From a virus, in IMG/VR virus record IMGVR_UViG_3300024239_000014, positions 185,641 through 249,640 of that record: DNA of 64,000 bases. One strand, 5' to 3'. Of this stretch, positions 1 through 64,000 are shown one piece after another. The translations under genes were made by a program, and so were the position numbers. The notes beneath the pieces are model-generated. The model searched no databases. It saw only the letters and a list, made by a program, of their open reading frames with translations, and was not told the DNA's origin. Every line of letters begins with the position of its first letter. Position 1 is the stretch's first letter.

Positions 1-949
1 CAAAGATCGACAACCCCAGTAGACGCATCCACATGTGGGTATCTTCCAGGTCTTCCAGGTACAAGATGCGGTTCGGGTAATGATCCATCACGTAGAAGAA
101 CCCAGCCACCATGGATTCCACTTTCGCTGTTACGTGAGCCCGTTTGACAGCCAAACGAATGGTCGTAGCTGACCACGGCTTACGGCGCATGCTGGAGGGA
201 GTTGACCCCGATGGACCGTAGATGACGTAGCTGTCAGGCGGGAAGTTCGTGGTGTTGATTTCATCCAACGTACCGACATGGACATTGGTTTCTGCAAACA
301 CGGCGAAAGCCCGGCTCAATCCGTATTTGGCGAACATGTACAGCGCCAGCGGTTCCACCGATTTCACGAAGTCCGTGTGTTTGGTCACGGAGCGATCGGG
401 TTTGTGGTGGTGGATGGAGCTGTGGTGGTAGAACGTGGGGCGGTGGTTACCGTCGACCGAAATGGTCCACTGCGTCTGACGGAAGATTAATTTATCGCGC
501 GTTAGCGGTACGTACAGCAGGTTCTTGGTTACCGATACACACCGATCTGCCAATACCGGTGAAATGGTAAATACCGAGCCTCTGAGCACAATGGTGCCTG
601 CATCGCCCAGATAGGGTAACAACAGGTACCGTGGTCGCAGCTTGGACGCGTTGTATTCGAAATTGAACTGCACCATGTACAGGTCTGAACGACTAACGTC
701 ATAAAGACTTTTGCCGGAAGGACTCCGGCTGGTACGGATGCGAGCCAACTCCATGAACTGGCGATACGGATCCACTCGTTCATAGCCGAGGTATTTCAGC
801 CCAGGTGGGAAGCTCTGCATGGCACAGCGCCAAATCCGGTCAATATTGACTTCCGGACTTTCCATTTGTCGAGTGACAATCCCTTCTGCAATCGTTGGAT
901 TGAATTTGGGTTGTTTCGACTGGATATAGGCGAATAATCTGTCATCCAT
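1..949 (-). CDS. Partial virion-like protein, cut by the window's left edge
   Basis: The frame opens at an ATG at 949 preceded by GGAGGAGGGAAAG, a strong ribosome site, and stays open to base 1, giving 316 residues without a stop. The start overlaps the last codons of the upstream gene (stop at 942), so the two are translationally coupled. The product begins MDDRLFAYIQSK and is soluble-looking with mixed beta content and no membrane segment. I do not recognise the family. Lying in the minus-strand block downstream of the capsid gene, it is probably a virion or assembly protein, but that is inference from position only. The C-terminus lies outside the window. Confidence 0.75.
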   Translation of the reverse strand, partial: MDDRLFAYIQSKQPKFNPTIAEGIVTRQMESPEVNIDRIWRCAMQSFPPGLKYLGYERVDPYRQFMELARIRTSRSPSGKSLYDVSRSDLYMVQFNFEYNASKLRPRYLLLPYLGDAGTIVLRGSVFTISPVLADRCVSVTKNLLYVPLTRDKLIFRQTQWTISVDGNHRPTFYHHSSIHHHKPDRSVTKHTDFVKSVEPLALYMFAKYGLSRAFAVFAETNVHVGTLDEINTTNFPPDSYVIYGPSGSTPSSMRRKPWSATTIRLAVKRAHVTAKVESMVAGFFYVMDHYPNRILYLEDLEDTHMWMRLLGLSIF

Positions 950-1976
950 CTTTCCCTCCTCCTAACTTTTTCTTAAAGGTCAGAATCACAGTTGCCAGAC
1001 CGATTGCCGCAGTCACGACCTTGGCTACTGTTTCAAAGGTTTTACCGGTACCTTGTACTCGCTGTTCGATCAGTTTACGTTCAGCTTGGATCTCATCTCG
1101 AGCCAGTTCGCGAGTGAGGACTTCTTTCTTCAGCTCCAGTTTTTCTTGTTCGAATACGGCTTCTGGATTGCCGTTTGCTTTCGCAAGGGCATAGGATGAA
1201 TAAACCCGAATGGGGCACTTACCCTTTTCCAGATCTTCAAACGACATGACCAGGTGGGGTACCGCATTCGGAGTACGGCGCAATCCAGAGAACTTCGTAT
1301 TCCAACCGTTGGTTATTAGATGCACACCGTCCGCTAGGTTGGGGTCCGTCACTCGTGGGATTTCAAAGGGCTCTGCTCCGAATATTGAAAACAGTCGACC
1401 ATAGCGGTTAAACTGATCGACATAAAACATCCGGAACTGAGTGTCGTCCTTATTCTTCTCGACTTGGTCGTAGAAGTGATTAACGACATCTTCTACGGCA
1501 TGCGGATGACTCAACAACGAATCAGCACCAACGACACTAATAACCATATCCAGGTTATGGTCGTAAATCACACCACCAAGTTCGATGATCTCATCAAACG
1601 TAACGGTGTAAATATAGCTAGCAGTCTGCGGACCGCTTTGATGCCGGCAAATCAAATCTTGTAACTTGTTTGCCAGGGAGTAGCCACTAACAGATGATAC
1701 CGGTACGTCCGTTTTAACATAGTAGTTGTAGGTATCGTAATACTCAATTTCCAAACGCCGTTGAGCGTTACGCATGTCGCCGCGAATAAACTCCTGTCTG
1801 GGTGGCAGGGTAATGCGTAAACCACTACGCTCAATCAGCACAACTTCCCGGTCACTACAGTTGAGGATCTTGCGGTGAGTGCTAAATTCAGGGTTGCTGT
1901 TATTATTGCGAAAGACAGCGACTTCCGGATAATGGACAGTAACCGGGAGGCTAGCGCTGTAAGTGCGGTCGGTCAT
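942..1976 (-). CDS. C-terminally membrane-anchored protein of unknown function (344 aa)
   Basis: The start is taken at ATG 1976 (MTDRTYSAS), which has GGAG seven bases upstream; a longer frame from 2000 lacks such a site. The N-terminal ~260 residues look globular. Residues ~275-315 are a charged helix rich in E, K and R, probably coiled coil. A hydrophobic stretch near the end (VAKVVTAAIGLATVILTF) is followed by KKKLGGGKDG, the pattern of a C-terminal anchor with a positive tip. It is the largest member of a run of genes from 3635 down to 942 that all end in one membrane span. The family is not recognised. Confidence 0.8.
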   Translation of the reverse strand: MTDRTYSASLPVTVHYPEVAVFRNNNSNPEFSTHRKILNCSDREVVLIERSGLRITLPPRQEFIRGDMRNAQRRLEIEYYDTYNYYVKTDVPVSSVSGYSLANKLQDLICRHQSGPQTASYIYTVTFDEIIELGGVIYDHNLDMVISVVGADSLLSHPHAVEDVVNHFYDQVEKNKDDTQFRMFYVDQFNRYGRLFSIFGAEPFEIPRVTDPNLADGVHLITNGWNTKFSGLRRTPNAVPHLVMSFEDLEKGKCPIRVYSSYALAKANGNPEAVFEQEKLELKKEVLTRELARDEIQAERKLIEQRVQGTGKTFETVAKVVTAAIGLATVILTFKKKLGGGKDG

Positions 1977-2012
1977 GTAGAACTCCGTAATGACAAGCAC
2001 CGCACCTACAGG

Positions 2013-2267
2013 CTACGTAGATTGTCGGTGGCGAAAATAGAGGATGCCGTATGCGACTAAGGCAGCTGTGGCAGCAACTGTAACCTTAGCCAACAGGCTG
2101 GTTTTCTGAGGCGGGTACTCAGTTTCGTCAAAGAGCACTGTCTGATCGTTTTCATCAACGACGACTGTGCGCACCATTGACTTCCCGCTGGGATACTTCG
2201 TCTGGATGCGATGACGCTTTGTGCGTTTAAGCACCAGCGGCTGCTTCGGTTCGGTCTGATCGGTCAT
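2013..2267 (-). CDS. Small tail-anchored membrane protein (84 aa)
   Basis: ATG at 2267 follows AAGGGGTAAGTC. The N-terminal ~58 residues are polar and basic with several T/K/R-rich stretches. A single hydrophobic helix (AKVTVAATAALVAYGILYF, about residues 60-78) is followed by RHRQST. This fits a one-span protein with its soluble part at the N-terminus. It sits three bases after the preceding small gene in one tight operon. No family recognised. Confidence 0.75.
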   Translation of the reverse strand: MTDQTEPKQPLVLKRTKRHRIQTKYPSGKSMVRTVVVDENDQTVLFDETEYPPQKTSLLAKVTVAATAALVAYGILYFRHRQST

Positions 2268-2270
2268 GAC

Positions 2271-2519
2271 TTACCCCTTCTTAATGGGTAGCAAGAACGC
2301 CAACACCGCACTATACAAGACGATATCGGCATGGCGGTACAACACCTTTACAAAGTCTGGTGCTGTGGGGGAGATGTGGATCGATCGTTTACTGCGATGG
2401 ATCCGGTTGTTGATTGATGTGGTTTTGTGGCGCAATACCAGACCTGCAAACGTTTGTTCGCGGGTAGTGGTGACCAATTCAACTTCATCGGTCTTCTGAG
2501 CAACGGAACATGGTATCAC
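2271..2519 (-). CDS. Small tail-anchored membrane protein (82 aa), GTG start
   Basis: The only start in frame with a good ribosome site is GTG at 2519, four bases after AAGGAGG. The upstream stop is ten bases away, so the genes are closely coupled. The protein has a polar N-terminal region of about 60 residues and a hydrophobic C-terminal segment (ADIVLYSAVLAFLLP) ending in IKKG. It belongs to the run of mini membrane proteins following the capsid gene. Function unknown. Confidence 0.65.
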   Translation of the reverse strand: MIPCSVAQKTDEVELVTTTREQTFAGLVLRHKTTSINNRIHRSKRSIHISPTAPDFVKVLYRHADIVLYSAVLAFLLPIKKG

Positions 2520-2528
2520 ACGTCCTCC

Positions 2529-2738
2529 TTAGCTACTGTTGCGTTCACCGACAAGGCGGCGGATGACACCGATCATGGCAGCGACAACCAGGGTTGCACC
2601 GACGACACGTTCAGTGGGGGTGGCACTGCGATCCAACTCAAAACGGATGTCGGTATCAGTACTACCGGTGATATCGTCACTGGTGGTGGAAGTCAGTGCA
2701 ATACCCAGAAAGTTTACGGATTTCTTCACAGTCGACAT
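2529..2738 (-). CDS. Small tail-anchored membrane protein (69 aa)
   Basis: ATG 2738 (MSTVKKSVNF). The region is polar and T/S/D-rich up to about residue 42, followed by a hydrophobic helix (VVGATLVVAAMIGVI) and a basic tail RRLVGERNSS. It is the first gene after a candidate promoter at complement 2791-2825, so it may head its own transcript. No recognised family. Confidence 0.7.
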   Translation of the reverse strand: MSTVKKSVNFLGIALTSTTSDDITGSTDTDIRFELDRSATPTERVVGATLVVAAMIGVIRRLVGERNSS

Positions 2739-2790
2739 GATATTTACCTCGAGTTACGGTTGGTTGTAAAGGAAGGAGATTGGGGGTGCA

Positions 2791-2825
2791 GATAGATAAT
2801 ATCTGTTTCAAAAACCGTTGGATTT
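2791..2825 (-). promoter_or_regulatory. Candidate phage promoter (shared leader motif)
   Basis: On the minus strand this reads AATCCAACGGTTTTTGAAAC followed by AGATATTATC. It matches the arrangement at complement 51001-51036 (AACCCAA, T run, GGACAGATATTAC) and, more loosely, those at 3681-3717, 38929-38970 and 60391-60424. It lies about 50 bases upstream of the gene starting at 2738. phiKZ early promoters contain TATATTAC, which this resembles. Inferred from repetition only. Confidence 0.5.
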
Positions 2826-2842
2826 GCGGCATAAAACAAAAA

Positions 2843-2873
2843 AAAAGAGAGGGGTCATAACTCCCTCTCTTTT
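2843..2873 (-). terminator. Hairpin terminator after the 75-residue gene
   Basis: AAGAGAGGG and CCCTCTCTT pair around a nine-base loop, just downstream of the stop of the 2883-3110 gene. An A run on the plus strand gives a T run on the minus strand, followed by TTATGCCGC. Confidence 0.7.
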
Positions 2874-2882
2874 GCCGGTGGC

Positions 2883-3110
2883 TTAGCCCTCGCTGGGCTC
2901 GCCACCGTTGCCGGCGTACTTGCTGTACGCATAGGCTGCACCGCCGATCACGGCGGCAGCCAAGGCACCGTACCCCACGACCTTGGCGGTCGTGGCCCAC
3001 CAAGAAGACTTGGCAGGTGCTGCGGTAACTGTCGGCATGGGAACAGCGGCGGCTACCGCCTCGGCGGTGGCGGCGATGGCTTCAGCGGCGTTGGTGTTGG
3101 TCTGAGACAT
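2883..3110 (-). CDS. Small alanine-rich membrane protein (75 aa)
   Basis: ATG 3110 (MSQTNTNAAEAI) with GAGGAATTTATC upstream. The N-terminal 38 residues are A/T/V/P-rich and flexible. Residues ~42-65 (TAKVVGYGALAAAVIGGAAYAYS) form one membrane span, followed by KYAGNGGEPSEG. It is flanked by a hairpin on each side, so it may be a separate expression unit. Member of the cluster of mini membrane proteins. No family recognised. Confidence 0.75.
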   Translation of the reverse strand: MSQTNTNAAEAIAATAEAVAAAVPMPTVTAAPAKSSWWATTAKVVGYGALAAAVIGGAAYAYSKYAGNGGEPSEG

Positions 3111-3154
3111 GATAAATTCCTCGTGTTTTGGGTTTTGGTTCCGGCTTGTGGTAA

Positions 3155-3178
3155 GTGACTCCCGCCGGAAGGAGTCAC
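3155..3178. terminator. Intergenic hairpin between two mini-protein genes
   Basis: GTGACTCC and GGAGTCAC form a perfect 8-bp stem around CGCCGGAA. On the plus strand it is followed by TTTTTG, on the minus strand by TTACC, so on the minus strand it is more likely an attenuator or processing structure than a full terminator. Confidence 0.5.
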
Positions 3179-3186
3179 CTTTTTGT

Positions 3187-3327
3187 TTAGTAGCCCCGGC
3201 GATTGCCGAGGCTAAGGGCTATTAGGCCGAACACCACCGCGGTGGCGACTCCGGCCAAGAAACCCCTGGTGAACACCTTTTCGGCGTCCACCTGGGCCTC
3301 GTCGGTGGCAGTGGCGGGAGAACTCAT
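3187..3327 (-). CDS. 46-residue single-span membrane protein
   Basis: Minus-strand frame from ATG 3327 to TAA 3187, preceded by GGGAGTAAGGGCGTC. Translation begins MSSPATATDEAQVDAEKVF, then TRGFLAGVATAVVFGLIALS, a clear membrane helix, and ends LGNRRGY. It shares the architecture (polar N-terminus, one C-proximal span, basic tip) and tight spacing of its neighbours. It is supported by the ribosome site and operon position rather than by homology. Confidence 0.7.
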   Translation of the reverse strand: MSSPATATDEAQVDAEKVFTRGFLAGVATAVVFGLIALSLGNRRGY

Positions 3328-3334
3328 GACGCCC

Positions 3335-3517
3335 TTACTCCCGCCCGAAGGCGAGACGCAGGGCGCCTCGCAGCAGGACGCCGCCGATCGTCCCGGCTAT
3401 CAAGCCGGTGATCAGTGGGGTGACGACGCTGACGTGGCTGGTCTCCATCTCGTCGATCTCGTCACGCACCGCACGGGCGCTGGCGGCGGCGTTCTGGAAC
3501 TCGGTACGAATATCCAT
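3335..3517 (-). CDS. 60-residue tail-anchored membrane protein
   Basis: ATG 3517 (MDIRTEFQNA) has AAGGAGTAAAGTA upstream; this Shine-Dalgarno sequence lies inside the stop region of the preceding 37-residue gene. Residues 1-30 are a charged helix. Residues ~32-50 (VVTPLITGLIAGTIGGVLL) form one membrane span, followed by RGALRLAFGRE. Function unknown; part of the mini-membrane-protein operon. Confidence 0.75.
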   Translation of the reverse strand: MDIRTEFQNAAASARAVRDEIDEMETSHVSVVTPLITGLIAGTIGGVLLRGALRLAFGRE

Positions 3518-3521
3518 TACT

Positions 3522-3635
3522 TTACTCCTTATTCATCTTGGCAGCCAGGTAGCTGCCAACAATGAAAATTACGGTACCGTAAAATGCCGTGTTATAGACG
3601 GCAGCGGTGATTTTGCGCGAGGTTTTGACCTTCAT
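3522..3635 (-). CDS. 37-residue membrane protein, first gene of the mini-protein operon
   Basis: Minus-strand ATG at 3635 with TAGGAGTTTAAA upstream; stop TAA at 3522. Sequence starts MKVKTSRKITAAVYNTAFYG, continues TVIFIVGSYLAA (one membrane span), and ends KMNKE. The gene lies about 50 bases downstream of the candidate promoter at 3681-3717, and the next gene's ribosome site overlaps its last codons. Too short for homology calls, but start signal, composition and position agree. Confidence 0.7.
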   Translation of the reverse strand: MKVKTSRKITAAVYNTAFYGTVIFIVGSYLAAKMNKE

Positions 3636-3680
3636 TTTAAACTCCTATGTTCTGGGGTTCAGTATTACTACCGTAGACTC

Positions 3681-3717
3681 ACCTGTGCGATATAGGTCTG
3701 AGATTTTTTTGGATTCG
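3681..3717 (-). promoter_or_regulatory. Candidate promoter for the mini-membrane-protein operon
   Basis: Minus-strand reading: GAATCCAAAAAAATCTCAGA, then CCTATATCGCACAGGTGA. The same layout is present at complement 38929-38970 (CCTATATTCCTCAGGTGA) and 60391-60424 (GAATCCCAAAAAATCTCGT, CTATATATCACC). Three independent leaders sharing this string argue for a phage RNA polymerase promoter. Confidence 0.6.
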
Positions 3718-3751
3718 ATTTTCATTAGTTTTTAATAGACTTGCGGCATAA

Positions 3752-3771
3752 GAGAGCCCCGAAGGGCTCTC
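3752..3771 (-). terminator. Terminator of the major capsid gene
   Basis: On the minus strand GAGAGCCC-TTCG-GGGCTCTC, an 8-bp stem capped by a UUCG tetraloop, followed by TTATGCCGC, 46 bases after the capsid stop codon. Confidence 0.85.
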
Positions 3772-3816
3772 CCATGACTTTACCATCGTCTGTCGAGGGT
3801 TGCTCACCCCGGCAGA

Positions 3817-5988
3817 TTAGGCCTGCTCTTTGGTCGGAACAGCCTTCAGCGCCACCAGAGCCTTGTCCAGGTTGGTCACGTTGATCACGAACCACACCGG
3901 CAGGTTGTGGACGTGAACGTTACGCGGCTGTACAGACAGCTGGTTGTAAGTGGCGTTGCCACGGCTCACCGGACCGGTGCTGACCAGTTCAGGGATCCAG
4001 TAGTGGTTACCGGAGCTGAGCGGGCAGAAGCCGCTGCGACCCTTGCGGGTGAAGGTGCCGATGATCTTGTTCTGCATGCGAACGTCCGGGGTAGCCAGGA
4101 CTTCGAAGTCCATGCCGATACCAGCGGTGCGCGGGTCACCCTGGATCATCATGTACTGTTGCAGGTTGATATCGGTACCCAGCAGCAGGGTCGGCTTGTC
4201 TTCGGCACCACCGCTGACCTGCTGGAGGGCAGGCAGGTAGTTGGATTCGACGACGGCGCGGTAGGCCACTTCGCGTACGGTGTTCAGGATCAGCGAGTTC
4301 AAGTCGGCCACGCGGTCGGTAGAACGCAGGGTCTGTACCTGAGCAAAGAGATCCAGAGCCACTTCGGCGTAGAACGGGGTTACCAGCCAACGACCAGCAC
4401 CTTCCAGACTGGCGCTGGAATCAGCACCGGCACCGATCAGGTGTTTGTTCTGGGCGCAGAAAGCCTTCAGACCTTCGAGGTAGTTCAGCTGTGCGGCGAT
4501 AGCACGGTTGCTGGTGGCGATGCGAGTCGCGTTCACCAGGTCGTCGAGGCCGACAGAGACGTTCTCTTCAGTGGTGGGCACCTGGACGCTGATCGGAGCG
4601 CCGACCGGGATCGGGGTGTAGTCGGTCTTGTAGCCGCGGTCCAGCAGCAGGCCAGCGGTGCGGCGGTTGCTGTTGATACGGTTGGCTTTCAGATCGATAC
4701 CGACAACGGTGAACACCAGGTCAGCGAGGATCGGGGCCAGGGTGGCATCGGCCGGAGAGATCAGGTCTTTGGTCACGCGGTGATAGGCTTTGCCAGCCGA
4801 CACCGAACCATCGAACTTGTAGTGGCCGGTCTGCACGTTCACGCTACCAGACAGCGACAGATCCAGGTGGATCTGGAACTCAGTGGTGTTCAGGTCAGAC
4901 AGCGGAGCAGGCTGAGCGCCAGCCGGGTTCTTGGTGTCCTTGTCGACGGCCAGTTCGCTGGTCATGGCGGACAGGGTCAGCTCGTAGGCGTCACCAGCAG
5001 GCGCTTTGTACATTTCGAAGCGCTTGAGGTTGGCGGTCGGGAACTTCACGACGCCGACTTCGGTGCCGGCACCGTTGGCCACGCGAACGTACACAGCAGA
5101 AACGGTGATGGCTTCCTGGATCTGATCGGTCTGGTCGTAGGTACCTTCCAGAGCGGCCGGGTTCTGGCTCAGGGCCAGCAGGTCACCAGCGACGCCGATG
5201 GCGATCGGAGCGGTGTTGTAGGTAACACCGTTGACTTCTTTGGCCACCGGGGCCACGAGCGAAGCGGCGACGAACTTGTTCAGGTTGCTGTTGTCAGCCT
5301 GTACGTGCGGGATCAGAGCAGTCGACGGAGCGTCGAGCAGCTTGCTGTCGCGGTAGGCTTCGAGGATGTTCTTGAAGTTCCAGGACTTGACGTCGCCGGA
5401 CAGAGCGCGCTGAGCGCCTTTGAACACGCGGATCACCGGAACTTTGGTAACCACGGCAACCTGGTCAGGGGTCTGCACCACAGTCGGGTAGAAACCTTCG
5501 GCGTAGTTGTCCTGACGGGCAGCGCCGTAGTTCCAGGCAGCAGAGTAGGCAGCCACAACGGTCAGGTCGCGGTTGTCAAAAGCTTCCATGGCGACGTCGG
5601 TGAAGGACACGTCCATGGCGCCGTGGATACCCACGGTGGTCGGCATGATAACGTTGGCACCTTCCATCGACATGGCGGCAGTGGCCAGAGCTTTGGCCTG
5701 GTAACGGTTGGCGCTGGCGGCGCCCATGAAGGCGATCTGAGCGGCTTCGAGAGCAACGGAGTCAGCAGCAGCATCACCAGCGAAGAGACCTTTCAGCTCA
5801 TTCTGGATGTTGCGGCCGGAGGCGACCAGGGCGCTGCGAGCAGTAGGAGTGGCAGATTCGAGCGACAGCAGGGCGCCAACGTCGTCGGCACCAACCACGA
5901 CATCACCACGTTTCTGGAGAGAAACGAGTTCATCAGCAGCCTGACCAATGGACTTGGTCGCGGCGTTCTGGGTATTGAAAATCGACAT
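3817..5988 (-). CDS. Major capsid protein precursor, phiKZ type
   Basis: The 723-residue product forms the icosahedral shell of the head. Size, sequence style and strongly biased codon use (abundant CTG, GGC, ACC) fit the phiKZ gp120 family. In phiKZ an N-terminal propeptide is removed by the prohead protease after an S-x-E motif. Here the best site is SME followed by GANVI (residues 107-109), which would leave a mature chain of about 614 residues; another SLE occurs at 42-44. The residues before 109 are helical and alanine-rich, as expected for a scaffold-like delta domain. ATG at 5988 follows GAAGAAGGAAGAAATCCGTT. A UUCG terminator follows. Confidence 0.85.
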   Translation of the reverse strand: MSIFNTQNAATKSIGQAADELVSLQKRGDVVVGADDVGALLSLESATPTARSALVASGRNIQNELKGLFAGDAAADSVALEAAQIAFMGAASANRYQAKALATAAMSMEGANVIMPTTVGIHGAMDVSFTDVAMEAFDNRDLTVVAAYSAAWNYGAARQDNYAEGFYPTVVQTPDQVAVVTKVPVIRVFKGAQRALSGDVKSWNFKNILEAYRDSKLLDAPSTALIPHVQADNSNLNKFVAASLVAPVAKEVNGVTYNTAPIAIGVAGDLLALSQNPAALEGTYDQTDQIQEAITVSAVYVRVANGAGTEVGVVKFPTANLKRFEMYKAPAGDAYELTLSAMTSELAVDKDTKNPAGAQPAPLSDLNTTEFQIHLDLSLSGSVNVQTGHYKFDGSVSAGKAYHRVTKDLISPADATLAPILADLVFTVVGIDLKANRINSNRRTAGLLLDRGYKTDYTPIPVGAPISVQVPTTEENVSVGLDDLVNATRIATSNRAIAAQLNYLEGLKAFCAQNKHLIGAGADSSASLEGAGRWLVTPFYAEVALDLFAQVQTLRSTDRVADLNSLILNTVREVAYRAVVESNYLPALQQVSGGAEDKPTLLLGTDINLQQYMMIQGDPRTAGIGMDFEVLATPDVRMQNKIIGTFTRKGRSGFCPLSSGNHYWIPELVSTGPVSRGNATYNQLSVQPRNVHVHNLPVWFVINVTNLDKALVALKAVPTKEQA

Positions 5989-6180
5989 AACGGATTTCTT
6001 CCTTCTTCGATGGTAAAGACCGGCTCAGTAGCGAAGCCTCATAAAAGAAGAGCTACGCGTCGAGTCGTTTTGTGAACTAAACCGCTGGGAGCTGTAATAA
6101 GTAAAACCTTACTACGGCTATAACCGAGCAGTGAGAGCAACCCTCATAGTTAATGAGGTGTAACTTCGCTTCTTTTTACT

Positions 6181-6798
6181 TCAGGCAATCTGACGCAATG
6201 AAGCAGTGGACTCCCGGTTAAGGGCTGCTAAGTAATCAGTAAAGAACTGACTACCTGCTAGCTCACGCCACGACATCATCATACTGATAGCCTTAAGGGC
6301 ATTCAGATAAATCTTCGCACGTTCGCCGGGTCGACGATTATCAAAACAAGGATCGTCAGAAACAATCGTTGAAATGACCAAAGTGTCGTTGATCACCTCG
6401 AACTGAAAATCCAGGCATTTGTCGCCGTAGGACGCTTCTGGGCGATACGACTCAATACCCAGACCCGCCAATGCAAAGAAGAGCTGATCTTCATTGAACC
6501 GGCTGATCATCGCTGCTTGTTCGGGATAGTCCTGACGGATATCCAAAACGGCAGCGGTCACGGTTGTCACAGAGCCTTCGGAGCTCTGGACACCAGTCAG
6601 GGTGTTAAACGAACCCAACAGGTTCGCATAACTATTAAACTTGTTGAGCAGACGTTGGGTGAGGCTGTAAGCTTTTACATCAGCCTTCCCAAGTATGGAC
6701 ACCAGCGCTTCTTCACCACCTGTTACCAAGGTTTTCGACAAGCCCCGATTAGCCAGATGGGTGGACAACCACAGCGGCACAAACGCAATTTTAATCAT
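6181..6798 (-). CDS. Conserved hypothetical protein upstream of the capsid gene (205 aa)
   Basis: I place the start at ATG 6798 (MIKIAFVPLW), which has GGAG seven bases upstream; the longer frame from 6825 begins with TTG and has no ribosome site. The protein is soluble, begins with a short hydrophobic strand and contains an acidic middle. No catalytic motif is seen. It precedes the capsid gene on the same strand, separated by 192 bases that include a small hairpin (CCTCAT/ATGAGG at 6146-6162). Family not recognised; a virion assembly role is only a guess from position. Confidence 0.7.
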   Translation of the reverse strand: MIKIAFVPLWLSTHLANRGLSKTLVTGGEEALVSILGKADVKAYSLTQRLLNKFNSYANLLGSFNTLTGVQSSEGSVTTVTAAVLDIRQDYPEQAAMISRFNEDQLFFALAGLGIESYRPEASYGDKCLDFQFEVINDTLVISTIVSDDPCFDNRRPGERAKIYLNALKAISMMMSWRELAGSQFFTDYLAALNRESTASLRQIA

Positions 6799-6898
6799 CT
6801 CCGCACTCCGGTTTTTAACGGCCAATGTCAGTGGTGTTCGACCCCCACTAATATTGTGCGGCCGACAAAGACAACAATCACAGTATCAAAGGTATCTC

Positions 6899-8449
6899 AT
6901 GGACGCTAAGCTTATCCTGCAACAAGCCATTTGCCTGCTGTTTCGCGAATCGCAGCTCGAAAAGCGTCAGTTCACATCAAAAGATTTGGTTAAGGAAATA
7001 GTCGCTACCATCCGTGTTCCTGAACAGATGATGGATGGCGATCGATTCCGCGAAACGATATTGGCGCTGCGCACAACGGCTCTTTACCTGGCAGACCTGC
7101 CGGAGGGGCAAGAGCTCGCCCGCGACATGCTGCTTCAGCGCTTGCGCTTAAACGTAGGGTACGACACCAACCTCTACCATGCCTTTGAGCAGGGTTTGGT
7201 GGATCTTTCCTCACAAGAAGAGATCAAAAAACACATTCTGCGTTACCGTGACGACTTACGCTCTTATCAACGTTCGTTGAAAATCAAAGATGTAGTCAAA
7301 CGACATAACGCCAAAGTTAACTTTCCGCAAGGTGATATCAACTGGGGTTCTGTCGTCGATGAACTGATGGACGAACTCGAGCCACTGCGTAATGGGTCTC
7401 TTGGGGTTTCACCTGAGTGGCTGGTCGACGATATCGACCTGGATGACCTGGATGCGTTGCAAGGAGCGATTGAACGCTCGCTGGAAGAAAACAACACTGA
7501 TGGGATGCTCAGAAGCGGTTGGCAGGGCTGTAACCGCATGTTGGGTCCGGACACCTATTACCGGCGCGGCGATATGGTTGTCGTGGGAGCCCTGCAGCAC
7601 AACTTTAAAACAGGTTGGGTGGTCAACCATCTGAAGCATTTTGCGCTGTACAACAAACCGTACATGCGTGACCCGTCCAAGAAACCTTTGTTGGTTTTGC
7701 TTAGTACCGAGAACAGCGTAAAAGATAACCTGCTGTCTCTGTACATTTCCTTGAAGGAAAACGAAACCGGTGAGCCGTGTGATGTGAAGAACATCTCCGC
7801 AGAAGAAGTGGCCAAGTATGTCACCACTCGTTTGCGTGAAAATGGTTATCACATCAAGATGCAACGGGTTAACCCGTCTGACTTTACTTATCGCGATTTG
7901 TTTGACCTGGTACTGAAGTGGGAAGCACAAGGGTTTGAAATTCATGCTCTGCTGATGGATTACCTGAACATGATTTCCAAGAAAGGGTGTACGCAAGGAC
8001 CCATCGGTTCTGATATTCGTGACTTGTTCCGTCGAGTCCGTAACTTCATGAACCCGCGAGGTATCTTGTTTATGACCCCACATCAGTTAGCGTCTGACGC
8101 AAAACAGCTGCTGCGTTCTGGTGTGACACCTGAAAACTTTGTCAAAGAGATTGCGAATAAAGGGTATTGGGACGGTTGTCGAGTGATTGACCAAGAAGTG
8201 GATTTGGAAATCTACATCCACAAAGTCGTGACCGGTAAAGGTTCATTCCTAACGGTACAACGCGGTAAGCACCGTAAACCAACGCTGACCCCTGAGAAAG
8301 ACCAGTTCTTTGTCCTCCCCTTCCACCAAGTCGGCGCACTGCGTGACGACGTTCTGGGTGCCGATACGACGTTGAAGAAAGTCGGTGGCAAACCAGTGGC
8401 TGAAGGCGGCGATGCAGATTGGTACGACGGATTTGACGTCGCAGCCTAA
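6899..8449 (+). CDS. DnaB-like replicative helicase (SF4, RecA fold)
   Basis: 516 residues from ATG 6899 (MDAKLILQQA), preceded by AAAGG. The N-terminal ~200 residues are helical. A RecA-like motor follows: the Walker A region GALQHNFKTGW (residues 230-240) has the Lys-Thr pair at 237-238 but F where family members usually have G. A Walker B-like ALLMDYLNMI strand lies near residue 346, and a DnaB H4-like stretch, SDIRDLFRRVRNF, follows. A Q-containing MTPHQL segment also matches DnaB helicases. The role would be unwinding DNA at the phage fork. It stands alone on the plus strand, convergent with the next gene, and ends at a symmetrical terminator. Confidence 0.8.
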   Translation: MDAKLILQQAICLLFRESQLEKRQFTSKDLVKEIVATIRVPEQMMDGDRFRETILALRTTALYLADLPEGQELARDMLLQRLRLNVGYDTNLYHAFEQGLVDLSSQEEIKKHILRYRDDLRSYQRSLKIKDVVKRHNAKVNFPQGDINWGSVVDELMDELEPLRNGSLGVSPEWLVDDIDLDDLDALQGAIERSLEENNTDGMLRSGWQGCNRMLGPDTYYRRGDMVVVGALQHNFKTGWVVNHLKHFALYNKPYMRDPSKKPLLVLLSTENSVKDNLLSLYISLKENETGEPCDVKNISAEEVAKYVTTRLRENGYHIKMQRVNPSDFTYRDLFDLVLKWEAQGFEIHALLMDYLNMISKKGCTQGPIGSDIRDLFRRVRNFMNPRGILFMTPHQLASDAKQLLRSGVTPENFVKEIANKGYWDGCRVIDQEVDLEIYIHKVVTGKGSFLTVQRGKHRKPTLTPEKDQFFVLPFHQVGALRDDVLGADTTLKKVGGKPVAEGGDADWYDGFDVAA

Positions 8450-8460
8450 ATAACATTTAG

Positions 8461-8500
8461 GGCATAGCAGGAGGAGGGGAATTTCCCCTCCTCCTATGCC
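8461..8500. terminator. Bidirectional terminator between convergent genes
   Basis: GGCATAGCAGGAGGAGGGGA and its near-complement TTTCCCCTCCTCCTATGCC form a long symmetrical stem between the plus-strand helicase and a minus-strand gene. The outer arms are GGCATA/TATGCC, the signature seen at many other terminators here. Confidence 0.85.
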
Positions 8501-8502
8501 GT

Positions 8503-9132
8503 TTAGCTATATCGCACTTTCACGAGGTGACTGTCACCAAGCATGGCTTCGACAAACTTTGGGCGTTTACGATCAGCCAGGTTGGAATGCGCCATAATCG
8601 CCATTGCTTTATCAGCAAGGGCCTGGAAGTCCCATCGATCAGACGATAGCGAGCGGACTTGAAAGGTGTTATGGAGCTCACGGGTAACCATGACATTGAG
8701 CCGGTGTCGCCAGGGGCAACAGTCGAACACGGCATGATCACCTACGGTCAAACGGTGATTGCGGGACGTATAGTACCCGATTAACTTACCGTACTCTTCG
8801 GTGTAGTACCCAAAAGACAAAGCGCAGCGTTCAATGACGTTGAGCTCTGCCTTAAAGGTAGAGAGTCGGTCGAGGATATGTTGCAGAGAGCCTGCACGTT
8901 GGGTAATCAAAAAGGTAAACAGGACATTATTGTCCGGGTCAAATATCACGAGGTAGTCACACTCCTTGCGAGTGTAGGTGGTATTGGCGTTGGTCGGGAA
9001 GTGGGATACAGCCAACGAATGTTGGCCATACCGACGAATCGTCGGAAGGAGTCGTTTGACAAGGCTTTCCGTGGTCAGCCGGAAAAACAATGCCGTAAAC
9101 GACCGACAGCAATCGGCCAGGAAATACATCAT
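8503..9132 (-). CDS. Hypothetical protein (209 aa)
   Basis: ATG 9132 (MMYFLADCCR) with GAGGAGGACGAGTA upstream. The N-terminal ~25 residues are moderately hydrophobic, followed by R/K-rich and mixed alpha/beta sequence including LVIFDPDNNVLFTFLI. Cysteines at several positions form no obvious zinc motif. No family recognised; phage-specific. Confidence 0.7.
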   Translation of the reverse strand: MMYFLADCCRSFTALFFRLTTESLVKRLLPTIRRYGQHSLAVSHFPTNANTTYTRKECDYLVIFDPDNNVLFTFLITQRAGSLQHILDRLSTFKAELNVIERCALSFGYYTEEYGKLIGYYTSRNHRLTVGDHAVFDCCPWRHRLNVMVTRELHNTFQVRSLSSDRWDFQALADKAMAIMAHSNLADRKRPKFVEAMLGDSHLVKVRYS

Positions 9133-9181
9133 TACTCGTCCTCCTCAGGGCGACCCATTACAGACTCGTTGTAAAACGCGC

Positions 9182-9250
9182 TCAAACGGGCGCTACAGCA
9201 TCCGATGCCGTATCCACGACGACAGCTACTGCCAGCAGCTCGAAAGCCAC
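9182..9250 (-). other. Leader region with a possible 22-residue ORF
   Basis: The 175-base gap between genes (9133-9307) holds a short minus-strand frame from GTG 9250 (VAFELLAVAVVVDTASDAVA...) with GGAG eight bases upstream. Its hydrophobic middle could be a mini membrane peptide, but a GTG start and 22 codons are weak evidence. Nothing else is seen in the gap apart from the hairpin at 9289-9306. Confidence 0.25.
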
Positions 9251-9288
9251 TAGCGGTGCTCCTGCTGTACCATACGATTCGGCATAAA

Positions 9289-9306
9289 GGAGCCCCGAAG
9301 GGCTCC
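9289..9306 (-). terminator. Terminator of the 9308-9712 gene
   Basis: GGAGCCC-TTCG-GGGCTCC on the minus strand, followed by TTTATGCCG, two bases after the stop codon. Confidence 0.8.
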
Positions 9307-9307
9307 A

Positions 9308-9712
9308 CTAAACAAACGACCGAGTCATTAACTGAATCGCAATCCCACGTTCTTCCACCACCATCATGGATACCGAGGTAATCGGTATTCCTTTCACGAG
9401 GTCCTTAGCAATGGCCAGCAAAGTTAACCACCATGCTAAAATTGGATGAGTTGGGCGACTGTTTTCACGCCAATGCCAGAGCAACTGACCTGCCAGTCCA
9501 ACCATGTCCTCGTCGGGATGAGTGTTGGACAAATCAGGTAGTTCGATAAAAACATCCGTGATCTTCTTGCTGCCATCGTTGACGACTGCTAAACGAACGT
9601 CCTTAAACTCCGGGTTAGTGCCGATCTGACTAACGTCACCCGATAACCGCTCAATAAATGCTGGGCGATTAAGAGAGTTATCTTCCGGACCGAAGTAAAG
9701 CACATACTTCAT
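9308..9712 (-). CDS. Hypothetical protein (134 aa)
   Basis: ATG 9712 (MKYVLYFGPE) overlaps the stop of an 18-codon leader ORF in an ATGA arrangement. The sequence has a beta-rich first half and a helical, W-rich segment (LLWHWRENSR...ILAWWLTLL), then a final beta region. There is no classical membrane span and no recognised family. It ends directly at a TTCG hairpin terminator. Confidence 0.65.
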   Translation of the reverse strand: MKYVLYFGPEDNSLNRPAFIERLSGDVSQIGTNPEFKDVRLAVVNDGSKKITDVFIELPDLSNTHPDEDMVGLAGQLLWHWRENSRPTHPILAWWLTLLAIAKDLVKGIPITSVSMMVVEERGIAIQLMTRSFV

Positions 9713-9765
9713 TTCGGTTTCACCGGAAATGGTGTCGTTGCGATTGGGTGATATTTGATAACCAT
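9709..9765 (-). CDS. Possible 18-residue leader peptide
   Basis: ATG 9765 is preceded by AAGGAGTGGTCTAAC, a stronger ribosome site than that of the next gene. It reads MVIKYHPIATTPFPVKPK and stops by ATGA overlap with the start at 9712. This is the usual geometry of translational coupling. It may serve only to load ribosomes. Confidence 0.4.
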   Translation of the reverse strand: MVIKYHPIATTPFPVKPK

Positions 9766-9828
9766 GTTAGACCACTCCTTGTTGGGCAGATTATCTGCAT
9801 TCACATCTTAGTCACTGCCGTAATAATA

Positions 9829-9850
9829 GACGGAGGGATGCCCCTCCGTC
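9829..9850 (-). terminator. Terminator of the 9861-11216 gene
   Basis: GACGGAGGGG-CATC-CCTCCGTC on the minus strand, preceded by CCGGCATAGA just after the stop codon (the GGCATA signature) and followed by TATTATTACG. Confidence 0.8.
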
Positions 9851-9860
9851 TCTATGCCGG

Positions 9861-11216
9861 TTAGTTATCAACTTCTGTGCGCATCACAAAGACCGACAAT
9901 ACCACCGTCGTCTGGTGCTTCACCGATCGGGCCATTGTCCCAGCTGCGATTGACACAGATTCCGCGGACAATAAACAACCGTCTATTTGCCGGATGGTTT
10001 CACCGTGCATGTAGAGGAGTCGTACCGGCATACCTGGATGTAAACACCCGATATAACCGTTTTCCCACACCGTCTGAACAACAGATCCGCGGCGTTTAGC
10101 CAAGGCCGTGAGTTCTTCACAGTGGTTATCAGTTACACGGTGGCCAGACACTGGCGTGTAGTGGAGGTTAGTTGGTGACTTGTCGGCTAGGTATTCGTTG
10201 CCGTTCTTACTGCGGTCAATAAAAGCCTTATTTCCCTTGACCTCAGCAAAGCCCTCAAAAACTGTCTTAGAGCGCACGTACCGCGTACCGCTACCCTGGT
10301 TCAACTGATCACGTTCAGAACGATCTACGTGCTTCGTATCGCCCGTAGCGATGATGTAAACGTGACCTCCATCAATTTTGTATGTTCTCTCTTGGTGAGG
10401 GAACTCTCTTGATGGAATATTGGCGATGGTTAAGGTCCTTTTGGAGTTCTTAAACCGGGTAACATCGTACAACGGAAAGACGTACCAATGCCGTTTGTGG
10501 TAGAACGCACCAAGACCAGTGTTGTAGATCCCACCCACTTTCCGTTGCAGGTACTTAGGGAGATCAACCAATCGAACACCGTGTTCGATGATGACGTGAT
10601 CTCGCACTTCGGTGTTGTCAGGTTTAATGAGATCCACACCCAAGCAAGCAATGTCGGCAGAAACCTTTACTCCTTGCGTAAGGTTTGTCAACAGTGTCCG
10701 CATGACACTGGCGGTCGTCTGTTTTACGTAGACACCGCCGATCAGTTTGGTACGGAGTTGGAACACCACATCGTTTAACAGATCAACGTGATATTCCTGG
10801 AAACTCCCCAGGTCGGCATTTGCTGGATTGGTCTCAGCAATAGAGCTGGCTTGGAGTACTTGGTCGTCTTCGTTCGCCAACACGGCTCGATACTCGTAGG
10901 TTTCAATCGGACGGGTATTACCATCCGACTCACCGACTTCCATGACGTTGGTGAAAGTCATACGCACCCGCAAGTCACGGCGGTTACGATACAACTTATT
11001 CCGATAAAGAGCACCGGATAACATAAAACTCAACGAGATCTGGGGAGCAAAGAATTCGGCATAATTCGCGTTAACACGAAACTGCGTAACCTGGTCGGCT
11101 TTTATTTCTTCGCCATTAACCAGGAAAATGGCTTCCCACCGACCAATGGTACCATTACCGCCACGGGCAATGATCTCCTTGATCTCCTGGTACAACGAGC
11201 TGGTTTTGATGGCCAC
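9861..11216 (-). CDS. Virion/baseplate protein, possible hub component (451 aa)
   Basis: ATG 11216 (MAIKTSSLYQ), preceded by CGGACTCC-type sequence with GGAGTCC upstream. It is beta-rich throughout, with an early GRWEAIFLVNGEEI segment and strands separated by charged turns. This is the look of tail hub/gpD-like structural proteins. It is last in a four-gene minus-strand run (14780 to 9861) with very short gaps. The placement as baseplate hub is inference from size, beta content and neighbours; no motif proves it. Confidence 0.6.
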   Translation of the reverse strand: MAIKTSSLYQEIKEIIARGGNGTIGRWEAIFLVNGEEIKADQVTQFRVNANYAEFFAPQISLSFMLSGALYRNKLYRNRRDLRVRMTFTNVMEVGESDGNTRPIETYEYRAVLANEDDQVLQASSIAETNPANADLGSFQEYHVDLLNDVVFQLRTKLIGGVYVKQTTASVMRTLLTNLTQGVKVSADIACLGVDLIKPDNTEVRDHVIIEHGVRLVDLPKYLQRKVGGIYNTGLGAFYHKRHWYVFPLYDVTRFKNSKRTLTIANIPSREFPHQERTYKIDGGHVYIIATGDTKHVDRSERDQLNQGSGTRYVRSKTVFEGFAEVKGNKAFIDRSKNGNEYLADKSPTNLHYTPVSGHRVTDNHCEELTALAKRRGSVVQTVWENGYIGCLHPGMPVRLLYMHGETIRQIDGCLLSAESVSIAAGTMARSVKHQTTVVLSVFVMRTEVDN

Positions 11217-11228
11217 AGCGGACTCCTA

Positions 11229-11798
11229 TCACGACCGCCATTCACGATGACGATGACTGAGGTTGGCGATCTGATCGGACAGCGGCGAATGCTGCGACTG
11301 ACGGATGTTATCGGCCACAGTCTGCTGCCGCACGGTAGGTGGAAGGGCCGATTGAGAAATGAACGAAAAGATCGAATTCGTTTCGCCTTTGCGCGACTCA
11401 GCAATCAAGCCACGGGCCATGAGGTACAATCGATCTGCCAGCGCATCAAGCATTCGGAGGTCGTCGAGCGGCGGTTCACGAACACTGAGCGGGTTTCTGG
11501 CTTCTCTCAACCAGTCATCCAAATGCTCTTTGATGATGTCGTACATCCTCACCGAATCGCGAATGTCGTACAGCTCAATTTTTACCCCCTCGGCGTGCCA
11601 GCGGGCAATCTTGCTGATGGTGGTGGTGTGTTCGCACATCTCCGCAGCACATTCACGGTCCAGATCACGAAACCCTGAAATGGCAACACCGACTTTTTCG
11701 ATTTCACCTTCCAGGTAAGTCGCATACTGCGGGACGCGCACACGGAACGGGTAATGGAACAACTTGTAAGCGGCGTTGTGTGGTTGGTTAACAGTCAT
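11229..11798 (-). CDS. Virion-associated hypothetical protein (189 aa)
   Basis: ATG 11798 (MTVNQPHNAAYK) lies three bases after the upstream stop. It is mostly helical with a basic C-terminus (NLSHRHREWRS) and no membrane span. Being sandwiched between two structural-looking proteins suggests a tail or baseplate role. No family recognised. Confidence 0.65.
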   Translation of the reverse strand: MTVNQPHNAAYKLFHYPFRVRVPQYATYLEGEIEKVGVAISGFRDLDRECAAEMCEHTTTISKIARWHAEGVKIELYDIRDSVRMYDIIKEHLDDWLREARNPLSVREPPLDDLRMLDALADRLYLMARGLIAESRKGETNSIFSFISQSALPPTVRQQTVADNIRQSQHSPLSDQIANLSHRHREWRS

Positions 11799-11800
11799 GG

Positions 11801-13177
11801 TTACACTCGCTTCATCGCTGCATTAAGAAGTAATACCAGCACAGGGATGTAATAGAAACGCTCCATCAAGCCCCAGTTAGGGACATCGTTGATCAAGCGA
11901 ATCAATACATCCGTATCCAGCTCCATCTTTTCCAGATAGCGCCAGGTCTGATATTCCAGATGTGATTGGCCGTACGTGGACTTGGTGTAGAACCGTTCGG
12001 ACAATACGTAGAAGTCATCGCACCCGACAGGGTGGATCAACGGGACGGTGATTTGATCTGGTGGGATGTCACCGGTGCCGTTTAAGATTCGGTTGCGGAT
12101 GGCGTAGGTCAGTTCGATAGCCTCGATCTCGGGTTCGCTGTAAGGGCTTACCAAACGCTCGTGTGTTATCGCTACATCGCGACCATCAACCGATAACCCT
12201 CGGTTTTTCGGAAAGAGTGTGCGCTCAATGGCCGAAAACCGCAAGCCTCGGAAATACGCTCTCGCTGGTAACTGGCTCACCGATACCGTATCAAACTCAC
12301 GCTCCAACTGATCGATGAGGACAGCATCACCACGAATCAGACATTGCCACAGCGTCAGGACTTCAAAGCCCTGGTCTCCGCCAGGAACGTAGTGCTTGAT
12401 TCGTTTATCCGCAGGTTGGGTCTGGTAAGGGAACCAGTAATCCAGAATGTCCATCATAAACGGGTCGTACGTTTTCTTGTGCTGACGTGGCACCAAGAAG
12501 GTCTTGGTTGCAGCATCGTAACACTGGGCCATGTATCGAACCCGGAGGTCCTCGATGGCTTTCCCCATGACCAAGATGGCATTATGCTCACCTTCGATCA
12601 CGATGGGGTTCTGGCCGCTGATGACAAACTCGCGGTGGAAGTAAGTCGTCTTAACCGTTTTACGTTCGAGATCGACTTTACGTTCTTCCGTCAGGTAATC
12701 CACGACCTGATACTGAATTGCATAAGTCGTATCCCGAAAGATATTCTTCTGTTCGACTTCGGTCACTTCGAACACAGCGCGACGCCCATCGCCAATGTCG
12801 GCAATGAACATATCGCCTTTGTTGGGACGGAACGATGGATAAATCGTACCACCGCCTGACAGTTTGGATTCTGACGTCTCAGCTTCAAATGACGACGTCA
12901 GCGGGTCCGTTACTTTCAGCTCAAACCCGTTGATGACTTGGTACTGCTGCTCAATCGGAGCACGATCGGGCTGTTGGGCAGACACCTCATTATCAGTGGT
13001 CAGCAGCTGGCGGTAGTAGGTTACAATCCAACTACTCCCTTCCACATAAACCAGCATTTGCGATACTGCAGTTTTCTGCGCATCAACAGGCAGGCCTTTG
13101 TAGGGCGTCTTAGATGTGTAAATCGGTTTCTTCTCTTCAGCCACGGGTGTGGCTGCCGGTACAAATAGCGGCGGCAT
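11801..13177 (-). CDS. Virion structural protein (458 aa)
   Basis: The start is placed at ATG 13177 (MPPLFVPAAT) behind AAGGGGTTTATT; a longer in-frame extension to 13258 lies within the preceding gene and lacks a ribosome site. The first ~30 residues are proline-rich and probably extended. Then comes a mixed beta domain (VTEVEQKNIFRDTTYAIQYQ). The final residues (YIPVLVLLLNAAMKRV) are hydrophobic. The gene overlaps the leader of its neighbour within a tail/baseplate block. Family not recognised. Confidence 0.65.
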   Translation of the reverse strand: MPPLFVPAATPVAEEKKPIYTSKTPYKGLPVDAQKTAVSQMLVYVEGSSWIVTYYRQLLTTDNEVSAQQPDRAPIEQQYQVINGFELKVTDPLTSSFEAETSESKLSGGGTIYPSFRPNKGDMFIADIGDGRRAVFEVTEVEQKNIFRDTTYAIQYQVVDYLTEERKVDLERKTVKTTYFHREFVISGQNPIVIEGEHNAILVMGKAIEDLRVRYMAQCYDAATKTFLVPRQHKKTYDPFMMDILDYWFPYQTQPADKRIKHYVPGGDQGFEVLTLWQCLIRGDAVLIDQLEREFDTVSVSQLPARAYFRGLRFSAIERTLFPKNRGLSVDGRDVAITHERLVSPYSEPEIEAIELTYAIRNRILNGTGDIPPDQITVPLIHPVGCDDFYVLSERFYTKSTYGQSHLEYQTWRYLEKMELDTDVLIRLINDVPNWGLMERFYYIPVLVLLLNAAMKRV

Positions 13178-13187
13178 AATAAACCCC

Positions 13188-14780
13188 TTATGCACCCGAA
13201 CCCAGTTTTTCGAGGTACGCCAGTTCTTGTGCTGTAATATCCGCCATTCGGCGAGCATCCACAGTAAAGGACATGACGTGCATGCGAATCACTTCGTGTT
13301 TGGTCCGGTAATGTTCGTTCGTGGTTCGAATCCGGCCGATGGCGCGCCAGAACTCATCGCGCGGTAACGATCCGTCAGAGGCCATCGTGGGGAGGTACCC
13401 CCATTCTTCCAAACGAGGCTCGAGCGCAGTCAGGATGGCTAATGCCAAAGCACCTGATTTACGCAGTCGTTCGATAGCATCGGATGTCAAAATCGTCAGG
13501 TTATTTACCAGCGAAACCCTCAGCCGGTAAGTAAACCGCAGTGACATATCAAACGTCGTTCTGACATTCAGGTCGTCGTCAATCGTGATGCTTTCTGGGT
13601 CTACACGATCATCGTTTTGGAACAACTCTACAACAAACGGACTGTCTATCGAAAACCGCATGTAGTTCGGGTTTTCTCGGATGTAAGGTAGCAGCAACGG
13701 ATGGATGTTGTAAGGACCAAGATTGGTCAAATTACAAACATCGCGGCGGTCGTCCGGCGATACCATGATCAGGATCCGGATGATGGTACTCGTTTGATTT
13801 TGACCGAGGACAGGTAGCCAATCGTCGTAGACCGGATAATGCGCGCCACTAATAGGACGCATGTACTCTGGTGCACCCATGGCCACCTTCAGGCGATTGA
13901 ACGCATGCTGGCTAAACGACGGGGCTTCGTACGCACTTTCAGCCCGGTACGCCTCACACTGACGAATCCAATGTTGAGGAATCAACTGGTTGTGCACGAG
14001 CAGTGGGTAATAAAGCGACAGCGAAATGGGCTTATCGTAGTACAGCTTGTAATCTACGGAAACTTCCCAGATCGCACCGTCTTCACCCTTTTCTTCTTTA
14101 GGTGGGGTATCGAAATCAAAGCGCCCCAGAGCATAAGTCTGGAGTTCTTTAATTGCAATTTCCGGATTACCGCCAACCATGTCCGTGAGCGTCGTGGCCT
14201 TAGGCGTAAAACACTTCTTCAAATACGCCTGAATGTCTTCACCGTATTCTGCTTGATTCTCACGCAGCGTGTGGATGTCAGTCAACATCATCACGACTTT
14301 ATCGGGCATGGCGTAGTAGTATTCCAATGAATGGAAACCTGCACCTCGACCTTCTGCCACCTTACGACGCATCAGGTTGCGCCAGCGTTCCGCGCTTACC
14401 TGACTCTCAGCTCGAAACTTCAAGGTGATGGTCATCTCCATCTTGCTGTACAGCGTTTGAATGCGCAGCTCTAATGAAGGATCTTCAAAGATGGATACCG
14501 TTTCAGGCTTGAAGGTCGGCATGTTCAGGAGTTCGTCTTCCGCGTACTCCTCCGCTACCTGGATAAATACCCGGCGCGTTTGTTTAAACCGTGCTGGATC
14601 AAAGTTACCGTTTTCCAACGCGCTGCCGTTCAGTACCGCGGTCTGGGTGGGCCCTTGAAACAGCACATCGGTATCTTTTTCCAGTCCCATCAGCTTACAA
14701 ATGTGTCTGCTGGCTTCGACTGCTACGGGTCGCGTTACACTGGCCCACGTGTCGTCGAGTTCTAAGATCGCGCGAGGCAT
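13188..14780 (-). CDS. Virion structural protein, probable baseplate component (530 aa)
   Basis: ATG 14780 (MPRAILELDD). The product is long and soluble, with alternating helices and strands and no low-complexity regions or membrane spans. A PSFSQHAF-type central segment and a strand-rich region after residue 400 (LNVRTTFDMSLRFTYRLRV) resemble structural rather than enzymatic proteins. It leads the minus-strand run 14780 to 9861. Role inferred from context only. Confidence 0.6.
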   Translation of the reverse strand: MPRAILELDDTWASVTRPVAVEASRHICKLMGLEKDTDVLFQGPTQTAVLNGSALENGNFDPARFKQTRRVFIQVAEEYAEDELLNMPTFKPETVSIFEDPSLELRIQTLYSKMEMTITLKFRAESQVSAERWRNLMRRKVAEGRGAGFHSLEYYYAMPDKVVMMLTDIHTLRENQAEYGEDIQAYLKKCFTPKATTLTDMVGGNPEIAIKELQTYALGRFDFDTPPKEEKGEDGAIWEVSVDYKLYYDKPISLSLYYPLLVHNQLIPQHWIRQCEAYRAESAYEAPSFSQHAFNRLKVAMGAPEYMRPISGAHYPVYDDWLPVLGQNQTSTIIRILIMVSPDDRRDVCNLTNLGPYNIHPLLLPYIRENPNYMRFSIDSPFVVELFQNDDRVDPESITIDDDLNVRTTFDMSLRFTYRLRVSLVNNLTILTSDAIERLRKSGALALAILTALEPRLEEWGYLPTMASDGSLPRDEFWRAIGRIRTTNEHYRTKHEVIRMHVMSFTVDARRMADITAQELAYLEKLGSGA

Positions 14781-14833
14781 AGTGCGCTCCCGTCTTGTTG
14801 ATTTTTAACATTCCATACGATGAACGGCAAAAA

Positions 14834-14855
14834 GGTGGGGGCCGAAGCCCCCACC
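14834..14855 (-). terminator. Strong GC terminator after the 14955-16220 gene
   Basis: GGTGGGGGC-TTCG-GCCCCCACC on the minus strand followed by TTTTTGCC. It lies about 100 bases past the stop codon; the sequence between holds no convincing gene. Confidence 0.85.
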
Positions 14856-14954
14856 CTCAACCAACCACACAATCCAGAGAGAAAGACGTCGCGGTATCGC
14901 CACCAACGATAACACGATTAGACAGGACGGAGAAGACCTGCCTATATCATTACA

Positions 14955-16220
14955 TCACTTCAATCCGCCGGTCAAATTGCGCATAGCCAAACGCAAAACC
15001 GAACGACCCACCTGCGACAGGTAGTTAGCGTACTCAAGCTGAACTTTGGAGGTCCACGATGAATACGTATTGATGAAGTCGACTGCGGTGCGGTAATAGG
15101 TTACCGGTCCTTTACGAGCTTCATCACCACTGCGCATGTTTGCCACTCGCTTGCGAACGGATTCCAATGCCGCCTCAGCACGACGGCTCTGATCAAGCAC
15201 GTCGCTACTGGTGAAGGTTTTTCCTTTAGCAATGACATCAGCCATCGCTGTGGCCATGGCCGCCACCCCTTCAGCAAAGAACGCCGGAATGACCGCTTCG
15301 GTGTCGTACGCCCGCAGTTGTTCGTAAGTGTCAGTAAAGACGATCTTCGAACGCCGGATCTTCTCAGCGGTGATCAGCACATTACCTTGCTGATTGGTAT
15401 CCCAGTTCACTGAAAAGAAACTGTGATTCCAGAGCAACGCTTCTGATGCCTGCACCTTGCCAGTCGGACCTGCATCAAAGCGGGTGTCAGAAGCCACAGC
15501 ACGAAAACAGAGGGCTGCGACAGGATTGGCCACCCCTTGGGTCATGGCGTTGCATGCGGCAATCAGGCTGGCTTCAGGTTTGGCGATATCAAACCCATTG
15601 ATGCTGTCAATGAGTCGTTTACCGACATTCGGCATCTGCTTGCTGTAATGGACAAACAAGGCATCTGCAAAAGTGTTCAGTTTATCAATCGCGTTGGTAA
15701 CGTCAGAATGAGTCGCCGGGAGCTTATTACCTGCTGCGAGGTAGCGAGCTTCAATCCCTAAACGAATTTCGCCTTTAGGGACGAGGTGGGTACGGCGTTT
15801 TGCCGCCTCGGCAGCGCGACGCAGTCCTCGCTCGCAATTCGTAAGCAGGTCCCAGAGTCCGGTAGCTGCTTTACGAATCATTGCCCACAACCGCTTAAGG
15901 CCGTCGATGATCTTCTCGAGAATCATCAGCGCACCGTCAACGAAACCTTCAGCGCTGTAAGACGTCATGACAGCATCGGGATTCAGGCCAGGTTCATCCA
16001 GCCCTACGATCGCCAACATACGTGCCTTATCGGCGCTCAGATCCAAACCTTCCAGCACCAGCGCTACTGCTTCGAGATTGAATGACTTACGCGAGGCTTC
16101 ATCCAAGGTATTGTGCATCTGATCGACGCGTTTAATCTCTTCGGTGGCTTCAGTGGCCTTGTCGACGAGAGCATCTTCTTCCAACACGTCGATGTACGTA
16201 TCAGGATTAAGTTCAGACAT
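14955..16220 (-). CDS. Inner-body (internal head) protein homolog (421 aa)
   Basis: The start is chosen at ATG 16220 (MSELNPDTYIDV) with GAGGACACT upstream; the longer frame reads through a terminator. The acidic N-terminal ~90 residues are probably a propeptide. SYSAEGF around residue 94 is an S-x-E site with G after it, matching the processing motif of phiKZ internal head proteins. It is followed by an amphipathic, tryptophan-containing helix (ILEKIIDGLKRLWAMIRKA) also seen in the neighbours at 16270, 24319 and 25600. Such proteins are packed inside the head or ejected with DNA. Confidence 0.65.
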   Translation of the reverse strand: MSELNPDTYIDVLEEDALVDKATEATEEIKRVDQMHNTLDEASRKSFNLEAVALVLEGLDLSADKARMLAIVGLDEPGLNPDAVMTSYSAEGFVDGALMILEKIIDGLKRLWAMIRKAATGLWDLLTNCERGLRRAAEAAKRRTHLVPKGEIRLGIEARYLAAGNKLPATHSDVTNAIDKLNTFADALFVHYSKQMPNVGKRLIDSINGFDIAKPEASLIAACNAMTQGVANPVAALCFRAVASDTRFDAGPTGKVQASEALLWNHSFFSVNWDTNQQGNVLITAEKIRRSKIVFTDTYEQLRAYDTEAVIPAFFAEGVAAMATAMADVIAKGKTFTSSDVLDQSRRAEAALESVRKRVANMRSGDEARKGPVTYYRTAVDFINTYSSWTSKVQLEYANYLSQVGRSVLRLAMRNLTGGLK

Positions 16221-16236
16221 AGTGTCCTCGCTGACA

Positions 16237-16264
16237 CAGAGGGAGGCCATTAGGCCTCCCTCTG
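16237..16264 (-). terminator. Terminator after the 16270-17499 gene
   Basis: CAGAGGGAGGCC and GGCCTCCCTCTG form a 12-bp stem with a four-base loop, five bases beyond the stop codon. Confidence 0.8.
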
Positions 16265-16269
16265 GTGGA

Positions 16270-17499
16270 TTACGTCTGTGCCCGCTTACCGCCCCAGTTC
16301 GCCAACACCAGGTTGACGTACTTGACTGCATAGCTGGTCACGTTGATCGCGTAGACCGAGAAGTCTTTGCCGAGGGTAATGGTGTCACGTCCGATGGCGC
16401 GAGCACGTGCCTGCACTTCGGCAGTATTGTGACCACCAGCAGGACCTTCCACTTTCGACCATTCGGTTTCGAACTTCTTGACCGCGTTTTCGATGCCGAG
16501 CCAGTTCTTCTCGTGGCCGTTGATGGCGGTCAGGACTGCTTTACAGTCTTCGAGGATGGCTTTCATCTCGCTCTTCGACAGCATGGTGCCCACAGGGTCC
16601 TTGGCGTCGGCGGTGACTTCCACCACGAACTTCAGAGCGTTACCAGTGTTCTCGTCTTCTTCACCGACGAGGGTGAAACGAGCATGACCTGGCAAGTTGC
16701 TGACGTTGGCGAGATGTTTCAGCATGGCTTCTTCGCTGTCACCATCGAGGTCTGGTGCTGCGTCGAACTTGCCGAGGGCTTCAACCATCTTGGGCATGTA
16801 CTCGTTGTACACCTTTTCCGACACAGCTTTCAGTGCACCGGTGCTGGCTTTCAGGTGGACGAAAGACTTCTCGCCTTTCTGACCCAGGTACTTGATGTAC
16901 AGGCCGAGTGACTTGTCGGTGAACGAGCCAACCAGACTCTTCTCTGCGTCCAGGGCCTCGACCTTCTTCATCGCAGCGTCGATGCGGACCACGCAGCCAC
17001 GGCAGAACTGCTTGACCTTGATCCAGATGTCCTTCATCTTGGTCACCAGCTTCTTCAGCCACTCGATGACTTTCGCGTAGGCCTGGGACAGCTTTTCTTT
17101 CACGCTTTCCAGCGACACCTGGGTGGACTGGTAGCGAGTGGTGATGCCACCGAAGTGCTCGGTGGACAGATGGGCGACGGGTGCCAACTTCAGCTGTTTC
17201 ACAGCGGTAGCAAAGGACATCTGCGCCAGCTGAGCTTCGCGAGCGGTCAGACCGCCGGCAGGCAGTGCCGATTCCATTACCATCACGAGTGACTCGAGCG
17301 TGGCGGTGGCTTCGACTTCGGTTTCTTCGGTTGCGGTATCAGTAACTTCCACCGTTTGGACTTCGGTTACGATTTCCGCGTGGACGGCGTCGACATCGAT
17401 CTGATCGGCAGGAACCTGCTCAGGATCAACGGCGACTTCCTGCGACTCAAGGGTCACGAAACCCTTGCTCTTCAGCAGACTGTTCAGCAATTCGGACAT
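16270..17499 (-). CDS. Inner-body protein homolog (409 aa)
   Basis: Start at ATG 17499 (MSELLNSLLKSK) behind ACGGAGCATTCTC. The N-terminal ~100 residues are very acidic and V/T/E-rich, with ATLESLVMVMESALP-type repeats containing L-E-S sites. LSTEHFGG near residue 112 and VSLESV are further candidate cuts. Next comes an amphipathic helix, then lysine-rich helical sequence. This is the layout of the processed phiKZ inner-body proteins. It is one of at least four related genes in the window. Confidence 0.65.
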   Translation of the reverse strand: MSELLNSLLKSKGFVTLESQEVAVDPEQVPADQIDVDAVHAEIVTEVQTVEVTDTATEETEVEATATLESLVMVMESALPAGGLTAREAQLAQMSFATAVKQLKLAPVAHLSTEHFGGITTRYQSTQVSLESVKEKLSQAYAKVIEWLKKLVTKMKDIWIKVKQFCRGCVVRIDAAMKKVEALDAEKSLVGSFTDKSLGLYIKYLGQKGEKSFVHLKASTGALKAVSEKVYNEYMPKMVEALGKFDAAPDLDGDSEEAMLKHLANVSNLPGHARFTLVGEEDENTGNALKFVVEVTADAKDPVGTMLSKSEMKAILEDCKAVLTAINGHEKNWLGIENAVKKFETEWSKVEGPAGGHNTAEVQARARAIGRDTITLGKDFSVYAINVTSYAVKYVNLVLANWGGKRAQT

Positions 17500-17527
17500 G
17501 AGAATGCTCCGTATAAAAAAGGGGTGC

Positions 17528-18067
17528 TTAACCTTTCTGCGGCAGTGACGCAGTGGGGCCAAAGATGACGTACAGGGACGTGATCAGATCCACCAGACCT
17601 CCAGACCATGCCACCCACTCCTGAATCAGGTTGCTGCGGGTATTGGACAGGTTTTTGGCCAGGTCTGCCATGTTAACCGACGGCGCTGGCTGCTTGGGTT
17701 GAATCAAGAGCCCGGACGGGGTTTTCACAGCGGGTGGGTTGAAGAACGCAGTGCGTGATTGAATCATGAACGGCCGCTTGCCGGTTTGCATAAACCGGAG
17801 GCAGTCGACCAAGAACTCTTTCTCAGCAGTACCCAACGCATCATTGACGCTTTGGACCCGGAACCATTCACGACCGGTACCCATCAACCGCACCGCGGTG
17901 CGGAAGACGCGGTCTTTAAAGTTCCAGTCTTTCAGCAGCTCTGGGTTACTGCGAGCCAGGTTAAAAATCGTAACGACTTCCTGGTCCTCGCTGACCGGTG
18001 CATTCGATCCCAGAACAGATACCACACGATAACCGTTCGGGTATTGCTTGAATGCGACATTAGCCAT
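17528..18067 (-). CDS. Virion-associated hypothetical protein (179 aa)
   Basis: ATG 18067 (MANVAFKQYPNG) overlaps the upstream gene by eight bases. The N-terminal ~120 residues look globular, then a P/Q linker (QPKQPAPSV) and a C-terminal helix with hydrophobic character (GGLVDLITSLYVIFG). Co-transcribed with internal head genes on both sides, so probably an internal or assembly protein. Not recognised. Confidence 0.6.
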   Translation of the reverse strand: MANVAFKQYPNGYRVVSVLGSNAPVSEDQEVVTIFNLARSNPELLKDWNFKDRVFRTAVRLMGTGREWFRVQSVNDALGTAEKEFLVDCLRFMQTGKRPFMIQSRTAFFNPPAVKTPSGLLIQPKQPAPSVNMADLAKNLSNTRSNLIQEWVAWSGGLVDLITSLYVIFGPTASLPQKG

Positions 18068-18944
18068 GACGTTCCTCCCAGGTACGGATCTCGTTATTCA
18101 GGCGAGCAATACGTGCTTCCTGGTAGGCGATCTGTTTGTCCAGAGCGGGATTAGCGCCTGGCTTGTGGTTTTCTTTCATGCGCAGCACTTTGAGTTCCAG
18201 CATGCGTTTTTCTTCCAAAGCGCTCTGGTAACGAGCCACAGCACGGTTGGCAGCCTGCATCCGGAACCAATAGATCGGCGATGTGGACGGCGACAGGAAA
18301 CCGAGCTGGAGTGCATCGGAGCGACTAGCACCCAAGGTACTCTTAACCACGGCATCGTTTTCTTCGTCAACCAGGATTTCAGGAATTTCATCCAGGGCTT
18401 TGGTGAACGCTTTCCGACCTTCAGCGGCAACTGCCAGAACACCCGCATACACCGCGAGGTTCTTTTCCAGGTAACGAACATCTCCTGGGGTGATGTCGTG
18501 TTCGTGACCTAGAGCATGGTGGTCTTCCATCCCAACGATGTGGCGCAACAGCGCACGAGAGTAGTCGGTCATGAAAATGACCAGATCCACCCAACGCAGA
18601 ATGGTGGCTTTGCGATAGGTCAAGCCGTCGCGAGCAATCTCGTCATCGAAAGATTCGACAACCGTGCTTTCCAGATAGGACAAGGTTTCCAGCAGACCAT
18701 TCAGCACACCAATGGTAGCTTTGGCCAGGGCACCTTTGATCTTCCCTCTGAGGTGAGCGCTGATTTTGTCAACCAGCGCTTTGTTTTCAGGAGCTTTGTA
18801 GCCACTACCAAACTGAGCGTCAACAGACTCCCAGCCGGGGATCAGGATTTCACTGATGATCTTTCGCGCAGTGGCGATATCGTCCAGCACCTGAGACCGA
18901 GCCATGCCGGGAATCAGTTTCTTGACGTAATCAAGAATCTTCAT
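18060..18944 (-). CDS. Helical virion-associated protein with C-terminal coiled coil (294 aa)
   Basis: ATG 18944 (MKILDYVKKL) with AAGGAGTAACCAAAC upstream. It is mainly helical; residues ~235-290 (ARYQSALEEKRMLELKVLRM and onward) have strong heptad character. It overlaps the next gene by eight bases, indicating coupled translation. The N-terminal short amphipathic helix (MKILDYVKKLIPGM) resembles the membrane-active helices of the neighbouring inner-body proteins. Function unknown. Confidence 0.6.
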   Translation of the reverse strand: MKILDYVKKLIPGMARSQVLDDIATARKIISEILIPGWESVDAQFGSGYKAPENKALVDKISAHLRGKIKGALAKATIGVLNGLLETLSYLESTVVESFDDEIARDGLTYRKATILRWVDLVIFMTDYSRALLRHIVGMEDHHALGHEHDITPGDVRYLEKNLAVYAGVLAVAAEGRKAFTKALDEIPEILVDEENDAVVKSTLGASRSDALQLGFLSPSTSPIYWFRMQAANRAVARYQSALEEKRMLELKVLRMKENHKPGANPALDKQIAYQEARIARLNNEIRTWEERHG

Positions 18945-18957
18945 GTTTGGTTACTCC

Positions 18958-20202
18958 TTAAAACGACGAGGGGGCTTTGCCCAGCTGGTAGGCCTTGAGT
19001 ACTTCAGCGATGTCCGGACCACCGCCTTTGCTGGCGCCTTTCAGCTCGCGCAAGTGCAGTGTGGTGGGGACATCAAAACCGCGATGGTACACGGTGACCA
19101 TCTCGTACTCGGTGTCGACGATGAACATCAACATCGACATAGTGGCCTTAAAGACCTGCATCCGGGTGGACGCATTGTCGATCGGGCTACCGATTTCCAT
19201 TTCAGCGCGCTTGGCCGTTTCTTTGGTGAACATGATCACCGCAGACGAGGTGGCCAGTGACGGTTCGCCGGTAATGGCGGCCGTCTTCACGCCGGCGCCG
19301 CTGCGCACCAACTGGTCGGCATAAAAGCCGGACTTGTCGTTCGCGAGTACCTTGGTGTGCTTGTCCACGATGTCCTGCATGAACACCAAATCCCGCCAGA
19401 ACTTCAGTTCACCCGAGCGATAACCGTGCCAGCGCTCTTTAAAGGTGTACTGACGGTTGTGGAGGCTAAGGATATGAACGACACTATCCTGGTCGGCAGT
19501 GCCTACCATCATGGTGATCATCACAGGGATTGTGGCCGACTGGCCATTCTGGCTGATGGTCACTTCGAGGATCTTGCCCACGCCGAGGTTGTTATTCTCG
19601 TTGATGGATACGATCGCATCTTTGTACTTCTGACCCGGCTCAACGCGAGTGGGCTTCTTGTCGTCTTTGTCGTCCTTGACGACGGTGGCGTTGCCTTTGC
19701 CGTCGTCTTCCAGTTGGTTGGTAATCGGATTCATCCGAAAACCTTCAGAAGAAAACGTGGCGGTTGCAGCCGACGGCAGGCCCAGCTTGAACGTTTCCAT
19801 ATTCAAGGTGCCGGTACCAACCAATTCTTCGGAAGCCATGCTCAGCCGACGTTTCAGGCGGCCAGCAGCAGCGCCGGGATTACGGTCAGGATTCAAACGA
19901 TCCAGAACTTCAAGCACGGCAACGCCCGACACCGAGGTGACCAACGATACGGCACGCAGATAGTAGCTGGAATAAATCGAACATGCGGTGTGCAGCAGAT
20001 CGTTGCTGTAGCTGGCGCCACGCAGCGCTTCTTCCATCAACACGCGCACACCCACCCGGGTAGAGCTGGTGAACTCGGACAGCGAACCGCTGTTGGACAT
20101 GCCGTGCAATGCAGCACCGGCGTTTGACGCCGCATGTGAAGCTACTTGAGTAGCATGATGCGCCGCAGCCGTCAGTAACGGTGTGACAAATGGATCGGCC
20201 AT
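18958..20202 (-). CDS. Virion-associated protein (414 aa)
   Basis: Start at ATG 20202 (MADPFVTPLLTA) preceded by GAGGAAAAGAAT; a longer frame to 20238 runs into the divergent gene. It contains ASEELVGTGT and TFSSEGFRMNP (residues ~172-180), the latter an S-x-E site followed by G that fits prohead protease processing. A K/D-rich linker (KDDKDDKK) precedes a beta-rich C-terminal domain. The gene begins 24 bases from a divergent plus-strand gene. Probably an internal head protein; not recognised by family. Confidence 0.6.
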   Translation of the reverse strand: MADPFVTPLLTAAAHHATQVASHAASNAGAALHGMSNSGSLSEFTSSTRVGVRVLMEEALRGASYSNDLLHTACSIYSSYYLRAVSLVTSVSGVAVLEVLDRLNPDRNPGAAAGRLKRRLSMASEELVGTGTLNMETFKLGLPSAATATFSSEGFRMNPITNQLEDDGKGNATVVKDDKDDKKPTRVEPGQKYKDAIVSINENNNLGVGKILEVTISQNGQSATIPVMITMMVGTADQDSVVHILSLHNRQYTFKERWHGYRSGELKFWRDLVFMQDIVDKHTKVLANDKSGFYADQLVRSGAGVKTAAITGEPSLATSSAVIMFTKETAKRAEMEIGSPIDNASTRMQVFKATMSMLMFIVDTEYEMVTVYHRGFDVPTTLHLRELKGASKGGGPDIAEVLKAYQLGKAPSSF

Positions 20203-20210
20203 ATTCTTTT

Positions 20211-20220
20211 CCTCGCGAGG
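20211..20220. promoter_or_regulatory. Palindrome supplying ribosome sites to two divergent genes
   Basis: The 10-bp perfect palindrome CCTCGCGAGG sits between ATG 20202 (minus) and ATG 20227 (plus). Each strand reads GCGAGG just upstream of its own start, so one element serves as Shine-Dalgarno for both. Any promoter must lie within the opposite gene. Confidence 0.6.
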
Positions 20221-20226
20221 TAAAAC

Positions 20227-21351
20227 ATGTCTGGACAAAAAGACGGAATGACTTTCAATAACGGTCTGTTGCTGGGCCCAGCAATTGACAAGCCGCTTGA
20301 TTGGATCGATATCCTATCCCGTGAAAGCGGCATCAGCCAATACACCATGGCTCACGTTGAATCGATGGCCGGGATCAACGTACACGGTTACGGCAGTACC
20401 GTTCCTCAGAACACTGACAACCAAGGGCTTGTATTATTCACACGCCCCATGATGAATTTGTCATACGATAACTTGTCATCAATCCGTGAGTTAACGCCGT
20501 TGTTAACACCGAGACGCGACACTTATCAGTACTACATCCGGGAACTGTTGGATTCCAGTCGCCAGAACCAACCCAGAGGGGTGACCGATACGCAAGAACA
20601 GTTAAATGCTGACTTTGGCGAATCGTTGTTTTTGGATCGACGGATGCCCTTCATACCGATCTTAACCAACCACCTGAAATCCATGTCGGGTTGGCCAGAT
20701 TGGGTCATGGGGACATATACTTCAGCACAGGGTATTCGGCAGGAAGAATACTCGTTTGCTGATGGTCCGAAGAAGATCTACAACACCTGGTCAGCGACTT
20801 GCAACTTCCGCAACGTGCAGGGTGATCCGATTACCCAGCTCTTTGGCGTCTGGCATTTCTACATGGGCGCGGTGTACGATGGGACCATGGTTCCTTACCC
20901 ACAGGCGATTGCTAGAAACTACATCGACTACAATACAGCCATCTGGCGTCTGGTGCTTAATGAAGACCGGACGATTGTGACTGGCATCGCTAAAACCATT
21001 GCATTCCCGACCACGGTACCGAAGGGTGCCCGATACAACTACGATAACAGTCAATCGCGAATCGGTGAACACGACGAAATCAGTATTAATTTTCAGTGCA
21101 TGGGTGCTGAATATGATGATCCGATTTTGTTCGAGGAATTCAATGCGACCGTAGCAGCCTTTAATGGCGATATGGTTACCGGTAGACGTGAGAAGGCTCT
21201 TCAGAAATTGACGGTGGACGAATACAACCGTTATCTGAAGTATTCCGGTTATCCGTATATCGATCCACTAACTCAGGAACTCTCCTGGTGGGTTGAAAAG
21301 GACAAATACCGTCGTCTGATTGGTGGGCGCATTGTGCAGTCGGTTCGATAA
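20227..21351 (+). CDS. Virion structural protein, tail/baseplate block (374 aa)
   Basis: ATG 20227 (MSGQKDGMTF) follows GCGAGGTAAAAC. The product is soluble and rich in Y, N and P (YDNLSSIRELTPLLTPRRDT; GAVYDGTMVPYPQAIARNYI), a composition common in phage tail proteins. Its stop is 18 bases before the baseplate wedge gene on the same strand, so the two form a small operon. No catalytic motifs. Probably a baseplate or tail-terminal component; inference from context. Confidence 0.65.
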   Translation: MSGQKDGMTFNNGLLLGPAIDKPLDWIDILSRESGISQYTMAHVESMAGINVHGYGSTVPQNTDNQGLVLFTRPMMNLSYDNLSSIRELTPLLTPRRDTYQYYIRELLDSSRQNQPRGVTDTQEQLNADFGESLFLDRRMPFIPILTNHLKSMSGWPDWVMGTYTSAQGIRQEEYSFADGPKKIYNTWSATCNFRNVQGDPITQLFGVWHFYMGAVYDGTMVPYPQAIARNYIDYNTAIWRLVLNEDRTIVTGIAKTIAFPTTVPKGARYNYDNSQSRIGEHDEISINFQCMGAEYDDPILFEEFNATVAAFNGDMVTGRREKALQKLTVDEYNRYLKYSGYPYIDPLTQELSWWVEKDKYRRLIGGRIVQSVR

Positions 21352-21369
21352 CCCAAAGAAGGTGGTTAC

Positions 21370-24249
21370 ATGAGTTTATCCATTGATGCCTGGGCTGCAG
21401 AAATCGCGCAGCTACGTCGAGACCCGACGGCAGTACAACGTATCGTCTTGCAGCGTATCTCCGAAGCTGTAAACGGTGAATTTGATATCGTCAGCGCCAG
21501 CACCCCGTTTGTTGCTTTGCTGGAGTCGACTACAGCATTGTCACTGGCGGCTATGACTGAGCACGAAAACATCCTGCAAGCCATGTACCCAAAATTGGCA
21601 CGGACGGAAGACGAGCTCTACCGACACATGTCGGACGTGGACTACGTCGGCCGGTTTGCCACCCCCGGTAAGGCTGTGTTCTCCATCGCCATGTTGGTCG
21701 CTGAGATCAAAGATAAGGCAGTGGCCGTGCCGGACAGCAATGTTCGTAAACTGGTCATTCCGCGTCATACCTTCTTCACCATTGCTGGCTACATCTTTAC
21801 CATGCAGTACCCGATTGAAATTCGGGTGATGCCGCACGGTGGGTTGCAGGTGGTCTATAACGTTGAAAAGCCTAGCCCGCTTTACGTGCCGTCCAGCAAC
21901 GTTGTTAATGCAGCGGTGAACAAGACGACATATGGCGAAATGTTGGTCATGGAGTTCCCGGTCGATCAGTTCGAAATCACCAGCATCCAACAGCCACTGT
22001 CGGTGGCTACTGGATTTGTGCGTGAATACGATCTGCAGGATCAGTACTACTACTGTCGGGCTTTCCAGTCGCTTGATGGGAAGACTTGGAAGGAATGCAC
22101 TACCACGCACAGCGCGTTGGTGTACGACCCCTTTGATCTGACAGTAGTGTTGAAGCTTGTTGGCAATAAGCTCAAGGTATCGATCCCACACATTTACTTT
22201 AGTAATGGTAAAGCGTCCGGCGTGTTGCGTCTGGACATCTACACCACCAAAGGATCGATCAACCTCGTCTTTGACGATTACCAAGGCAACGACTTTGTTG
22301 CCACCTGGGTGGACTACGATAACGACGAGAATGGTGTTTACACTGCACCGCTTTCAACCTTTGCCAATATGTCGGTCTGGTCTGATGTGCCGGCAGTGGG
22401 CGGTACCAACGGCATCGACTTCACAGCGCTACGGGAACGTGTCATCAAGAATGGCACTAAGACCGGTAAGCCGATCACCGGAAGCCAATTGGAAGTGGAG
22501 TTGGCGAATCGCGGGTACTTGATGGTCAAAAACATTGACCACATCACACGTCGTGTATATTTGGCTACCCGGTCACTGCCGAAACCGCGGAACAACAACC
22601 TGTACGCTGGTGCTAATGCAGCGGTGGATATGTTGGCTGCGAAGATGGCGGACTTGGCTTTGCTACCTACGGTACGCGACAACGGCCTGCGGATTACCAT
22701 CGAACCAGGAACACTGTTCAAGTACGAAGAAGGTAAAGTCGCTATCGTCGGCGTAGTTGAACGCGGTGAATTGTTGGCCGCTTCGGCCGAAGCACGTGCT
22801 AACCTCGTCAACGTTCGTGACTATGTCTTCACACCGTTCCACTATGTCATGGACAGCTCGGATAACAGCTTCGACTGTCGTGGCTACTACCTGGATAATC
22901 CAACCATCACCCGGCGACTGATGGTGGAAGAAAACGACACAGCCGAAATTGAAGTCAGTACCGGGTCGTACAGCGTGGAACGCACTGACACCGGGTATCG
23001 ACTCTTGGTGGTGACGACTTCGGGTAAAAGTTACCAGGACCTGCGTGACGACCAGGCTCATTGTCAATTGTCGTTCATTCCGGTAGGCGAGTCCACACGG
23101 GCTTATCTGACCGGTACGTTGATCGGCAAGAACGGAAGTGAGCGAGTCTTCTCGTTTAACTTGGCCTCTTCGATGGACATCGACCGGGACAACAACATTG
23201 TCCTGCGTTCGTTCAAGATGTTCGATGAAACACCAGACCCGTTTGCCATCGCACTGGAAGGCGAGTTCGATCTCGTACACCTGGTGTCTCAACTCTCCAG
23301 CAGCTTCTATAAACCGTCTGCCATTGACGAGCTGGTCAGAGACCAGGCTAACTTGCCAGTGAATGTTCGCGGCGTCATCCACGAACGTTTGACGGTGAAA
23401 TTCGGTACCACGCTCAATCATCTGTGGAGTAATTCACGGACGGTGGTTGGAGAAAACGATTACCTGCGCTACGCCGCTGACGTACCGTTACTGTATACCC
23501 AGAACGAATACGAACGCGATCCAATGACTCAGGCAATCGTCATTCCGCTGAATTTGCTGCACGCCAAAGACGATCCAGTGATGGCAGACGGCCAACCTGT
23601 CATGAAACACCGGGTCGGTGAAATCAAGCTCGATGCTTCTGGTGAACCAATTCTACTTAATCCGCGCAGCCTGGTGCGGCAGGTGGATTTGTTCTTCCTG
23701 GAAGGCCCGTTCTTGTTTGCCACCACCGCCAACGACGTGGCTTACCGTCGCCAGGTCGCTGAACAGGTGATTGCGTTTTTGAACGAAGACATCGCTGCAC
23801 TATCCAGCGACTTGCTTGAAGAGACGGAGCTGTACTACTACCCGAAACGGACACTAGGGCGTACCAAAGTGTTGGTGGAAAACAATACTCCGGTATACAT
23901 TCCAGCTACATTGGCGTTTAAGGTACGGTTCTACTTGAGAGCGAGTGTGTATAGCAACCAGGCCCTGCGTAACAGTTTGGCTGATACTGCTAAACGTGTT
24001 ATCGCTGAACAGTTGCAGAAACGCACAGTGAGCTTGACGGAGATCAGCAGTGCTATTCGTGATGCCTTGGGCAGCGATGTCGTACCGCTGGACGTGTTTG
24101 GGTTGGAAGAAGCAGGTGGGATCACCACTTACACGGTCTACGACGACAGTGCGCATTGCAGCATCAAACGGAAGCTGCAGCTCCTGCCGGATGGAACCTT
24201 GCAGGTGGTCGATGACATCACAGTGGAATTCATTCGTCACGGCGAATAA
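21370..24249 (+). CDS. Baseplate wedge protein, gp6/GpJ-like (959 aa)
   Basis: ATG 21370 with AAGAAGGTGGTTAC upstream. The N-terminal ~100 residues have the pattern of T4 gp6/J-type wedge proteins: FDIVSASTPFVALLEST, then a helix, then DELYRHMSDVDYVGRFATP. The C-terminal ~120 residues again fit that family, with a helix (LRNSLADTAKRVIAEQLQKR), a TEISSAIRDALGSDVVPLDV segment and a final beta hairpin. The central part is large and beta-rich. The protein would form the baseplate ring contacting tail fibres and the hub. A GC hairpin terminates the operon. Confidence 0.65.
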   Translation: MSLSIDAWAAEIAQLRRDPTAVQRIVLQRISEAVNGEFDIVSASTPFVALLESTTALSLAAMTEHENILQAMYPKLARTEDELYRHMSDVDYVGRFATPGKAVFSIAMLVAEIKDKAVAVPDSNVRKLVIPRHTFFTIAGYIFTMQYPIEIRVMPHGGLQVVYNVEKPSPLYVPSSNVVNAAVNKTTYGEMLVMEFPVDQFEITSIQQPLSVATGFVREYDLQDQYYYCRAFQSLDGKTWKECTTTHSALVYDPFDLTVVLKLVGNKLKVSIPHIYFSNGKASGVLRLDIYTTKGSINLVFDDYQGNDFVATWVDYDNDENGVYTAPLSTFANMSVWSDVPAVGGTNGIDFTALRERVIKNGTKTGKPITGSQLEVELANRGYLMVKNIDHITRRVYLATRSLPKPRNNNLYAGANAAVDMLAAKMADLALLPTVRDNGLRITIEPGTLFKYEEGKVAIVGVVERGELLAASAEARANLVNVRDYVFTPFHYVMDSSDNSFDCRGYYLDNPTITRRLMVEENDTAEIEVSTGSYSVERTDTGYRLLVVTTSGKSYQDLRDDQAHCQLSFIPVGESTRAYLTGTLIGKNGSERVFSFNLASSMDIDRDNNIVLRSFKMFDETPDPFAIALEGEFDLVHLVSQLSSSFYKPSAIDELVRDQANLPVNVRGVIHERLTVKFGTTLNHLWSNSRTVVGENDYLRYAADVPLLYTQNEYERDPMTQAIVIPLNLLHAKDDPVMADGQPVMKHRVGEIKLDASGEPILLNPRSLVRQVDLFFLEGPFLFATTANDVAYRRQVAEQVIAFLNEDIAALSSDLLEETELYYYPKRTLGRTKVLVENNTPVYIPATLAFKVRFYLRASVYSNQALRNSLADTAKRVIAEQLQKRTVSLTEISSAIRDALGSDVVPLDVFGLEEAGGITTYTVYDDSAHCSIKRKLQLLPDGTLQVVDDITVEFIRHGE

Positions 24250-24260
24250 TACACGTCATA

Positions 24261-24284
24261 GCGGGAGGGCTTTCGCCCTCCCGC
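24261..24284. terminator. Terminator between convergent genes
   Basis: GCGGGAGGGC-TTTC-GCCCTCCCGC, a 10-bp stem, preceded by GTCATA after the plus-strand stop; it also follows the minus-strand gene ending at 24319. Confidence 0.85.
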
Positions 24285-24318
24285 TTATTCCCGCATAGCT
24301 GCTGCAGTCGTTTTACCG

Positions 24319-25563
24319 TTACTTGTTGCGGTAGGACACCATCACAAGTTCGTAAAAATCATCAAAAATTTCGGAAATATAATTCCCGGCGAACTTGATT
24401 GCATGAAGCGACAGATTGACGTCTTTGATGATCGCGCTGATATCCGCAGATTTCAGCGTAGATGTGCTGGTCTTGTCGGCTTCTGCTACCAATCTGTCAA
24501 GGGTGCCGTAGATCTTCTCGATCGAGTTGCCAAACACAGTGCCCCAATTCTCAAGGATACCTGACATCTGACGCAGGAGACCTGCGTAGATAAGCACATC
24601 AGCCATTTCGAGATAAGGAACTTCGCCCTTTTTAGTGTAGTCAGTCCAGTGAACCTTGCCGTCTTTGGTGTACACGATGCTTGGCTGGCCCGGCAGTTCT
24701 TTGGACATCCGCTCGGGAATGGCGAAGTAGATGATGTCATCATCGCCTTTCCACTGGCGCTTTCCTTCAACTGCCGATTGAATGTTGGCCACCATCTCCA
24801 TCATAAACGTTATTGCACCATACTTTCCGTCGGTACAAAACCTGTGCGTCAAATCGACGAGCGCTGCCAGCGAAGACTGGTATTTCGATTTTTGAACACC
24901 ACCAATGTACTTGACGGGGTGCATCTTTGGCTCGCTTTTGCCGCCGAACCATTCCATTGAAACCGACTTACCTTTGGAGGCCAGAACTTCATCCAACTTC
25001 AGTCTGCGTTCAGCAGCTTTGGTCGAAATCCGTTTTGCAAAGTCGGCAATCTTGCTGACCAGGTCTTTCATGAAAGTACCGAGCCGTGCAAAACTATTTT
25101 TCAAGGTATCGACAAGCGACTCGAGTGCCACTTCAACTTTCTTGGTGGTCTCAGTCAGAGACTCCAGAGCTAATTGAGAAGCAGCCAACGACCCTTCGGT
25201 GGTGGTGAACGATTCCATTGCCGGAGCCTGAGGGCGTGCCAGGCCAATCAGCTTGTAATGGGCAGTCACAGCAGAATCGTGCAAGGCCATTTCCAGTGCG
25301 GTGTAACCGCGACCGGATTGGATCGTACTTTCCAGCGCCAAGGCCAACGACTCGAGTGCTTGGACGGACTCGGTGGTTGTATCGTGTTCTGTGACAGCTT
25401 TGTCGATTTCATTGACTTCAGCTACAACCTGTTCGGCCAATGTAGCATCAGCATCCAAAGGCTGTTCTTCGACTGGGTCGGTAGCAACCGGAGCAGTAGG
25501 TGCGGCGACATCATCCGATTCCAAAGCGATATTGGACAGAAGTTGTCTGAGCAAAGTAGCCAT
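24319..25563 (-). CDS. Inner-body protein homolog with multiple processing sites (414 aa)
   Basis: ATG 25563 (MATLLRQLLSNI). The acidic N-terminal ~150 residues contain many A/S-x-E-S or similar motifs: NIALESDD, QALESLALALEST, PAMESF, LALESL, VALESL. phiKZ internal head proteins are cut at S/A/G-x-E sites, so this looks like a propeptide cut repeatedly. An amphipathic helix (LVDTLKNSFARLGTFMKDLV) and a SMEWFGG site near residue 200 follow, then a globular C-terminal domain. It is adjacent to a close structural relative at 25600. Confidence 0.7.
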   Translation of the reverse strand: MATLLRQLLSNIALESDDVAAPTAPVATDPVEEQPLDADATLAEQVVAEVNEIDKAVTEHDTTTESVQALESLALALESTIQSGRGYTALEMALHDSAVTAHYKLIGLARPQAPAMESFTTTEGSLAASQLALESLTETTKKVEVALESLVDTLKNSFARLGTFMKDLVSKIADFAKRISTKAAERRLKLDEVLASKGKSVSMEWFGGKSEPKMHPVKYIGGVQKSKYQSSLAALVDLTHRFCTDGKYGAITFMMEMVANIQSAVEGKRQWKGDDDIIYFAIPERMSKELPGQPSIVYTKDGKVHWTDYTKKGEVPYLEMADVLIYAGLLRQMSGILENWGTVFGNSIEKIYGTLDRLVAEADKTSTSTLKSADISAIIKDVNLSLHAIKFAGNYISEIFDDFYELVMVSYRNK

Positions 25564-25599
25564 ATTCTGGATTCCTTCATTGTTCAGTGAAATGGGTCG

Positions 25600-27156
25600 T
25601 TACCGACCCAATCGAGAAGTACGAGCCGCGGCATGTGCCTCGCGATGTCGTTCCAAGATGGTACGCAATTCTTCATGCAATTCAGGTTCATCGCGCAAAG
25701 CTACCGACATCGCCTGGATAACGGCACGCTGACCACGTTCGATCGTTTTAAGAACGAACATCAGATCAGCCTGCACCCGACGAATCATGGTAACAGCTTT
25801 GGTGATCATCATCACATCAGATTGCAGCCAGCGCATCCCGGTCATTACCGTATTGACGTAAACCTGGATGTCCAACGAGGTATCATCTGGTACAGTCAGC
25901 TTTTCGGTCAAACGTTCAATGTGGCGGTTCAGGTCTTTCACACGAGCTTCAGGTGATGCGACGTAACGAAACCCGTCCAAGGAACGACCCAAACGAACAA
26001 AGATCTCCGACAGGAGGGTTTTGTTTCGATAAGTTTCTTCCTTCAACAACGCCGTCGTCGACAGCAAACGGCGCGTCATGACGCTCTCATCCAGAGTCTT
26101 AGTCAGACGTGCTGCCAGGAACTTCCCGGACGTTTCACAAGTCTCGGTGTAGGTTGCCGGATCTACCACGCACGGATCGCTCAAGGTTGACAACATCCCG
26201 TACGGATTGGACTTCAGCAAGAAGTTACGGTCAACCACCGCACCGCCGTACTGATCAATCATCCGGAACAGAGGCGCACATACCTGGCCGAACATCAGGA
26301 TGCCGGTATTGGTATCCAAGGCCACCGGACCGTGTTCGCGCGCTCTCACCAGGAACTTATCGACACGCCCTTCGGCATTATCGATTTCGTTGATCGCGCG
26401 AGAAAACAGGTTGGTAGGCGCATCGTCAAAACTGGTCATCTTGATCAGCGCTTTGACCATCTCGAGCGAGTCGTTGCAGAGCTTCGGCATTTCAGTAGGG
26501 TCAAGGGCTGCCACTACCGGCTGAGTCAGGCGCTCATAAAGCGGTTCCAGGATCAAGTCCTTGTACAGCTTTGATACCGCGCCGGCATCGAGGTGAACCT
26601 TGGCTGCAGTTTGCGCTGCTACGAACTCGGTAGCTTCGACCGCGGCTTCGCTGGCGGTGGTGACTTGCGCCACCGCTTCAGGCAATGCTTTATCGGCACC
26701 AAAGGTTCTGCGCAGGAAGTCCATCAGCCAGTTCCAGCAGCGTTTGATAAACGTTACAACAGCCTCAAGACCTTTCTTGAATGTCCGTTTAATGGACTCC
26801 AACACCGACTCCAGGGTCACAACCTGGTTAGTGGGCGACGGAAGGACCGTAAAACCATTTGGCGGACAGCGTTCTGGCAGGCTGCCTGGATCAAGGGACT
26901 CCAGGGCTAACGCAGCAGAACGACTCGCACCTTTGGCTTGAACGTCGGCACGAATGGTCAGCAATGAGGCCACAGTCGCTTCAAGTGCCAGTAGCTCACG
27001 ACCGACATCCAGAGACTCCAGAGCGGTCAGTTCATTCTGCTCTGCTGCTTGCTGGGTTTCAACATCGAGATTGGTTTCCGCCACAGGTGCTACCGTAGCG
27101 GGGAGTCGTGCCTGTTTGGCGGCAGCCAGTGCCGCTTCGACATCAATTGCCGACAT
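25600..27156 (-). CDS. Inner-body protein homolog (518 aa)
   Basis: ATG 27156 (MSAIDVEAALAA) after AAGGAGTGTACC. The N-terminal propeptide-like segment repeats L-E-S motifs (TALESLDVG, LLALEATV, LALESLDPGS, VTLESVLES). An amphipathic, tryptophan-containing helix follows (IKRTFKKGLEAVVTFIKRCW) and then a long helical domain of ~350 residues. The design is shared with the genes at 14955, 16270 and 24319. By analogy with phiKZ gp93-95-type proteins it would be packed into the capsid's inner body and trimmed by the prohead protease. Confidence 0.7.
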   Translation of the reverse strand: MSAIDVEAALAAAKQARLPATVAPVAETNLDVETQQAAEQNELTALESLDVGRELLALEATVASLLTIRADVQAKGASRSAALALESLDPGSLPERCPPNGFTVLPSPTNQVVTLESVLESIKRTFKKGLEAVVTFIKRCWNWLMDFLRRTFGADKALPEAVAQVTTASEAAVEATEFVAAQTAAKVHLDAGAVSKLYKDLILEPLYERLTQPVVAALDPTEMPKLCNDSLEMVKALIKMTSFDDAPTNLFSRAINEIDNAEGRVDKFLVRAREHGPVALDTNTGILMFGQVCAPLFRMIDQYGGAVVDRNFLLKSNPYGMLSTLSDPCVVDPATYTETCETSGKFLAARLTKTLDESVMTRRLLSTTALLKEETYRNKTLLSEIFVRLGRSLDGFRYVASPEARVKDLNRHIERLTEKLTVPDDTSLDIQVYVNTVMTGMRWLQSDVMMITKAVTMIRRVQADLMFVLKTIERGQRAVIQAMSVALRDEPELHEELRTILERHREAHAAARTSRLGR

Positions 27157-27170
27157 GGTACACTCCTTGG

Positions 27171-27638
27171 TTACTCAGATGCGGGTTCGCAAGCCTCAGC
27201 GGCCAGGAAGCACTGGAAGACGTCCTGCATCTTCAAAGTCAGATCGACGTTGGTGAACAGATCACGGTAGTCGAAACCAAATTCGGCTTCATGACTGGCG
27301 TTGAACAAAGCGTCAGCGAACTTGTGGTCGGCTACCGTCAACGGATTGAATACCAAGGCCAGCCGCAGCTTCCATACGAAAGCCACACCATCTTGGGTGC
27401 GGATGAAATCGAATGGTACAACTTCGACCAACTGGTTAAGGATACCATCGACCAGTGGGGCGATGTTTTCATCGTAGTACTGCTGGCGAGATTCAGGACA
27501 CATCGTCGGAATCGGTGCAGCAAAACCGAGCAGCTTGGCCAGCAGGAACGATACACTGCGAGCAGCCTGATCCATCGGTACGCTGCCTTTGATGGTACGC
27601 ATTGCAGCAGCGAGTTTCTGAATGTCAAAATTCAACAT
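27171..27638 (-). CDS. Hypothetical protein in the inner-body cluster (155 aa)
   Basis: ATG 27638 (MLNFDIQKLA) behind GAGGATTAGTAC. Soluble, helical, no clear motifs; ends in EACEPASE. Only 14 bases separate it from the downstream inner-body gene, so they are co-transcribed. No recognised family. Confidence 0.65.
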   Translation of the reverse strand: MLNFDIQKLAAAMRTIKGSVPMDQAARSVSFLLAKLLGFAAPIPTMCPESRQQYYDENIAPLVDGILNQLVEVVPFDFIRTQDGVAFVWKLRLALVFNPLTVADHKFADALFNASHEAEFGFDYRDLFTNVDLTLKMQDVFQCFLAAEACEPASE

Positions 27639-27675
27639 GTACTAATCCTCAAAAAGAAAAAGGGAGGTAGGGCGA

Positions 27676-28980
27676 TTACTCGCCCCGATGGAAGAGGGAA
27701 TTGGCTGAACTGAAGAGACGGTTATTGGCCATTTCTTCGATCAACTGCATGGTTGTCATGCGCGCCCGCTGCTGACGGATGCGTTTAGAAAACATGGAGA
27801 ACAGTCGTTCCTGGAAGGACTTGTGGTTCAGCATTTCCGCATCCATCTGTTCCATCAACTGGATTTGACGTTCCAGAGATTTGCGGTACTCTTTGTCCAG
27901 TTCCAGGTTCTTGGATGCATCGATCAGCTCACGTTTGATACGTGCAATGCGATCTTTGGACGTATCGTAAACACCGCCGAGCGGGTCGCTGGAAAAGTAC
28001 AGCAGGATGATGATAATCCCGAGTACCGGTACTGCCAGACCAAGCCATGTAGTGAATAGATAAGTCATTGCCGATGCGAAGTTGTAGTGGAAGGATGAAT
28101 GAAATGCCTCATCACCGCACATCTTAAAGATTTTGTACAAACCCTTGGCCAGATGTTCGCCAGCACCCTGTCGGGTGGCAAACTGGTCGGCGGCGGCTTC
28201 ACAGCTACGCGAGTCGTAGGTAATGGTACCAGTAGCGGAAATGCGTTTGTCACGACGCTTAGTCACCACGTCAACGTAGACGACCTTTTCGTCGTTGCAA
28301 TCGGCCAGCGCCTTGGCTTCGTTGGCGTCAATGTCGATTCCCAATGACTGATAACCGTTCTGGATGAGCTCCATTTTAACGGCAATGTCAGAGGTTTTCA
28401 TCACCTGGGTTACCATCGCATGAGCGATGACGTTGGTGGTGTAAAGCTCAGCAGCGAATTCAAGGGTGGTAAAGGCATGACCGATTTCATGCATCGCCAC
28501 CGCCGCCACCTCATCGGCAGTCAGACCAGCTTCGAAAAGCTCGGTGCCGAGACACCAGGAAATTTCCAGCTTCGAAAAAATCCCCGAGACACGACCCGTC
28601 TTGAGGTTGACTTCACCGGCTTCTTTCAGCTTCTTTTGGGCAAGTCTGATCGCATCGTCACCGGTACTGTGGTCGTACACATCCATCGAGAAAATGTGGT
28701 TCGCCGTCATGTCGGGGCAAAACACATAAGCATTCACAATCGGTTCAAATTTCACTTTGAACTTCATGCCGGTATACTTTTCGATGGTCTGGTCGAGATC
28801 CAGTGCATACCAGTCTTTGAGCGAAGACTTGGACGAAACTGATGAAAGTTTTTTCACCATTTCTTTGAAAAAAGGCGATTGCACCTGATGAGCAATTGCT
28901 TCGGTCGACATCGTCAGGGACTTCTCGATCGTCGCCTGCGGGATGTTAATCAGGTCTGCCAAAAGTGCAGAGCGAGTCAT
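27676..28980 (-). CDS. Membrane-anchored zinc metallopeptidase-like protein (HEIGH, M48-like)
   Basis: Start at ATG 28980 (MTRSALLADL) behind GAAGGGGGCTTAC. Residues 164-168 are HEIGH, an HExxH zinc-binding/catalytic motif preceded by DEVAAVAM. About 93 residues later CEAAADQFA (E261, D265) matches the E-x-x-x-D third-ligand motif of M48-type peptidases. A hydrophobic segment near residue 310 (YLFTTWLGLAVPVLGIIIIL) spans the membrane, and a charged coiled-coil-like tail follows. It would cleave proteins at a membrane. The substrate is unknown. It sits with the inner-body genes, so it may be packaged or act on infection vesicles; that is inference. Confidence 0.7.
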   Translation of the reverse strand: MTRSALLADLINIPQATIEKSLTMSTEAIAHQVQSPFFKEMVKKLSSVSSKSSLKDWYALDLDQTIEKYTGMKFKVKFEPIVNAYVFCPDMTANHIFSMDVYDHSTGDDAIRLAQKKLKEAGEVNLKTGRVSGIFSKLEISWCLGTELFEAGLTADEVAAVAMHEIGHAFTTLEFAAELYTTNVIAHAMVTQVMKTSDIAVKMELIQNGYQSLGIDIDANEAKALADCNDEKVVYVDVVTKRRDKRISATGTITYDSRSCEAAADQFATRQGAGEHLAKGLYKIFKMCGDEAFHSSFHYNFASAMTYLFTTWLGLAVPVLGIIIILLYFSSDPLGGVYDTSKDRIARIKRELIDASKNLELDKEYRKSLERQIQLMEQMDAEMLNHKSFQERLFSMFSKRIRQQRARMTTMQLIEEMANNRLFSSANSLFHRGE

Positions 28981-29054
28981 GTAAGCCCCCTTCGGAGTGC
29001 AGAAGAATAAAAGTTTACTCGTCATATGGATAGTATGTTTTAAGGAGGTTTCGC

Positions 29055-30506
29055 ATGCCCAATCTAGCCAAGAAAACCATCGTCGCACGAGAATGTCGTC
29101 ACGTCACGCACGTTACCGACCAGACACCTGATAGCGATAAAGACCTACTCGTCGCTAAGGAAGTTGTCCATTATTCCGATGGTACCAGCGAACCCAGATT
29201 ACAGTTCTTTGAAAACTATCCGATTGACTTCTATGTCACCAAGACTGGGTTTCGAAATCACACCGACAAGAAACTGTTTGAGCACATTGAGAAGCTTGAT
29301 CAGGTGAAGTGTACTCAACGTACGCTGGGGCAAACCATCGCCCGTGTACTACGCACCACCTATCAGCCCAATCTTCGGGTAATGGGACGCAGTCCATTCC
29401 TGTACGGTTCTGACGTTCCCTCTACAGTGCGATTGAAACACCGATACAAGAAGAAGTGGACTGACAAACAGACGCTCAATACGGTAGCCGTCTGTGACTT
29501 AGAAACCGATGTGGTTTGGGGGACTAGCGAGATTCTATCAGGCACCTTGTCGTTCAAAAACAAAGTACTCCTGGTGGTCAATCGAAAGTTCGTCGATACA
29601 CTACCGCTCTTTCAGAAAACGTTGCTTGAGAAGTTTGAAAAACATCTCGGAGAAGTAAAACGTCAGCGTGGCATTAATCTTCAGGTGGAGATTGCTGAAA
29701 CGCCTGGTCAGGTGGTCACCACACTCCTGCGTTATGCACATGAATGGAAACCAGATTTTCTAGCCTTTTGGAATATGGACTACGATATTCCAAAAATGAT
29801 TGATGCGTTGGAATACGAGCGCTTTGATCCAGCGTACTACTTTTCTGATCCGTCAGTCCCGGCACATTATCGGTACTTCCAGTACAAGCAAGGTCAGAAG
29901 GCGCTGACGACGGCAAGTGGTAAGCATAAGCCTTACGATCCGGCAGAACAGTGGCATACCGTGATCTGTCCGGCCAGTTTCTATGTCATCGATGCCATGT
30001 GTGCTTATTACCGGATTCGTATGGCCGGTGGTAAAGACTCCAGCTATTCATTGAATGCCGTACTGACTAAAGAACTCGGCATCCGTAAGCTGGACTTTAA
30101 AGAAGCCGAAGGGTTGGATGGTTTGGCATGGCACACGTTCATGCAACAGTACTACAAGATCGAGTATCTGATCTACAACATCTTTGACTGTATTTCAGTG
30201 GAGATGTTGGACGAGAAGACTAAAGATCTGTCGAGCACCATTTCGGTGCTAAATGGTTGCAGTGACTACCACACCTTCTCCAGTCAACCACGACGGACCT
30301 GTAATGACTTGCACTTCTTTGCATTGGAGAACGGGCACGTTATTGCGGCTACGTCTGATAAGATGGAGACCGAGCTCGATAAGCTAACCGTAGACGTCAG
30401 CGGGTGGATCGTCACCTTACCTGCGCACATGATTGTTCAGCACGGTGTGGCATGCATCGAAGAATTTCCGGATTTAAACACATGCATCTACCTCCATGTA
30501 GCGGAT
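29055..30506 (+). CDS. Family B DNA polymerase, N-terminal half, exon 1 (exonuclease domain)
   Basis: ATG 29055 after AAGGAGGTTTCGC. 484 codons encode the N-terminal and 3'-5' exonuclease domains. Exo I is CDLETD (D148, E150), Exo II is FLAFWNMDYD (N240, D242/D244), Exo III is YNIFDC (Y374, D378). The genomic frame meets a stop at 30507 right after HVAD, but a group I intron begins there and joins this exon to 30777-31046, which carries polymerase motif A. The thumb and remaining palm motifs (B and C) are missing here and are encoded at 61742-63892 on the other strand. The gene diverges from the metallopeptidase gene. Confidence 0.85.
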
Positions 30507-30776
30507 TAACAACATAGTCCCTTCCAGGAGTAATCTTGGTCGAATAACCCATCTAATTGCAAGAAAGCCGTAAAGGCCTCGGCAGGCCAGGTAACTTGCA
30601 GCGAAGCTTCCTTCTGGGAAGAACGTTCAACGACTATCGAAAGCCAGTGATATCTCACTGAAGCGAGTAGAGTAGGGGACAGCGTCCCCGAAATGGTGGG
30701 CCACCTCTAATACAGGTGGATGACATAGTCTGCTCTTATGCGAATAGCATAAGCGGGTACCTGAGCGTACCGAGTG
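30507..30776 (+). ncRNA. Group I intron in the DNA polymerase gene (~270 nt, no ORF)
   Basis: Conserved core elements are visible in order: P (AATTGCAAGAAA, 30555-30566), Q (AACTTGCAGCGAAGC, 30593-30607), R (GTTCAACGACTATCGAAAG, within 30621-30644) and S (GACATAGTC, 30722-30730); R and S give the P7 guanosine site. P1 can form between exon GGAU and intron GUCC with a U-G pair at U30506, extended by UA/UA. The three bases before the guide (AUA) can pair with UAU at 30777 as P10. Two P9 hairpins precede the last G. Splicing after G30776 restores one frame; an alternative 3' site near 30794 also keeps frame. Confidence 0.85.
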
Positions 30777-31046
30777 TATTTAGCGCATACACTGGACAAT
30801 AGGATCGACGTAGCAGCCGCATACCCCAACGGAGAGGACATCAACAACATCAGCCATGAGACCACATTCCGAGAACTGTCTCAAATTGCTGGCGTAACGG
30901 ATGAAGCTCGTCGGCGTTGTGGTATTAACTTCACAGGCGGACCTAACAACGCTGTGGAGATCTGTCGAGAAATTTACAAATTGCCCGATCTCCATACCCT
31001 CTATTTAGACTTTGAAGACAGCCGCACTATTAACCAAGCGGCATAA
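30777..31046 (+). CDS. Family B DNA polymerase, N-terminal half, exon 2 (motif A)
   Basis: After splicing, HVAD joins YLAHTLDNRIDVAAAYPNGE. IDVAAAYPN is motif A of family B polymerases (usually D-x-x-S-L-Y-P-S), supplying one catalytic aspartate. DINNIS, then ETTFREL and a short helical end follow. The frame stops at TAA 31044-31046, immediately before a long hairpin terminator, so this is a true gene end rather than a truncation. The joined product is 573 residues. Motifs B and C lie in a separate gene 31 kb away. Confidence 0.8.
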   Translation, partial: YLAHTLDNRIDVAAAYPNGEDINNISHETTFRELSQIAGVTDEARRRCGINFTGGPNNAVEICREIYKLPDLHTLYLDFEDSRTINQAA

Positions 31047-31053
31047 AGCGTAG

Positions 31054-31090
31054 CCCTCTTGTACTGCACTGTAAATGCAGTACAAGAGGG
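31054..31090. terminator. Long hairpin terminator after the polymerase gene
   Basis: CCCTCTTGTACTGCA and TGCAGTACAAGAGGG form a 15-bp stem around CTGTAAA. It is flanked by GGCATAA (overlapping the stop codon) and CTATGACG, and can serve the convergent gene ending at 31101 too. Confidence 0.85.
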
Positions 31091-31100
31091 TGCTATGACG

Positions 31101-32159
31101 TTATTCAATCGGCATCAAGTTAGCCGGCAGATCCTTGAACTCGTGTGATTCCAAGGAGGTGTTCTGCGGCAGGGTGATGTTCTTGAGTTCGGCGTACAGG
31201 GCTTCTACGTAGTCCTGGTGTGCTTCGATCAGCCGACGATGCAAGAGCCAACCGTTATGGCCGGCGTCAAGCAGGAGCTGGATAGCGTTATACACATCGC
31301 GAATCGGACCGAGACACTGGCTGGCCAACGCCCTCATTTCGCTATCGAGGTGGTCGTAATAAACTTCCAGTGCCTTGTTACCGAGGTCGTCGCCTTCTAC
31401 AGGTCTGCGTTGTACGTTCCAGCAATCGAGAATTTCTTCGATGGAATCGTACACGCCACTATTGTGGACGTGATCGAAAACGTTCAAACATTCGTTATAA
31501 GCGCCTGCCAGAACAATGTTTTCCATACATGCCGGCGAGTTCACCTTATCGTGCATCGGGATACTTTCGTACCACGGTGCCATGTGGCTGTAGAGGTTGA
31601 CGTCAATATGCGGAAGGCGTTTGACGAGCTTCCGAAGATTCTCCATCTCCAGCCCAGCGCGGATCACGCTTTGCTGCTGGCGCAGATCGTTAATACGGCG
31701 AACAACCCGAGCTACTTCCAGGTAAGGGACCAGGTGGCCACTGTCGATAAAGAACCGGCAGATGCGTACGAGCTCGTGATAAAATTTACCGCCGGTATAC
31801 AGGTCAAGCATGATCGGTGCGGTAGCTACGTAATCGCGGGCGCGGGCGGCGTTACAGAACTGGCGATACCACTTCAAGACATCATCGGTGAATGTGGTGG
31901 TCAGCACCGGCTTCTTGAGTAGCGTACGAGTGATTGCATCCATCGTGCGCTGATTGGTGAAAATACCACCATGCAGCAACGTGACGTAATCGTTGCCCTG
32001 GGGACCGAGTTCGCGGATCAGTTCAAGGACTTCGTTACGTTTGATGGTAGCTTTTTCGATGCGAGTACCGGTCAATGAAAAGGTACGTTTAAACCATTTA
32101 CCGATCTTGGCGAAGACATCGCCAATACCTTCTTGGGAGAGGGTTGTATTGCTGTCCAT
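31101..32159 (-). CDS. Processed internal virion protein candidate (352 aa)
   Basis: Start at ATG 32159 (MDSNTTLSQEGI), behind GGAGTAAAA. SQE followed by G at residues 8-11 is an early S-x-E processing site. Next comes an amphipathic aromatic helix (VFAKIGKWFKRTFSLTG), like those after the cut in the other inner-body proteins. The rest is helical and soluble. Its position beside the inner-virion genes supports a head-internal role. Not recognised by family beyond this pattern. Confidence 0.6.
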   Translation of the reverse strand: MDSNTTLSQEGIGDVFAKIGKWFKRTFSLTGTRIEKATIKRNEVLELIRELGPQGNDYVTLLHGGIFTNQRTMDAITRTLLKKPVLTTTFTDDVLKWYRQFCNAARARDYVATAPIMLDLYTGGKFYHELVRICRFFIDSGHLVPYLEVARVVRRINDLRQQQSVIRAGLEMENLRKLVKRLPHIDVNLYSHMAPWYESIPMHDKVNSPACMENIVLAGAYNECLNVFDHVHNSGVYDSIEEILDCWNVQRRPVEGDDLGNKALEVYYDHLDSEMRALASQCLGPIRDVYNAIQLLLDAGHNGWLLHRRLIEAHQDYVEALYAELKNITLPQNTSLESHEFKDLPANLMPIE

Positions 32160-32182
32160 TTTTACTCCATCTATGCAGAAAT

Positions 32183-32208
32183 AAAGGAGTGGCAAATGCC
32201 ACTCCTTT
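32183..32208 (-). terminator. Hairpin terminator after the 32225-32875 gene
   Basis: AAAGGAGTGGC and GCCACTCCTTT form an 11-bp stem with loop ATTT on the minus strand. It lies between two minus-strand genes and also precedes the ribosome site of the next. Confidence 0.75.
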
Positions 32209-32224
32209 AAAAGGTTATCGAAGC

Positions 32225-32875
32225 TTAAGGGCGTTTGAAGTACGCCAACAGCAACTGCCCGTCGGTGTCACCAAGGCCAGCAGCCAGTTTGTTGAAGTCC
32301 ACACGCTGAGCCACAGACTGGCGAGTTGCCGGGTTGCAAGCCAGGATGTAAAGACGCAACAGGCCGCTGAAGGTGTCGAGTTCGGCGTTGGTCAGATGGA
32401 GTTCATCAAAGAACCGGAACACGTAGGCGGACTGAAAAGCACCACCAGCGTGACGGCGGAAGGTGTCGAGCACGAGCGACATGGCGTCCTGGAATTCGAC
32501 GATCGGCAGCTTAAAGACCGACAGCAGGATGCTGCGCAGTTCGAGCTGATGGTTACAGCCGGTATGTTTGTCCATCGGCGCATTGGGAGCCATGGCGGTT
32601 GCATAACCGTTCAGGCGAGCTTCGATGCTGCGGAATGCTGCTGAGCGCTGGTCTTCCACTACGACGGTGGTGCCGATATCAACAGCAGGAATGGTAGAAG
32701 GAACTGCTTCTTCCACCACTTCTTTGATCTCCGGCTCCACAGGAGCGGACATTGCAGCCACTTGGCTAACCGGCATTTCAGGCACAGGTGCAGCTTCAAC
32801 CACCACCTGAGGGGTGACTTGCTGCTCCGGATTCAGCGGTGCTGGAGCAACGACAGTCTTGGGTTTCTTTGACAT
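32225..32875 (-). CDS. Virion-associated protein with acidic, proline-rich N-terminus (216 aa)
   Basis: ATG 32875 (MSKKPKTVVAPA) after CAGGAGACTGTTTC. Residues 1-70 are P/V/E/A-rich and disordered-looking; residues ~75-216 are a helical domain (DAMSLVLDTFRRHAGGAFQS). No processing motif with G after it is evident. It lies between a likely processed protein and the virion-RNAP-type beta' gene. Function unknown. Confidence 0.6.
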   Translation of the reverse strand: MSKKPKTVVAPAPLNPEQQVTPQVVVEAAPVPEMPVSQVAAMSAPVEPEIKEVVEEAVPSTIPAVDIGTTVVVEDQRSAAFRSIEARLNGYATAMAPNAPMDKHTGCNHQLELRSILLSVFKLPIVEFQDAMSLVLDTFRRHAGGAFQSAYVFRFFDELHLTNAELDTFSGLLRLYILACNPATRQSVAQRVDFNKLAAGLGDTDGQLLLAYFKRP

Positions 32876-32942
32876 GAAACAGTCTCCTGCGAGAGTTGGA
32901 TGATCAGTGAGCAGTGCTCGTCATAATTTATCGACCGCACTG

Positions 32943-34250
32943 TTAAGAAATACAGGTCGCGAGGTTAAGTTTAGTGATCTTTAGTGCCGTACCGTGCATC
33001 TTTTTCATGAAGATGTACATGAACTGAGATGGGGCTTCTGCGGCCACGTTGGCAATGGCATTCGGCGTGTTGATAAAAGATTCACCAAAACACGTGGAAC
33101 AAATGTCGCCGTTACCGATCTTGCAGGTCGCAGGGTCGCGCATCAGGACGGTTTTGTCGATCAAATCCTTCGCATTCTCTGGCATGATCTTCACCAACGC
33201 ACCATCGATCATTGCGAAGTTATTGTAAAACCGCTTGACCGTTTGCTTGGTGATTCGACGCGGAATGTAAACCGTGGTCTTGCAATCGCCGACAATCAGA
33301 CGTGTGTTCTGATAACGACGATAAAACAGTTTCACCCCTTCGCCACCGAGCGCAGTATTGGCACCGCGGTTAAACGACCCCAGACGAGCGGAGTTGTTCA
33401 TTTCGGAGAAGCGGTTGAAATCCCACCCTTCGGCCAGCGACTTGGTAATGAGGGCAAAGGTGCCATCATCGTGGAATGACATCTCCACACCAAAGATCAC
33501 TTGGTTACGTAGCAAGATGGTATCGAACTGCTTGTTCTTGATCATGAACGACGCGCCCGGATCGTTCTTGAAATCTTCTTTAAGGGCGTCGACCAGCTGT
33601 TTGATAATCCCGGCGACAACGGTCAGGTTATCAAGTTCGTGCTTATGCTCTTCGAGCAGGCGGTCACGCAAAGCGAGAATGGCTTTGCTCGGTACCAACA
33701 TACGGCGTGTGCTGGATGCCACTGCGATCGAAGACATGTTGCCGATGATGTTGAACATCACGTCTTGATGCTGGTAGACCTGGGTTACTGTAACCTTACC
33801 AGGAGGAACCGGTTCACCATCAGCGGGAGTATCCACGATGAGATCAATGAATAGCCCTTCGATGGCTTCGGGTGACGCTTCTTTATTGTAGTAAGGAATC
33901 GTGTTACCAAAAGGGAAACACAAGGCAGTTGCATTGAAGAACGCGTTAGCAAAAGTCGTGGTTTGTTCTTCAACAACGTTCGCTAAGTCACCTGGTTTGA
34001 TAACGAAGGTTTCGTGGATTGGGTAAAGTCCAGACCCCTTCAATACTCCTTCTTCAAGACCAACCCACTTGGACGCCTCTGCATCGTAATAGTGGTACAC
34101 CCCTTCAAAGGCGTGAAGTCGATACGGATAAAGTTCTTTGTTGGGATCGATCTTACTAAAGTCCACTTCCGTAAACGCACAGAGCAGCCAGCTGCGATAA
34201 CGCCATGCCTCAGCTCTAAGTGCCGCAAGAAAGTATTCAATGCGGTTCAT
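32943..34250 (-). CDS. RNA polymerase beta'-like C-terminal subunit, probably of the virion RNAP (gp80-like)
   Basis: 435 residues from ATG 34250 (MNRIEYFLAA), behind GGAGTAAACC. The C-terminal part has the bacterial beta' landmark: CKIGNGDICSTCFG, a Cys cluster, followed by INTPNAIANVAAEAPSQFMY, which aligns with the G-x-x-A-A-Q-S-I-G-E-P-G-T region before the trigger helices. A second, different beta' C-part lies at 41778-43754. In phiKZ the virion enzyme (injected with DNA, transcribing early genes) and the non-virion enzyme each have such a part. Position downstream of the helicase fits gp80 of the virion set. The partners gp149/178/180 are not in this window. Confidence 0.7.
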   Translation of the reverse strand: MNRIEYFLAALRAEAWRYRSWLLCAFTEVDFSKIDPNKELYPYRLHAFEGVYHYYDAEASKWVGLEEGVLKGSGLYPIHETFVIKPGDLANVVEEQTTTFANAFFNATALCFPFGNTIPYYNKEASPEAIEGLFIDLIVDTPADGEPVPPGKVTVTQVYQHQDVMFNIIGNMSSIAVASSTRRMLVPSKAILALRDRLLEEHKHELDNLTVVAGIIKQLVDALKEDFKNDPGASFMIKNKQFDTILLRNQVIFGVEMSFHDDGTFALITKSLAEGWDFNRFSEMNNSARLGSFNRGANTALGGEGVKLFYRRYQNTRLIVGDCKTTVYIPRRITKQTVKRFYNNFAMIDGALVKIMPENAKDLIDKTVLMRDPATCKIGNGDICSTCFGESFINTPNAIANVAAEAPSQFMYIFMKKMHGTALKITKLNLATCIS

Positions 34251-34253
34251 GGT

Positions 34254-35060
34254 TTACTCCAGATACTGAGATACGGCAGCTTCGACCTTAATCAAGGTCG
34301 CCGGGTCAATATCGTAAGGTTGAAGAATATTACCGACCTGGCTACGCAGTTCTGCGATGTTTGGTGTCAGCGATCGCAACCATGTTTCAGCCAAAGCTCG
34401 GGGGAATTCGGCATCCGCCGGATCAAGATTCGCCACCAACAACCCAGTGGAATACAGCGGGTAGTGCGTGAGGTTGACACCTTCGTCCAACAGTCGAGCA
34501 ACAACCGGCGAAGCGCCATGTTTATCAACGAACGTCTTGATACGTTCGCGGTAATCCGCAGGTAGTTTCGAAGTGGCTTTGGTTTCAAGGCTACGCGCCA
34601 CTGTGCAAATACGACGCAGTAGAGCAGGGCTGACCTGGTCGATCCAATCTAACCGGCTTTCCAATTCAGGAGTAATGCGCTCCAGAATTGCTACAAGCGC
34701 AGATACAGTATCTGCAGCACCATCGATCAGAAGCGGGAATTCAGCCAGGTCTTCGTGATTCTCGATGGAGTACAACGTCTGAAGCATCAGGGTATAAATA
34801 CCCAGATCTTGTGCATCAAGCTGATCGATATCAAGCTGAATACCGGCGGCGGCTGTGGCGCGCGTCAAAAGACCGAGCGCGTATTCGTCCAATTCACGAG
34901 CAATGGCCGTAGGCTCACCGTCGTCATTGATCATCTGATCGACTGACATGTAAATATCTTCGCCCAGGATAGCCGCCAAGGTGCGATACATTTCAACTAC
35001 CACGGCGCGACGTTCATCTGAAGTAACAAGACTCAGATACAGGTTAAGATCCTGAAGCAT
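34254..35060 (-). CDS. Hypothetical helical protein (268 aa)
   Basis: The start is chosen at ATG 35060 (MLQDLNLYLSLV) with AAAGGATAACGAC upstream; an in-frame extension to 35138 has no ribosome site. The product is leucine-rich and helical throughout, with no recognised motif. Its stop lies three bases before the RNAP beta' gene, so the pair is co-translated, hinting at a role in the virion RNAP or head. Not recognised. Confidence 0.6.
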   Translation of the reverse strand: MLQDLNLYLSLVTSDERRAVVVEMYRTLAAILGEDIYMSVDQMINDDGEPTAIARELDEYALGLLTRATAAAGIQLDIDQLDAQDLGIYTLMLQTLYSIENHEDLAEFPLLIDGAADTVSALVAILERITPELESRLDWIDQVSPALLRRICTVARSLETKATSKLPADYRERIKTFVDKHGASPVVARLLDEGVNLTHYPLYSTGLLVANLDPADAEFPRALAETWLRSLTPNIAELRSQVGNILQPYDIDPATLIKVEAAVSQYLE

Positions 35061-35178
35061 GTCGTTATCCTTTGTTAAAAAATACTGGAATGCATCCCCA
35101 TATGAGTAAGTACTCTGTTGGTGCAGATCCAAGGTCATAAAGTTAAGCAGTCACTCATTTACTACAGCTGGAGTTCAC

Positions 35179-35616
35179 ATGCCTGAAAACGCAAAGCCGC
35201 GCCGTAAATACGTCCCCAAGACCTCCAACAAAATGGGTGCATGGGACCAGGCGCGCGCCATCCAACAAGAATCACGCAACCTGCTGTCGGTCGTCCCGAG
35301 TGTAGGTCGCGCCATCCGCCAGAAGATGGAGAGCGGCGAACCGTACGATCGGGAGCGCCTGACCGAGCTAGCCAATCTATTTAAGAAAGACGTCGATCTC
35401 TACAGCGCGGAGATCGACCAGATGGACACGCTGCTGGCATCGAAGTCCGGCGATTTTAGCGATGACGACGATCTGGCCACCGCACTGGAACTGGCCATGC
35501 AGTACAGCAATTGGAATGAACGCTGGGCCATGGTGGTTATCCCCACTATCACCGAAATCCTCAATCACTGCCGCCCCGCTGCGGCCACCCCGTCGACTGT
35601 AGAAGGAAGTGCTTAA
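35179..35616 (+). CDS. Hypothetical protein, first gene of the plus-strand hub operon (145 aa)
   Basis: ATG 35179 (MPENAKPRRK) behind CTGGAGTTCAC. Basic N-terminus, helical middle with coiled-coil tendency, acidic SDDDD patch. The stop overlaps the next gene's ATG (TAATG), indicating tight coupling with the gp26-like gene. Probably a baseplate assembly partner; inferred only from the operon. Confidence 0.65.
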   Translation: MPENAKPRRKYVPKTSNKMGAWDQARAIQQESRNLLSVVPSVGRAIRQKMESGEPYDRERLTELANLFKKDVDLYSAEIDQMDTLLASKSGDFSDDDDLATALELAMQYSNWNERWAMVVIPTITEILNHCRPAAATPSTVEGSA

Positions 35617-37193
35617 TGGCCACCATTGACGAAAACGATCTGCCGAAACCACCTCACGTGGAAGATCAAGCCGAACCGACTGCTGCTCAGGAATCGGAAG
35701 CTGCCGATAAAGCAGCAAAAAACGAAACGGACGAGCAGGGCGATATCATCCAGCCGGCCAAACCACGCCAGGGTAAGGTTAGCGGGAAGTCGCCACTCCA
35801 CCCGATGGCAGACGGTGCCCTTTCTGCAGAAGAACCGCACATCATTCTGCCAGGTACCGATTCGATCACCTACAAGCAAGATGTGATGTCAACCATCAAC
35901 CCGCTTCCTGAAAAGGAAATGGAGCGGTTGTTCACATCGGATTGGGGCGTCAGCTTGGTGTTGGGCGAAGAGCTCGCTTATCGCAATGACGACCTGGCAG
36001 AAGCACTCGATCGCACCGATTCCATCTGGGATCATGGGCAAATGCACGATGGTCGAAAGATCAACATCGGTCGCTATTCGCCTAAGTCGGCCGGTGGTCA
36101 GGAGATCTCCGGGCTGATGGCGGTCGCTCGCTTGGCAGCCAGTCAGAACATCGGTAAACCCGTCACCGCACCTCTCTGGCACAGTGGCATTTGGGTGACC
36201 CTGCGCCCTTCCCAGAACATCGACCTGATGAACATGGAAGCCAAAGTCAGTTCGCTCAAAGCAGCGTTTGGTCGCCAGACTCGTGGTCGTGTGTTCTCGC
36301 AAAGCGATGTCTACCTCAAGATGACGGTGGTGGATTTTGTACTCGATCACATCGAGGCTACCACTGCACCATCCGGTGATAAAGCTGATCTGAAAGCACT
36401 GATCAAGATCACCGACATCCCGCTGTTAGTTTGGGCGATGGCTAGCGCTAACCACCCCCAAGGACACTACTACGCTCAGGCATGTACAGCCAAGCCAGGC
36501 AAGTGTAGTTACGTGGCTCGTGGTAAGGTCAACATCCCTGATCTGCTCTATGTAGACAGTTCTGCCTTTACGGACAATCAACGTAAAGCAATGCTGTCAC
36601 CAACACAAAAGGTGTCGAAGGCCGAAAGCCTGGAAGCATACCAGCTTGAATTCAACACCCGTGGTCTGGACTCTTTCGTCTACAATGACACATTGAAGAT
36701 CGAGTTCCAGGTACCCTCTATCGCCGACTATGAAACCGCCGGCTACAGCTGGGTGGCTGAGCTGGAGAAGGCTTACGAGTCACTCTTCGGTCGCGGCGTT
36801 GCATTGGAGCAACGAGGTGAGTACATTACCCAGCAAGCAGAACTGGCCGCACTGCGCCAGTATTCTCACTGGGTGAAGCGTATCGTCTTCCTTGATCCTA
36901 ATGGTGACGAGGGCGACTGGATCGAAAACCGTGACGTTCTGGTCAAGAACATCGAACGTCTGACGGATGATCCGGAATTCAGTAAAGCGTACTACACGCA
37001 TGTGATCAGTTTTATCAACCAAGTCACAGCGGCAGTCACAGCGATTCCGAATTTCGTTTGTCCGTCGTGCGGGAGCCGTCAACCTACTGACGAAGGTCGT
37101 TTCCAACACCTGGTACCGGTAGACATGGCTCAGGCTTTTTTCACCCTCGCCCGCCTGCGAGTATTGACGGCAGTCAGATCGAGCAACATCTAA
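35616..37193 (+). CDS. Baseplate hub protein with C-terminal zinc ribbon, gp26-like (525 aa)
   Basis: ATG 35616 behind AAGGAAGTGCTTA. The first ~80 residues are acidic/polar and disordered; a long alpha/beta body follows. Near the end is a half zinc knuckle, FVCPSCGSR, followed ~20 residues later by VPVDMAQAFF. T4 gp26-type hub proteins have a similar C-x-x-C-G ... V-x-x-D-x-x-x-F-F ending, as I recall it. The frame ends 16 codons after AFF. The AFF codons form U UUU UUC (37136-37142), a -1 slippery site. Shifting there would add 157 residues from the overlapping frame. Both the 525-residue and a 666-residue form are expected. Confidence 0.65.
   Translation: MATIDENDLPKPPHVEDQAEPTAAQESEAADKAAKNETDEQGDIIQPAKPRQGKVSGKSPLHPMADGALSAEEPHIILPGTDSITYKQDVMSTINPLPEKEMERLFTSDWGVSLVLGEELAYRNDDLAEALDRTDSIWDHGQMHDGRKINIGRYSPKSAGGQEISGLMAVARLAASQNIGKPVTAPLWHSGIWVTLRPSQNIDLMNMEAKVSSLKAAFGRQTRGRVFSQSDVYLKMTVVDFVLDHIEATTAPSGDKADLKALIKITDIPLLVWAMASANHPQGHYYAQACTAKPGKCSYVARGKVNIPDLLYVDSSAFTDNQRKAMLSPTQKVSKAESLEAYQLEFNTRGLDSFVYNDTLKIEFQVPSIADYETAGYSWVAELEKAYESLFGRGVALEQRGEYITQQAELAALRQYSHWVKRIVFLDPNGDEGDWIENRDVLVKNIERLTDDPEFSKAYYTHVISFINQVTAAVTAIPNFVCPSCGSRQPTDEGRFQHLVPVDMAQAFFTLARLRVLTAVRSSNI
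37136..37161 (+). promoter_or_regulatory. Programmed -1 ribosomal frameshift site
   Basis: T TTT TTC at 37136-37142 is in phase with the upstream frame as X XXY YYZ. Three bases later CTCGC (37146-37150) and GCGAG (37157-37161) can pair around CCGCCT. The downstream -1 frame is open from well before this point to 37615 and has no start codon with a ribosome site. Confidence 0.65.
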
Positions 37194-37615
37194 CCAGTGC
37201 TCGGTTTAACATCGATAATGCCGGTAGGGTCATCACTCAACCTGAAGCGGTCCTGGACGTACTAAACGGCGTTCCAGGGCCCTTGGATCCAGTGATGGCG
37301 AGATTGGTACTGGATGTGGCGTATCATCGCGCTTACGGGCTAAATGAGGGGATTGACGTAAACAATCCCCTAAACCCTGTGCTGGTGAGACCCAAGGTCA
37401 TCCATACTGAAGATCCATTGTACACGTTTTCCAGACACTTCATGAAGTCAAAGGTAGGAGAGTATTTCCATATCTCCTTCATTGAATTCATGCGTTTACC
37501 GCCTTACCTTTGTGAGTACTTGCTCGACCTGGCAACCAAACGCACTGAGGCCGATGGCCAAGCGGTGGGGAGTCAGGTCGACAAGCTCAAGGCCCTTGAA
37601 AGAGGTAAACCGTAA
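37142..37615 (+). CDS. gp51-like extension read by -1 frameshift (157 residues)
   Basis: In the -1 frame the sequence after AFF reads HPRPPASIDGSQIEQHLTS and on through FNIDNAGRVITQPEAVLDVL to ALERGKP. Composition is clearly coding from about 37160 on. The only in-frame initiators are TTG 37283, GTG 37292 and ATG 37295, all without a Shine-Dalgarno sequence, whereas the slippery site lies just upstream. The helical segment (YFHISFIEFMRLPPYLCEYL) may act as an assembly chaperone, as T4 gp51 does next to gp26. The correspondence to gp51 is inference from order, size and the frameshift habit of tail chaperones. Confidence 0.55.
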   Translation, partial: HPRPPASIDGSQIEQHLTSARFNIDNAGRVITQPEAVLDVLNGVPGPLDPVMARLVLDVAYHRAYGLNEGIDVNNPLNPVLVRPKVIHTEDPLYTFSRHFMKSKVGEYFHISFIEFMRLPPYLCEYLLDLATKRTEADGQAVGSQVDKLKALERGKP

Positions 37616-37640
37616 AAGGTGGAAAGGAGACAAGAACCCC

Positions 37641-38084
37641 ATGATTGTCTACGAAGGACCTGGTGATATCTTCCGTAGTCCAGCGCAGACTTTGGTCTGT
37701 CCTGTCAACACGAAAGGCGTAATGGGGAACGGATTGGCGTTGGCCTTTAGTCAGCGCTTTCCGGGTTTGTTAGATGTGTACAAGGAATATTGCCAGAGCG
37801 GGCAGTTTAAAGTCAATAGTCTGTTACTGTTAAACCGTGTGTTGTGTTTTCCAACCAAAGATGAATTTTGGCGCGCTAGTCAGCTAGAATGGATTGATGC
37901 CAATCTGGCGAAGCTAGCTGCCACGTACATGCAGCATGACATCCGATCATTAGCCGTACCTGGTCTTGGGTGTGGTAAAGGTCAGTTGTCGTTGTCTGAA
38001 GTCGGACCACTGGTGTATCAACACCTTGACCCGTTACCGATTGACGTGTACTTCTATACGTCACGGGCACCGCACATGCGTTAG
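37641..38084 (+). CDS. Macro-domain protein (ADP-ribose binding/hydrolysing, DarG-like)
   Basis: Start at ATG 37641 (MIVYEGPGDIF) with AAAGGAGACAAGAACCCC upstream. The 147-residue product is one macro domain: LVCPVNTKGVMGNGLALAFS carries the N-x-x-G-V-M-G-x-G-x-A phosphate-loop pattern, and VPGLGCGKGQL matches the second ribose/phosphate loop G-x-G-x-G. DarG-type macro domains remove ADP-ribose from DNA thymidine; others hydrolyse ADP-ribose 1''-phosphate. In a phage it could undo a host ADP-ribosylating defence such as DarTG, or salvage NAD-derived products. The fold call is firm; the role is inferred. Confidence 0.8.
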   Translation: MIVYEGPGDIFRSPAQTLVCPVNTKGVMGNGLALAFSQRFPGLLDVYKEYCQSGQFKVNSLLLLNRVLCFPTKDEFWRASQLEWIDANLAKLAATYMQHDIRSLAVPGLGCGKGQLSLSEVGPLVYQHLDPLPIDVYFYTSRAPHMR

Positions 38085-38092
38085 ACGAAAAA

Positions 38093-38120
38093 AAAGAGGA
38101 GGGGTAACACCCTCCTCTTT
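38093..38120. terminator. Bidirectional hairpin terminator
   Basis: AAAGAGGAGGGG and CCCTCCTCTTT pair between the plus-strand macro gene and the minus-strand gene ending at 38135. T/A runs flank both sides, with TATGCCGCC following on the plus strand. Confidence 0.85.
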
Positions 38121-38134
38121 TATGCCGCCTCCCA

Positions 38135-38503
38135 TTACAGGAGGCGGATGACAAGGCCGATCAGGCCGCTGACCGCGCCGGCAGCCAGACCTTGAGCGGT
38201 GACCTCTTCCCGCTCAGCCTTCCGGGCTGCTGCTCGTGCAACCCGGATTTTCTCCTCCAGTTCGGCCACTTTGGCCTCAATGAAGGAGAGCTTGCCAGCA
38301 AGCAGGAATGCCGCCTGCTGGTCGCCATTGGCCACCTTCCGGAAAAGGTGGCCAGTTTCCTTGGACCAGCTTGACAGCTGGTCCCGAGTGACTCCGAGCC
38401 CGGCGGCTCGGGTCAGCACGGCGTCTAGCCGTGCTTTGGCTTCCGCCGGAGCGGAAGCGACGGCCTGGGGTTCGAAAGAACCCCATGTGAGCGTTGAGCT
38501 CAT
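38135..38503 (-). CDS. Coiled-coil protein with C-terminal membrane anchor (122 aa)
   Basis: Start at ATG 38503 (MSSTLTWGSFE) behind AAAGGAGTGCAGC; it overlaps the preceding gene's stop as ATGA. Residues ~65-100 are a charged coiled coil (KLSFIEAKVAELEEKIRVAR). Residues ~103-120 (GLAAGAVSGLIGLVIRLL) form a terminal membrane span. It resembles the tail-anchored proteins after the capsid gene in layout. Function unknown; holin or spanin-like roles are possible but unsupported. Confidence 0.65.
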   Translation of the reverse strand: MSSTLTWGSFEPQAVASAPAEAKARLDAVLTRAAGLGVTRDQLSSWSKETGHLFRKVANGDQQAAFLLAGKLSFIEAKVAELEEKIRVARAAARKAEREEVTAQGLAAGAVSGLIGLVIRLL

Positions 38504-38832
38504 GCTGCACTCCTTTGGTCCCGCGCCCAGGACCAACGATCTAATGCTAACTCCAGCACACGACCCGCGTCACGGTCGTGTGCCTTTACCTTGTGCAGAA
38601 GTTCCAACACCATCGCCTCTGCTGAGCGATAGTACCGGGACTCCTGCCGTCTAACCATGCGATGGTCGTACATGAAATCTGACTCATGTACAGCACCGCG
38701 TGCGACCGCATGAAGACGGTCGCACAAGATTTTTTTGGTCAATAAATCGACCCCTGGCGTCTCAAAGACGACCCGAGCGATCGACTTCGCACCATTATTG
38801 ACCTTGGTGCGAAAAGAAATTATTGGTGCCAT
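38500..38832 (-). CDS. Hypothetical basic protein (110 aa)
   Basis: ATG 38832 (MAPIISFRTKVN) with GGAGAGGAGGT upstream. Rich in R, H and D with helical tendency; no motif. Ends in ATGA overlap with the coiled-coil membrane protein gene, so the two are co-expressed. Not recognised. Confidence 0.6.
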   Translation of the reverse strand: MAPIISFRTKVNNGAKSIARVVFETPGVDLLTKKILCDRLHAVARGAVHESDFMYDHRMVRRQESRYYRSAEAMVLELLHKVKAHDRDAGRVLELALDRWSWARDQRSAA

Positions 38833-38928
38833 ACCTCCTCTCCTCGTCCCTGAGTGGTGGTTACCCAGAAGACCTATGGCGGTTTATGTTAAGAAAGTCA
38901 AATGGGTCCAGCATTTGAACTCTCCGTT

Positions 38929-38970
38929 CACCTGAGGAATATAGGTTTGAAATCTGTTGGAATTGGATTT
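38929..38970 (-). promoter_or_regulatory. Candidate promoter (shared leader motif)
   Basis: Minus strand: AATTCCAACAGATTTCAAAC, then CCTATATTCCTCAGGTGA. The second part matches complement 3681-3717 (CCTATATCGCACAGGTGA) at 14 of 18 positions. It lies upstream of the 38832 gene. Confidence 0.55.
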
Positions 38971-38982
38971 AGGGGCAAAAAA

Positions 38983-39006
38983 AGAGGTCGGGATTACCCG
39001 ACCTCT
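38983..39006 (-). terminator. Hairpin terminator after the 39015-39431 gene
   Basis: AGAGGTCGGG and CCCGACCTCT form a 10-bp stem around TAAT on the minus strand, followed by a T run (TTTTTTT). Confidence 0.85.
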
Positions 39007-39014
39007 ACTGGCTG

Positions 39015-39431
39015 TTACTTCTTCTTGTTAGCTTCGTCCAGGTGCGCATTCACTGCAATTTCACAGAGCACATCTGCCACGTATTCGAGGTACGCCTTAA
39101 AGGGTCCGGACACCTCTTCACTCTTAGCGAGTGTCAGCAAAAGACCGCTTGTGTACTCGTACCACTTCTTCACCAATCGAAAATCCTGCGGATATTTCAA
39201 CGTAGCGATCAGATTGCGAAAACCCTCAGCCTGATTATGGGCGGTTGTGTGCTTCAGCATGTAATTGACGATACGCTCACGCACATCGGTCAGGAAGACA
39301 TCAACCCAATCGGCCGAATATTTGGCTTGTTTCTGATGTTCCTTCCACTTAAACAAACCCACACCTACGAGGATGCCGCAGAGTACACCTGCGATTGCGA
39401 GGGAAATCATCATTGCTGTTACTGAGTCCAT
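39015..39431 (-). CDS. N-terminally anchored membrane protein, paralog A (138 aa)
   Basis: ATG 39431 (MDSVTAMMIS) behind CCGGAGCTAAAA. Residues ~5-27 (TAMMISLAIAGVLCGILVGVG) are one membrane span followed by KWKEHQKQ, so the rest should face the cytoplasm. The helical C-terminal region (RLVKKWYEYTSGLLLTL and on) aligns by eye with the products of the next two genes, suggesting a tandem family. Function unknown. Confidence 0.65.
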   Translation of the reverse strand: MDSVTAMMISLAIAGVLCGILVGVGLFKWKEHQKQAKYSADWVDVFLTDVRERIVNYMLKHTTAHNQAEGFRNLIATLKYPQDFRLVKKWYEYTSGLLLTLAKSEEVSGPFKAYLEYVADVLCEIAVNAHLDEANKKK

Positions 39432-39464
39432 TTTTAGCTCCGGGAAAGTAAACAGGTTAATGTA

Positions 39465-39845
39465 TCAGGCGATCTGTTCCAGGTACGGACCAAAGGCCTC
39501 GTCTCGCGCCAGCAGCACCATCTTCACGGCATCTTTCACCGTGTATGGTAGCTCCACAGCCTCGAGTGCTGAAGCGACGTCAGAGAGCTCCACAGCCCAC
39601 TTCTCGAGAAACACTCGACTGGGCTGTGATGCCAACTCAATGAACTCACCCAGGTGTGGCACCAGACTTTTTTCGTAGAACGCTTCCAGGTATGCCACCG
39701 ACGCTTTGGCTGTATTGTGGTACAGGTCGAACTGCTTACCATACAACGTCGAGATACGAATCGACTGGTAGATGTAGTAGGTGTACGCTAGTATGGCAAC
39801 GATCAATCCTACCACCAACAACTTAATTACAACGACCATCTCCAT
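39465..39845 (-). CDS. N-terminally anchored membrane protein, paralog B (126 aa)
   Basis: ATG 39845 (MEMVVVIKLL) after AAGGAGA. The first ~25 residues are a membrane helix (VVVIKLLVVGLIVAILAYTYY). The remainder is helical with a P-S-x-x-F-x-x-x-W pattern (QPSRVFLEKW) also seen in paralogs A (YPQDFRLVKKW) and C (LPTSQSLVHW). Adjacent same-strand genes with short gaps indicate one operon. Not recognised. Confidence 0.65.
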   Translation of the reverse strand: MEMVVVIKLLVVGLIVAILAYTYYIYQSIRISTLYGKQFDLYHNTAKASVAYLEAFYEKSLVPHLGEFIELASQPSRVFLEKWAVELSDVASALEAVELPYTVKDAVKMVLLARDEAFGPYLEQIA

Positions 39846-39857
39846 TCTCCTTGTTTA

Positions 39858-40190
39858 CTAAACGTACTCCCCGAAATAGGTAGAGCAGTTGGTGATAATG
39901 CGATTAATCGCACCCTTGACATCATCCGGCAGCGGTAGTTCCAGTAGACGGTTATTGAGGTGTTCCATCGTCTTGTACCAGTGCACGAGCGATTGACTGG
40001 TCGGTAGCACGGCGACTTCCGCGAAGGTTTTCAAAACGCGGCTGTTAAGTACCTCGTGGTTATAGCGATCGAGAAAACCGGCATCGGCAATAATCGCTTC
40101 TCGGTAACGGTAGATCACATCCGTGTAGTCGGGTTCTTCAACCGGTCGGGTATTAAAGAAAGACGCAAGCCAGCTAAAAAATGTCAACAT
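39858..40190 (-). CDS. Paralog C of the small membrane-protein trio (110 aa)
   Basis: ATG 40190 (MLTFFSWLASFF) behind AAGGAACACT. The N-terminus is aromatic and hydrophobic but short (about 12 residues), so it is probably peripherally anchored rather than spanning. The rest follows paralogs A and B: helix, LPTSQSLVHWYKTMEHL, then a segment ending NCSTYFGEYV. First gene of the trio. Function unknown. Confidence 0.6.
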   Translation of the reverse strand: MLTFFSWLASFFNTRPVEEPDYTDVIYRYREAIIADAGFLDRYNHEVLNSRVLKTFAEVAVLPTSQSLVHWYKTMEHLNNRLLELPLPDDVKGAINRIITNCSTYFGEYV

Positions 40191-40212
40191 AGTGTTCCTT
40201 ATTGCGGCATAA

Positions 40213-40235
40213 GGCGGATGGGAATCCCATCCGCC
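40213..40235 (-). terminator. Hairpin terminator after the UvsW-like helicase gene
   Basis: GGCGGATGGGA/TCCCATCCGCC, a near-perfect inverted repeat following the helicase stop and CATAAA; TTATGCCGC follows on the minus strand. Confidence 0.8.
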
Positions 40236-40244
40236 GTTTATGGG

Positions 40245-41771
40245 TTAAATAGAGTACCCGGAATTATACACCAGGTGACTCAAACATTTCCCTTTGAAGT
40301 AGTCCATCTTTCGGTTGTGATAGTCTACGTGTTTAGGGATGTCGCTGCAGAAGATGTAGTAGAACTCCGGGTTAACATCCGGCCAATCTTTCAACCGACG
40401 GAGACGACCTTTGACCTGCTCATTGGCAGAAGGTGAATCCATCGAATTGGACATGATGGCAATCCGTAACCCAGGAATATCCACACCTGTACCGGCAGAC
40501 AAAACCGTTGACACCGTGATGTCATTGGTAAGCATGTCGTCGTAGACATCTTCTTGCGTGTAGCGTCCAATTTTGAGTTGTGGGTACTTAGCACGCAGGC
40601 GCTTCATGTACAACGTACAGAAGTCGACAGAAGACGCAAAGACCAAACAGCGCTGCCCAGGTTCCCTGACTTGGATGTACTTTCGCAGTACGATTTCATC
40701 CAAGAAGGTCATGTACTTCTCGAGGCTGCGTTTGTTCTTCATCAGCCACTGTTCGAATACCACATGGCTGTAAGCCCCCTTGTATCCTTTACAGCGGATC
40801 TTCCGAGGCTCGTCAGCATGGTACGCCAGACCCACCACATTGATGTATCGATCGTACTCCAAACCATCGTAACGGTCGTTCATCGGATAAGCAATCTGCC
40901 GCATCCGACGTAAGAACGCTTCATTGGCATCGAGGGTGGCCGATAAATACACCGCCTTTGTGATGTTCGTGTAGCAATCCATCTTGAAGTTCAGTGCACT
41001 GTTTTTGTGCACTTCATCGATGACTCGATACCCGAGACCTAAGAGTGCGTAGAGCTCCTCGGGACGGCAGACAGTCTCTTCTGCAAACTTGGGATTGGAC
41101 TCGTAGGCCTTAATCAGCAACATGATCGTTGTCGACGTAATGACATACGCCGATGCATGGTTTTCACCGCTGGCTTTGGTCAGCAAGGCTGCCTTCAAGG
41201 CTTTAAGACCTTTGATCAGCAGGATGTCACCACGCTTGTGGTGAAAAACCGTTTCCAGTTCGGTATACCACATGTCGGCATACATCGCCGGTACGACCAC
41301 TGCAAACTTTTCACCAATCTTTGCGGCAGCAAACAACGATGTCTTTGTCTTTCCTTTGCCTGTTTGCATGGTAGCCACACGGATGGACTTACCAGGTTCG
41401 ACCAAGAAATCAACGATGGGTACCTGATAATCAAGTGGCTTGAAATGCTCACGCATCACAAGCGACGAGGCCTCGCCTTTAGGCACATCGTGAAAGGCGT
41501 AGATTAGAGCATGATCGCTGTACCCACAGTCGGTCATGTACCGTTTGAATTCTGGCAGGACGTTTCGATGAAACCAGTATTCGGTCTGGCCATCCGAAAC
41601 TCCGCCAAAAAAGTCGCCAGGCCGTTTTTCAACACGACCTCCAGGTAACCGCTCGAACTCCATCTTGGTAAACGATTCAGCGAACCGTGCCAGACGTGGA
41701 ATGAGTTCGTAGCGGTACCCAGAGACTCGAAAGCCATGGCTGTAGACGTCAACACGACCTCTACATGTCAT
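40245..41771 (-). CDS. SF2 DNA helicase, UvsW-like (508 aa)
   Basis: ATG 41771 (MTCRGRVDVY) after AAAGGGGTGATAAGCA. Helicase motifs in order: I, QTGKGKT (residues ~136-142); II, VIDEVHK (DEVH); III, LSATL; V, TVLSAGTGVDIPGL; VI, QVKGRLRRLK. An N-terminal ~110-residue region precedes the motor, as in T4 UvsW. Such helicases remodel recombination and fork intermediates and help shift replication from origins to recombination-dependent initiation. The gene immediately follows the RNAP beta' C-part gene, as in phiKZ, where a helicase follows gp74. Confidence 0.8.
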   Translation of the reverse strand: MTCRGRVDVYSHGFRVSGYRYELIPRLARFAESFTKMEFERLPGGRVEKRPGDFFGGVSDGQTEYWFHRNVLPEFKRYMTDCGYSDHALIYAFHDVPKGEASSLVMREHFKPLDYQVPIVDFLVEPGKSIRVATMQTGKGKTKTSLFAAAKIGEKFAVVVPAMYADMWYTELETVFHHKRGDILLIKGLKALKAALLTKASGENHASAYVITSTTIMLLIKAYESNPKFAEETVCRPEELYALLGLGYRVIDEVHKNSALNFKMDCYTNITKAVYLSATLDANEAFLRRMRQIAYPMNDRYDGLEYDRYINVVGLAYHADEPRKIRCKGYKGAYSHVVFEQWLMKNKRSLEKYMTFLDEIVLRKYIQVREPGQRCLVFASSVDFCTLYMKRLRAKYPQLKIGRYTQEDVYDDMLTNDITVSTVLSAGTGVDIPGLRIAIMSNSMDSPSANEQVKGRLRRLKDWPDVNPEFYYIFCSDIPKHVDYHNRKMDYFKGKCLSHLVYNSGYSI

Positions 41772-41777
41772 TGCTTA

Positions 41778-43754
41778 TCACCCCTTTAAGATCGGATCCA
41801 TCGGCGAAGCAGGACGCTGGATGTCCAGATAACTGCTGATCGAATGGATGGTTTCCACTTGTGCTTGGTAGGCCATCGCTGGAGCCAACGATCGCATCCG
41901 CATCAATTCCGTGTACGGTGCAAACTCTGCCTTGTGCCACGGTTTCGGTAACCGGTAATCGTTGTTCGCTTTCGAACGAATCATCGTCGAATAGAGCAAG
42001 ACTTCCAGGTGAACGACGTTAACACTCAGCTTCGTTCCCACAATGTCATGGAACTGCGCCAATACGCTACCGAAGTCAGCAGGATCTGTTGGCTTACCGC
42101 AACGACGCAACGGTGACGTTGCTGTTTTGGTGTGGGCTGCCTTGATGAACTGCTCAACCTCGGTCTTAAACTCCAGCATACTGCGATGTTTCAATGGTAG
42201 ACGGAATACCGGCAGACTGAAGTCCCAATCAGCCAGATCTACCATATACATACCGCTGTCTGCCAGCAATACCCCCTTTTCTTTCATGTAGGCCATGAAT
42301 TCAAAGGTAAAGGACGCCTTGCGCGACCCCATCGATACCGTGACCGGAAATTCCAGGTAGCCACCAGAAGGGCGCTCCGTACGGATACGCACCTCACTCA
42401 TGCTGGCAATGGTTTCACTGCTCACCATCGACAAATCGGACGCAGCTTCCAACTGTGCCAGATTCGGGGCTTCAAGAACATGGAACTTCAGCTTGGCTTG
42501 ACGTTCTTTGAGCTTCTTACGCAAACGCAACCGACCATCCTCATCGGCCACTGACAAATACGGCTCGTCAGCAGGTTGGATGATAAAGTCTTCCACTTTC
42601 ACACCGCTGTCAAGGTGTTTGGTGGACAACGTGATTTGGGTAACGTTCTTGTTAAGCTCCACGCAGGAGGTATGCCCCACGTTAGCACCTTCAGGAACAC
42701 TGAGTGCGATCTCACCGTAACAGGTGGAACACACCCCTTGTTCATCTGGGTGCATACAGCCACGGATTGACCGAAGCTGTACCGTGGTACCGATCATGGT
42801 TTTATCTTTCACGTCCTTGGCCGTAATGACCGCCAGAGTACCATCGTCTTTGACGTAGTACTTACCTTGCAGTTCATCCAGAACCTTCGCGGTCTTGATG
42901 AAATACGGCACCGTGACCTTACTACCGCAATCCGTGTCGTGATGAAGGTTCATGACGACACCAGCTTCCAGCTGGATTTCACGGTTGTAGTACTGAACCT
43001 TCTGAAGAGGCGTCTTGGTGAACATCAACGCTTTAGACGCTGACCGCGATTCCACCATGCTGTCATACAACGACACCAGACCTTCTGAGAAGTTCGTGGT
43101 TACAGGGATCGGGAACACCGTTGAATCTACGGCGGTCCGCAAACCAATTGGACCGAAACATTGGGCAACCTGACCGTCAGACACCAGCGCACAGCGCACG
43201 GCCTCGGCAATGCGATTGCCGTCTAACTCCGTCTGGTCTTTGAGAACCTTCAGGATTCCGTCTTGCGCCGTCTTGATGGATTCGTAATACGGTTTAACTT
43301 CCTTATTAAACCGCATCACGGTTGGGTGGTCGAGGACTTCAAGCACATCGTCAGCGTCAATCGTTACCACGTAATCCTCGAGGTTATTCGCCACGAAGTT
43401 GTAGATTCGATTGATGACTTCATAACCGACTCGCCAGTATTCACTGACTGGGAGCACCGTGGGTTCGCCGCGGCGCTTGCGGTACAAAATCACTTCTGTC
43501 ATGCACTCACCAAGCAACTTCAGCTGCAAGGACTGGGTGAAGTCCTTGTTACCGACATGGTGCTTGTCCTTCATCGGTACACCTTGATCGATCCGGAAGA
43601 ATTCCCAGAAGTACCAGCTCAGGATGGTGGCCCGAGCTGTGGTGAACAGCTCGGTAGCGTCATCGAAAACAATGGTAAGCGGACCGTCCGGCAACGCGTG
43701 AATCTGGTCTTCCGAGTATGCCATCAGTTCTCTTGATGTAAAGCTTACCATCAT
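41778..43754 (-). CDS. RNA polymerase beta' C-terminal subunit, non-virion RNAP (gp74-like)
   Basis: 658 residues from ATG 43754 (MMVSFTSREL), overlapping the beta gene by four bases. It contains the beta' funnel/trigger landmarks: SMVESRSASKALMFTKTPLQ matches the S-x-G-A-R-K-G ... T-x-x-S-G-Y region. A Cys cluster follows (CMHPDEQGVCSTCYG), then VPEGANVGHTSCVELNKNVT where bacteria have G-x-x-V-G-x-x-A-A-Q-S-I-G-E-P. NVTQITLSTKHLDSG corresponds to the Q-L-T-M-R-T-F-H-x-G-G segment. Together with the beta C-part (43751), the beta' N-part (56378-58344) and probably the gene at 49353 it builds the rifampicin-insensitive enzyme for middle/late genes. Confidence 0.8.
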   Translation of the reverse strand: MMVSFTSRELMAYSEDQIHALPDGPLTIVFDDATELFTTARATILSWYFWEFFRIDQGVPMKDKHHVGNKDFTQSLQLKLLGECMTEVILYRKRRGEPTVLPVSEYWRVGYEVINRIYNFVANNLEDYVVTIDADDVLEVLDHPTVMRFNKEVKPYYESIKTAQDGILKVLKDQTELDGNRIAEAVRCALVSDGQVAQCFGPIGLRTAVDSTVFPIPVTTNFSEGLVSLYDSMVESRSASKALMFTKTPLQKVQYYNREIQLEAGVVMNLHHDTDCGSKVTVPYFIKTAKVLDELQGKYYVKDDGTLAVITAKDVKDKTMIGTTVQLRSIRGCMHPDEQGVCSTCYGEIALSVPEGANVGHTSCVELNKNVTQITLSTKHLDSGVKVEDFIIQPADEPYLSVADEDGRLRLRKKLKERQAKLKFHVLEAPNLAQLEAASDLSMVSSETIASMSEVRIRTERPSGGYLEFPVTVSMGSRKASFTFEFMAYMKEKGVLLADSGMYMVDLADWDFSLPVFRLPLKHRSMLEFKTEVEQFIKAAHTKTATSPLRRCGKPTDPADFGSVLAQFHDIVGTKLSVNVVHLEVLLYSTMIRSKANNDYRLPKPWHKAEFAPYTELMRMRSLAPAMAYQAQVETIHSISSYLDIQRPASPMDPILKG

Positions 43755-45892
43755 TTTCCTCCTTCTTCTGGGAATATGTAGCGGGCGCCGCCGCAGCGCA
43801 CCAGGTGTTTGACAAACCCGAGCGCACGGTTATTGCCGTGAGGCGCCTGCTGCATATCGCGCACTTTCATGATATTGGTTGGCGTACCTGCTGTCAGGAT
43901 ATTCCGAACCACATGTTTGTGCACTTGTGGCGCATTGGTCATGTCGAGCAACTCTGCTACAGTGTCACCACCGCATGCCGCTGCCAACAACCGAGCCTCA
44001 TCTTCACCCAAGAACCGCACCGGCGACTCATGCCCTGGTGTCGACTGTTTATCCAGTCGGCTCAGCTTGGCAGGAATACCGAAGTGCTGCAACCTGGGTG
44101 ATGATACCGACGACCAATCATCGCCAGTTTTCTCCAGCACGATGATGTACATGCTGCCAATCAGGACCTTGCGAATGGTCTTGATCATCTTGCCGCTATT
44201 ACCTCGGTACGCCACCGGAGATTTCGGCGGTCTGAACCCAACGGCCTTGAGCCGGCGGATCTGCTCGGCACCAGCAACCGAACTATTAGGCGGCAGGAAT
44301 CGAACGATCTCGCTTTTGCGGATGCAATCCAAATGGTACTGCACCGCTTCATCGTAGCGACCCTTCTGGCGTTCCTGTTCCAGATATTCGGTCATCATGG
44401 TCCAGTGTTCCGGATACCCTGCCTTGTAATAGTTGCAAATGTACCGCCATGCACCTTGGAGATTGCCGCTATCGAGCAGTGCGAGTACGGTCTGACGCAC
44501 ATGCCACGACAACGCATTGGTCCAATGCTCGTAGAGGCGTCCCATGTTCATGCGCTTGATCGTCGAGTCGCCATCGAGTACCAGATCGGCACGACGACCC
44601 CACTGATCCACCGGCATGTCTTCATCCTTGAGGACTTCGACGATTACACCCTTGCCGCCATGCGTGTCCGTTACCTTAAAACCGATGGTAGGTACCAGGG
44701 TGTATTGGTAAGTGAACTCGATTCGCCAGTCGTCGACAGGGGTTTGTTTGTACGTGAATTGGAGTTTGTGGCCATTAGGCACTTTCCCCAATCGCGCATA
44801 TGCTTCGACCAGTTTCCGCTGGAAGCGAGGACTGAGTGGTGGTTCCATACCACCGCACATCTTCTTCAAGCGGTAGTAACACCCCACCAAGCGGTCAAAG
44901 TACTGACGATGTTGTTCGTTGTACTTTTCAAACTGCGATTCCATCCCCACAGGAAGCCGATCGTTCATGTTCCGATGTTGACCACCGAACCAGACATCGA
45001 CATCCGTAATGATCGCACCAGCCTTACCACGAATAGGTCGGTCAAAGGCATAATCAATCCTGCGTAATGCCTTTGGTGTCATGTTCACCGGCGCCATCAT
45101 CGGATCAAAACGACGCAGTGCCATGATCATGCCGTGATCGGCAATAGGTTCGCCGACATCCGGGAATGGTTTATAATGACGATCATCACCATAGAGGTTT
45201 AGCGGCACAAACCGACCGCCGCATTGCGCAACGGCTTTCTTGATAGCGGTGAAAGAAGCCTTCTTGCAGAAGGACTCGGAGGCACGAATACCGTCTTCGA
45301 TAATTGCCGGAACCGACATAAACGCTACGTTGGTTTCAGTGCCGTAGGTCCAGTCACCGTGTTCAGTCACGTTGGGAGACTGCTTCAGGATGGTGTTGTC
45401 AGGAAACACCATGTCCGGTGCAATCATCTGATAAGCTGGAGTGTTTTTGAACCGGTAGCCGTAACTCTGGTGCATGATGTGGTGGTCATCAAGTTCCAGC
45501 AAATCGTACAAAACATTTCCGTCTTCGTCAGAGGTTCCCAGTACCAGTGTGGTACACGGGTTGTAGTTCACTGCAAATTCGGTAATACCACCACGAAACC
45601 GAGGAATGTATTCAATGACACGACTTTCACGTTCGATCTTGCGATTGAACACATACTTGCCGTATTCGCGTTCAGCGCCCGATTGAATCAAGCGAACAGT
45701 TGCACCTTCAATAACCGGCATCTGACCCAGGTGGGATGTAAACATCTGCAGGCGTGACGGCGAAATGGTTGAAACAAACGGATTGAGGCCGACAGCGGTG
45801 CCGAGTAGCCGCGGATGAAGTTCGTTCTTGCGCATGTGGGGTGGTAGTTCTAACTCCACATGAGTTAGATCGAGGTCTTCGTGATTCAACAT
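43751..45892 (-). CDS. RNA polymerase beta C-terminal subunit, non-virion RNAP (gp71-73-like)
   Basis: 713 residues from ATG 45892 (MLNHEDLDLT) behind AAGGAGTCGCAGGT. SPSRLQMFTSHLGQMPVIEG matches the beta R-x-x-M-x-x-x-M-Q-x-Q-A-V-P segment. TDTHGGKGVIVEVLKDEDMP-VDQWG...DLVLDG...RMNMGRLYE matches the conserved R-H-G-N-K-G-V ... E-D-M-P-Y ... P-S-R-M-N-x-G-Q region that binds nucleic acid near the active centre. In phiKZ this gene (71-73) carries a group I intron; here it is uninterrupted. The beta N-part (gp123-like) is outside the window. Confidence 0.8.
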   Translation of the reverse strand: MLNHEDLDLTHVELELPPHMRKNELHPRLLGTAVGLNPFVSTISPSRLQMFTSHLGQMPVIEGATVRLIQSGAEREYGKYVFNRKIERESRVIEYIPRFRGGITEFAVNYNPCTTLVLGTSDEDGNVLYDLLELDDHHIMHQSYGYRFKNTPAYQMIAPDMVFPDNTILKQSPNVTEHGDWTYGTETNVAFMSVPAIIEDGIRASESFCKKASFTAIKKAVAQCGGRFVPLNLYGDDRHYKPFPDVGEPIADHGMIMALRRFDPMMAPVNMTPKALRRIDYAFDRPIRGKAGAIITDVDVWFGGQHRNMNDRLPVGMESQFEKYNEQHRQYFDRLVGCYYRLKKMCGGMEPPLSPRFQRKLVEAYARLGKVPNGHKLQFTYKQTPVDDWRIEFTYQYTLVPTIGFKVTDTHGGKGVIVEVLKDEDMPVDQWGRRADLVLDGDSTIKRMNMGRLYEHWTNALSWHVRQTVLALLDSGNLQGAWRYICNYYKAGYPEHWTMMTEYLEQERQKGRYDEAVQYHLDCIRKSEIVRFLPPNSSVAGAEQIRRLKAVGFRPPKSPVAYRGNSGKMIKTIRKVLIGSMYIIVLEKTGDDWSSVSSPRLQHFGIPAKLSRLDKQSTPGHESPVRFLGEDEARLLAAACGGDTVAELLDMTNAPQVHKHVVRNILTAGTPTNIMKVRDMQQAPHGNNRALGFVKHLVRCGGARYIFPEEGGK

Positions 45893-45956
45893 ACCTGCGA
45901 CTCCTTGTTGTTCTTCTAGCCTTTTAATGATATAGTTCTAAGAGTTCGAGGGATTT

Positions 45957-46295
45957 ATGTTCAAAATTCAATCCTCGCTGCGGTCCAGCGGAAATACCAT
46001 GTACTACGATCCCGGCTTTCGCAAGGTGATCGAAGACCACATTCCCTGGTTGATTCAACGCAGCCAGGGTAGAATCCTGACAGTGCCAAAAACAGATCTG
46101 GTCAAGCATCAGTACGACCTATCAGGGTTTCTGAATGCATCAAATATTCTGCCTGACCAGCATTGGGCGATTATGCGAGTTAACGGGATGTATTCGAACT
46201 ATGACTTTGATGGCACAGTCACAGAGCTCATGGTCCCGAACACAACCGACCTGGAAGATTTACGCCGGCGGTACATGTCTACATATAACGTGTAG
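45957..46295 (+). CDS. Possible baseplate wedge protein, gp53-like (112 aa)
   Basis: ATG 45957 (MFKIQSSLRS) behind GAGGGATTT, alone on the plus strand amid RNAP genes. The C-terminal half (LPDQHWAIMRVNGMYSNYDF ... LMVPN) has the W-x-I-x-x-x-N-x-x-x-x-x-Y-D pattern typical of gp53-type wedge proteins of T4-like baseplates. At 112 residues it is shorter than T4 gp53 (196). The call rests on this motif alone. It is bounded by its own leader and a hairpin terminator shared with the convergent gene. Confidence 0.4.
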   Translation: MFKIQSSLRSSGNTMYYDPGFRKVIEDHIPWLIQRSQGRILTVPKTDLVKHQYDLSGFLNASNILPDQHWAIMRVNGMYSNYDFDGTVTELMVPNTTDLEDLRRRYMSTYNV

Positions 46296-46341
46296 TCCTG
46301 TAACTTTAGACGTTCCTCTAGTCGATTGTGTGAAAAAAGAA

Positions 46342-46363
46342 GGGAGGGCCAGAAGGCCCTCCC
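46342..46363. terminator. Bidirectional terminator
   Basis: GGGAGGGCC-AGAA-GGCCCTCCC, a 9-bp stem, between the plus-strand 45957 gene and the minus-strand gene ending at 46373; TATGCCG follows on the plus strand. Confidence 0.85.
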
Positions 46364-46372
46364 ACTATGCCG

Positions 46373-47830
46373 TTACCGGTTATAAATCGGAATAGGCACA
46401 CCCTGACCAGGGTATCCAGCAGGAATTGCACGACCATCCGGACCCCGCATTACCTGAGGCTGTTGTGGATAACCGGCAGGCTGAGGGTACAATGGTTGTT
46501 GCGGATACAACGGCGCTTGCGGATAACCGCCAGGATAACCTTGGGGTGCTTGCACCTGAGGATATCCCATCACCTGCGGTGCACCGTAAGGTGCGACAGG
46601 AGCGGCTGGCGTATTAGCAGGAATGCCAAACCAACCAGCACGCGGGTCCTGTTGGACAGGTTGCTGGTAATTCAACATCGGCTGCGGATACGGTGATGCC
46701 ACTACCGGTGGTGCCATATTCAGCGCACCAGGACGATACGGCTGAACACCAGTCGGACTAGGTGGAGCCACCTGTTCCTGCTGGAGTCTGTCCCACTCTT
46801 CCTGTACATCCACTTGCGGTACGACATGCATCGGACGCTCCGGCGCTGGAGCAGAGGGTTGTACAGGCCGTGCCAATTCCACCTTGTCTGCTGCCATTCG
46901 GCCCAGTTGCCGTTGCCGTGGTGTAGCTGCTGGTTGCGCCTTTTCTTCCTCGGTTACTTGGCCGGTGTTGTAGTCCAGCGCTTCCAGGATATTCGAATAA
47001 CCGGTCAAGTCTTCCAGTTCCGATTCCCAGTTGGTGTCGAACTCCAACAGTGAGATTTCAGAATCCATGTTGGCAAACAGACGAATGTGGTGATTCATCC
47101 GCTTAACCAACTTGAATGCTGACCCCATCAGACACTCCAGGTACGGCGCCGTCATCTTGTTGGTGCCGTAGTGGTACGCCTCGAGCGTTTCAGGTTCGCC
47201 GTCGATCACCCCAAAGAGGTAATAGAACAACGCCTTAATCGCACCGTAGTCACCGACGTTACACTTAACACCGAAGATGGTTTTGGCTTCGTCATCCATG
47301 GCATCAAAGACTGGGAAGTTCACCACACAGAGACGGTGATACTTGACACCTTTCAGCATCCCAGGACGCTTCAGGTACATGTTCACGATCAGTTTGTGGT
47401 TATCGGCGCCCAGTTGGTCAAGGATCTTGCCCATGGTCACCATGGTCGATTCCTTGGCCTTCGGCATCAGTGTCAGGAATTCCGATGCCTTAGCACCCAG
47501 ACGTTTGTGGCAGCTATGGTCAGCAGCCACTTTCGTCATGAACTCCAACAACTGACTGGCTGTGTGGTTAATGCGAAAGATAATCAGCGAGCGCAGTCGC
47601 TTCAGTACTTCCGATTCACCGCGGTGCGGCTTTTCTGACATCGGATGGAATGCGATGTAGTTATCCCAATCCGGGTTACGGAGGAATTCGCGGGTGGGAA
47701 GACGGAGTTTCTTCCCACCAACGGTAACGGGTTCTTCATCGCCATCCAGAGTGGCGACCACCACACCGTCGGCGTTAGGTGCGACACCTGCCAGTCCCAA
47801 GATGGCTTTATAGAAGTCGAGCAATTCCAT
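46373..47830 (-). CDS. Conserved phage protein with P/Q/Y/G-rich C-terminal tail (485 aa)
   Basis: ATG 47830 (MELLDFYKAI) overlaps the upstream stop by one base. Residues 1-300 are globular. Residues ~305-485 are low complexity, dominated by P, Q, Y, G and A, with repeated YPQ / YPG / PQ units (PQAPLYPQQPLYPQPAGYPQ). Such tails are intrinsically disordered and often multivalent. By order it lies where phiKZ gp70 does, between the fifth RNAP subunit and the beta gene. Function unknown. Confidence 0.65.
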   Translation of the reverse strand: MELLDFYKAILGLAGVAPNADGVVVATLDGDEEPVTVGGKKLRLPTREFLRNPDWDNYIAFHPMSEKPHRGESEVLKRLRSLIIFRINHTASQLLEFMTKVAADHSCHKRLGAKASEFLTLMPKAKESTMVTMGKILDQLGADNHKLIVNMYLKRPGMLKGVKYHRLCVVNFPVFDAMDDEAKTIFGVKCNVGDYGAIKALFYYLFGVIDGEPETLEAYHYGTNKMTAPYLECLMGSAFKLVKRMNHHIRLFANMDSEISLLEFDTNWESELEDLTGYSNILEALDYNTGQVTEEEKAQPAATPRQRQLGRMAADKVELARPVQPSAPAPERPMHVVPQVDVQEEWDRLQQEQVAPPSPTGVQPYRPGALNMAPPVVASPYPQPMLNYQQPVQQDPRAGWFGIPANTPAAPVAPYGAPQVMGYPQVQAPQGYPGGYPQAPLYPQQPLYPQPAGYPQQPQVMRGPDGRAIPAGYPGQGVPIPIYNR

Positions 47831-49335
47831 TAGTAAAACCCTCCGCTTTGTTGAGCGATGCCGACCGGTTGAACGATCTGCGAAGCGATACCCATCAGGT
47901 CATTGGCCATCCCTTGAAGATGGTTGTAATCTGAAGTCATCACCGGTGAGAACAACTGGCCAGCATACAGCGGTGCAACGTAATCCACCGGATGCTGACC
48001 ATTCATGGCGATAGACACCCAGAGATCACCCGTCAAGCGAGCATCCACGGTGAGGTTAACCGCATACAGGCCATTCTGCGTGATGGCGCTGAAGATCTCG
48101 TGAATGAACTGCATCTGGAACACGTTAAGTGCTGGTGCCATGTTCATCGTTTCGTAGAAGCCCTGACCACCCACACCTGGCACCCACTGGAAAGCAGGTT
48201 GTCCATCCAAAGTGCAGTTGGTGACACTGAACGCCACACGAGTCAGCAGTAGTCGTCCCATCAATGCCGGTACCGACTGAGCCAGGATGGTTGCCGCAAC
48301 CGTTTCATTGGTTGCAGACGTCCAGAACTCAGTTTGACCCTGACGGTGAACACGCTGTATGTTATTCTGCGACAACGGAATCACCATCGTGATGCTGTCA
48401 GAAACCACGTTGGGGTCGAGCATCTTCAGCTCACGCCAGCTAAAGAACCCTGCACCCACCTGAGTCAGCATGGTGTTTTTGGACAAAATGTTCAGCAGCG
48501 GGTTTGCTGACCAGTTTGCATCGCGAACCACACCAATGCCGGGGTTGGATGACGGGAACGCCTCACCAGCAAGCATCTCGTACGGGTCAGAAACAGACCG
48601 CGCCGTCTCGGCAATCAACGCCTTGCTCAAATAAGCCGATGGCATGTTATTGTCGATCGAGGACAGTTTGTTACCATCGTAGAAGGTGGACGGGGTGTGA
48701 CGAATGTCGGCCGCACCATGGGACCCCAGGTGAACCAGTTCCGATGTGGCATGAAGAGAAGCCACATCTGACGGACGCATGGAGAAGTCATTGGGCAGCG
48801 ACGCAGGTTGACCAATCGAAGGCACTGGGGCATTCCAGGTCTGGTTTGGCTGGTTCCAGTTACCGCGCAGTACTTGGCTGACGTTCACCGGCATTGCCTG
48901 AGCCCCCAGCGAAGTCTGTGCCAGCCGCACTGTGATGACGTTGTCAACGTAGAACTTCATTTCTGGTGGTAAGTCACCGCCGGAGCTCCAGTCGCACGCA
49001 TCAGTGTAACCGCTCAGAATGTATTCTTCGCTCTGAGTCAGGCCGTTGTTAACGATCACTGACATGAAGAACAGAAACCGCGACGTTCCCCAGCCATTAT
49101 CGATTATGGCGTGCTGATTGGTCTGAGCTGCGGGACGCAGCATCGACCCGGCAACAGCAGCAACATGGCTGCGGTCGATTTGAGTACCGCCCAGGGTATC
49201 GTCGTGCAGGCGGTTCATCAGCGACGTATCGCCTGTCAAGTGGTACGGTCGACGCATCATGTCGTTGTACGTCCCCGTCTGCATCATCATCAGACGTTTG
49301 ACAGCCAGCTTACTGGGGAACTGTGAATTAAGCAT
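47830..49335 (-). CDS. Conserved phage protein in the RNAP block (501 aa)
   Basis: ATG 49335 (MLNSQFPSKLAV) with GAGGAAACGTT upstream. Soluble; many N, Q, M and S residues; mixed alpha/beta without catalytic motif. A region near residue 345 (TEFWTSATNETVAATI) and the beta-rich end suggest a structural fold. Collinearity places it at phiKZ gp69. Not otherwise recognised. Confidence 0.65.
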   Translation of the reverse strand: MLNSQFPSKLAVKRLMMMQTGTYNDMMRRPYHLTGDTSLMNRLHDDTLGGTQIDRSHVAAVAGSMLRPAAQTNQHAIIDNGWGTSRFLFFMSVIVNNGLTQSEEYILSGYTDACDWSSGGDLPPEMKFYVDNVITVRLAQTSLGAQAMPVNVSQVLRGNWNQPNQTWNAPVPSIGQPASLPNDFSMRPSDVASLHATSELVHLGSHGAADIRHTPSTFYDGNKLSSIDNNMPSAYLSKALIAETARSVSDPYEMLAGEAFPSSNPGIGVVRDANWSANPLLNILSKNTMLTQVGAGFFSWRELKMLDPNVVSDSITMVIPLSQNNIQRVHRQGQTEFWTSATNETVAATILAQSVPALMGRLLLTRVAFSVTNCTLDGQPAFQWVPGVGGQGFYETMNMAPALNVFQMQFIHEIFSAITQNGLYAVNLTVDARLTGDLWVSIAMNGQHPVDYVAPLYAGQLFSPVMTSDYNHLQGMANDLMGIASQIVQPVGIAQQSGGFY

Positions 49336-49352
49336 AACGTTTCCTCGGTGGT

Positions 49353-50939
49353 TTAGGATCGTTCGTACAGGTGGATAAACAACGAAGCCAGGTCGTTGCG
49401 CAACGTTTGCGGTACAGCAACCATACCGTCGTTGAGTAACAAATTAGCTTCCTTGAGGATTTCTGGCGGGGCTAAACACAGCCATGCTGACAACGATAGC
49501 AGTTGGTTATACTGCTCGATGGCAACAGTACCGAAGTTATCGCCCGGTTTGCGTTCACTACCCTTACCAGACGGCCGGTAGTACGGGTAGATGGCTGATA
49601 GCTTACGAAGGTTTTCGCTCGTCGTCCGCGAACGAAACTCCGTAGCCTCGCCAAGGTATTGATCACTGCGTGGTCTGGATGACACGGACATCATGGCCGC
49701 CAATCCAGTAAACCCCCAATGCCAGAGAATGGCTTGTACAGCCACCACGGCATTGAACGTTGCAGTTGCTTCCAAATGCCGTTCACTGCTCGGCGGTAGT
49801 GGTTCAGACAGCACCCAATTGGTCATGATCAACTGATGCTGATGGTACGTCAACTGACCGGTCATCCGCGCCTGGTTCAACGCGTCGTAACAGATCCTGA
49901 CTTTCTCTTCGGGTACGGTAGGATCCACCGCGTCAATCAAACGACGCAGGTCTTCGGCAAAGACACTGAAGACCATCAGGTCGCCAGGACTGATGTCCTG
50001 TCGAGGTTTGTAACCTTCAATGACGGAAGTGTTATCTTCTTCATTGCGACCACGACCACCATCCGGATTCTTTTCGCGAATGTCCCCATCGCGACCGAAG
50101 TTTTTCCCGCCTTTATCCACTGCCACATTGATCGTCTTGTAAACAGTCGATACAATGTTGATGTTGGTGTTGGTCTGACTGAGTTCACCGATGGCAACTC
50201 GGCGAATCACGGTCATGGCAAACAGCCATTCCGGGAACTGTTCTGAACCTACGCTGTGGATTACTGCCACCAGCGGCGTTTCAGCATTACTGGCCATGGC
50301 ATCCACCATACGACGCAGTTTATGCATATCCGGATCGGGAGTGTGGTTGCCTTGATCATCCACCGTACCCATCAGCCAGGTATTCACGATCAGCCGCATC
50401 GCCAGGATTTCTTTACGCTCCACGGCATCAGCACGCACCACGCGAATAAACTCCGCCCAGATCGGCACCATGACACGCAATGCCAGCACCAGGACAGTGA
50501 GACCGTGGTAATGACCGCGCAGGTAAGTCCGTTCTTCTGGGTTGGTGCCGTACTGGTCGGGCAATGTAGATGGTGAACACACGTTGTTGCGAGTGATCAG
50601 GTAGTACGACAGTTCGTTCTTGGGATGCAGTACGTACAACCGTTCCACGATGTTCTGTAACTTCACCATCATTCGTGAGAAATTCGGCACCGTATTCAGC
50701 GTTTCATGCGCTTCTTTATACAGGTCGAAGATTTCTTGCTGACGCGTTGCTGGTAAGAGAGACCAGTAATCGTTGATGTGGAAGAAGAGATTTTCTGGCT
50801 CAGTAAACGCTGGTTGGTCGTAGTTACTGGCCAGCCAGATTAATTCTTCGTCACCGTGACGAATGGCTAACTGCCCCAACCGCATCCGCGTTTGCGGACC
50901 ACCGGGTGTCAGTAACGCACCGAGATTGATAATCTCCAT
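49353..50939 (-). CDS. Probable fifth subunit of the non-virion RNA polymerase (gp68-like, 528 aa)
   Basis: ATG 50939 (MEIINLGALL). A helical protein with a charged glycine-rich loop near residues 280-300 (KGGKNFGRDGDIREKNPDGG). No motif identifies it directly. The assignment rests on order: in phiKZ the essential promoter-recognition subunit gp68 (about 520 residues) precedes genes 69, 70 and the beta gene 71-73, which is the order seen here. A candidate promoter lies 60 bases upstream (51001-51036). If correct, the window holds four of the five non-virion RNAP subunits. Confidence 0.5.
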   Translation of the reverse strand: MEIINLGALLTPGGPQTRMRLGQLAIRHGDEELIWLASNYDQPAFTEPENLFFHINDYWSLLPATRQQEIFDLYKEAHETLNTVPNFSRMMVKLQNIVERLYVLHPKNELSYYLITRNNVCSPSTLPDQYGTNPEERTYLRGHYHGLTVLVLALRVMVPIWAEFIRVVRADAVERKEILAMRLIVNTWLMGTVDDQGNHTPDPDMHKLRRMVDAMASNAETPLVAVIHSVGSEQFPEWLFAMTVIRRVAIGELSQTNTNINIVSTVYKTINVAVDKGGKNFGRDGDIREKNPDGGRGRNEEDNTSVIEGYKPRQDISPGDLMVFSVFAEDLRRLIDAVDPTVPEEKVRICYDALNQARMTGQLTYHQHQLIMTNWVLSEPLPPSSERHLEATATFNAVVAVQAILWHWGFTGLAAMMSVSSRPRSDQYLGEATEFRSRTTSENLRKLSAIYPYYRPSGKGSERKPGDNFGTVAIEQYNQLLSLSAWLCLAPPEILKEANLLLNDGMVAVPQTLRNDLASLFIHLYERS

Positions 50940-51000
50940 GGAAACTCCGCGTCGTTATGGTTATTCTTATCCCAATTGCCGCATTGGGAATCGTCTGCCA

Positions 51001-51036
51001 TGTAGTAATATCTGTCCGAAAAAAATTGGGTTACGT
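51001..51036 (-). promoter_or_regulatory. Candidate promoter (shared leader motif)
   Basis: Minus strand: AACCCAATTTTTTTCGGACA then GATATTACTACA, closely matching complement 2791-2825 in layout (A-A-x-C-C-A-A, T run, ACAGATATTA). It lies about 60 bases upstream of the 50939 start, between a hairpin and the gene. Confidence 0.55.
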
Positions 51037-51048
51037 TGGGGGAATAAC

Positions 51049-51070
51049 GCGCAGCCCAAACAGGCTGCGC
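51049..51070 (-). terminator. Hairpin terminator after the SSB-like gene
   Basis: GCGCAGCC and GGCTGCGC, an 8-bp GC stem, about 40 bases beyond the stop of the glycine-rich gene and just upstream of the next candidate promoter. Confidence 0.7.
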
Positions 51071-51112
51071 GCTACAAAGTATCACCAGATAGCAAAGCGT
51101 TGGACATCGCCC

Positions 51113-52078
51113 TTAAAAGGAGGTGTCCTCATCAAAGACGGCTGGTTCTGGCTGGTAGTTGTTGGCCTGGTTGCTTTTCCAGTCGCCACCTGATTGCTGG
51201 GACTGTTGCTGATAACCCCCACCCTGGCGTTGGTATCCACCACCGCCACCACCTTGGCGCTGCTGGTAGCCACCACCACCACCGCCGCCTTTCCAACCAC
51301 CACCGCCGTTGTTACCTTTCCAGCCACCACCGCCACCACCTTGGCGTTGGTATCCGCCACCACCGCCTTTCCAGTTACCACCACCGCCACCACCACCCTG
51401 GCGGTTGTTGTTCCAGTTACCACCGCCTTGACGCTGATAACCACCACCACCGCCAGACGGTTGTTCCTGAGGTGTGCTCTTAGGCGCAGCATCTGGATCA
51501 GACTGGAGGCGATCGGTGTAATTCACTGCCAAAACGGAGGCCACCAGGTTTTCCATCAGGATAATCCAACCGGTGGTAAACCATTCGGACACCAGAGCTG
51601 GATCAAGCTGACGACCATCCGAACCGGCGAGGTCGTGGTATTCAGTCGGACGCATTACGAACTGCAGCCGGCGTGACTTATCAGCATTCAGCAAACCGAT
51701 GAACAGTGTCTTGTCCTGATCACGACCGTAAATGACGGTGGTGTCCAGAACAATCGGGTCGCGACCTGTTTTGCAGGTGATAGCGCGTCGACCGAAGTCG
51801 CGATCAGCGACCGCCTTCTTCATATCGGCCAACAGGGCATAAGCGGTAGCCGCATCCATCTTGGCTTCCAGTAGCCAATCGCGACCATCGTGGTCAGGAA
51901 CCCCCGACCAGGCACGCAGACGAACCTGATTAGCAATGCTCATGACACCCAACATAGCTCGCTTCGAGCCGCCGGGCTGAACATCGCCAATAATCCGAAG
52001 TTTGTAGTCATCCAGCATGTTGCGTTTACGCGCACCGTCGGCGGTTGGAGCTGCGGGTGCTGCGTTTTCATTACTCAT
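51113..52078 (-). CDS. Putative single-stranded DNA-binding protein with glycine-rich tail (321 aa)
   Basis: The start is taken at ATG 52078 (MSNENAAPAAP), seven bases after AAAGGA; a TTG six codons earlier is unlikely. Residues ~25-185 form a beta-rich domain (LRIIGDVQPGGSKRAMLGVM). Residues ~200-310 are nearly all G, Q, R, Y, W and N in repeats such as GGGGYQRQGGG and NWKGGGGG. The chain ends PAVFDEDTSF. This three-part plan (OB-like domain, disordered linker, acidic D/E-rich tip ending in F) is that of bacterial SSB, whose tip MDFDDDIPF recruits partner enzymes. No sequence identity to SSB domains was established. Confidence 0.6.
   Translation of the reverse strand: MSNENAAPAAPTADGARKRNMLDDYKLRIIGDVQPGGSKRAMLGVMSIANQVRLRAWSGVPDHDGRDWLLEAKMDAATAYALLADMKKAVADRDFGRRAITCKTGRDPIVLDTTVIYGRDQDKTLFIGLLNADKSRRLQFVMRPTEYHDLAGSDGRQLDPALVSEWFTTGWIILMENLVASVLAVNYTDRLQSDPDAAPKSTPQEQPSGGGGGYQRQGGGNWNNNRQGGGGGGGNWKGGGGGYQRQGGGGGGWKGNNGGGGWKGGGGGGGYQQRQGGGGGGYQRQGGGYQQQSQQSGGDWKSNQANNYQPEPAVFDEDTSF
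51185..51460. repeat. Degenerate GGN repeat tract coding the glycine-rich tail
   Basis: On the plus strand this reads as repeated CCACCACC / CCACCGCC blocks separated by TTGGCG and TTTCCA units, i.e. repeated minus-strand units coding GGGG-YQRQ and GG-NWK/GWK. The tract is in-frame and would be prone to slippage and length variation. Confidence 0.75.
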
Positions 52079-52139
52079 GGGTTCGTCCTTTTGCAAGCTG
52101 CATAAGCCGTGTACATAAATACCCCCTGCGCGTTATTCT

Positions 52140-52970
52140 TTACGCTTTTAGGAGTTCCAGGAAGACATCTTTGGCATAAGGATCACGAAGCTGGCGAATT
52201 GACCAAGCAACGCGGTCATCGGTGGTATGTGGTCCCCACTGACGTTCTTCTGCCAATAACAGCAACACCTCTTTCACCGCGCTTTTCATGGGCGAGAAAT
52301 CGGTGTTGTCACCAAAGACCTGGAGGGTTAAGCGATTAAACGGGATCCGGGTCATCTGGTTCCCGTTCATCAGTTTGGTATACCACTTCACCCATTTCTT
52401 TTGCGTCCCAGTGTGCGATTCCAACAAAATGGTATCGCTGGGGCAGTAGAGTAAATCCACTGCATGGTGGGTGATGATCATCGCAGGTTTGCTACTGCGT
52501 GGTGGTCCGATGTCAGTTTTAATCACTTCCAAGTCTGCATCAGCTTTGAGTCGTTCTGGATGGTCAATAAAGGGCTTTAAAACCGCCGTATTGATGATCT
52601 GGAACGCACGTTGACGATCGGTATTGACCCCTCGTAGGTTTGCTTTAGGGAAGGTTTTGCCCATCCCTTTGTACGTCGGCAAGTAAAAGATTACTTCGCC
52701 GATCCCTTTAGTAAGGTCTTTGACGATGTCAACAATCGCACGCATTTCGGCCACTAGGGCATATACATAATCTGCGGCTGGCAGCATGTCCCGCGATTCG
52801 GGTGCTACACAGCCATGCAAGTTACGGAACAAGGTGTGCATGTTCAACATCCACACCATCGCGCCGTTATACCCATCCTCGTACAGCTTTTCGAACGGCA
52901 CGGCGGTCGCTACTGAGATCGGTAGCTTCTCGCCTAGCGCTCGTTCAGCGAAGATTTGATCGCTACTCAT
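52140..52970 (-). CDS. Conserved hypothetical protein (276 aa)
   Basis: ATG 52970 (MSSDQIFAER) with GGAGGGGTTATG upstream. Soluble, alpha/beta; a segment near residue 100 (IFYLPTYKGMGKTFPKANLR) looks loop-like but is not a Walker A motif (no G-x-x-x-x-G-K). It lies eight bases after the SbcD-like gene and before the SSB-like gene, so a role in DNA metabolism is plausible by context. Not recognised. Confidence 0.6.
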   Translation of the reverse strand: MSSDQIFAERALGEKLPISVATAVPFEKLYEDGYNGAMVWMLNMHTLFRNLHGCVAPESRDMLPAADYVYALVAEMRAIVDIVKDLTKGIGEVIFYLPTYKGMGKTFPKANLRGVNTDRQRAFQIINTAVLKPFIDHPERLKADADLEVIKTDIGPPRSSKPAMIITHHAVDLLYCPSDTILLESHTGTQKKWVKWYTKLMNGNQMTRIPFNRLTLQVFGDNTDFSPMKSAVKEVLLLLAEERQWGPHTTDDRVAWSIRQLRDPYAKDVFLELLKA

Positions 52971-52978
52971 AACCCCTC

Positions 52979-54121
52979 CTATAGCACCGCTGTCAGCAAT
53001 TCTTCAGCTTGTAAGCGGATGACATCCGACACACCCTTCGCACTTAACCGTGCAGACAGCAACCCTTGCAGGTTATCTGACGTGATGTCAATGGGTGTGT
53101 AACTAAATTCCAGCTCCTGCAACCGTAGCTGGGTATCAGGTTTATCGCTTTCATATTCCCCTTTGAAGTGGAACTGAAAATATCGATCCCGAATTACCCC
53201 AATGGCCTCTTTTACTGGGTCATCACGATTAGCCTTCAACCGAAACGCACTACCAGGCGGATAGTCTTTATATTCGTCCAGAATGGTGAAGATGTCTGCC
53301 AACGACTTACCGTGCAACGGCACTGTTTTGTACACTTTGGCTTTTTCATTCTTTACGAACGCGACATCAGTTCGCTTAGGGTGCGCATGTACACGCAGGT
53401 GACCCTTAGCTTCTTCTTCACCGTGCTTAAGACGTTCTAACGAACCAGGCACCCAGATCTTACCTGACTGTTTAGGTGTGTGGTCATGGCCGATGATAAT
53501 CGCTCGCCGCACAATACTTTCATACCGCACTTGACGATGGGTTGATTCTGACATTGCCACCAACGGCAGTTGGAATTCAAAACAACCGTGCATCATTGCG
53601 AAGTCGACTTCTGAAACGCCGTTGTTACTGAGCTGTTCTTGGACCAATGACCATACTTGATCACCGCTACCCATTTCATCAGGCACGTAAAGCACTGTCA
53701 TCCCGTATTGGTCGAATGACTCAATCGAGACTCGGTCAACGTATTTCAAATCAACTTCAAGGCCTGCGCTGTCGTTGAAGTTGGTGAACATCCTGGATTG
53801 TTTGTAGTCGTGCGACGGAGTTCCTTCCAACACCCGTAACACGATGTTGTGTTTCTTACACAACCGCAATAAAGAGATGACCCAAGCTTCAATCATCAAC
53901 ACCCGGTCTTCGGGCAATAACAACAGTTTATCGAACAAGTCACCGGTAATGAAGATCAAGTCCAACGCTGCCGTAGATGCGTTATCAGGAAACACCTGTA
54001 TCAAGGATTCAATGATCTTCTCGGTCGGTGTTTCCTGGTGTCCTAGGTGAACATCAGAAATGATCGCAAAATGAAGGACATCGGTCTGTTTCGTCCCTTT
54101 AAAGGGTCTCAATGTCGTCAT
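52979..54121 (-). CDS. SbcD/Mre11-like metallophosphatase nuclease (380 aa)
   Basis: ATG 54121. Two-metal phosphatase motifs in order: DVHLGH (D23, H25), ITGDLFDK (D61, D64), EGTPSHD where GNHD is expected, AMMHGCF (H) and IIGHDHTP (H-x-H). These are the metal ligands of SbcD/Mre11/T4 gp47 nucleases, which process DNA ends with an ATPase partner (SbcC/Rad50/gp46). The third motif lacks the usual Asn (GTPSHD). No SbcC-like gene lies in this window. It overlaps the preceding gene by 23 bases. Confidence 0.8.
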   Translation of the reverse strand: MTTLRPFKGTKQTDVLHFAIISDVHLGHQETPTEKIIESLIQVFPDNASTAALDLIFITGDLFDKLLLLPEDRVLMIEAWVISLLRLCKKHNIVLRVLEGTPSHDYKQSRMFTNFNDSAGLEVDLKYVDRVSIESFDQYGMTVLYVPDEMGSGDQVWSLVQEQLSNNGVSEVDFAMMHGCFEFQLPLVAMSESTHRQVRYESIVRRAIIIGHDHTPKQSGKIWVPGSLERLKHGEEEAKGHLRVHAHPKRTDVAFVKNEKAKVYKTVPLHGKSLADIFTILDEYKDYPPGSAFRLKANRDDPVKEAIGVIRDRYFQFHFKGEYESDKPDTQLRLQELEFSYTPIDITSDNLQGLLSARLSAKGVSDVIRLQAEELLTAVL

Positions 54122-54668
54122 CCGCCAACTCCTGTTTCGCGGGCTGAGACGATGACGTATTTTCGGTATTCACCGCGCCGCCGTCTTTAAAGAAGCGGCG
54201 CGGATAACCATAACGGTCAAAGAGTGCATCCCAACGCCGCATGGCTTCAGTGCGATAGTTCTTCACCGTCTCTGATGTCATTTGATAATCATGGCGTGCC
54301 GGCAACATCTCGCTGAGCAAACGCTCAGCTGCTGGTGGTGATAGCGCGCGGGTGTGCTCAACGCGATCAATCAGAGTCGCAATGGCGTCGCTGTTCTTGT
54401 AGCCGATTTCAGTAGGATATGGTAAACTAATCGGCGGGACCACGAAGACCACGTTGCCGTGTTCATCGACCAGATCGACTTCCGCATCGTAGTTCTTTGC
54501 CACGTTAGCAATGTACGTTTCAATTTCCTGATACCGGCCGTTCACGTTAGCAATGATCGGCAAATATCTGACCTTGAACTCTTCCTCGGTAATCCGAGGG
54601 CGAATCTGTTCAAGAATGGTCTTGAGCATTGCCTGTTGGGCTGGGGTATTTTTCATCGGATCAGCCAT
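54099..54668 (-). CDS. Hypothetical protein (189 aa)
   Basis: ATG 54668 (MADPMKNTPA). Helical N-terminal region, small beta segment (VDLVDEHGNVVFVVPP), then R/P-rich helix and a polar tail ending DDDIETL. The last codons overlap the start of the SbcD-like gene, so translation is coupled. No family recognised. Confidence 0.6.
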   Translation of the reverse strand: MADPMKNTPAQQAMLKTILEQIRPRITEEEFKVRYLPIIANVNGRYQEIETYIANVAKNYDAEVDLVDEHGNVVFVVPPISLPYPTEIGYKNSDAIATLIDRVEHTRALSPPAAERLLSEMLPARHDYQMTSETVKNYRTEAMRRWDALFDRYGYPRRFFKDGGAVNTENTSSSQPAKQELADDDIETL

Positions 54669-54681
54669 GATAATACATCCA

Positions 54682-55089
54682 TTAACCGTTGTTGAGGGTG
54701 ATCAGTTTCAATGATGGGCTGGAGACATCTTCGATGACTCGATCAAACGTGATGCCTTTGCCACCATCAATCACCGCGACCTTAAAAATCAGCCTAGTGC
54801 GATTTGATTCGCCAATTTGAACTGTTTCGGTTTCGCAGTTCACTGTGACCTGTTCAAACAAGCCACTCAGATGCCGGTTGAGGGTTTCAGAGGCTAGACG
54901 CTTTAGCACCATAAGGTCACTGCCTGCGTTCTGAATAACGTAAGGGAGTGATGCAATTTTGCCGTAAAACACTTCTGACTGAGAATAGTTGGATGCAAGG
55001 AAGTCGGCAATTGCCAAGTCGAATTTTTTAACAGGGTCGGTTACCCAACCCAGTGAAGATAAGGACGGAATGCATGGTAATCCTGACAT
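54682..55089 (-). CDS. Hypothetical protein (135 aa), possible small baseplate component
   Basis: ATG 55089 (MSGLPCIPSL) behind AAGGAGCTGATC. A helix around residue 40 (VFYGKIASLPYVIQNAGSDL) is followed by beta strands (TETVQIGESNRTRLIFKVAV). This helix-then-sheet arrangement resembles gp25-like tail proteins, but the characteristic motif was not found, so no function is claimed. Confidence 0.55.
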   Translation of the reverse strand: MSGLPCIPSLSSLGWVTDPVKKFDLAIADFLASNYSQSEVFYGKIASLPYVIQNAGSDLMVLKRLASETLNRHLSGLFEQVTVNCETETVQIGESNRTRLIFKVAVIDGGKGITFDRVIEDVSSPSLKLITLNNG

Positions 55090-55133
55090 GATCAGCTCCT
55101 TTTGACTAATAAAAATAAAGAAGACGGAGAAAA

Positions 55134-55151
55134 GGGAGGCCGAAGCCTCCC
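55134..55151 (-). terminator. Hairpin terminator after the 55166-55453 gene
   Basis: GGGAGGC-TTCG-GCCTCCC on the minus strand, followed by TTTTCTCCG, 15 bases past the stop codon. Confidence 0.8.
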
Positions 55152-55165
55152 TCTGTTTCCAAACG

Positions 55166-55453
55166 TCAGTGGTTGGCTCGTTGAGCTTTCAATCCTTGAG
55201 CCACCAGCTTCCAGCTTTCATCGATGGCGAGCTTTTGTGCTTCGTGTTCGATGTTTTCTGGTAGGACGTGTGTCTGTTTCAGACGAGTAGGCGAAGCGTC
55301 AGCGTTCACGAGACAAGTCGCCGACCAATCGTCTTCATCCAGATCCAGGATCACGCCGTTGCCGAGTTGCATGGCGTAATATTCCTGGCGTTGGTTTAGC
55401 ACTTTCAGTGCTTCTGGCAAAGTAGCGTTTTTGGCGCTAGGCTTGCAGGGCAT
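55166..55453 (-). CDS. Hypothetical protein (95 aa)
   Basis: Start at ATG 55453 (MPCKPSAKNAT) after GGAGGTTCCC; a start four codons earlier lies inside that ribosome site. Small alpha/beta protein with an acidic strand (VILDLDEDDW) and basic C-terminus. It follows a 286-base untranslated region with hairpins. No family recognised. Confidence 0.6.
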   Translation of the reverse strand: MPCKPSAKNATLPEALKVLNQRQEYYAMQLGNGVILDLDEDDWSATCLVNADASPTRLKQTHVLPENIEHEAQKLAIDESWKLVAQGLKAQRANH

Positions 55454-55510
55454 GGGAACCTCCAATCGTCATTTAATAGTGACGAATTTGTGAAGCCCAC
55501 TACTACTGCT

Positions 55511-55532
55511 GGGGCAACTACGCAGCTACCCC
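55511..55532. other. Hairpin in the 55.5 kb intergenic region
   Basis: GGGGCAACTACGCAGCTACCCC can fold on either strand using four G-C pairs at the base plus wobble pairs. It lies immediately upstream of the strong ribosome site of the 20-codon ORF at 55546. Confidence 0.35.
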
Positions 55533-55545
55533 GTGGAGGTGGGCG

Positions 55546-55608
55546 ATGTTAAGCGTATTAGCCATTCTTTTCTACCTTGTCCATTCTTGTTGTTCAGTCT
55601 GCCTTTAG
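55546..55608 (+). CDS. Possible 20-residue hydrophobic mini-protein
   Basis: Plus-strand ATG 55546 preceded at ideal distance by GGAGGT, the best Shine-Dalgarno sequence in this region. It reads MLSVLAILFYLVHSCCSVCL, a membrane-helix-like peptide with three cysteines. It lies in a 286-base gap between minus-strand genes. No homology can be judged at this length. Confidence 0.35.
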   Translation: MLSVLAILFYLVHSCCSVCL

Positions 55609-55668
55609 GCACGTATCCGTTTTCGACTGTACTGCAACATCTTTCTACCAATCAGACGGATATTGCAT

Positions 55669-55686
55669 ACATTTAGTTCTAAATGT
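55669..55686. promoter_or_regulatory. 18-bp perfect palindrome, possible operator
   Basis: ACATTTAGTTCTAAATGT is a perfect inverted repeat in AT-rich non-coding DNA, about 220 bases upstream of the 55453 start and 65 bases past the stop of the upstream gene. It may bind a dimeric regulator or be an RNA hairpin. Confidence 0.4.
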
Positions 55687-55721
55687 AACTTTTAACTGTA
55701 CCAAGGTAACCGTGAAAAAAA

Positions 55722-55743
55722 GAGGAGGGATTTCTCCCTCCTC
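55722..55743 (-). terminator. Hairpin terminator after the 55752-56378 gene
   Basis: GAGGAGGGA and TCCCTCCTC stem; sense strand carries CGACATAGGA before it and TTTTTTTCACGG after. Nearly identical to the hairpin at 58383-58410. Confidence 0.85.
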
Positions 55744-55751
55744 CTATGTCG

Positions 55752-56378
55752 TTACAGCGAAGCATTCCATGGACTGGTCGGATCATCAGACCCGTACTGG
55801 AGCTGATGGCGCAACGCATCCCACGAACGCAGGATGGCTTCTTGTTGATGCAGTTCCAGATTGTCTTCTGGTTCCACATCCTCGAAGCAGTTGACCGACG
55901 TCCAGTCATGCTCGGCTTCGTCGTCGTCAGACACTTGAATGATACCATCCATCACGCGACGATAATCGTAGTTGTGTTCGCCGTGTCTCACCCCTTCAGG
56001 TTGGACATAACGACCACTCCAGCCATCGAGTGTCTGTTCTTGGATGCGTTTGCTGACTTGCGGTTCGGCAGCTAACCAACGCAGCATCGTATTAGGCGGA
56101 TGCTGTAATTCACCGATCGTGTTGAGCGTTCGGATCGTGTCGGTCTGCCACACATTGGTCAAGAAACGCTGTGCTGCTTTTGCCAATCGCATCGCTTCAG
56201 AACTGGCTACACGGTCAACCAGATTCTTGGTCTGCTGGATAAACCAACTACCGGCAGCGTTAAGGCGTTCGGTAGCGACCTGCGGTGCATTTTGCAGAAA
56301 TTGCAGCGTCCCAGGATGTTGGGAGCCAAAAGCCAGACCATCGAAGAGTTCCGGACCACCCTCGACAATTTTGACCAT
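55752..56378 (-). CDS. Hypothetical protein downstream of RNAP beta' (208 aa)
   Basis: ATG 56378 (MVKIVEGGPELF) overlaps the last base of the RNAP beta' gene, with AAGGGGGAGTA upstream. Mostly helical (LVDRVASSEAMRLAKAAQRF) with an acidic stretch (VSDDDEAEHDW) near residue 160. Translational coupling to an RNAP subunit hints at a transcription or expression role, but no motif supports it. Confidence 0.6.
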   Translation of the reverse strand: MVKIVEGGPELFDGLAFGSQHPGTLQFLQNAPQVATERLNAAGSWFIQQTKNLVDRVASSEAMRLAKAAQRFLTNVWQTDTIRTLNTIGELQHPPNTMLRWLAAEPQVSKRIQEQTLDGWSGRYVQPEGVRHGEHNYDYRRVMDGIIQVSDDDEAEHDWTSVNCFEDVEPEDNLELHQQEAILRSWDALRHQLQYGSDDPTSPWNASL

Positions 56379-56578
56379 TACTCCCCCTTCGCTGGGCTCG
56401 TTTGGAGCCAGTGGTTAAGTGTTGCCAGGATTGGTGCTGGCAGTGCTACATCTCGGCTAACCGAGTACGGTTTATTCAAGTCCATCAACGAGAGGTGAGA
56501 CGCCAGTGGTTCAAGACGTTTGTTCATCTCCCAATCCAGACTCAAAATACCGTTGAGCTGGTCACCGTCAAAGTCGGC
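56378..56578 (-). CDS. RNA polymerase beta' N-terminal subunit, exon 2 (catalytic NADFDGD)
   Basis: The segment starts ADFDGDQLNGILSL, the universal beta' catalytic loop whose three Asp residues bind the active-site magnesium. Joined to exon 1 (ending LKGPN) it restores PNADFDGDQ, equivalent to the bacterial YNADFDGDQ. It ends QTSPAKGE at a TGA overlapping the next start. Between the two coding parts lies a group I intron. Total spliced length is 499 residues. The exact 3' splice point is inferred from protein conservation. Confidence 0.8.
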   Translation of the reverse strand, partial: ADFDGDQLNGILSLDWEMNKRLEPLASHLSLMDLNKPYSVSRDVALPAPILATLNHWLQTSPAKGE

Positions 56579-57045
56579 CGTACTTTCATGCAGTTCGCTA
56601 CGCTGCACAGTTCTCGTTTGCAGTAAACCAGAGGATGAAATCCACCACAAATGAACTTCCCCAATTCTCATTGGGATACAAGACTATATCTTCACCATAC
56701 CGAGTACATGACTCGGGTTAGGGCTCCCCATTTCGATTACCATTTGGCTGGATAATCTACTCTACTCGCTTCTTCACTCAGACCTCGCGACCTGAGCTAT
56801 GCTTTCGATAGTCGTTGAACGTTCACCACGCTGTGTTATGCCACTTCGGCCAAAGCAGAGGTGCTTCGCTGCTGATTGTCCCTTGGTTCGATCGTATCTG
56901 TTTTTAGAGCATATCGCGTCGAGACTTTCGTCTTGGTGTCGCATGCCTCACGGCAGTACGTCCCGCTGTAGCCAGATACGGAAAAGGAGTTCCCAGCAAT
57001 TAGAGGAGTTACATCCTAAAGTTTCCCTTAGGCGGAACATATTTC
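56579..57045 (-). ncRNA. Group I intron in the RNAP beta' gene (~467 nt, no ORF)
   Basis: Read on the minus strand: P (AATTGCTGGGAA, near 57001-56990), Q (CAATCAGCAGCGAAG, near 56878-56864), R (GTTCAACGACTATCGAAAGC, 56820-56801) and S (GAAGATATAGTCTTG, 56693-56679). P1 can form between exon GAAU (U57046) and intron GUUC with a U-G pair at the splice site. A GAGA-capped P9 stem (CCCAAT/ATTGGG) and a GTGCAG/CTGCAT hairpin follow S, ending at G56579. No endonuclease ORF is present. A 24-base block around R is identical to the intron at 30507-30776. Confidence 0.85.
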
Positions 57046-58344
57046 ATTCGGGCCTTTGAGGACTAGCACCGACAAGCACATAGCGTTGATGTCAGGATCT
57101 TTGATGATAGCCGTGACAAAAAGCCGTTGTGCACTTAACCGTTGCAATGACGGGTTACGCTGAAGAACCACCACCGGACCCCGTCCAGGCGCTTCAGCAA
57201 TCAACTGATCCAAAAGCTCCGACATCTTGTCGTTGTATTTGATCATCGAATCGGTGATGAACTGCGTGGCTTGTTTGGGCGTGTAACCTAACTTCGCCAA
57301 CTTGTTGTGCAAGTGCATCTTAAACAAACTGATGGCCAACGACCACGGCAAATGGCAATCGTCGTACCGATGCGGTCTCGATATCGATGTAATCACAGCA
57401 CGGAATGAGAATGCCGGCCGCGAACCAAACACATGGCGGCGGAACCAACCACCCTTTGAGCTCAGGTTGTGCTTGTACTGTTGAAAGTAGAACGACGCTA
57501 ACTGAATCGACGCTTTAGCGGCGCGCGCTTCTTTGAGCTGCAATGAAGGTTGCGTATCAATACCACTGTACAAACCTTGGATGGTTCGCATGGCATCGAG
57601 GGCATCCCGCATTCGGAGATCGGCACGAGGTGCACCGATATCCAACGACTCAATGATGAACGTGATCTTGCACGGAATCGGAAGGTGCTGCGGAAAGAAC
57701 TTGTGGCGATTCTGTGCTATCCACTGTTTGGTCCTGGCCAACTCGGCTTTCTTCAGGCTGGTAAAGCCATTCACCGATAGCAGGATTTCCATAATGGCGT
57801 CGAAGTTAGCAATGAAGTAATTGAGCCCTCGCTCAACACCTGCATCGCTCAGTAACCGCAACCATTCCGACCGAGGAGACGGCGGACGGTAATACGGATC
57901 AACCAGCCAAGTCAAGATATCGTTATTGTCCTTCTTGAACAACTTCGATAAGATGTTCCACACCGTTGGGTTGATCAGACCCAACACACCGTCGGGCGCT
58001 TTGATCCACACCTTGGATTCAATGGGCTTTTCAGCCGGTACGATTGCTTCAGTCCCACAATCCTGACAAATGATGCCAGGTACGGTGGTGTGTCCACACT
58101 CGCACGTAGGTGTCGCTTCCAAGCTCTCGGTGTCGTAACGCGTCATCAACAGATCATTCAGTTCCGCACGAGACGAAACATCATCGGTAGACCACTCATT
58201 AGCAATCACCGGGCGGCTACTTAGAGAATGGAAGTACTCGTCGATGTCTTCCACATCCAAATAAACACCCCGGAGGGCTTGTTGAAGCTCTTCATTTTCA
58301 TCCACGGGTTGGATTTCTTGGCCTGTTTCTGTTTCAGTCTCCAC
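57046..58344 (-). CDS. RNA polymerase beta' N-terminal subunit, exon 1 (gp55-like)
   Basis: ATG 58344 behind AAAGGAGAAAGTCC. A zinc-ribbon-like CECG ... CQDCG (C81, C83, C93, C96) matches the beta' N-terminal zinc region. KGGWFRRHVFGSRPAFSFRA then VITSISRP matches K-x-G-R-F-R-x-N-L-L-G-K-R-V-D-x-S-x-R-S-V-I (switch/lid). VVLQRNPSLQRLSAQ matches V-L-L-N-R-A-P-T-L-H-R-L-G-I-Q. Without splicing the protein ends EICSA at 57028, before the catalytic loop, so it would be inactive. The gene follows the probable nuclear shell gene, as gp55 follows gp54 in phiKZ. Confidence 0.85.
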
Positions 58345-58382
58345 TGGACTTTCTCCTTTACAGGTGGCTGTACAGGTGAAAA

Positions 58383-58410
58383 AAAGAGGAGGGATTTCTC
58401 CCTCCTCTTT
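58383..58410 (-). terminator. Terminator after the probable shell-protein gene
   Basis: AAAGAGGAGGGA and TCCCTCCTCTTT form a 12-bp stem with a TTTC-type loop; a T run follows. It separates the highly expressed gene from the RNAP gene. Confidence 0.85.
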
Positions 58411-58419
58411 CCAGTTGCT

Positions 58420-60267
58420 TTACCAGCGAGATGAACCGGCGTAGCCGACGTTGGTCTGGGTGCCGAACTGCTGGGTCTGATGCAGCTGCTGGCCGATACC
58501 GCTGTTGCCGAGGCCCAGCAGACCGAGGTTCTGACGAACCTGCGGCACGCCGTAGAAGCTACCGCGAGAATCGTTCAGACGGATGCCAGCACCCACTTCC
58601 TTCATGGCAGCAGCCAGTGCGGACAGGAAGTCCGGGGTGAAGGTCAGGTGGTAGCCATACCCGGCCAGCTCGTAACCAGGCAGCAGAGCACCGAGCAGGC
58701 GAGCACGTTCAGCCAGGCAAACCGATGCAGGACGACCGGCACGGTTTTCGATGGTTTCGATGTAGCTCGCACGTGCGTGCGGGTCCTGCTGAGTCAGGGC
58801 CAGGATCGCCAGGTGGTCGATATCGCGGATATCCCGCTTCTCGCCGTTGGCGTCGGTGTAGGTACCGAGCAGGATCTGACGACGCAGGGTAACGACTTGC
58901 GGACCCTGTTTCCAGTGGTTGCTGAACGCACCGCCGGTCAGGTTGTTCGCAGCATTCAGGATGGCGGTAGTCGCGGCCTGATTGCCCATCGCCGAGCTGA
59001 TGAACTCGTTGTAGATCGCACTGTACGGGCCAGTGGGATCGACCTGCAACGAAATGATCAGGTTACGGTGGAAAAAGTCGTTGAAGAACGCGCCCATTTC
59101 CTCAGGGGACATGGCGCCGCCTTTGAGACCCTTCACCGGAGCGAACGGAGCGCCCGGCTGTGGCTGATACTCGGTACCCAGGATGCCGACGTCGCGCTGG
59201 TTGATGTCGTTCTTGCTGCCCTTGCCACCCATACCACGCGGCTGGTAAGCCCAGGACCACAGAGCGTTCTCTTCCAGCAGACCAGCAGACACCAGTGCCA
59301 TCAGCACGCGGTCGAGATGCATGTCAACCGACAGCGTGGAGATGTCGGTGATGACCGCTTCGGCCATGTACGCCTTGGTGGAACCCGGCTGCACGATGCC
59401 GTTGACGACCTGCTGACCCACCGGGCCAACGAAGTTGGTGTCAACGTAACCATGCACACGGAACAGGTCACAACCGGCGTTGGCGATGGTACCCGGCTTG
59501 GTGTTTGCCGGACTGGCGCCAACCGAGATCACGACATCAGCACGCACCGGACGACCAACAGCATCAGCGGTCTGCACCAGCGGGAACTGAACAGTACCGT
59601 TCAGCTGTGCCGGTTCTTCCGGAGTACGCAGGGCGATGGCCAGGTTCAGCGGCATGGCTTCGTCGGCCTTGGCGGTGATGTTGGCAAACAGCACGTGGGC
59701 CAGGCGGCGCATGGCGGTTTCGTCGCTGGTATCGATATCGCTCGGCACCACGAGGCAGCCGGAATCGATGACTTCGGCTACGTTGGCGATGCTGTCTTTC
59801 AGGCGACGCTCAACTGCTGACCAGAAGTCGTTGTTCCAGCAGTCGCCGGTGGTGACAGGCAGTTCGTACTGCTGGCCCATGTACTGCTCGACACGCGGTT
59901 GGATGCGGCCGGTCGGTGCCTGGGTCATGATGACGCTGACAAACAGTTTCTTGTCAGCACGGAACTTGCACACGGCAAGCGCGTTGGCCGGGAGGCGGTT
60001 GGCGGCTGCATCCAGCGGCATGGCATGCCAGCCAGCGCCAGCTTCTTTCAGGAAGGTGGACAAACCTTCATGCAGGCGGCGCAGGGTCTCGGCGTCGGCC
60101 ACCGGACGAACCGGAGTGTTACCCGTGCCAGCCAGGGCGAAAATCGAACCCACTGCGCGAGTAGCCACGTCGGCAGCTACCGACTGGGCGGGCGCACCGG
60201 TATCGACCGGAGCACGAGTCGGGGTCTGTGCAGCAGCGGCAGGTTTGGTTTTATCGTTCAAGGCCAT
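58420..60267 (-). CDS. chmA: Probable phage-nucleus shell protein (ChmA/chimallin-like)
   Basis: 615 residues from ATG 60267 (MALNDKTKPA) behind AGAAAGGAAGATATTCC. Codon use is strongly biased like that of the capsid gene, indicating very high expression. The N-terminal ~50 residues are P/A/T-rich and flexible, the body is compact alpha/beta, and the last ~35 residues (SGIGQQLHQTQQFGTQTNVG...) are a flexible Q/G/N tail. Chimallins (about 600-630 residues) have such N- and C-terminal segments that link neighbouring subunits. The main support is position: in phiKZ the shell gene 54 directly precedes RNAP gene 55. It would form the proteinaceous shell enclosing replicating DNA. Alternative: another abundant virion protein. 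Confidence 0.6.
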   Translation of the reverse strand: MALNDKTKPAAAAQTPTRAPVDTGAPAQSVAADVATRAVGSIFALAGTGNTPVRPVADAETLRRLHEGLSTFLKEAGAGWHAMPLDAAANRLPANALAVCKFRADKKLFVSVIMTQAPTGRIQPRVEQYMGQQYELPVTTGDCWNNDFWSAVERRLKDSIANVAEVIDSGCLVVPSDIDTSDETAMRRLAHVLFANITAKADEAMPLNLAIALRTPEEPAQLNGTVQFPLVQTADAVGRPVRADVVISVGASPANTKPGTIANAGCDLFRVHGYVDTNFVGPVGQQVVNGIVQPGSTKAYMAEAVITDISTLSVDMHLDRVLMALVSAGLLEENALWSWAYQPRGMGGKGSKNDINQRDVGILGTEYQPQPGAPFAPVKGLKGGAMSPEEMGAFFNDFFHRNLIISLQVDPTGPYSAIYNEFISSAMGNQAATTAILNAANNLTGGAFSNHWKQGPQVVTLRRQILLGTYTDANGEKRDIRDIDHLAILALTQQDPHARASYIETIENRAGRPASVCLAERARLLGALLPGYELAGYGYHLTFTPDFLSALAAAMKEVGAGIRLNDSRGSFYGVPQVRQNLGLLGLGNSGIGQQLHQTQQFGTQTNVGYAGSSRW

Positions 60268-60601
60268 GGAATATCTTCCTTTCTCTGGGTTGGTTTGCTT
60301 TAGCTAAAACAAGCGGTACCTAAAACAGTGCCTCAACTGGAAACCGTCGTTTCCAAGGCTAAGATTGTCTTAGGGTATGCACTCGCCTAATGGTGATATA
60401 TAGACGAGATTTTTTGGGATTCAATCAAGTTGGGGGCTTAGGCCCACGTTGGATCCCTGTTACAGGATCGGCGAGCAGTAGCTCTTCCATACTATACACT
60501 CATTACGTAAATCTTAACAGACGATACATCTTCCACAGATCGTTCCGATGATATGAACGCTTTAAAACAATCATCGTTTTGCGAACCAGAAAGGTAACGC
60601 C
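60268..60601. other. Divergent intergenic region with long leader of the shell gene
   Basis: The 333-base gap between divergent genes contains no convincing ORF. It carries the candidate promoter at complement 60391-60424 and a GGATCC...GGATC/CTGTTACAG-type imperfect repeat around 60450-60470. AT-rich DNA near 60485-60515 (CTATACACTCATTACGTAAA) could hold the plus-strand promoter. The leader of the shell gene would be about 120 bases. Confidence 0.5.
60391..60424 (-). promoter_or_regulatory. Candidate strong promoter of the shell gene
   Basis: Minus strand: TGAATCCCAAAAAATCTCGT then CTATATATCACCATTAG. It shares GAATCC-x-AAAAAATCTC plus CTATAT with complement 3681-3717 in front of the mini-protein operon. 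About 125 bases upstream of the 60267 start. Confidence 0.6.
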
Positions 60602-61699
60602 ATGTTCACGATTTTCACGGATTTGCCTTTGCCAGTGCGTGGCGCACGCCTATTTCCTGAAGTCGATGTTTACCGCGATGGTGTAGAACGGAATATCCGC
60701 ACCATGGTGCGATATTACCAAACCAACACTTTTGCGACACTGAATCAGCATCTGTTGGTTCGGCTGCTCGGATCGTTGTCCATACCTTTCGGTAGTGATG
60801 TTAGAAAATACTACGATGCGGTTTATGACTTGGCGTACGAGCTGGCTTCGGCCATGAACATCACTTCACCCTACCGCACCGGTAAGCCGTCAGATACGCC
60901 TTGGTTATACGGTGACAACTGTGTTGAATTTCCAGTAGCCCTCCATGAGAAGCGCTGGACACTCCCGCCGATGGATGAATCCAATCGCTACGGAATGGAT
61001 CAATACCCGCCGTTACGGATCCTTCGCCATCCCAGAAGCGATTTGTCCTTCCATGCGTTGGATGGGAAAGGTGGTGGGAGTGAGAACGGTGTAGTGGTGT
61101 GGACCATTGACATTCCTTTACTGGCTTGTCAGTGGCGTGCATTTTACCTGGATCAGAAAAAGAAAGCCAGCGGCGACACCTTAGGAGAACAACACTTCTT
61201 GATGAAGTATGTTCTACCTTCGATCATCCGTGACCACGTTCGTGTGGCGTCTGCCAATGCGCTGATTAAGACCTATCTGGGTTTGCCAACGGGTGATGAC
61301 ATGCGTCGTCAGATTGTTGGTTTGCCTGGGTTTGATCTGCGTATGGATACGCTTTACAAGAACATGGCTAATTGGGTAAAAGATCGAAAATTGTCATACG
61401 CTGAAATGGTTAACAGTTTGCAGCTAGCAACGCCAGATGAAACTTGGCGGCTATTGTTTACCATGCCAGATGCTCTCTACACCCGTCAGGTGAAGTGGGT
61501 GCTGTTTCTGGCACAACTGCCGTATGTGGACTTCTTGATGACGCTGGATAAAGCCAGTGGCGCTAGCATCAACGATACTATTAACCAATTGGCCTTACGC
61601 GAACTTCGGTACGCAAAGAACGACAGTGTGTTCCGTCAACAACTGTTGGGCAACGCTTACAGTCAGTTCATGACAACGATTGATCGATTACTGGCATAA
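60602..61699 (+). CDS. Hypothetical virion-like protein (365 aa)
   Basis: ATG 60602 (MFTIFTDLPLPV) behind AAAGGTAACGCC. Soluble, mixed alpha/beta, rich in Y, R and L; no motif. Divergent from the shell gene and convergent with the polymerase C-half gene, ending at a shared symmetrical terminator. I do not recognise it. Confidence 0.65.
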   Translation: MFTIFTDLPLPVRGARLFPEVDVYRDGVERNIRTMVRYYQTNTFATLNQHLLVRLLGSLSIPFGSDVRKYYDAVYDLAYELASAMNITSPYRTGKPSDTPWLYGDNCVEFPVALHEKRWTLPPMDESNRYGMDQYPPLRILRHPRSDLSFHALDGKGGGSENGVVVWTIDIPLLACQWRAFYLDQKKKASGDTLGEQHFLMKYVLPSIIRDHVRVASANALIKTYLGLPTGDDMRRQIVGLPGFDLRMDTLYKNMANWVKDRKLSYAEMVNSLQLATPDETWRLLFTMPDALYTRQVKWVLFLAQLPYVDFLMTLDKASGASINDTINQLALRELRYAKNDSVFRQQLLGNAYSQFMTTIDRLLA

Positions 61700-61705
61700 A
61701 GGAAC

Positions 61706-61730
61706 GGGCCCAGGGGAAACCCCTGGGCCC
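61706..61730. terminator. Bidirectional terminator with GGCATA/TATGCC flanks
   Basis: GGGCCCAGGGG-AAA-CCCCTGGGCCC, an 11-bp perfect stem between convergent genes. GGCATAA overlaps the plus-strand stop, and GGCATA also precedes it on the minus strand. Confidence 0.9.
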
Positions 61731-61741
61731 TATGCCGGCAA

Positions 61742-63892
61742 TCAGTACAGATCGCTCAGCAGTCGCGTATTATGCGTATCACGCATGAAGATGTTCAAAG
61801 GTTCCAGGATCAGATAAAACGGCGATGTAATGTCGTACACGATGTCACGTACGGCAGCCACATCCGATATCTCTTTAGGAATACCTTTTGTTACCGCAAT
61901 TGGAGCTGGGACGTTAAATGTTCCCACCGCTTTCCGACCATTGCGTTTTAAGTATTCCTCCATGCGCGTAGCCAAGGCTTTATCTTCCATGGATGCAAAC
62001 CACGCTTTCAATAGAGACGGTTTATCCAAATCCACATTGATCTTGATCGCACCGTACGGCGGCGGTGGGACCGATCCATACTTCGGAGCAAAGACTTCTT
62101 CCCAAAGCTCATACGAGGTGTAAGGGTTAGTACCTCCTTCCTTGTATGTTTCCTTAGGTTTTACCTGAAGACCTTTGAAGTACTTAAAGCCGCCATTGCG
62201 GATATCGGCAATAATCTGCCGCTCCACATCTGCCATCTCTTTCAAGATAGGGAGAATGGCAACCTTACCAGTTTCGGCAACAGACTTCAAAATACGGTCG
62301 ATGAATCCGCGAGCCTTCTCGGCGACTTCTGGAGGTGTCTTTGAACTACGCAGCGACACGCCTTTGATTTCGAGTTTAGGTTTAGGCCACACGTTACCCT
62401 CCTGCTCGGTGATGATGCTGTAATAGTGCTTTGCCAATGGCGTAAGGGCAAACACCGGAAACGCATACTCGTTCTTCATGGCCAACTGATGAATCTTGTC
62501 GCGATCGACACCCATGTTGCCGGACATGGTAGCAAGAAGATGTACGACTGTCTGCGATGCGATATACACCATGGCGTTACGGACAGCATTGGTCAACCGA
62601 TCGACTCGATTATAACCAGCGTACCATTTACACCAATTCTGAACCGTAAAAATCGTGGAGTCCGTATCGGAAACCACACCTGCACGTCGAGTGGCCGAAG
62701 TAAACGACGCAACTGATAATGGCATATTGCGGGTGGTCAGTAGCCCTCGAATAATCGGACGATACTTATCCAGCACCGCATACGTCTTCAATGCAGTAGA
62801 CGCAATCCGACCACGGATTTCCAGCGGTTCGTCCTTGAGGTCGACGGCTTTACCGTCAGCACCCACTGAACGCATATGCGCTGTCAACGAACCAATAAAC
62901 GCCTTCATGTCGCTATCAAGCGACTTCATAACAGCGTCGGGTTCCGGATGAACATCATCAGATACTTCGATCATGTCGCCAATCAATTGGCGCATCAGCT
63001 CCTGGTTATATTTACCCAGGTGATACAAATCGCCAATGTACATGAAAGCAGCGCGTTCAACTGGCGTGCAGCCATTGAGCAACTGCAAGATCTGCTGGTA
63101 GGCTTCGCCCGACTGGGAAATCCAATAGAAGTCGCTGCTGTAACGAACGCAATCTAAACATTCGTCTGCTGTCGGCAAATACAGATTGAACATATCCACG
63201 GCTTCTTGGAAAGCCGTGAAGTCAGTCAATGCGATGATGGAAACAATGTTTTCAATCACCACATTGTGGTTGTAGTAATGGCGGTTACCCCACAACAACT
63301 TTTCGTTATTGGCGTTAGCGTAAGCCGCTGCCGTCCGACAGGTGGACGTTAAGGTGCTGTGTGCTGAACGAAGCCAGAGGACTGTGAACTTGGAGTTATG
63401 GGCGCCAGAAAGTGAGTTGTTGTTGATCTTGAACGATGTCTGTTCTGAGTTCTTGATACCCTCTAAGACCACGTCACCTGCATGCTTGGCAGCGTACATG
63501 GCGTGCTTGGCTGCGTTGCGTTTAGCAACGTTACCGCCAATATACATACCGAGCAACGAACGCTTTTCGCGAGCATTGAGATAGATCGCCAAAGAAGGAG
63601 ATGCGATGCGTCGTTTTTCAACGATATCATCCAGCATCTCATCAAAGGTGATGACTTCTTTAACGCGATTACCTTCGGTGTGGCGAGTCAGCACCAGTGC
63701 TGCTGGATCGGTTTTGGCAAATTTACCACCAAAGGCTGTAACTCGTTTAACGTGCTCAAATGCCACGGCATAAGACACTTTAGACATCCGCTCGATATAC
63801 AGAGCCGCATTGTGGCAATACTGTTCGTAAAATCGATAATCTCGTTTATACGAAGCAGGCGGGTTAACAAAATGGTTAGTTCTTGCACTCAT
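61742..63892 (-). CDS. Family B DNA polymerase, C-terminal half (fingers, palm motifs B and C, thumb)
   Basis: 716 residues from ATG 63892 (MSARTNHFVN). Motif B-like KINNNSLSGA (K155 to G163) corresponds to K-x-x-x-N-S-x-Y-G, preceded by a fingers helix (GGNVAKRNAAKHAMYAA). Motif C is VVSDTDSTIF (D409, D411), and KPKLEIKG matches the K-x-K/Y segment in the thumb. It lacks an exonuclease domain and motif A, which are encoded by 29055-31046 on the opposite strand 31 kb away. The two products must associate to make one active enzyme. The exonuclease half ends and this half begins between motifs A and B. Confidence 0.85.
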   Translation of the reverse strand: MSARTNHFVNPPASYKRDYRFYEQYCHNAALYIERMSKVSYAVAFEHVKRVTAFGGKFAKTDPAALVLTRHTEGNRVKEVITFDEMLDDIVEKRRIASPSLAIYLNAREKRSLLGMYIGGNVAKRNAAKHAMYAAKHAGDVVLEGIKNSEQTSFKINNNSLSGAHNSKFTVLWLRSAHSTLTSTCRTAAAYANANNEKLLWGNRHYYNHNVVIENIVSIIALTDFTAFQEAVDMFNLYLPTADECLDCVRYSSDFYWISQSGEAYQQILQLLNGCTPVERAAFMYIGDLYHLGKYNQELMRQLIGDMIEVSDDVHPEPDAVMKSLDSDMKAFIGSLTAHMRSVGADGKAVDLKDEPLEIRGRIASTALKTYAVLDKYRPIIRGLLTTRNMPLSVASFTSATRRAGVVSDTDSTIFTVQNWCKWYAGYNRVDRLTNAVRNAMVYIASQTVVHLLATMSGNMGVDRDKIHQLAMKNEYAFPVFALTPLAKHYYSIITEQEGNVWPKPKLEIKGVSLRSSKTPPEVAEKARGFIDRILKSVAETGKVAILPILKEMADVERQIIADIRNGGFKYFKGLQVKPKETYKEGGTNPYTSYELWEEVFAPKYGSVPPPPYGAIKINVDLDKPSLLKAWFASMEDKALATRMEEYLKRNGRKAVGTFNVPAPIAVTKGIPKEISDVAAVRDIVYDITSPFYLILEPLNIFMRDTHNTRLLSDLY

Positions 63893-63939
63893 CCGACACC
63901 CTAACTGACAATGAAACGAATCCTAGTATACATGTACCC

Positions 63940-63985
63940 GGACCGTATAAAAAGACAGGAAAAATAGGTTTGCGGAAAAAACCCC
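63940..63985 (-). promoter_or_regulatory. Possible promoter of the polymerase C-half gene
   Basis: Minus strand: GGGGTTTTTTCCGCAAACC then TATTTTTCCTGTC, resembling CAAACCTATATTCCTCAGG at complement 38929-38970. The preceding CCTCACGTAATGGGAGGGG at the window edge looks like half of a terminator cut by the boundary. Confidence 0.35.
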
Positions 63986-64000
63986 TCCCATTACGTGAGG

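Follow-up and report, generated by a model that had tools for sequence, protein, structure and literature searches.

A conserved frameshift in the tail genes of double-stranded DNA (dsDNA) phages was described by Xu, Hendrix and Duda in 2004, as cited in PMC5009743. In the lambda G/GT system, the 30:1 proportion of the two products is important, and both are absent from the virion (PMC5009743). In phage T4, gp26 and gp51 are chaperones of hub assembly (PMC3004832). These two T4 proteins are paralogous, both belonging to PF12322 (E values of 9e-64 and 4e-52), with gp51 built as a gp26-like protein carrying a C-terminal extension. T4 gp51 is essential, and to our knowledge no function has been assigned to it.

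The window analyzed here, a stretch of 64,000 nucleotides covering positions 185641 to 249640 of a 249,640-base virus record, comes from a phiKZ-like jumbo phage; the frameshift gene, with its parts, and the gene upstream of it lie on the plus strand. A 525-aa zero-frame open reading frame (ORF; 35616 to 37193), preceded by the likely ribosome site GAAGGAAG (35602 to 35609), is homologous to phiKZ gp77 and 201phi2-1 gp136 and falls in the phiKZ gp77 family (phrog_4585), with 238 phage records matched. As an earlier note on this DNA had reported, a U UUU UUC heptamer is correctly phased near the end of this gene: GCT TTT TTC ACC at 37134 to 37145 places the slippery T_TTT_TTC (37136 to 37142) in X_XXY_YYZ phase relative to the ORF that begins with the ATG at 35616. 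The zero frame then stops at a TAA (37191 to 37193) 16 codons past the slip. The open stretch of the −1 frame spans 37091 to 37615, and the extension past the slip (37142 to 37615; 157 codons and a TAA) would give a predicted shift product of 509 + 157 = 666 aa with the junction ...QAFF-HPRPPASIDG. No second copy of either the zero-frame or the −1 part was found elsewhere in the same genome.

The stop of the upstream gene (35179 to 35616) shares one base with the ATG of the frameshift gene. This gene occupies the position of phiKZ gp78, where relatives also have a gene; its product had no convincing Pfam or PHROG match. The SPN3US protein at this position, gp38, was found in virions by mass spectrometry (PMC5694885). 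In the 201phi2-1 record, a "mass spectrometry" note accompanies gp138 and gp139 but not gp136, at most a hint about whether the frameshift products stay out of virions, as the lambda G/GT products do. Directly after the −1 extension lies an ORF encoding a macro domain (37641 to 38084; PF01661, E = 1.6e-7; phrog_335, 1.3e-22).

Both profile and fold comparisons support the zero-frame protein as a remote homologue of gp26, the identity that the earlier note had proposed. An hhalign comparison with an alignment of 84 diverse gp26 sequences plus T4-type ones gave Prob 95.2 and an E value of 2.9e-8, which is in effect a P value because this was a single pairwise comparison; the reversed control gave Prob 0.1% and E = 0.82. 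The match was collinear across nearly all of gp26 and placed terminal FF onto terminal FF. The result was clear only with diverse gp26 sequences, comparisons with small or mixed gp26/gp51 alignments not being significant, and a single-sequence HMM tested against shuffles gave a weak signal for gp26. An AlphaFold2 model of the zero-frame protein (pLDDT 80, pTM 0.81) was matched by Foldseek, beyond its own family, to a T4-like "baseplate hub assembly protein" (E = 1.4e-4, probability 1.00, TM 0.56 by target) and to a "baseplate hub subunit" of Vibrio phage VH7D (E = 8.8e-4). Tail assembly chaperones from other phages were hit by Foldseek at insignificant E values (0.35 and above), and a fold search of the PDB found nothing. 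The homologue in phage DT01 had already been labelled gp26-like by its depositors. The Pfam model PF12322 had no matches in phiKZ-like genomes and did not reach this protein at its curated cutoff, so the protein is not filed as a member of that Pfam family. The CPxCG motif (C482 and C485; 37059 to 37073) is near-invariant among relatives and zinc-ribbon-like, as in gp26.

The junction was compared across 44 distinct phiKZ-like loci, drawn from annotated phages and IMG/VR contigs, whose zero-frame proteins are 14 to 30% identical to that of the window. A [U/G/A]_UUU_UUN heptamer was present at the homologous codon pair in 43 of them (TTTTTTT in 20, TTTTTTC in 12, GTTTTTT in 6, GTTTTTC in 3, and TTTTTTG and ATTTTTC in 1 each). 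At this homologous FF pair, the first codon was TTT in 43 of the 44 loci versus 33% of Phe codons elsewhere in the same genes, an excess with a naive log10 P of about −22 when loci are counted as independent; none of the 14 other FF pairs in these genes begins with TTT. Since synonymous positions are largely saturated at these protein distances, shared descent alone is a poor explanation of the U-tract. Past the FF pair, the zero-frame tail varies from 8 to 44 codons among the loci, in keeping with its unconserved appearance in this phage. The one exception, Vibrio phage pVa-21 (L045), reads GTA CTT TTT ACG; it has A_CUU_UUU in place of a canonical heptamer, with an intact −1 extension. Nine heptamers start with G (G_UUU_UUY; L003, L022, L023, L025, L027, L029, L032, L033, and L050), with the rest of the junction conserved; at the ten sites that start with G or A, re-pairing in the P site would be imperfect. 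No phiKZ-like phage examined carried the second gene in the same frame without a slippery site.

Runs of six to eight T occur in many of these genes, as would suit a fusion translated from mRNAs in which transcriptional slippage had removed or added bases. However, four members have only five T residues (GTTTTTC or ATTTTTC) and twelve have TTTTTTC, and the X_XXY_YYZ phase, which slippage by the polymerase would not need, is exact in nearly all members. We consider a transcriptional origin of the fusion very unlikely.

Homology and selection both indicate that the −1 frame encodes protein. Across the 44 loci it runs open for 123 to 163 codons beyond the zero-frame stop, the +1 frame being mostly short, and the encoded −1 proteins are homologous throughout the set, with 38 of the 44 matching phrog_12109; in this phage, the match starts nine residues past the slip. 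Both statements of the earlier note on this frame, that it is coding-like to 37615 and that it lacks a start codon with a ribosome site, agree with these comparisons. Here the first post-slip start, which has no Shine-Dalgarno sequence, is a TTG at a distance of 47 codons. In the phiKZ-like loci generally, the first −1 frame start usually lies 20 to 100 codons past the slip (codon 85 in phiKZ) and almost never has a Shine-Dalgarno sequence. From the zero-frame stop to the first start or ATG, most pairs of relatives showed purifying selection: pN/pS was 0.25 over the 39 codons before the first −1 start in L023/L033, and dN was 0 with dS of 0.89 over the corresponding 15 codons in L021/L024. The divergent, saturated pair L037/L038 gave values of 0.79 to 0.90, that is, no signal of purifying selection.

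Phage annotators have treated the zero-frame and −1 ORFs as separate genes, giving the second one varying late starts, mostly after the zero-frame stop. In Erwinia phage Simmy50 (L048, 3568 to 4116), the −1 ORF is annotated from about 135 nt inside the zero-frame gene. These inconsistent starts make the annotated N termini of the −1 ORF family unreliable. Could the two ORFs nevertheless be separate genes, the second translated by coupled reinitiation or from its own, possibly non-ATG, start close to the zero-frame stop, with the U-tract incidental? A TTG overlaps the zero-frame stop in 201phi2-1, and the cyanophage loci described below have an ATG close to the slip. Against such an arrangement, most phiKZ-like first starts lie well inside a conserved −1 frame and lack Shine-Dalgarno sequences, the part ahead of them is itself conserved under purifying selection, and the U-tract is kept beyond what codon usage predicts. 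We consider two independently initiated genes very unlikely. Because the slippery codons are conserved, the −1 frame has no nearby initiation signals, and purifying selection acts before the first ATG, these sequence comparisons make programmed −1 frameshifting at this junction very likely.

Downstream RNA structure or an upstream Shine-Dalgarno-like stimulator is common for −1 frameshifting and not obligatory. The hairpin that the earlier note described three bases past the heptamer is present, with CTCGC at 37146 to 37150 pairing with GCGAG at 37157 to 37161 across a 6-nt loop after a 3-nt spacer, but its role as a conserved downstream stimulator was rejected: the 45 nt past the heptamer are no stabler than dinucleotide shuffles in this phage (z = −0.5), and the hairpin is not conserved. 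Across the 44 relatives, mean z was −0.06 after the heptamer versus −0.32 in control stretches of the same genes, with no shared structure. An upstream Shine-Dalgarno-like stimulator was absent from nearly all phiKZ-like loci compared, and an Rfam search returned one chance match.

A homologous junction is also present in T4-like phages outside the T4-type group. The loci compared were those of Prochlorococcus phage P-SSM5 and Rhizobium phage LG08, 80 close cyanophage relatives, and 82 further loci. A slippery sequence stood at the terminal FF or FL in all 84 diverse gp26 genes and in all 80 cyanophage relatives; the heptamers were UUUUUUC or UUUUUUU, with one GUUUUUU and three UUUUUUA. As in the phiKZ-like phages, a UUUUUUN heptamer at the end of the gp26 gene is followed by an extension in the −1 frame. 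This extension is about 60 aa long in the T4-like phages (LSHxSLxNYYxTNFxLMQHHKYSLTELENMIPWEREIYVxLL) and recognizable as the C terminus of T4 gp51, whereas the phiKZ-like extension is about 157 aa long and its homology to gp51 is not demonstrable. In the records of these cyanophages and other T4-like phages (L062, L064, and L065 to L226), gp26 and the short "gp51" ORF are annotated separately or the second is omitted. Among the 80 cyanophage relatives TTT TTC is invariant, whereas synonymous variation is seen in all but 6 of 125 conserved columns. Many T4-like members have no −1 start for 18 to 55 codons, so that initiation cannot make the conserved part; an ATG three codons past the slip in 74 of the 80 cyanophage loci leaves initiation possible there.

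The T4-type phages differ. Those examined encode gp51 as a complete gene of its own (divergent from gp26 in the case of T4), and the seven T4-type gp26 genes that retain the FF pair all read TTC TTT, none having a T-run, with a separate gp51 present. The T4-type pattern is what one would expect if recoding had been lost after a duplication, an order of events suggested here by the genes rather than by a tree. The earlier note had suggested a new version of tail gene frameshifting in this phage group. The junction itself holds up, but it was found in all phiKZ-like phages examined, and the T4-like junctions show that it is not confined to one group. We lean toward the broader view that a −1 frameshift yielding both a short gp26-like and a long gp51-like form is old and near-universal in T4-like and nucleus-forming jumbo phages, and that duplication replaced it in the T4-type phages. 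T4 gp51 would then be the fixed counterpart of the frameshift product.

The earlier note had also described the product as a gp26-like protein fused to a gp51-like partner; the first half of this description fits, and the second does not. Because T4 gp51 is a paralogue of gp26 that carries a C-terminal extension, it is the entire fusion that is gp51-like, not one part of it. Compared with the gp51 C-terminal extension, the −1 domain gave hhalign Prob values of 19 to 22 (E of about 1e-3), and single-sequence HMMs showed no excess over shuffles. Pfam searches of the 44 −1 proteins gave nothing consistent, and the structural model of the −1 domain becomes confident, and shows helices, only from around residue 90 onward. 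With no sequence link demonstrable, it is plausible from position that the −1 domain corresponds to the gp51 extension.

Taken together, these analyses lead us to consider it likely that a programmed −1 frameshift at U_UUU_UUC produces a chaperone pair of 525 and 666 aa in the manner of lambda G/GT. A minority of ribosomes would slip by −1 on the heptamer, tRNA-Phe occupying both sites. The 525-aa short protein would come from those that stay in frame, and the slipping minority would make a 666-aa fusion whose C-terminal domain is mostly helical. The fusion, with its gp26-like domain and extension, would fill the role of T4 gp51, and the short and long forms, needed in unequal amounts, would probably chaperone the complex of tail hub and tape measure, as the known systems suggest by analogy. 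That the slippage is ribosomal rather than transcriptional, that the pair acts as chaperones, and that the −1 domain is equivalent to the gp51 extension are what we infer to be most likely.

The likeness to lambda G/GT lies in a short protein with a minority −1 extension carrying a second domain, a slippery heptamer shortly before the first gene ends, and a presumed role in assembly. Unlike the lambda pair, the proteins are of the gp26-like family, not gpG-like by any significant test, and larger, and no tape measure gene lies beside the frameshift gene (the longest ORF in the window encodes 959 aa, versus 259 kDa for the SPN3US tape measure). With respect to T4 gp26/gp51, the short form ends at the equivalent FF and the long form matches the gp51 layout. 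In contrast, T4 holds the two forms as divergent duplicated genes, its gp26 without a slippery site, and the phiKZ-like protein is about 300 residues longer than its T4 counterpart.

The frameshift could also be real and the protein pair serve a function other than hub or tape measure chaperoning, for example as a structural component of the baseplate or in connection with the adjacent virion RNA polymerase. The frameshift gene adjoins a divergent operon encoding an RNA polymerase subunit and a structural protein, and the zero-frame protein is twice the size of gp26, with its extra parts unexplained. However, the relation to gp26 holds by both profile and fold, and the hub chaperone genes of T4-like phages are recoded at the same place. 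We regard such a function as unlikely, although less so than either separate genes or transcriptional slippage, and retain the chaperone pair as our preferred explanation.

A search of the open-access literature, with subscription papers outside its scope, found no earlier report of a gp26/gp51 frameshift or of a phiKZ-like tail frameshift, and we provisionally regard it as a new finding. The finding leads one to expect a fusion protein, missing from the annotations, in every phiKZ-like phage, in cyanophages, and in other T4-like phages, and shows that the second gene has been annotated with starts that are too late. In phiKZ-like phages, one gene would provide both versions of a probable tail-building helper, whereas T4 uses two sister genes for the corresponding pair. 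If the broader view is true, gp26/gp51 is T4's version of lambda G/GT. These phages also provide a clear example of a lineage in which gene duplication appears to have taken the place of recoding.
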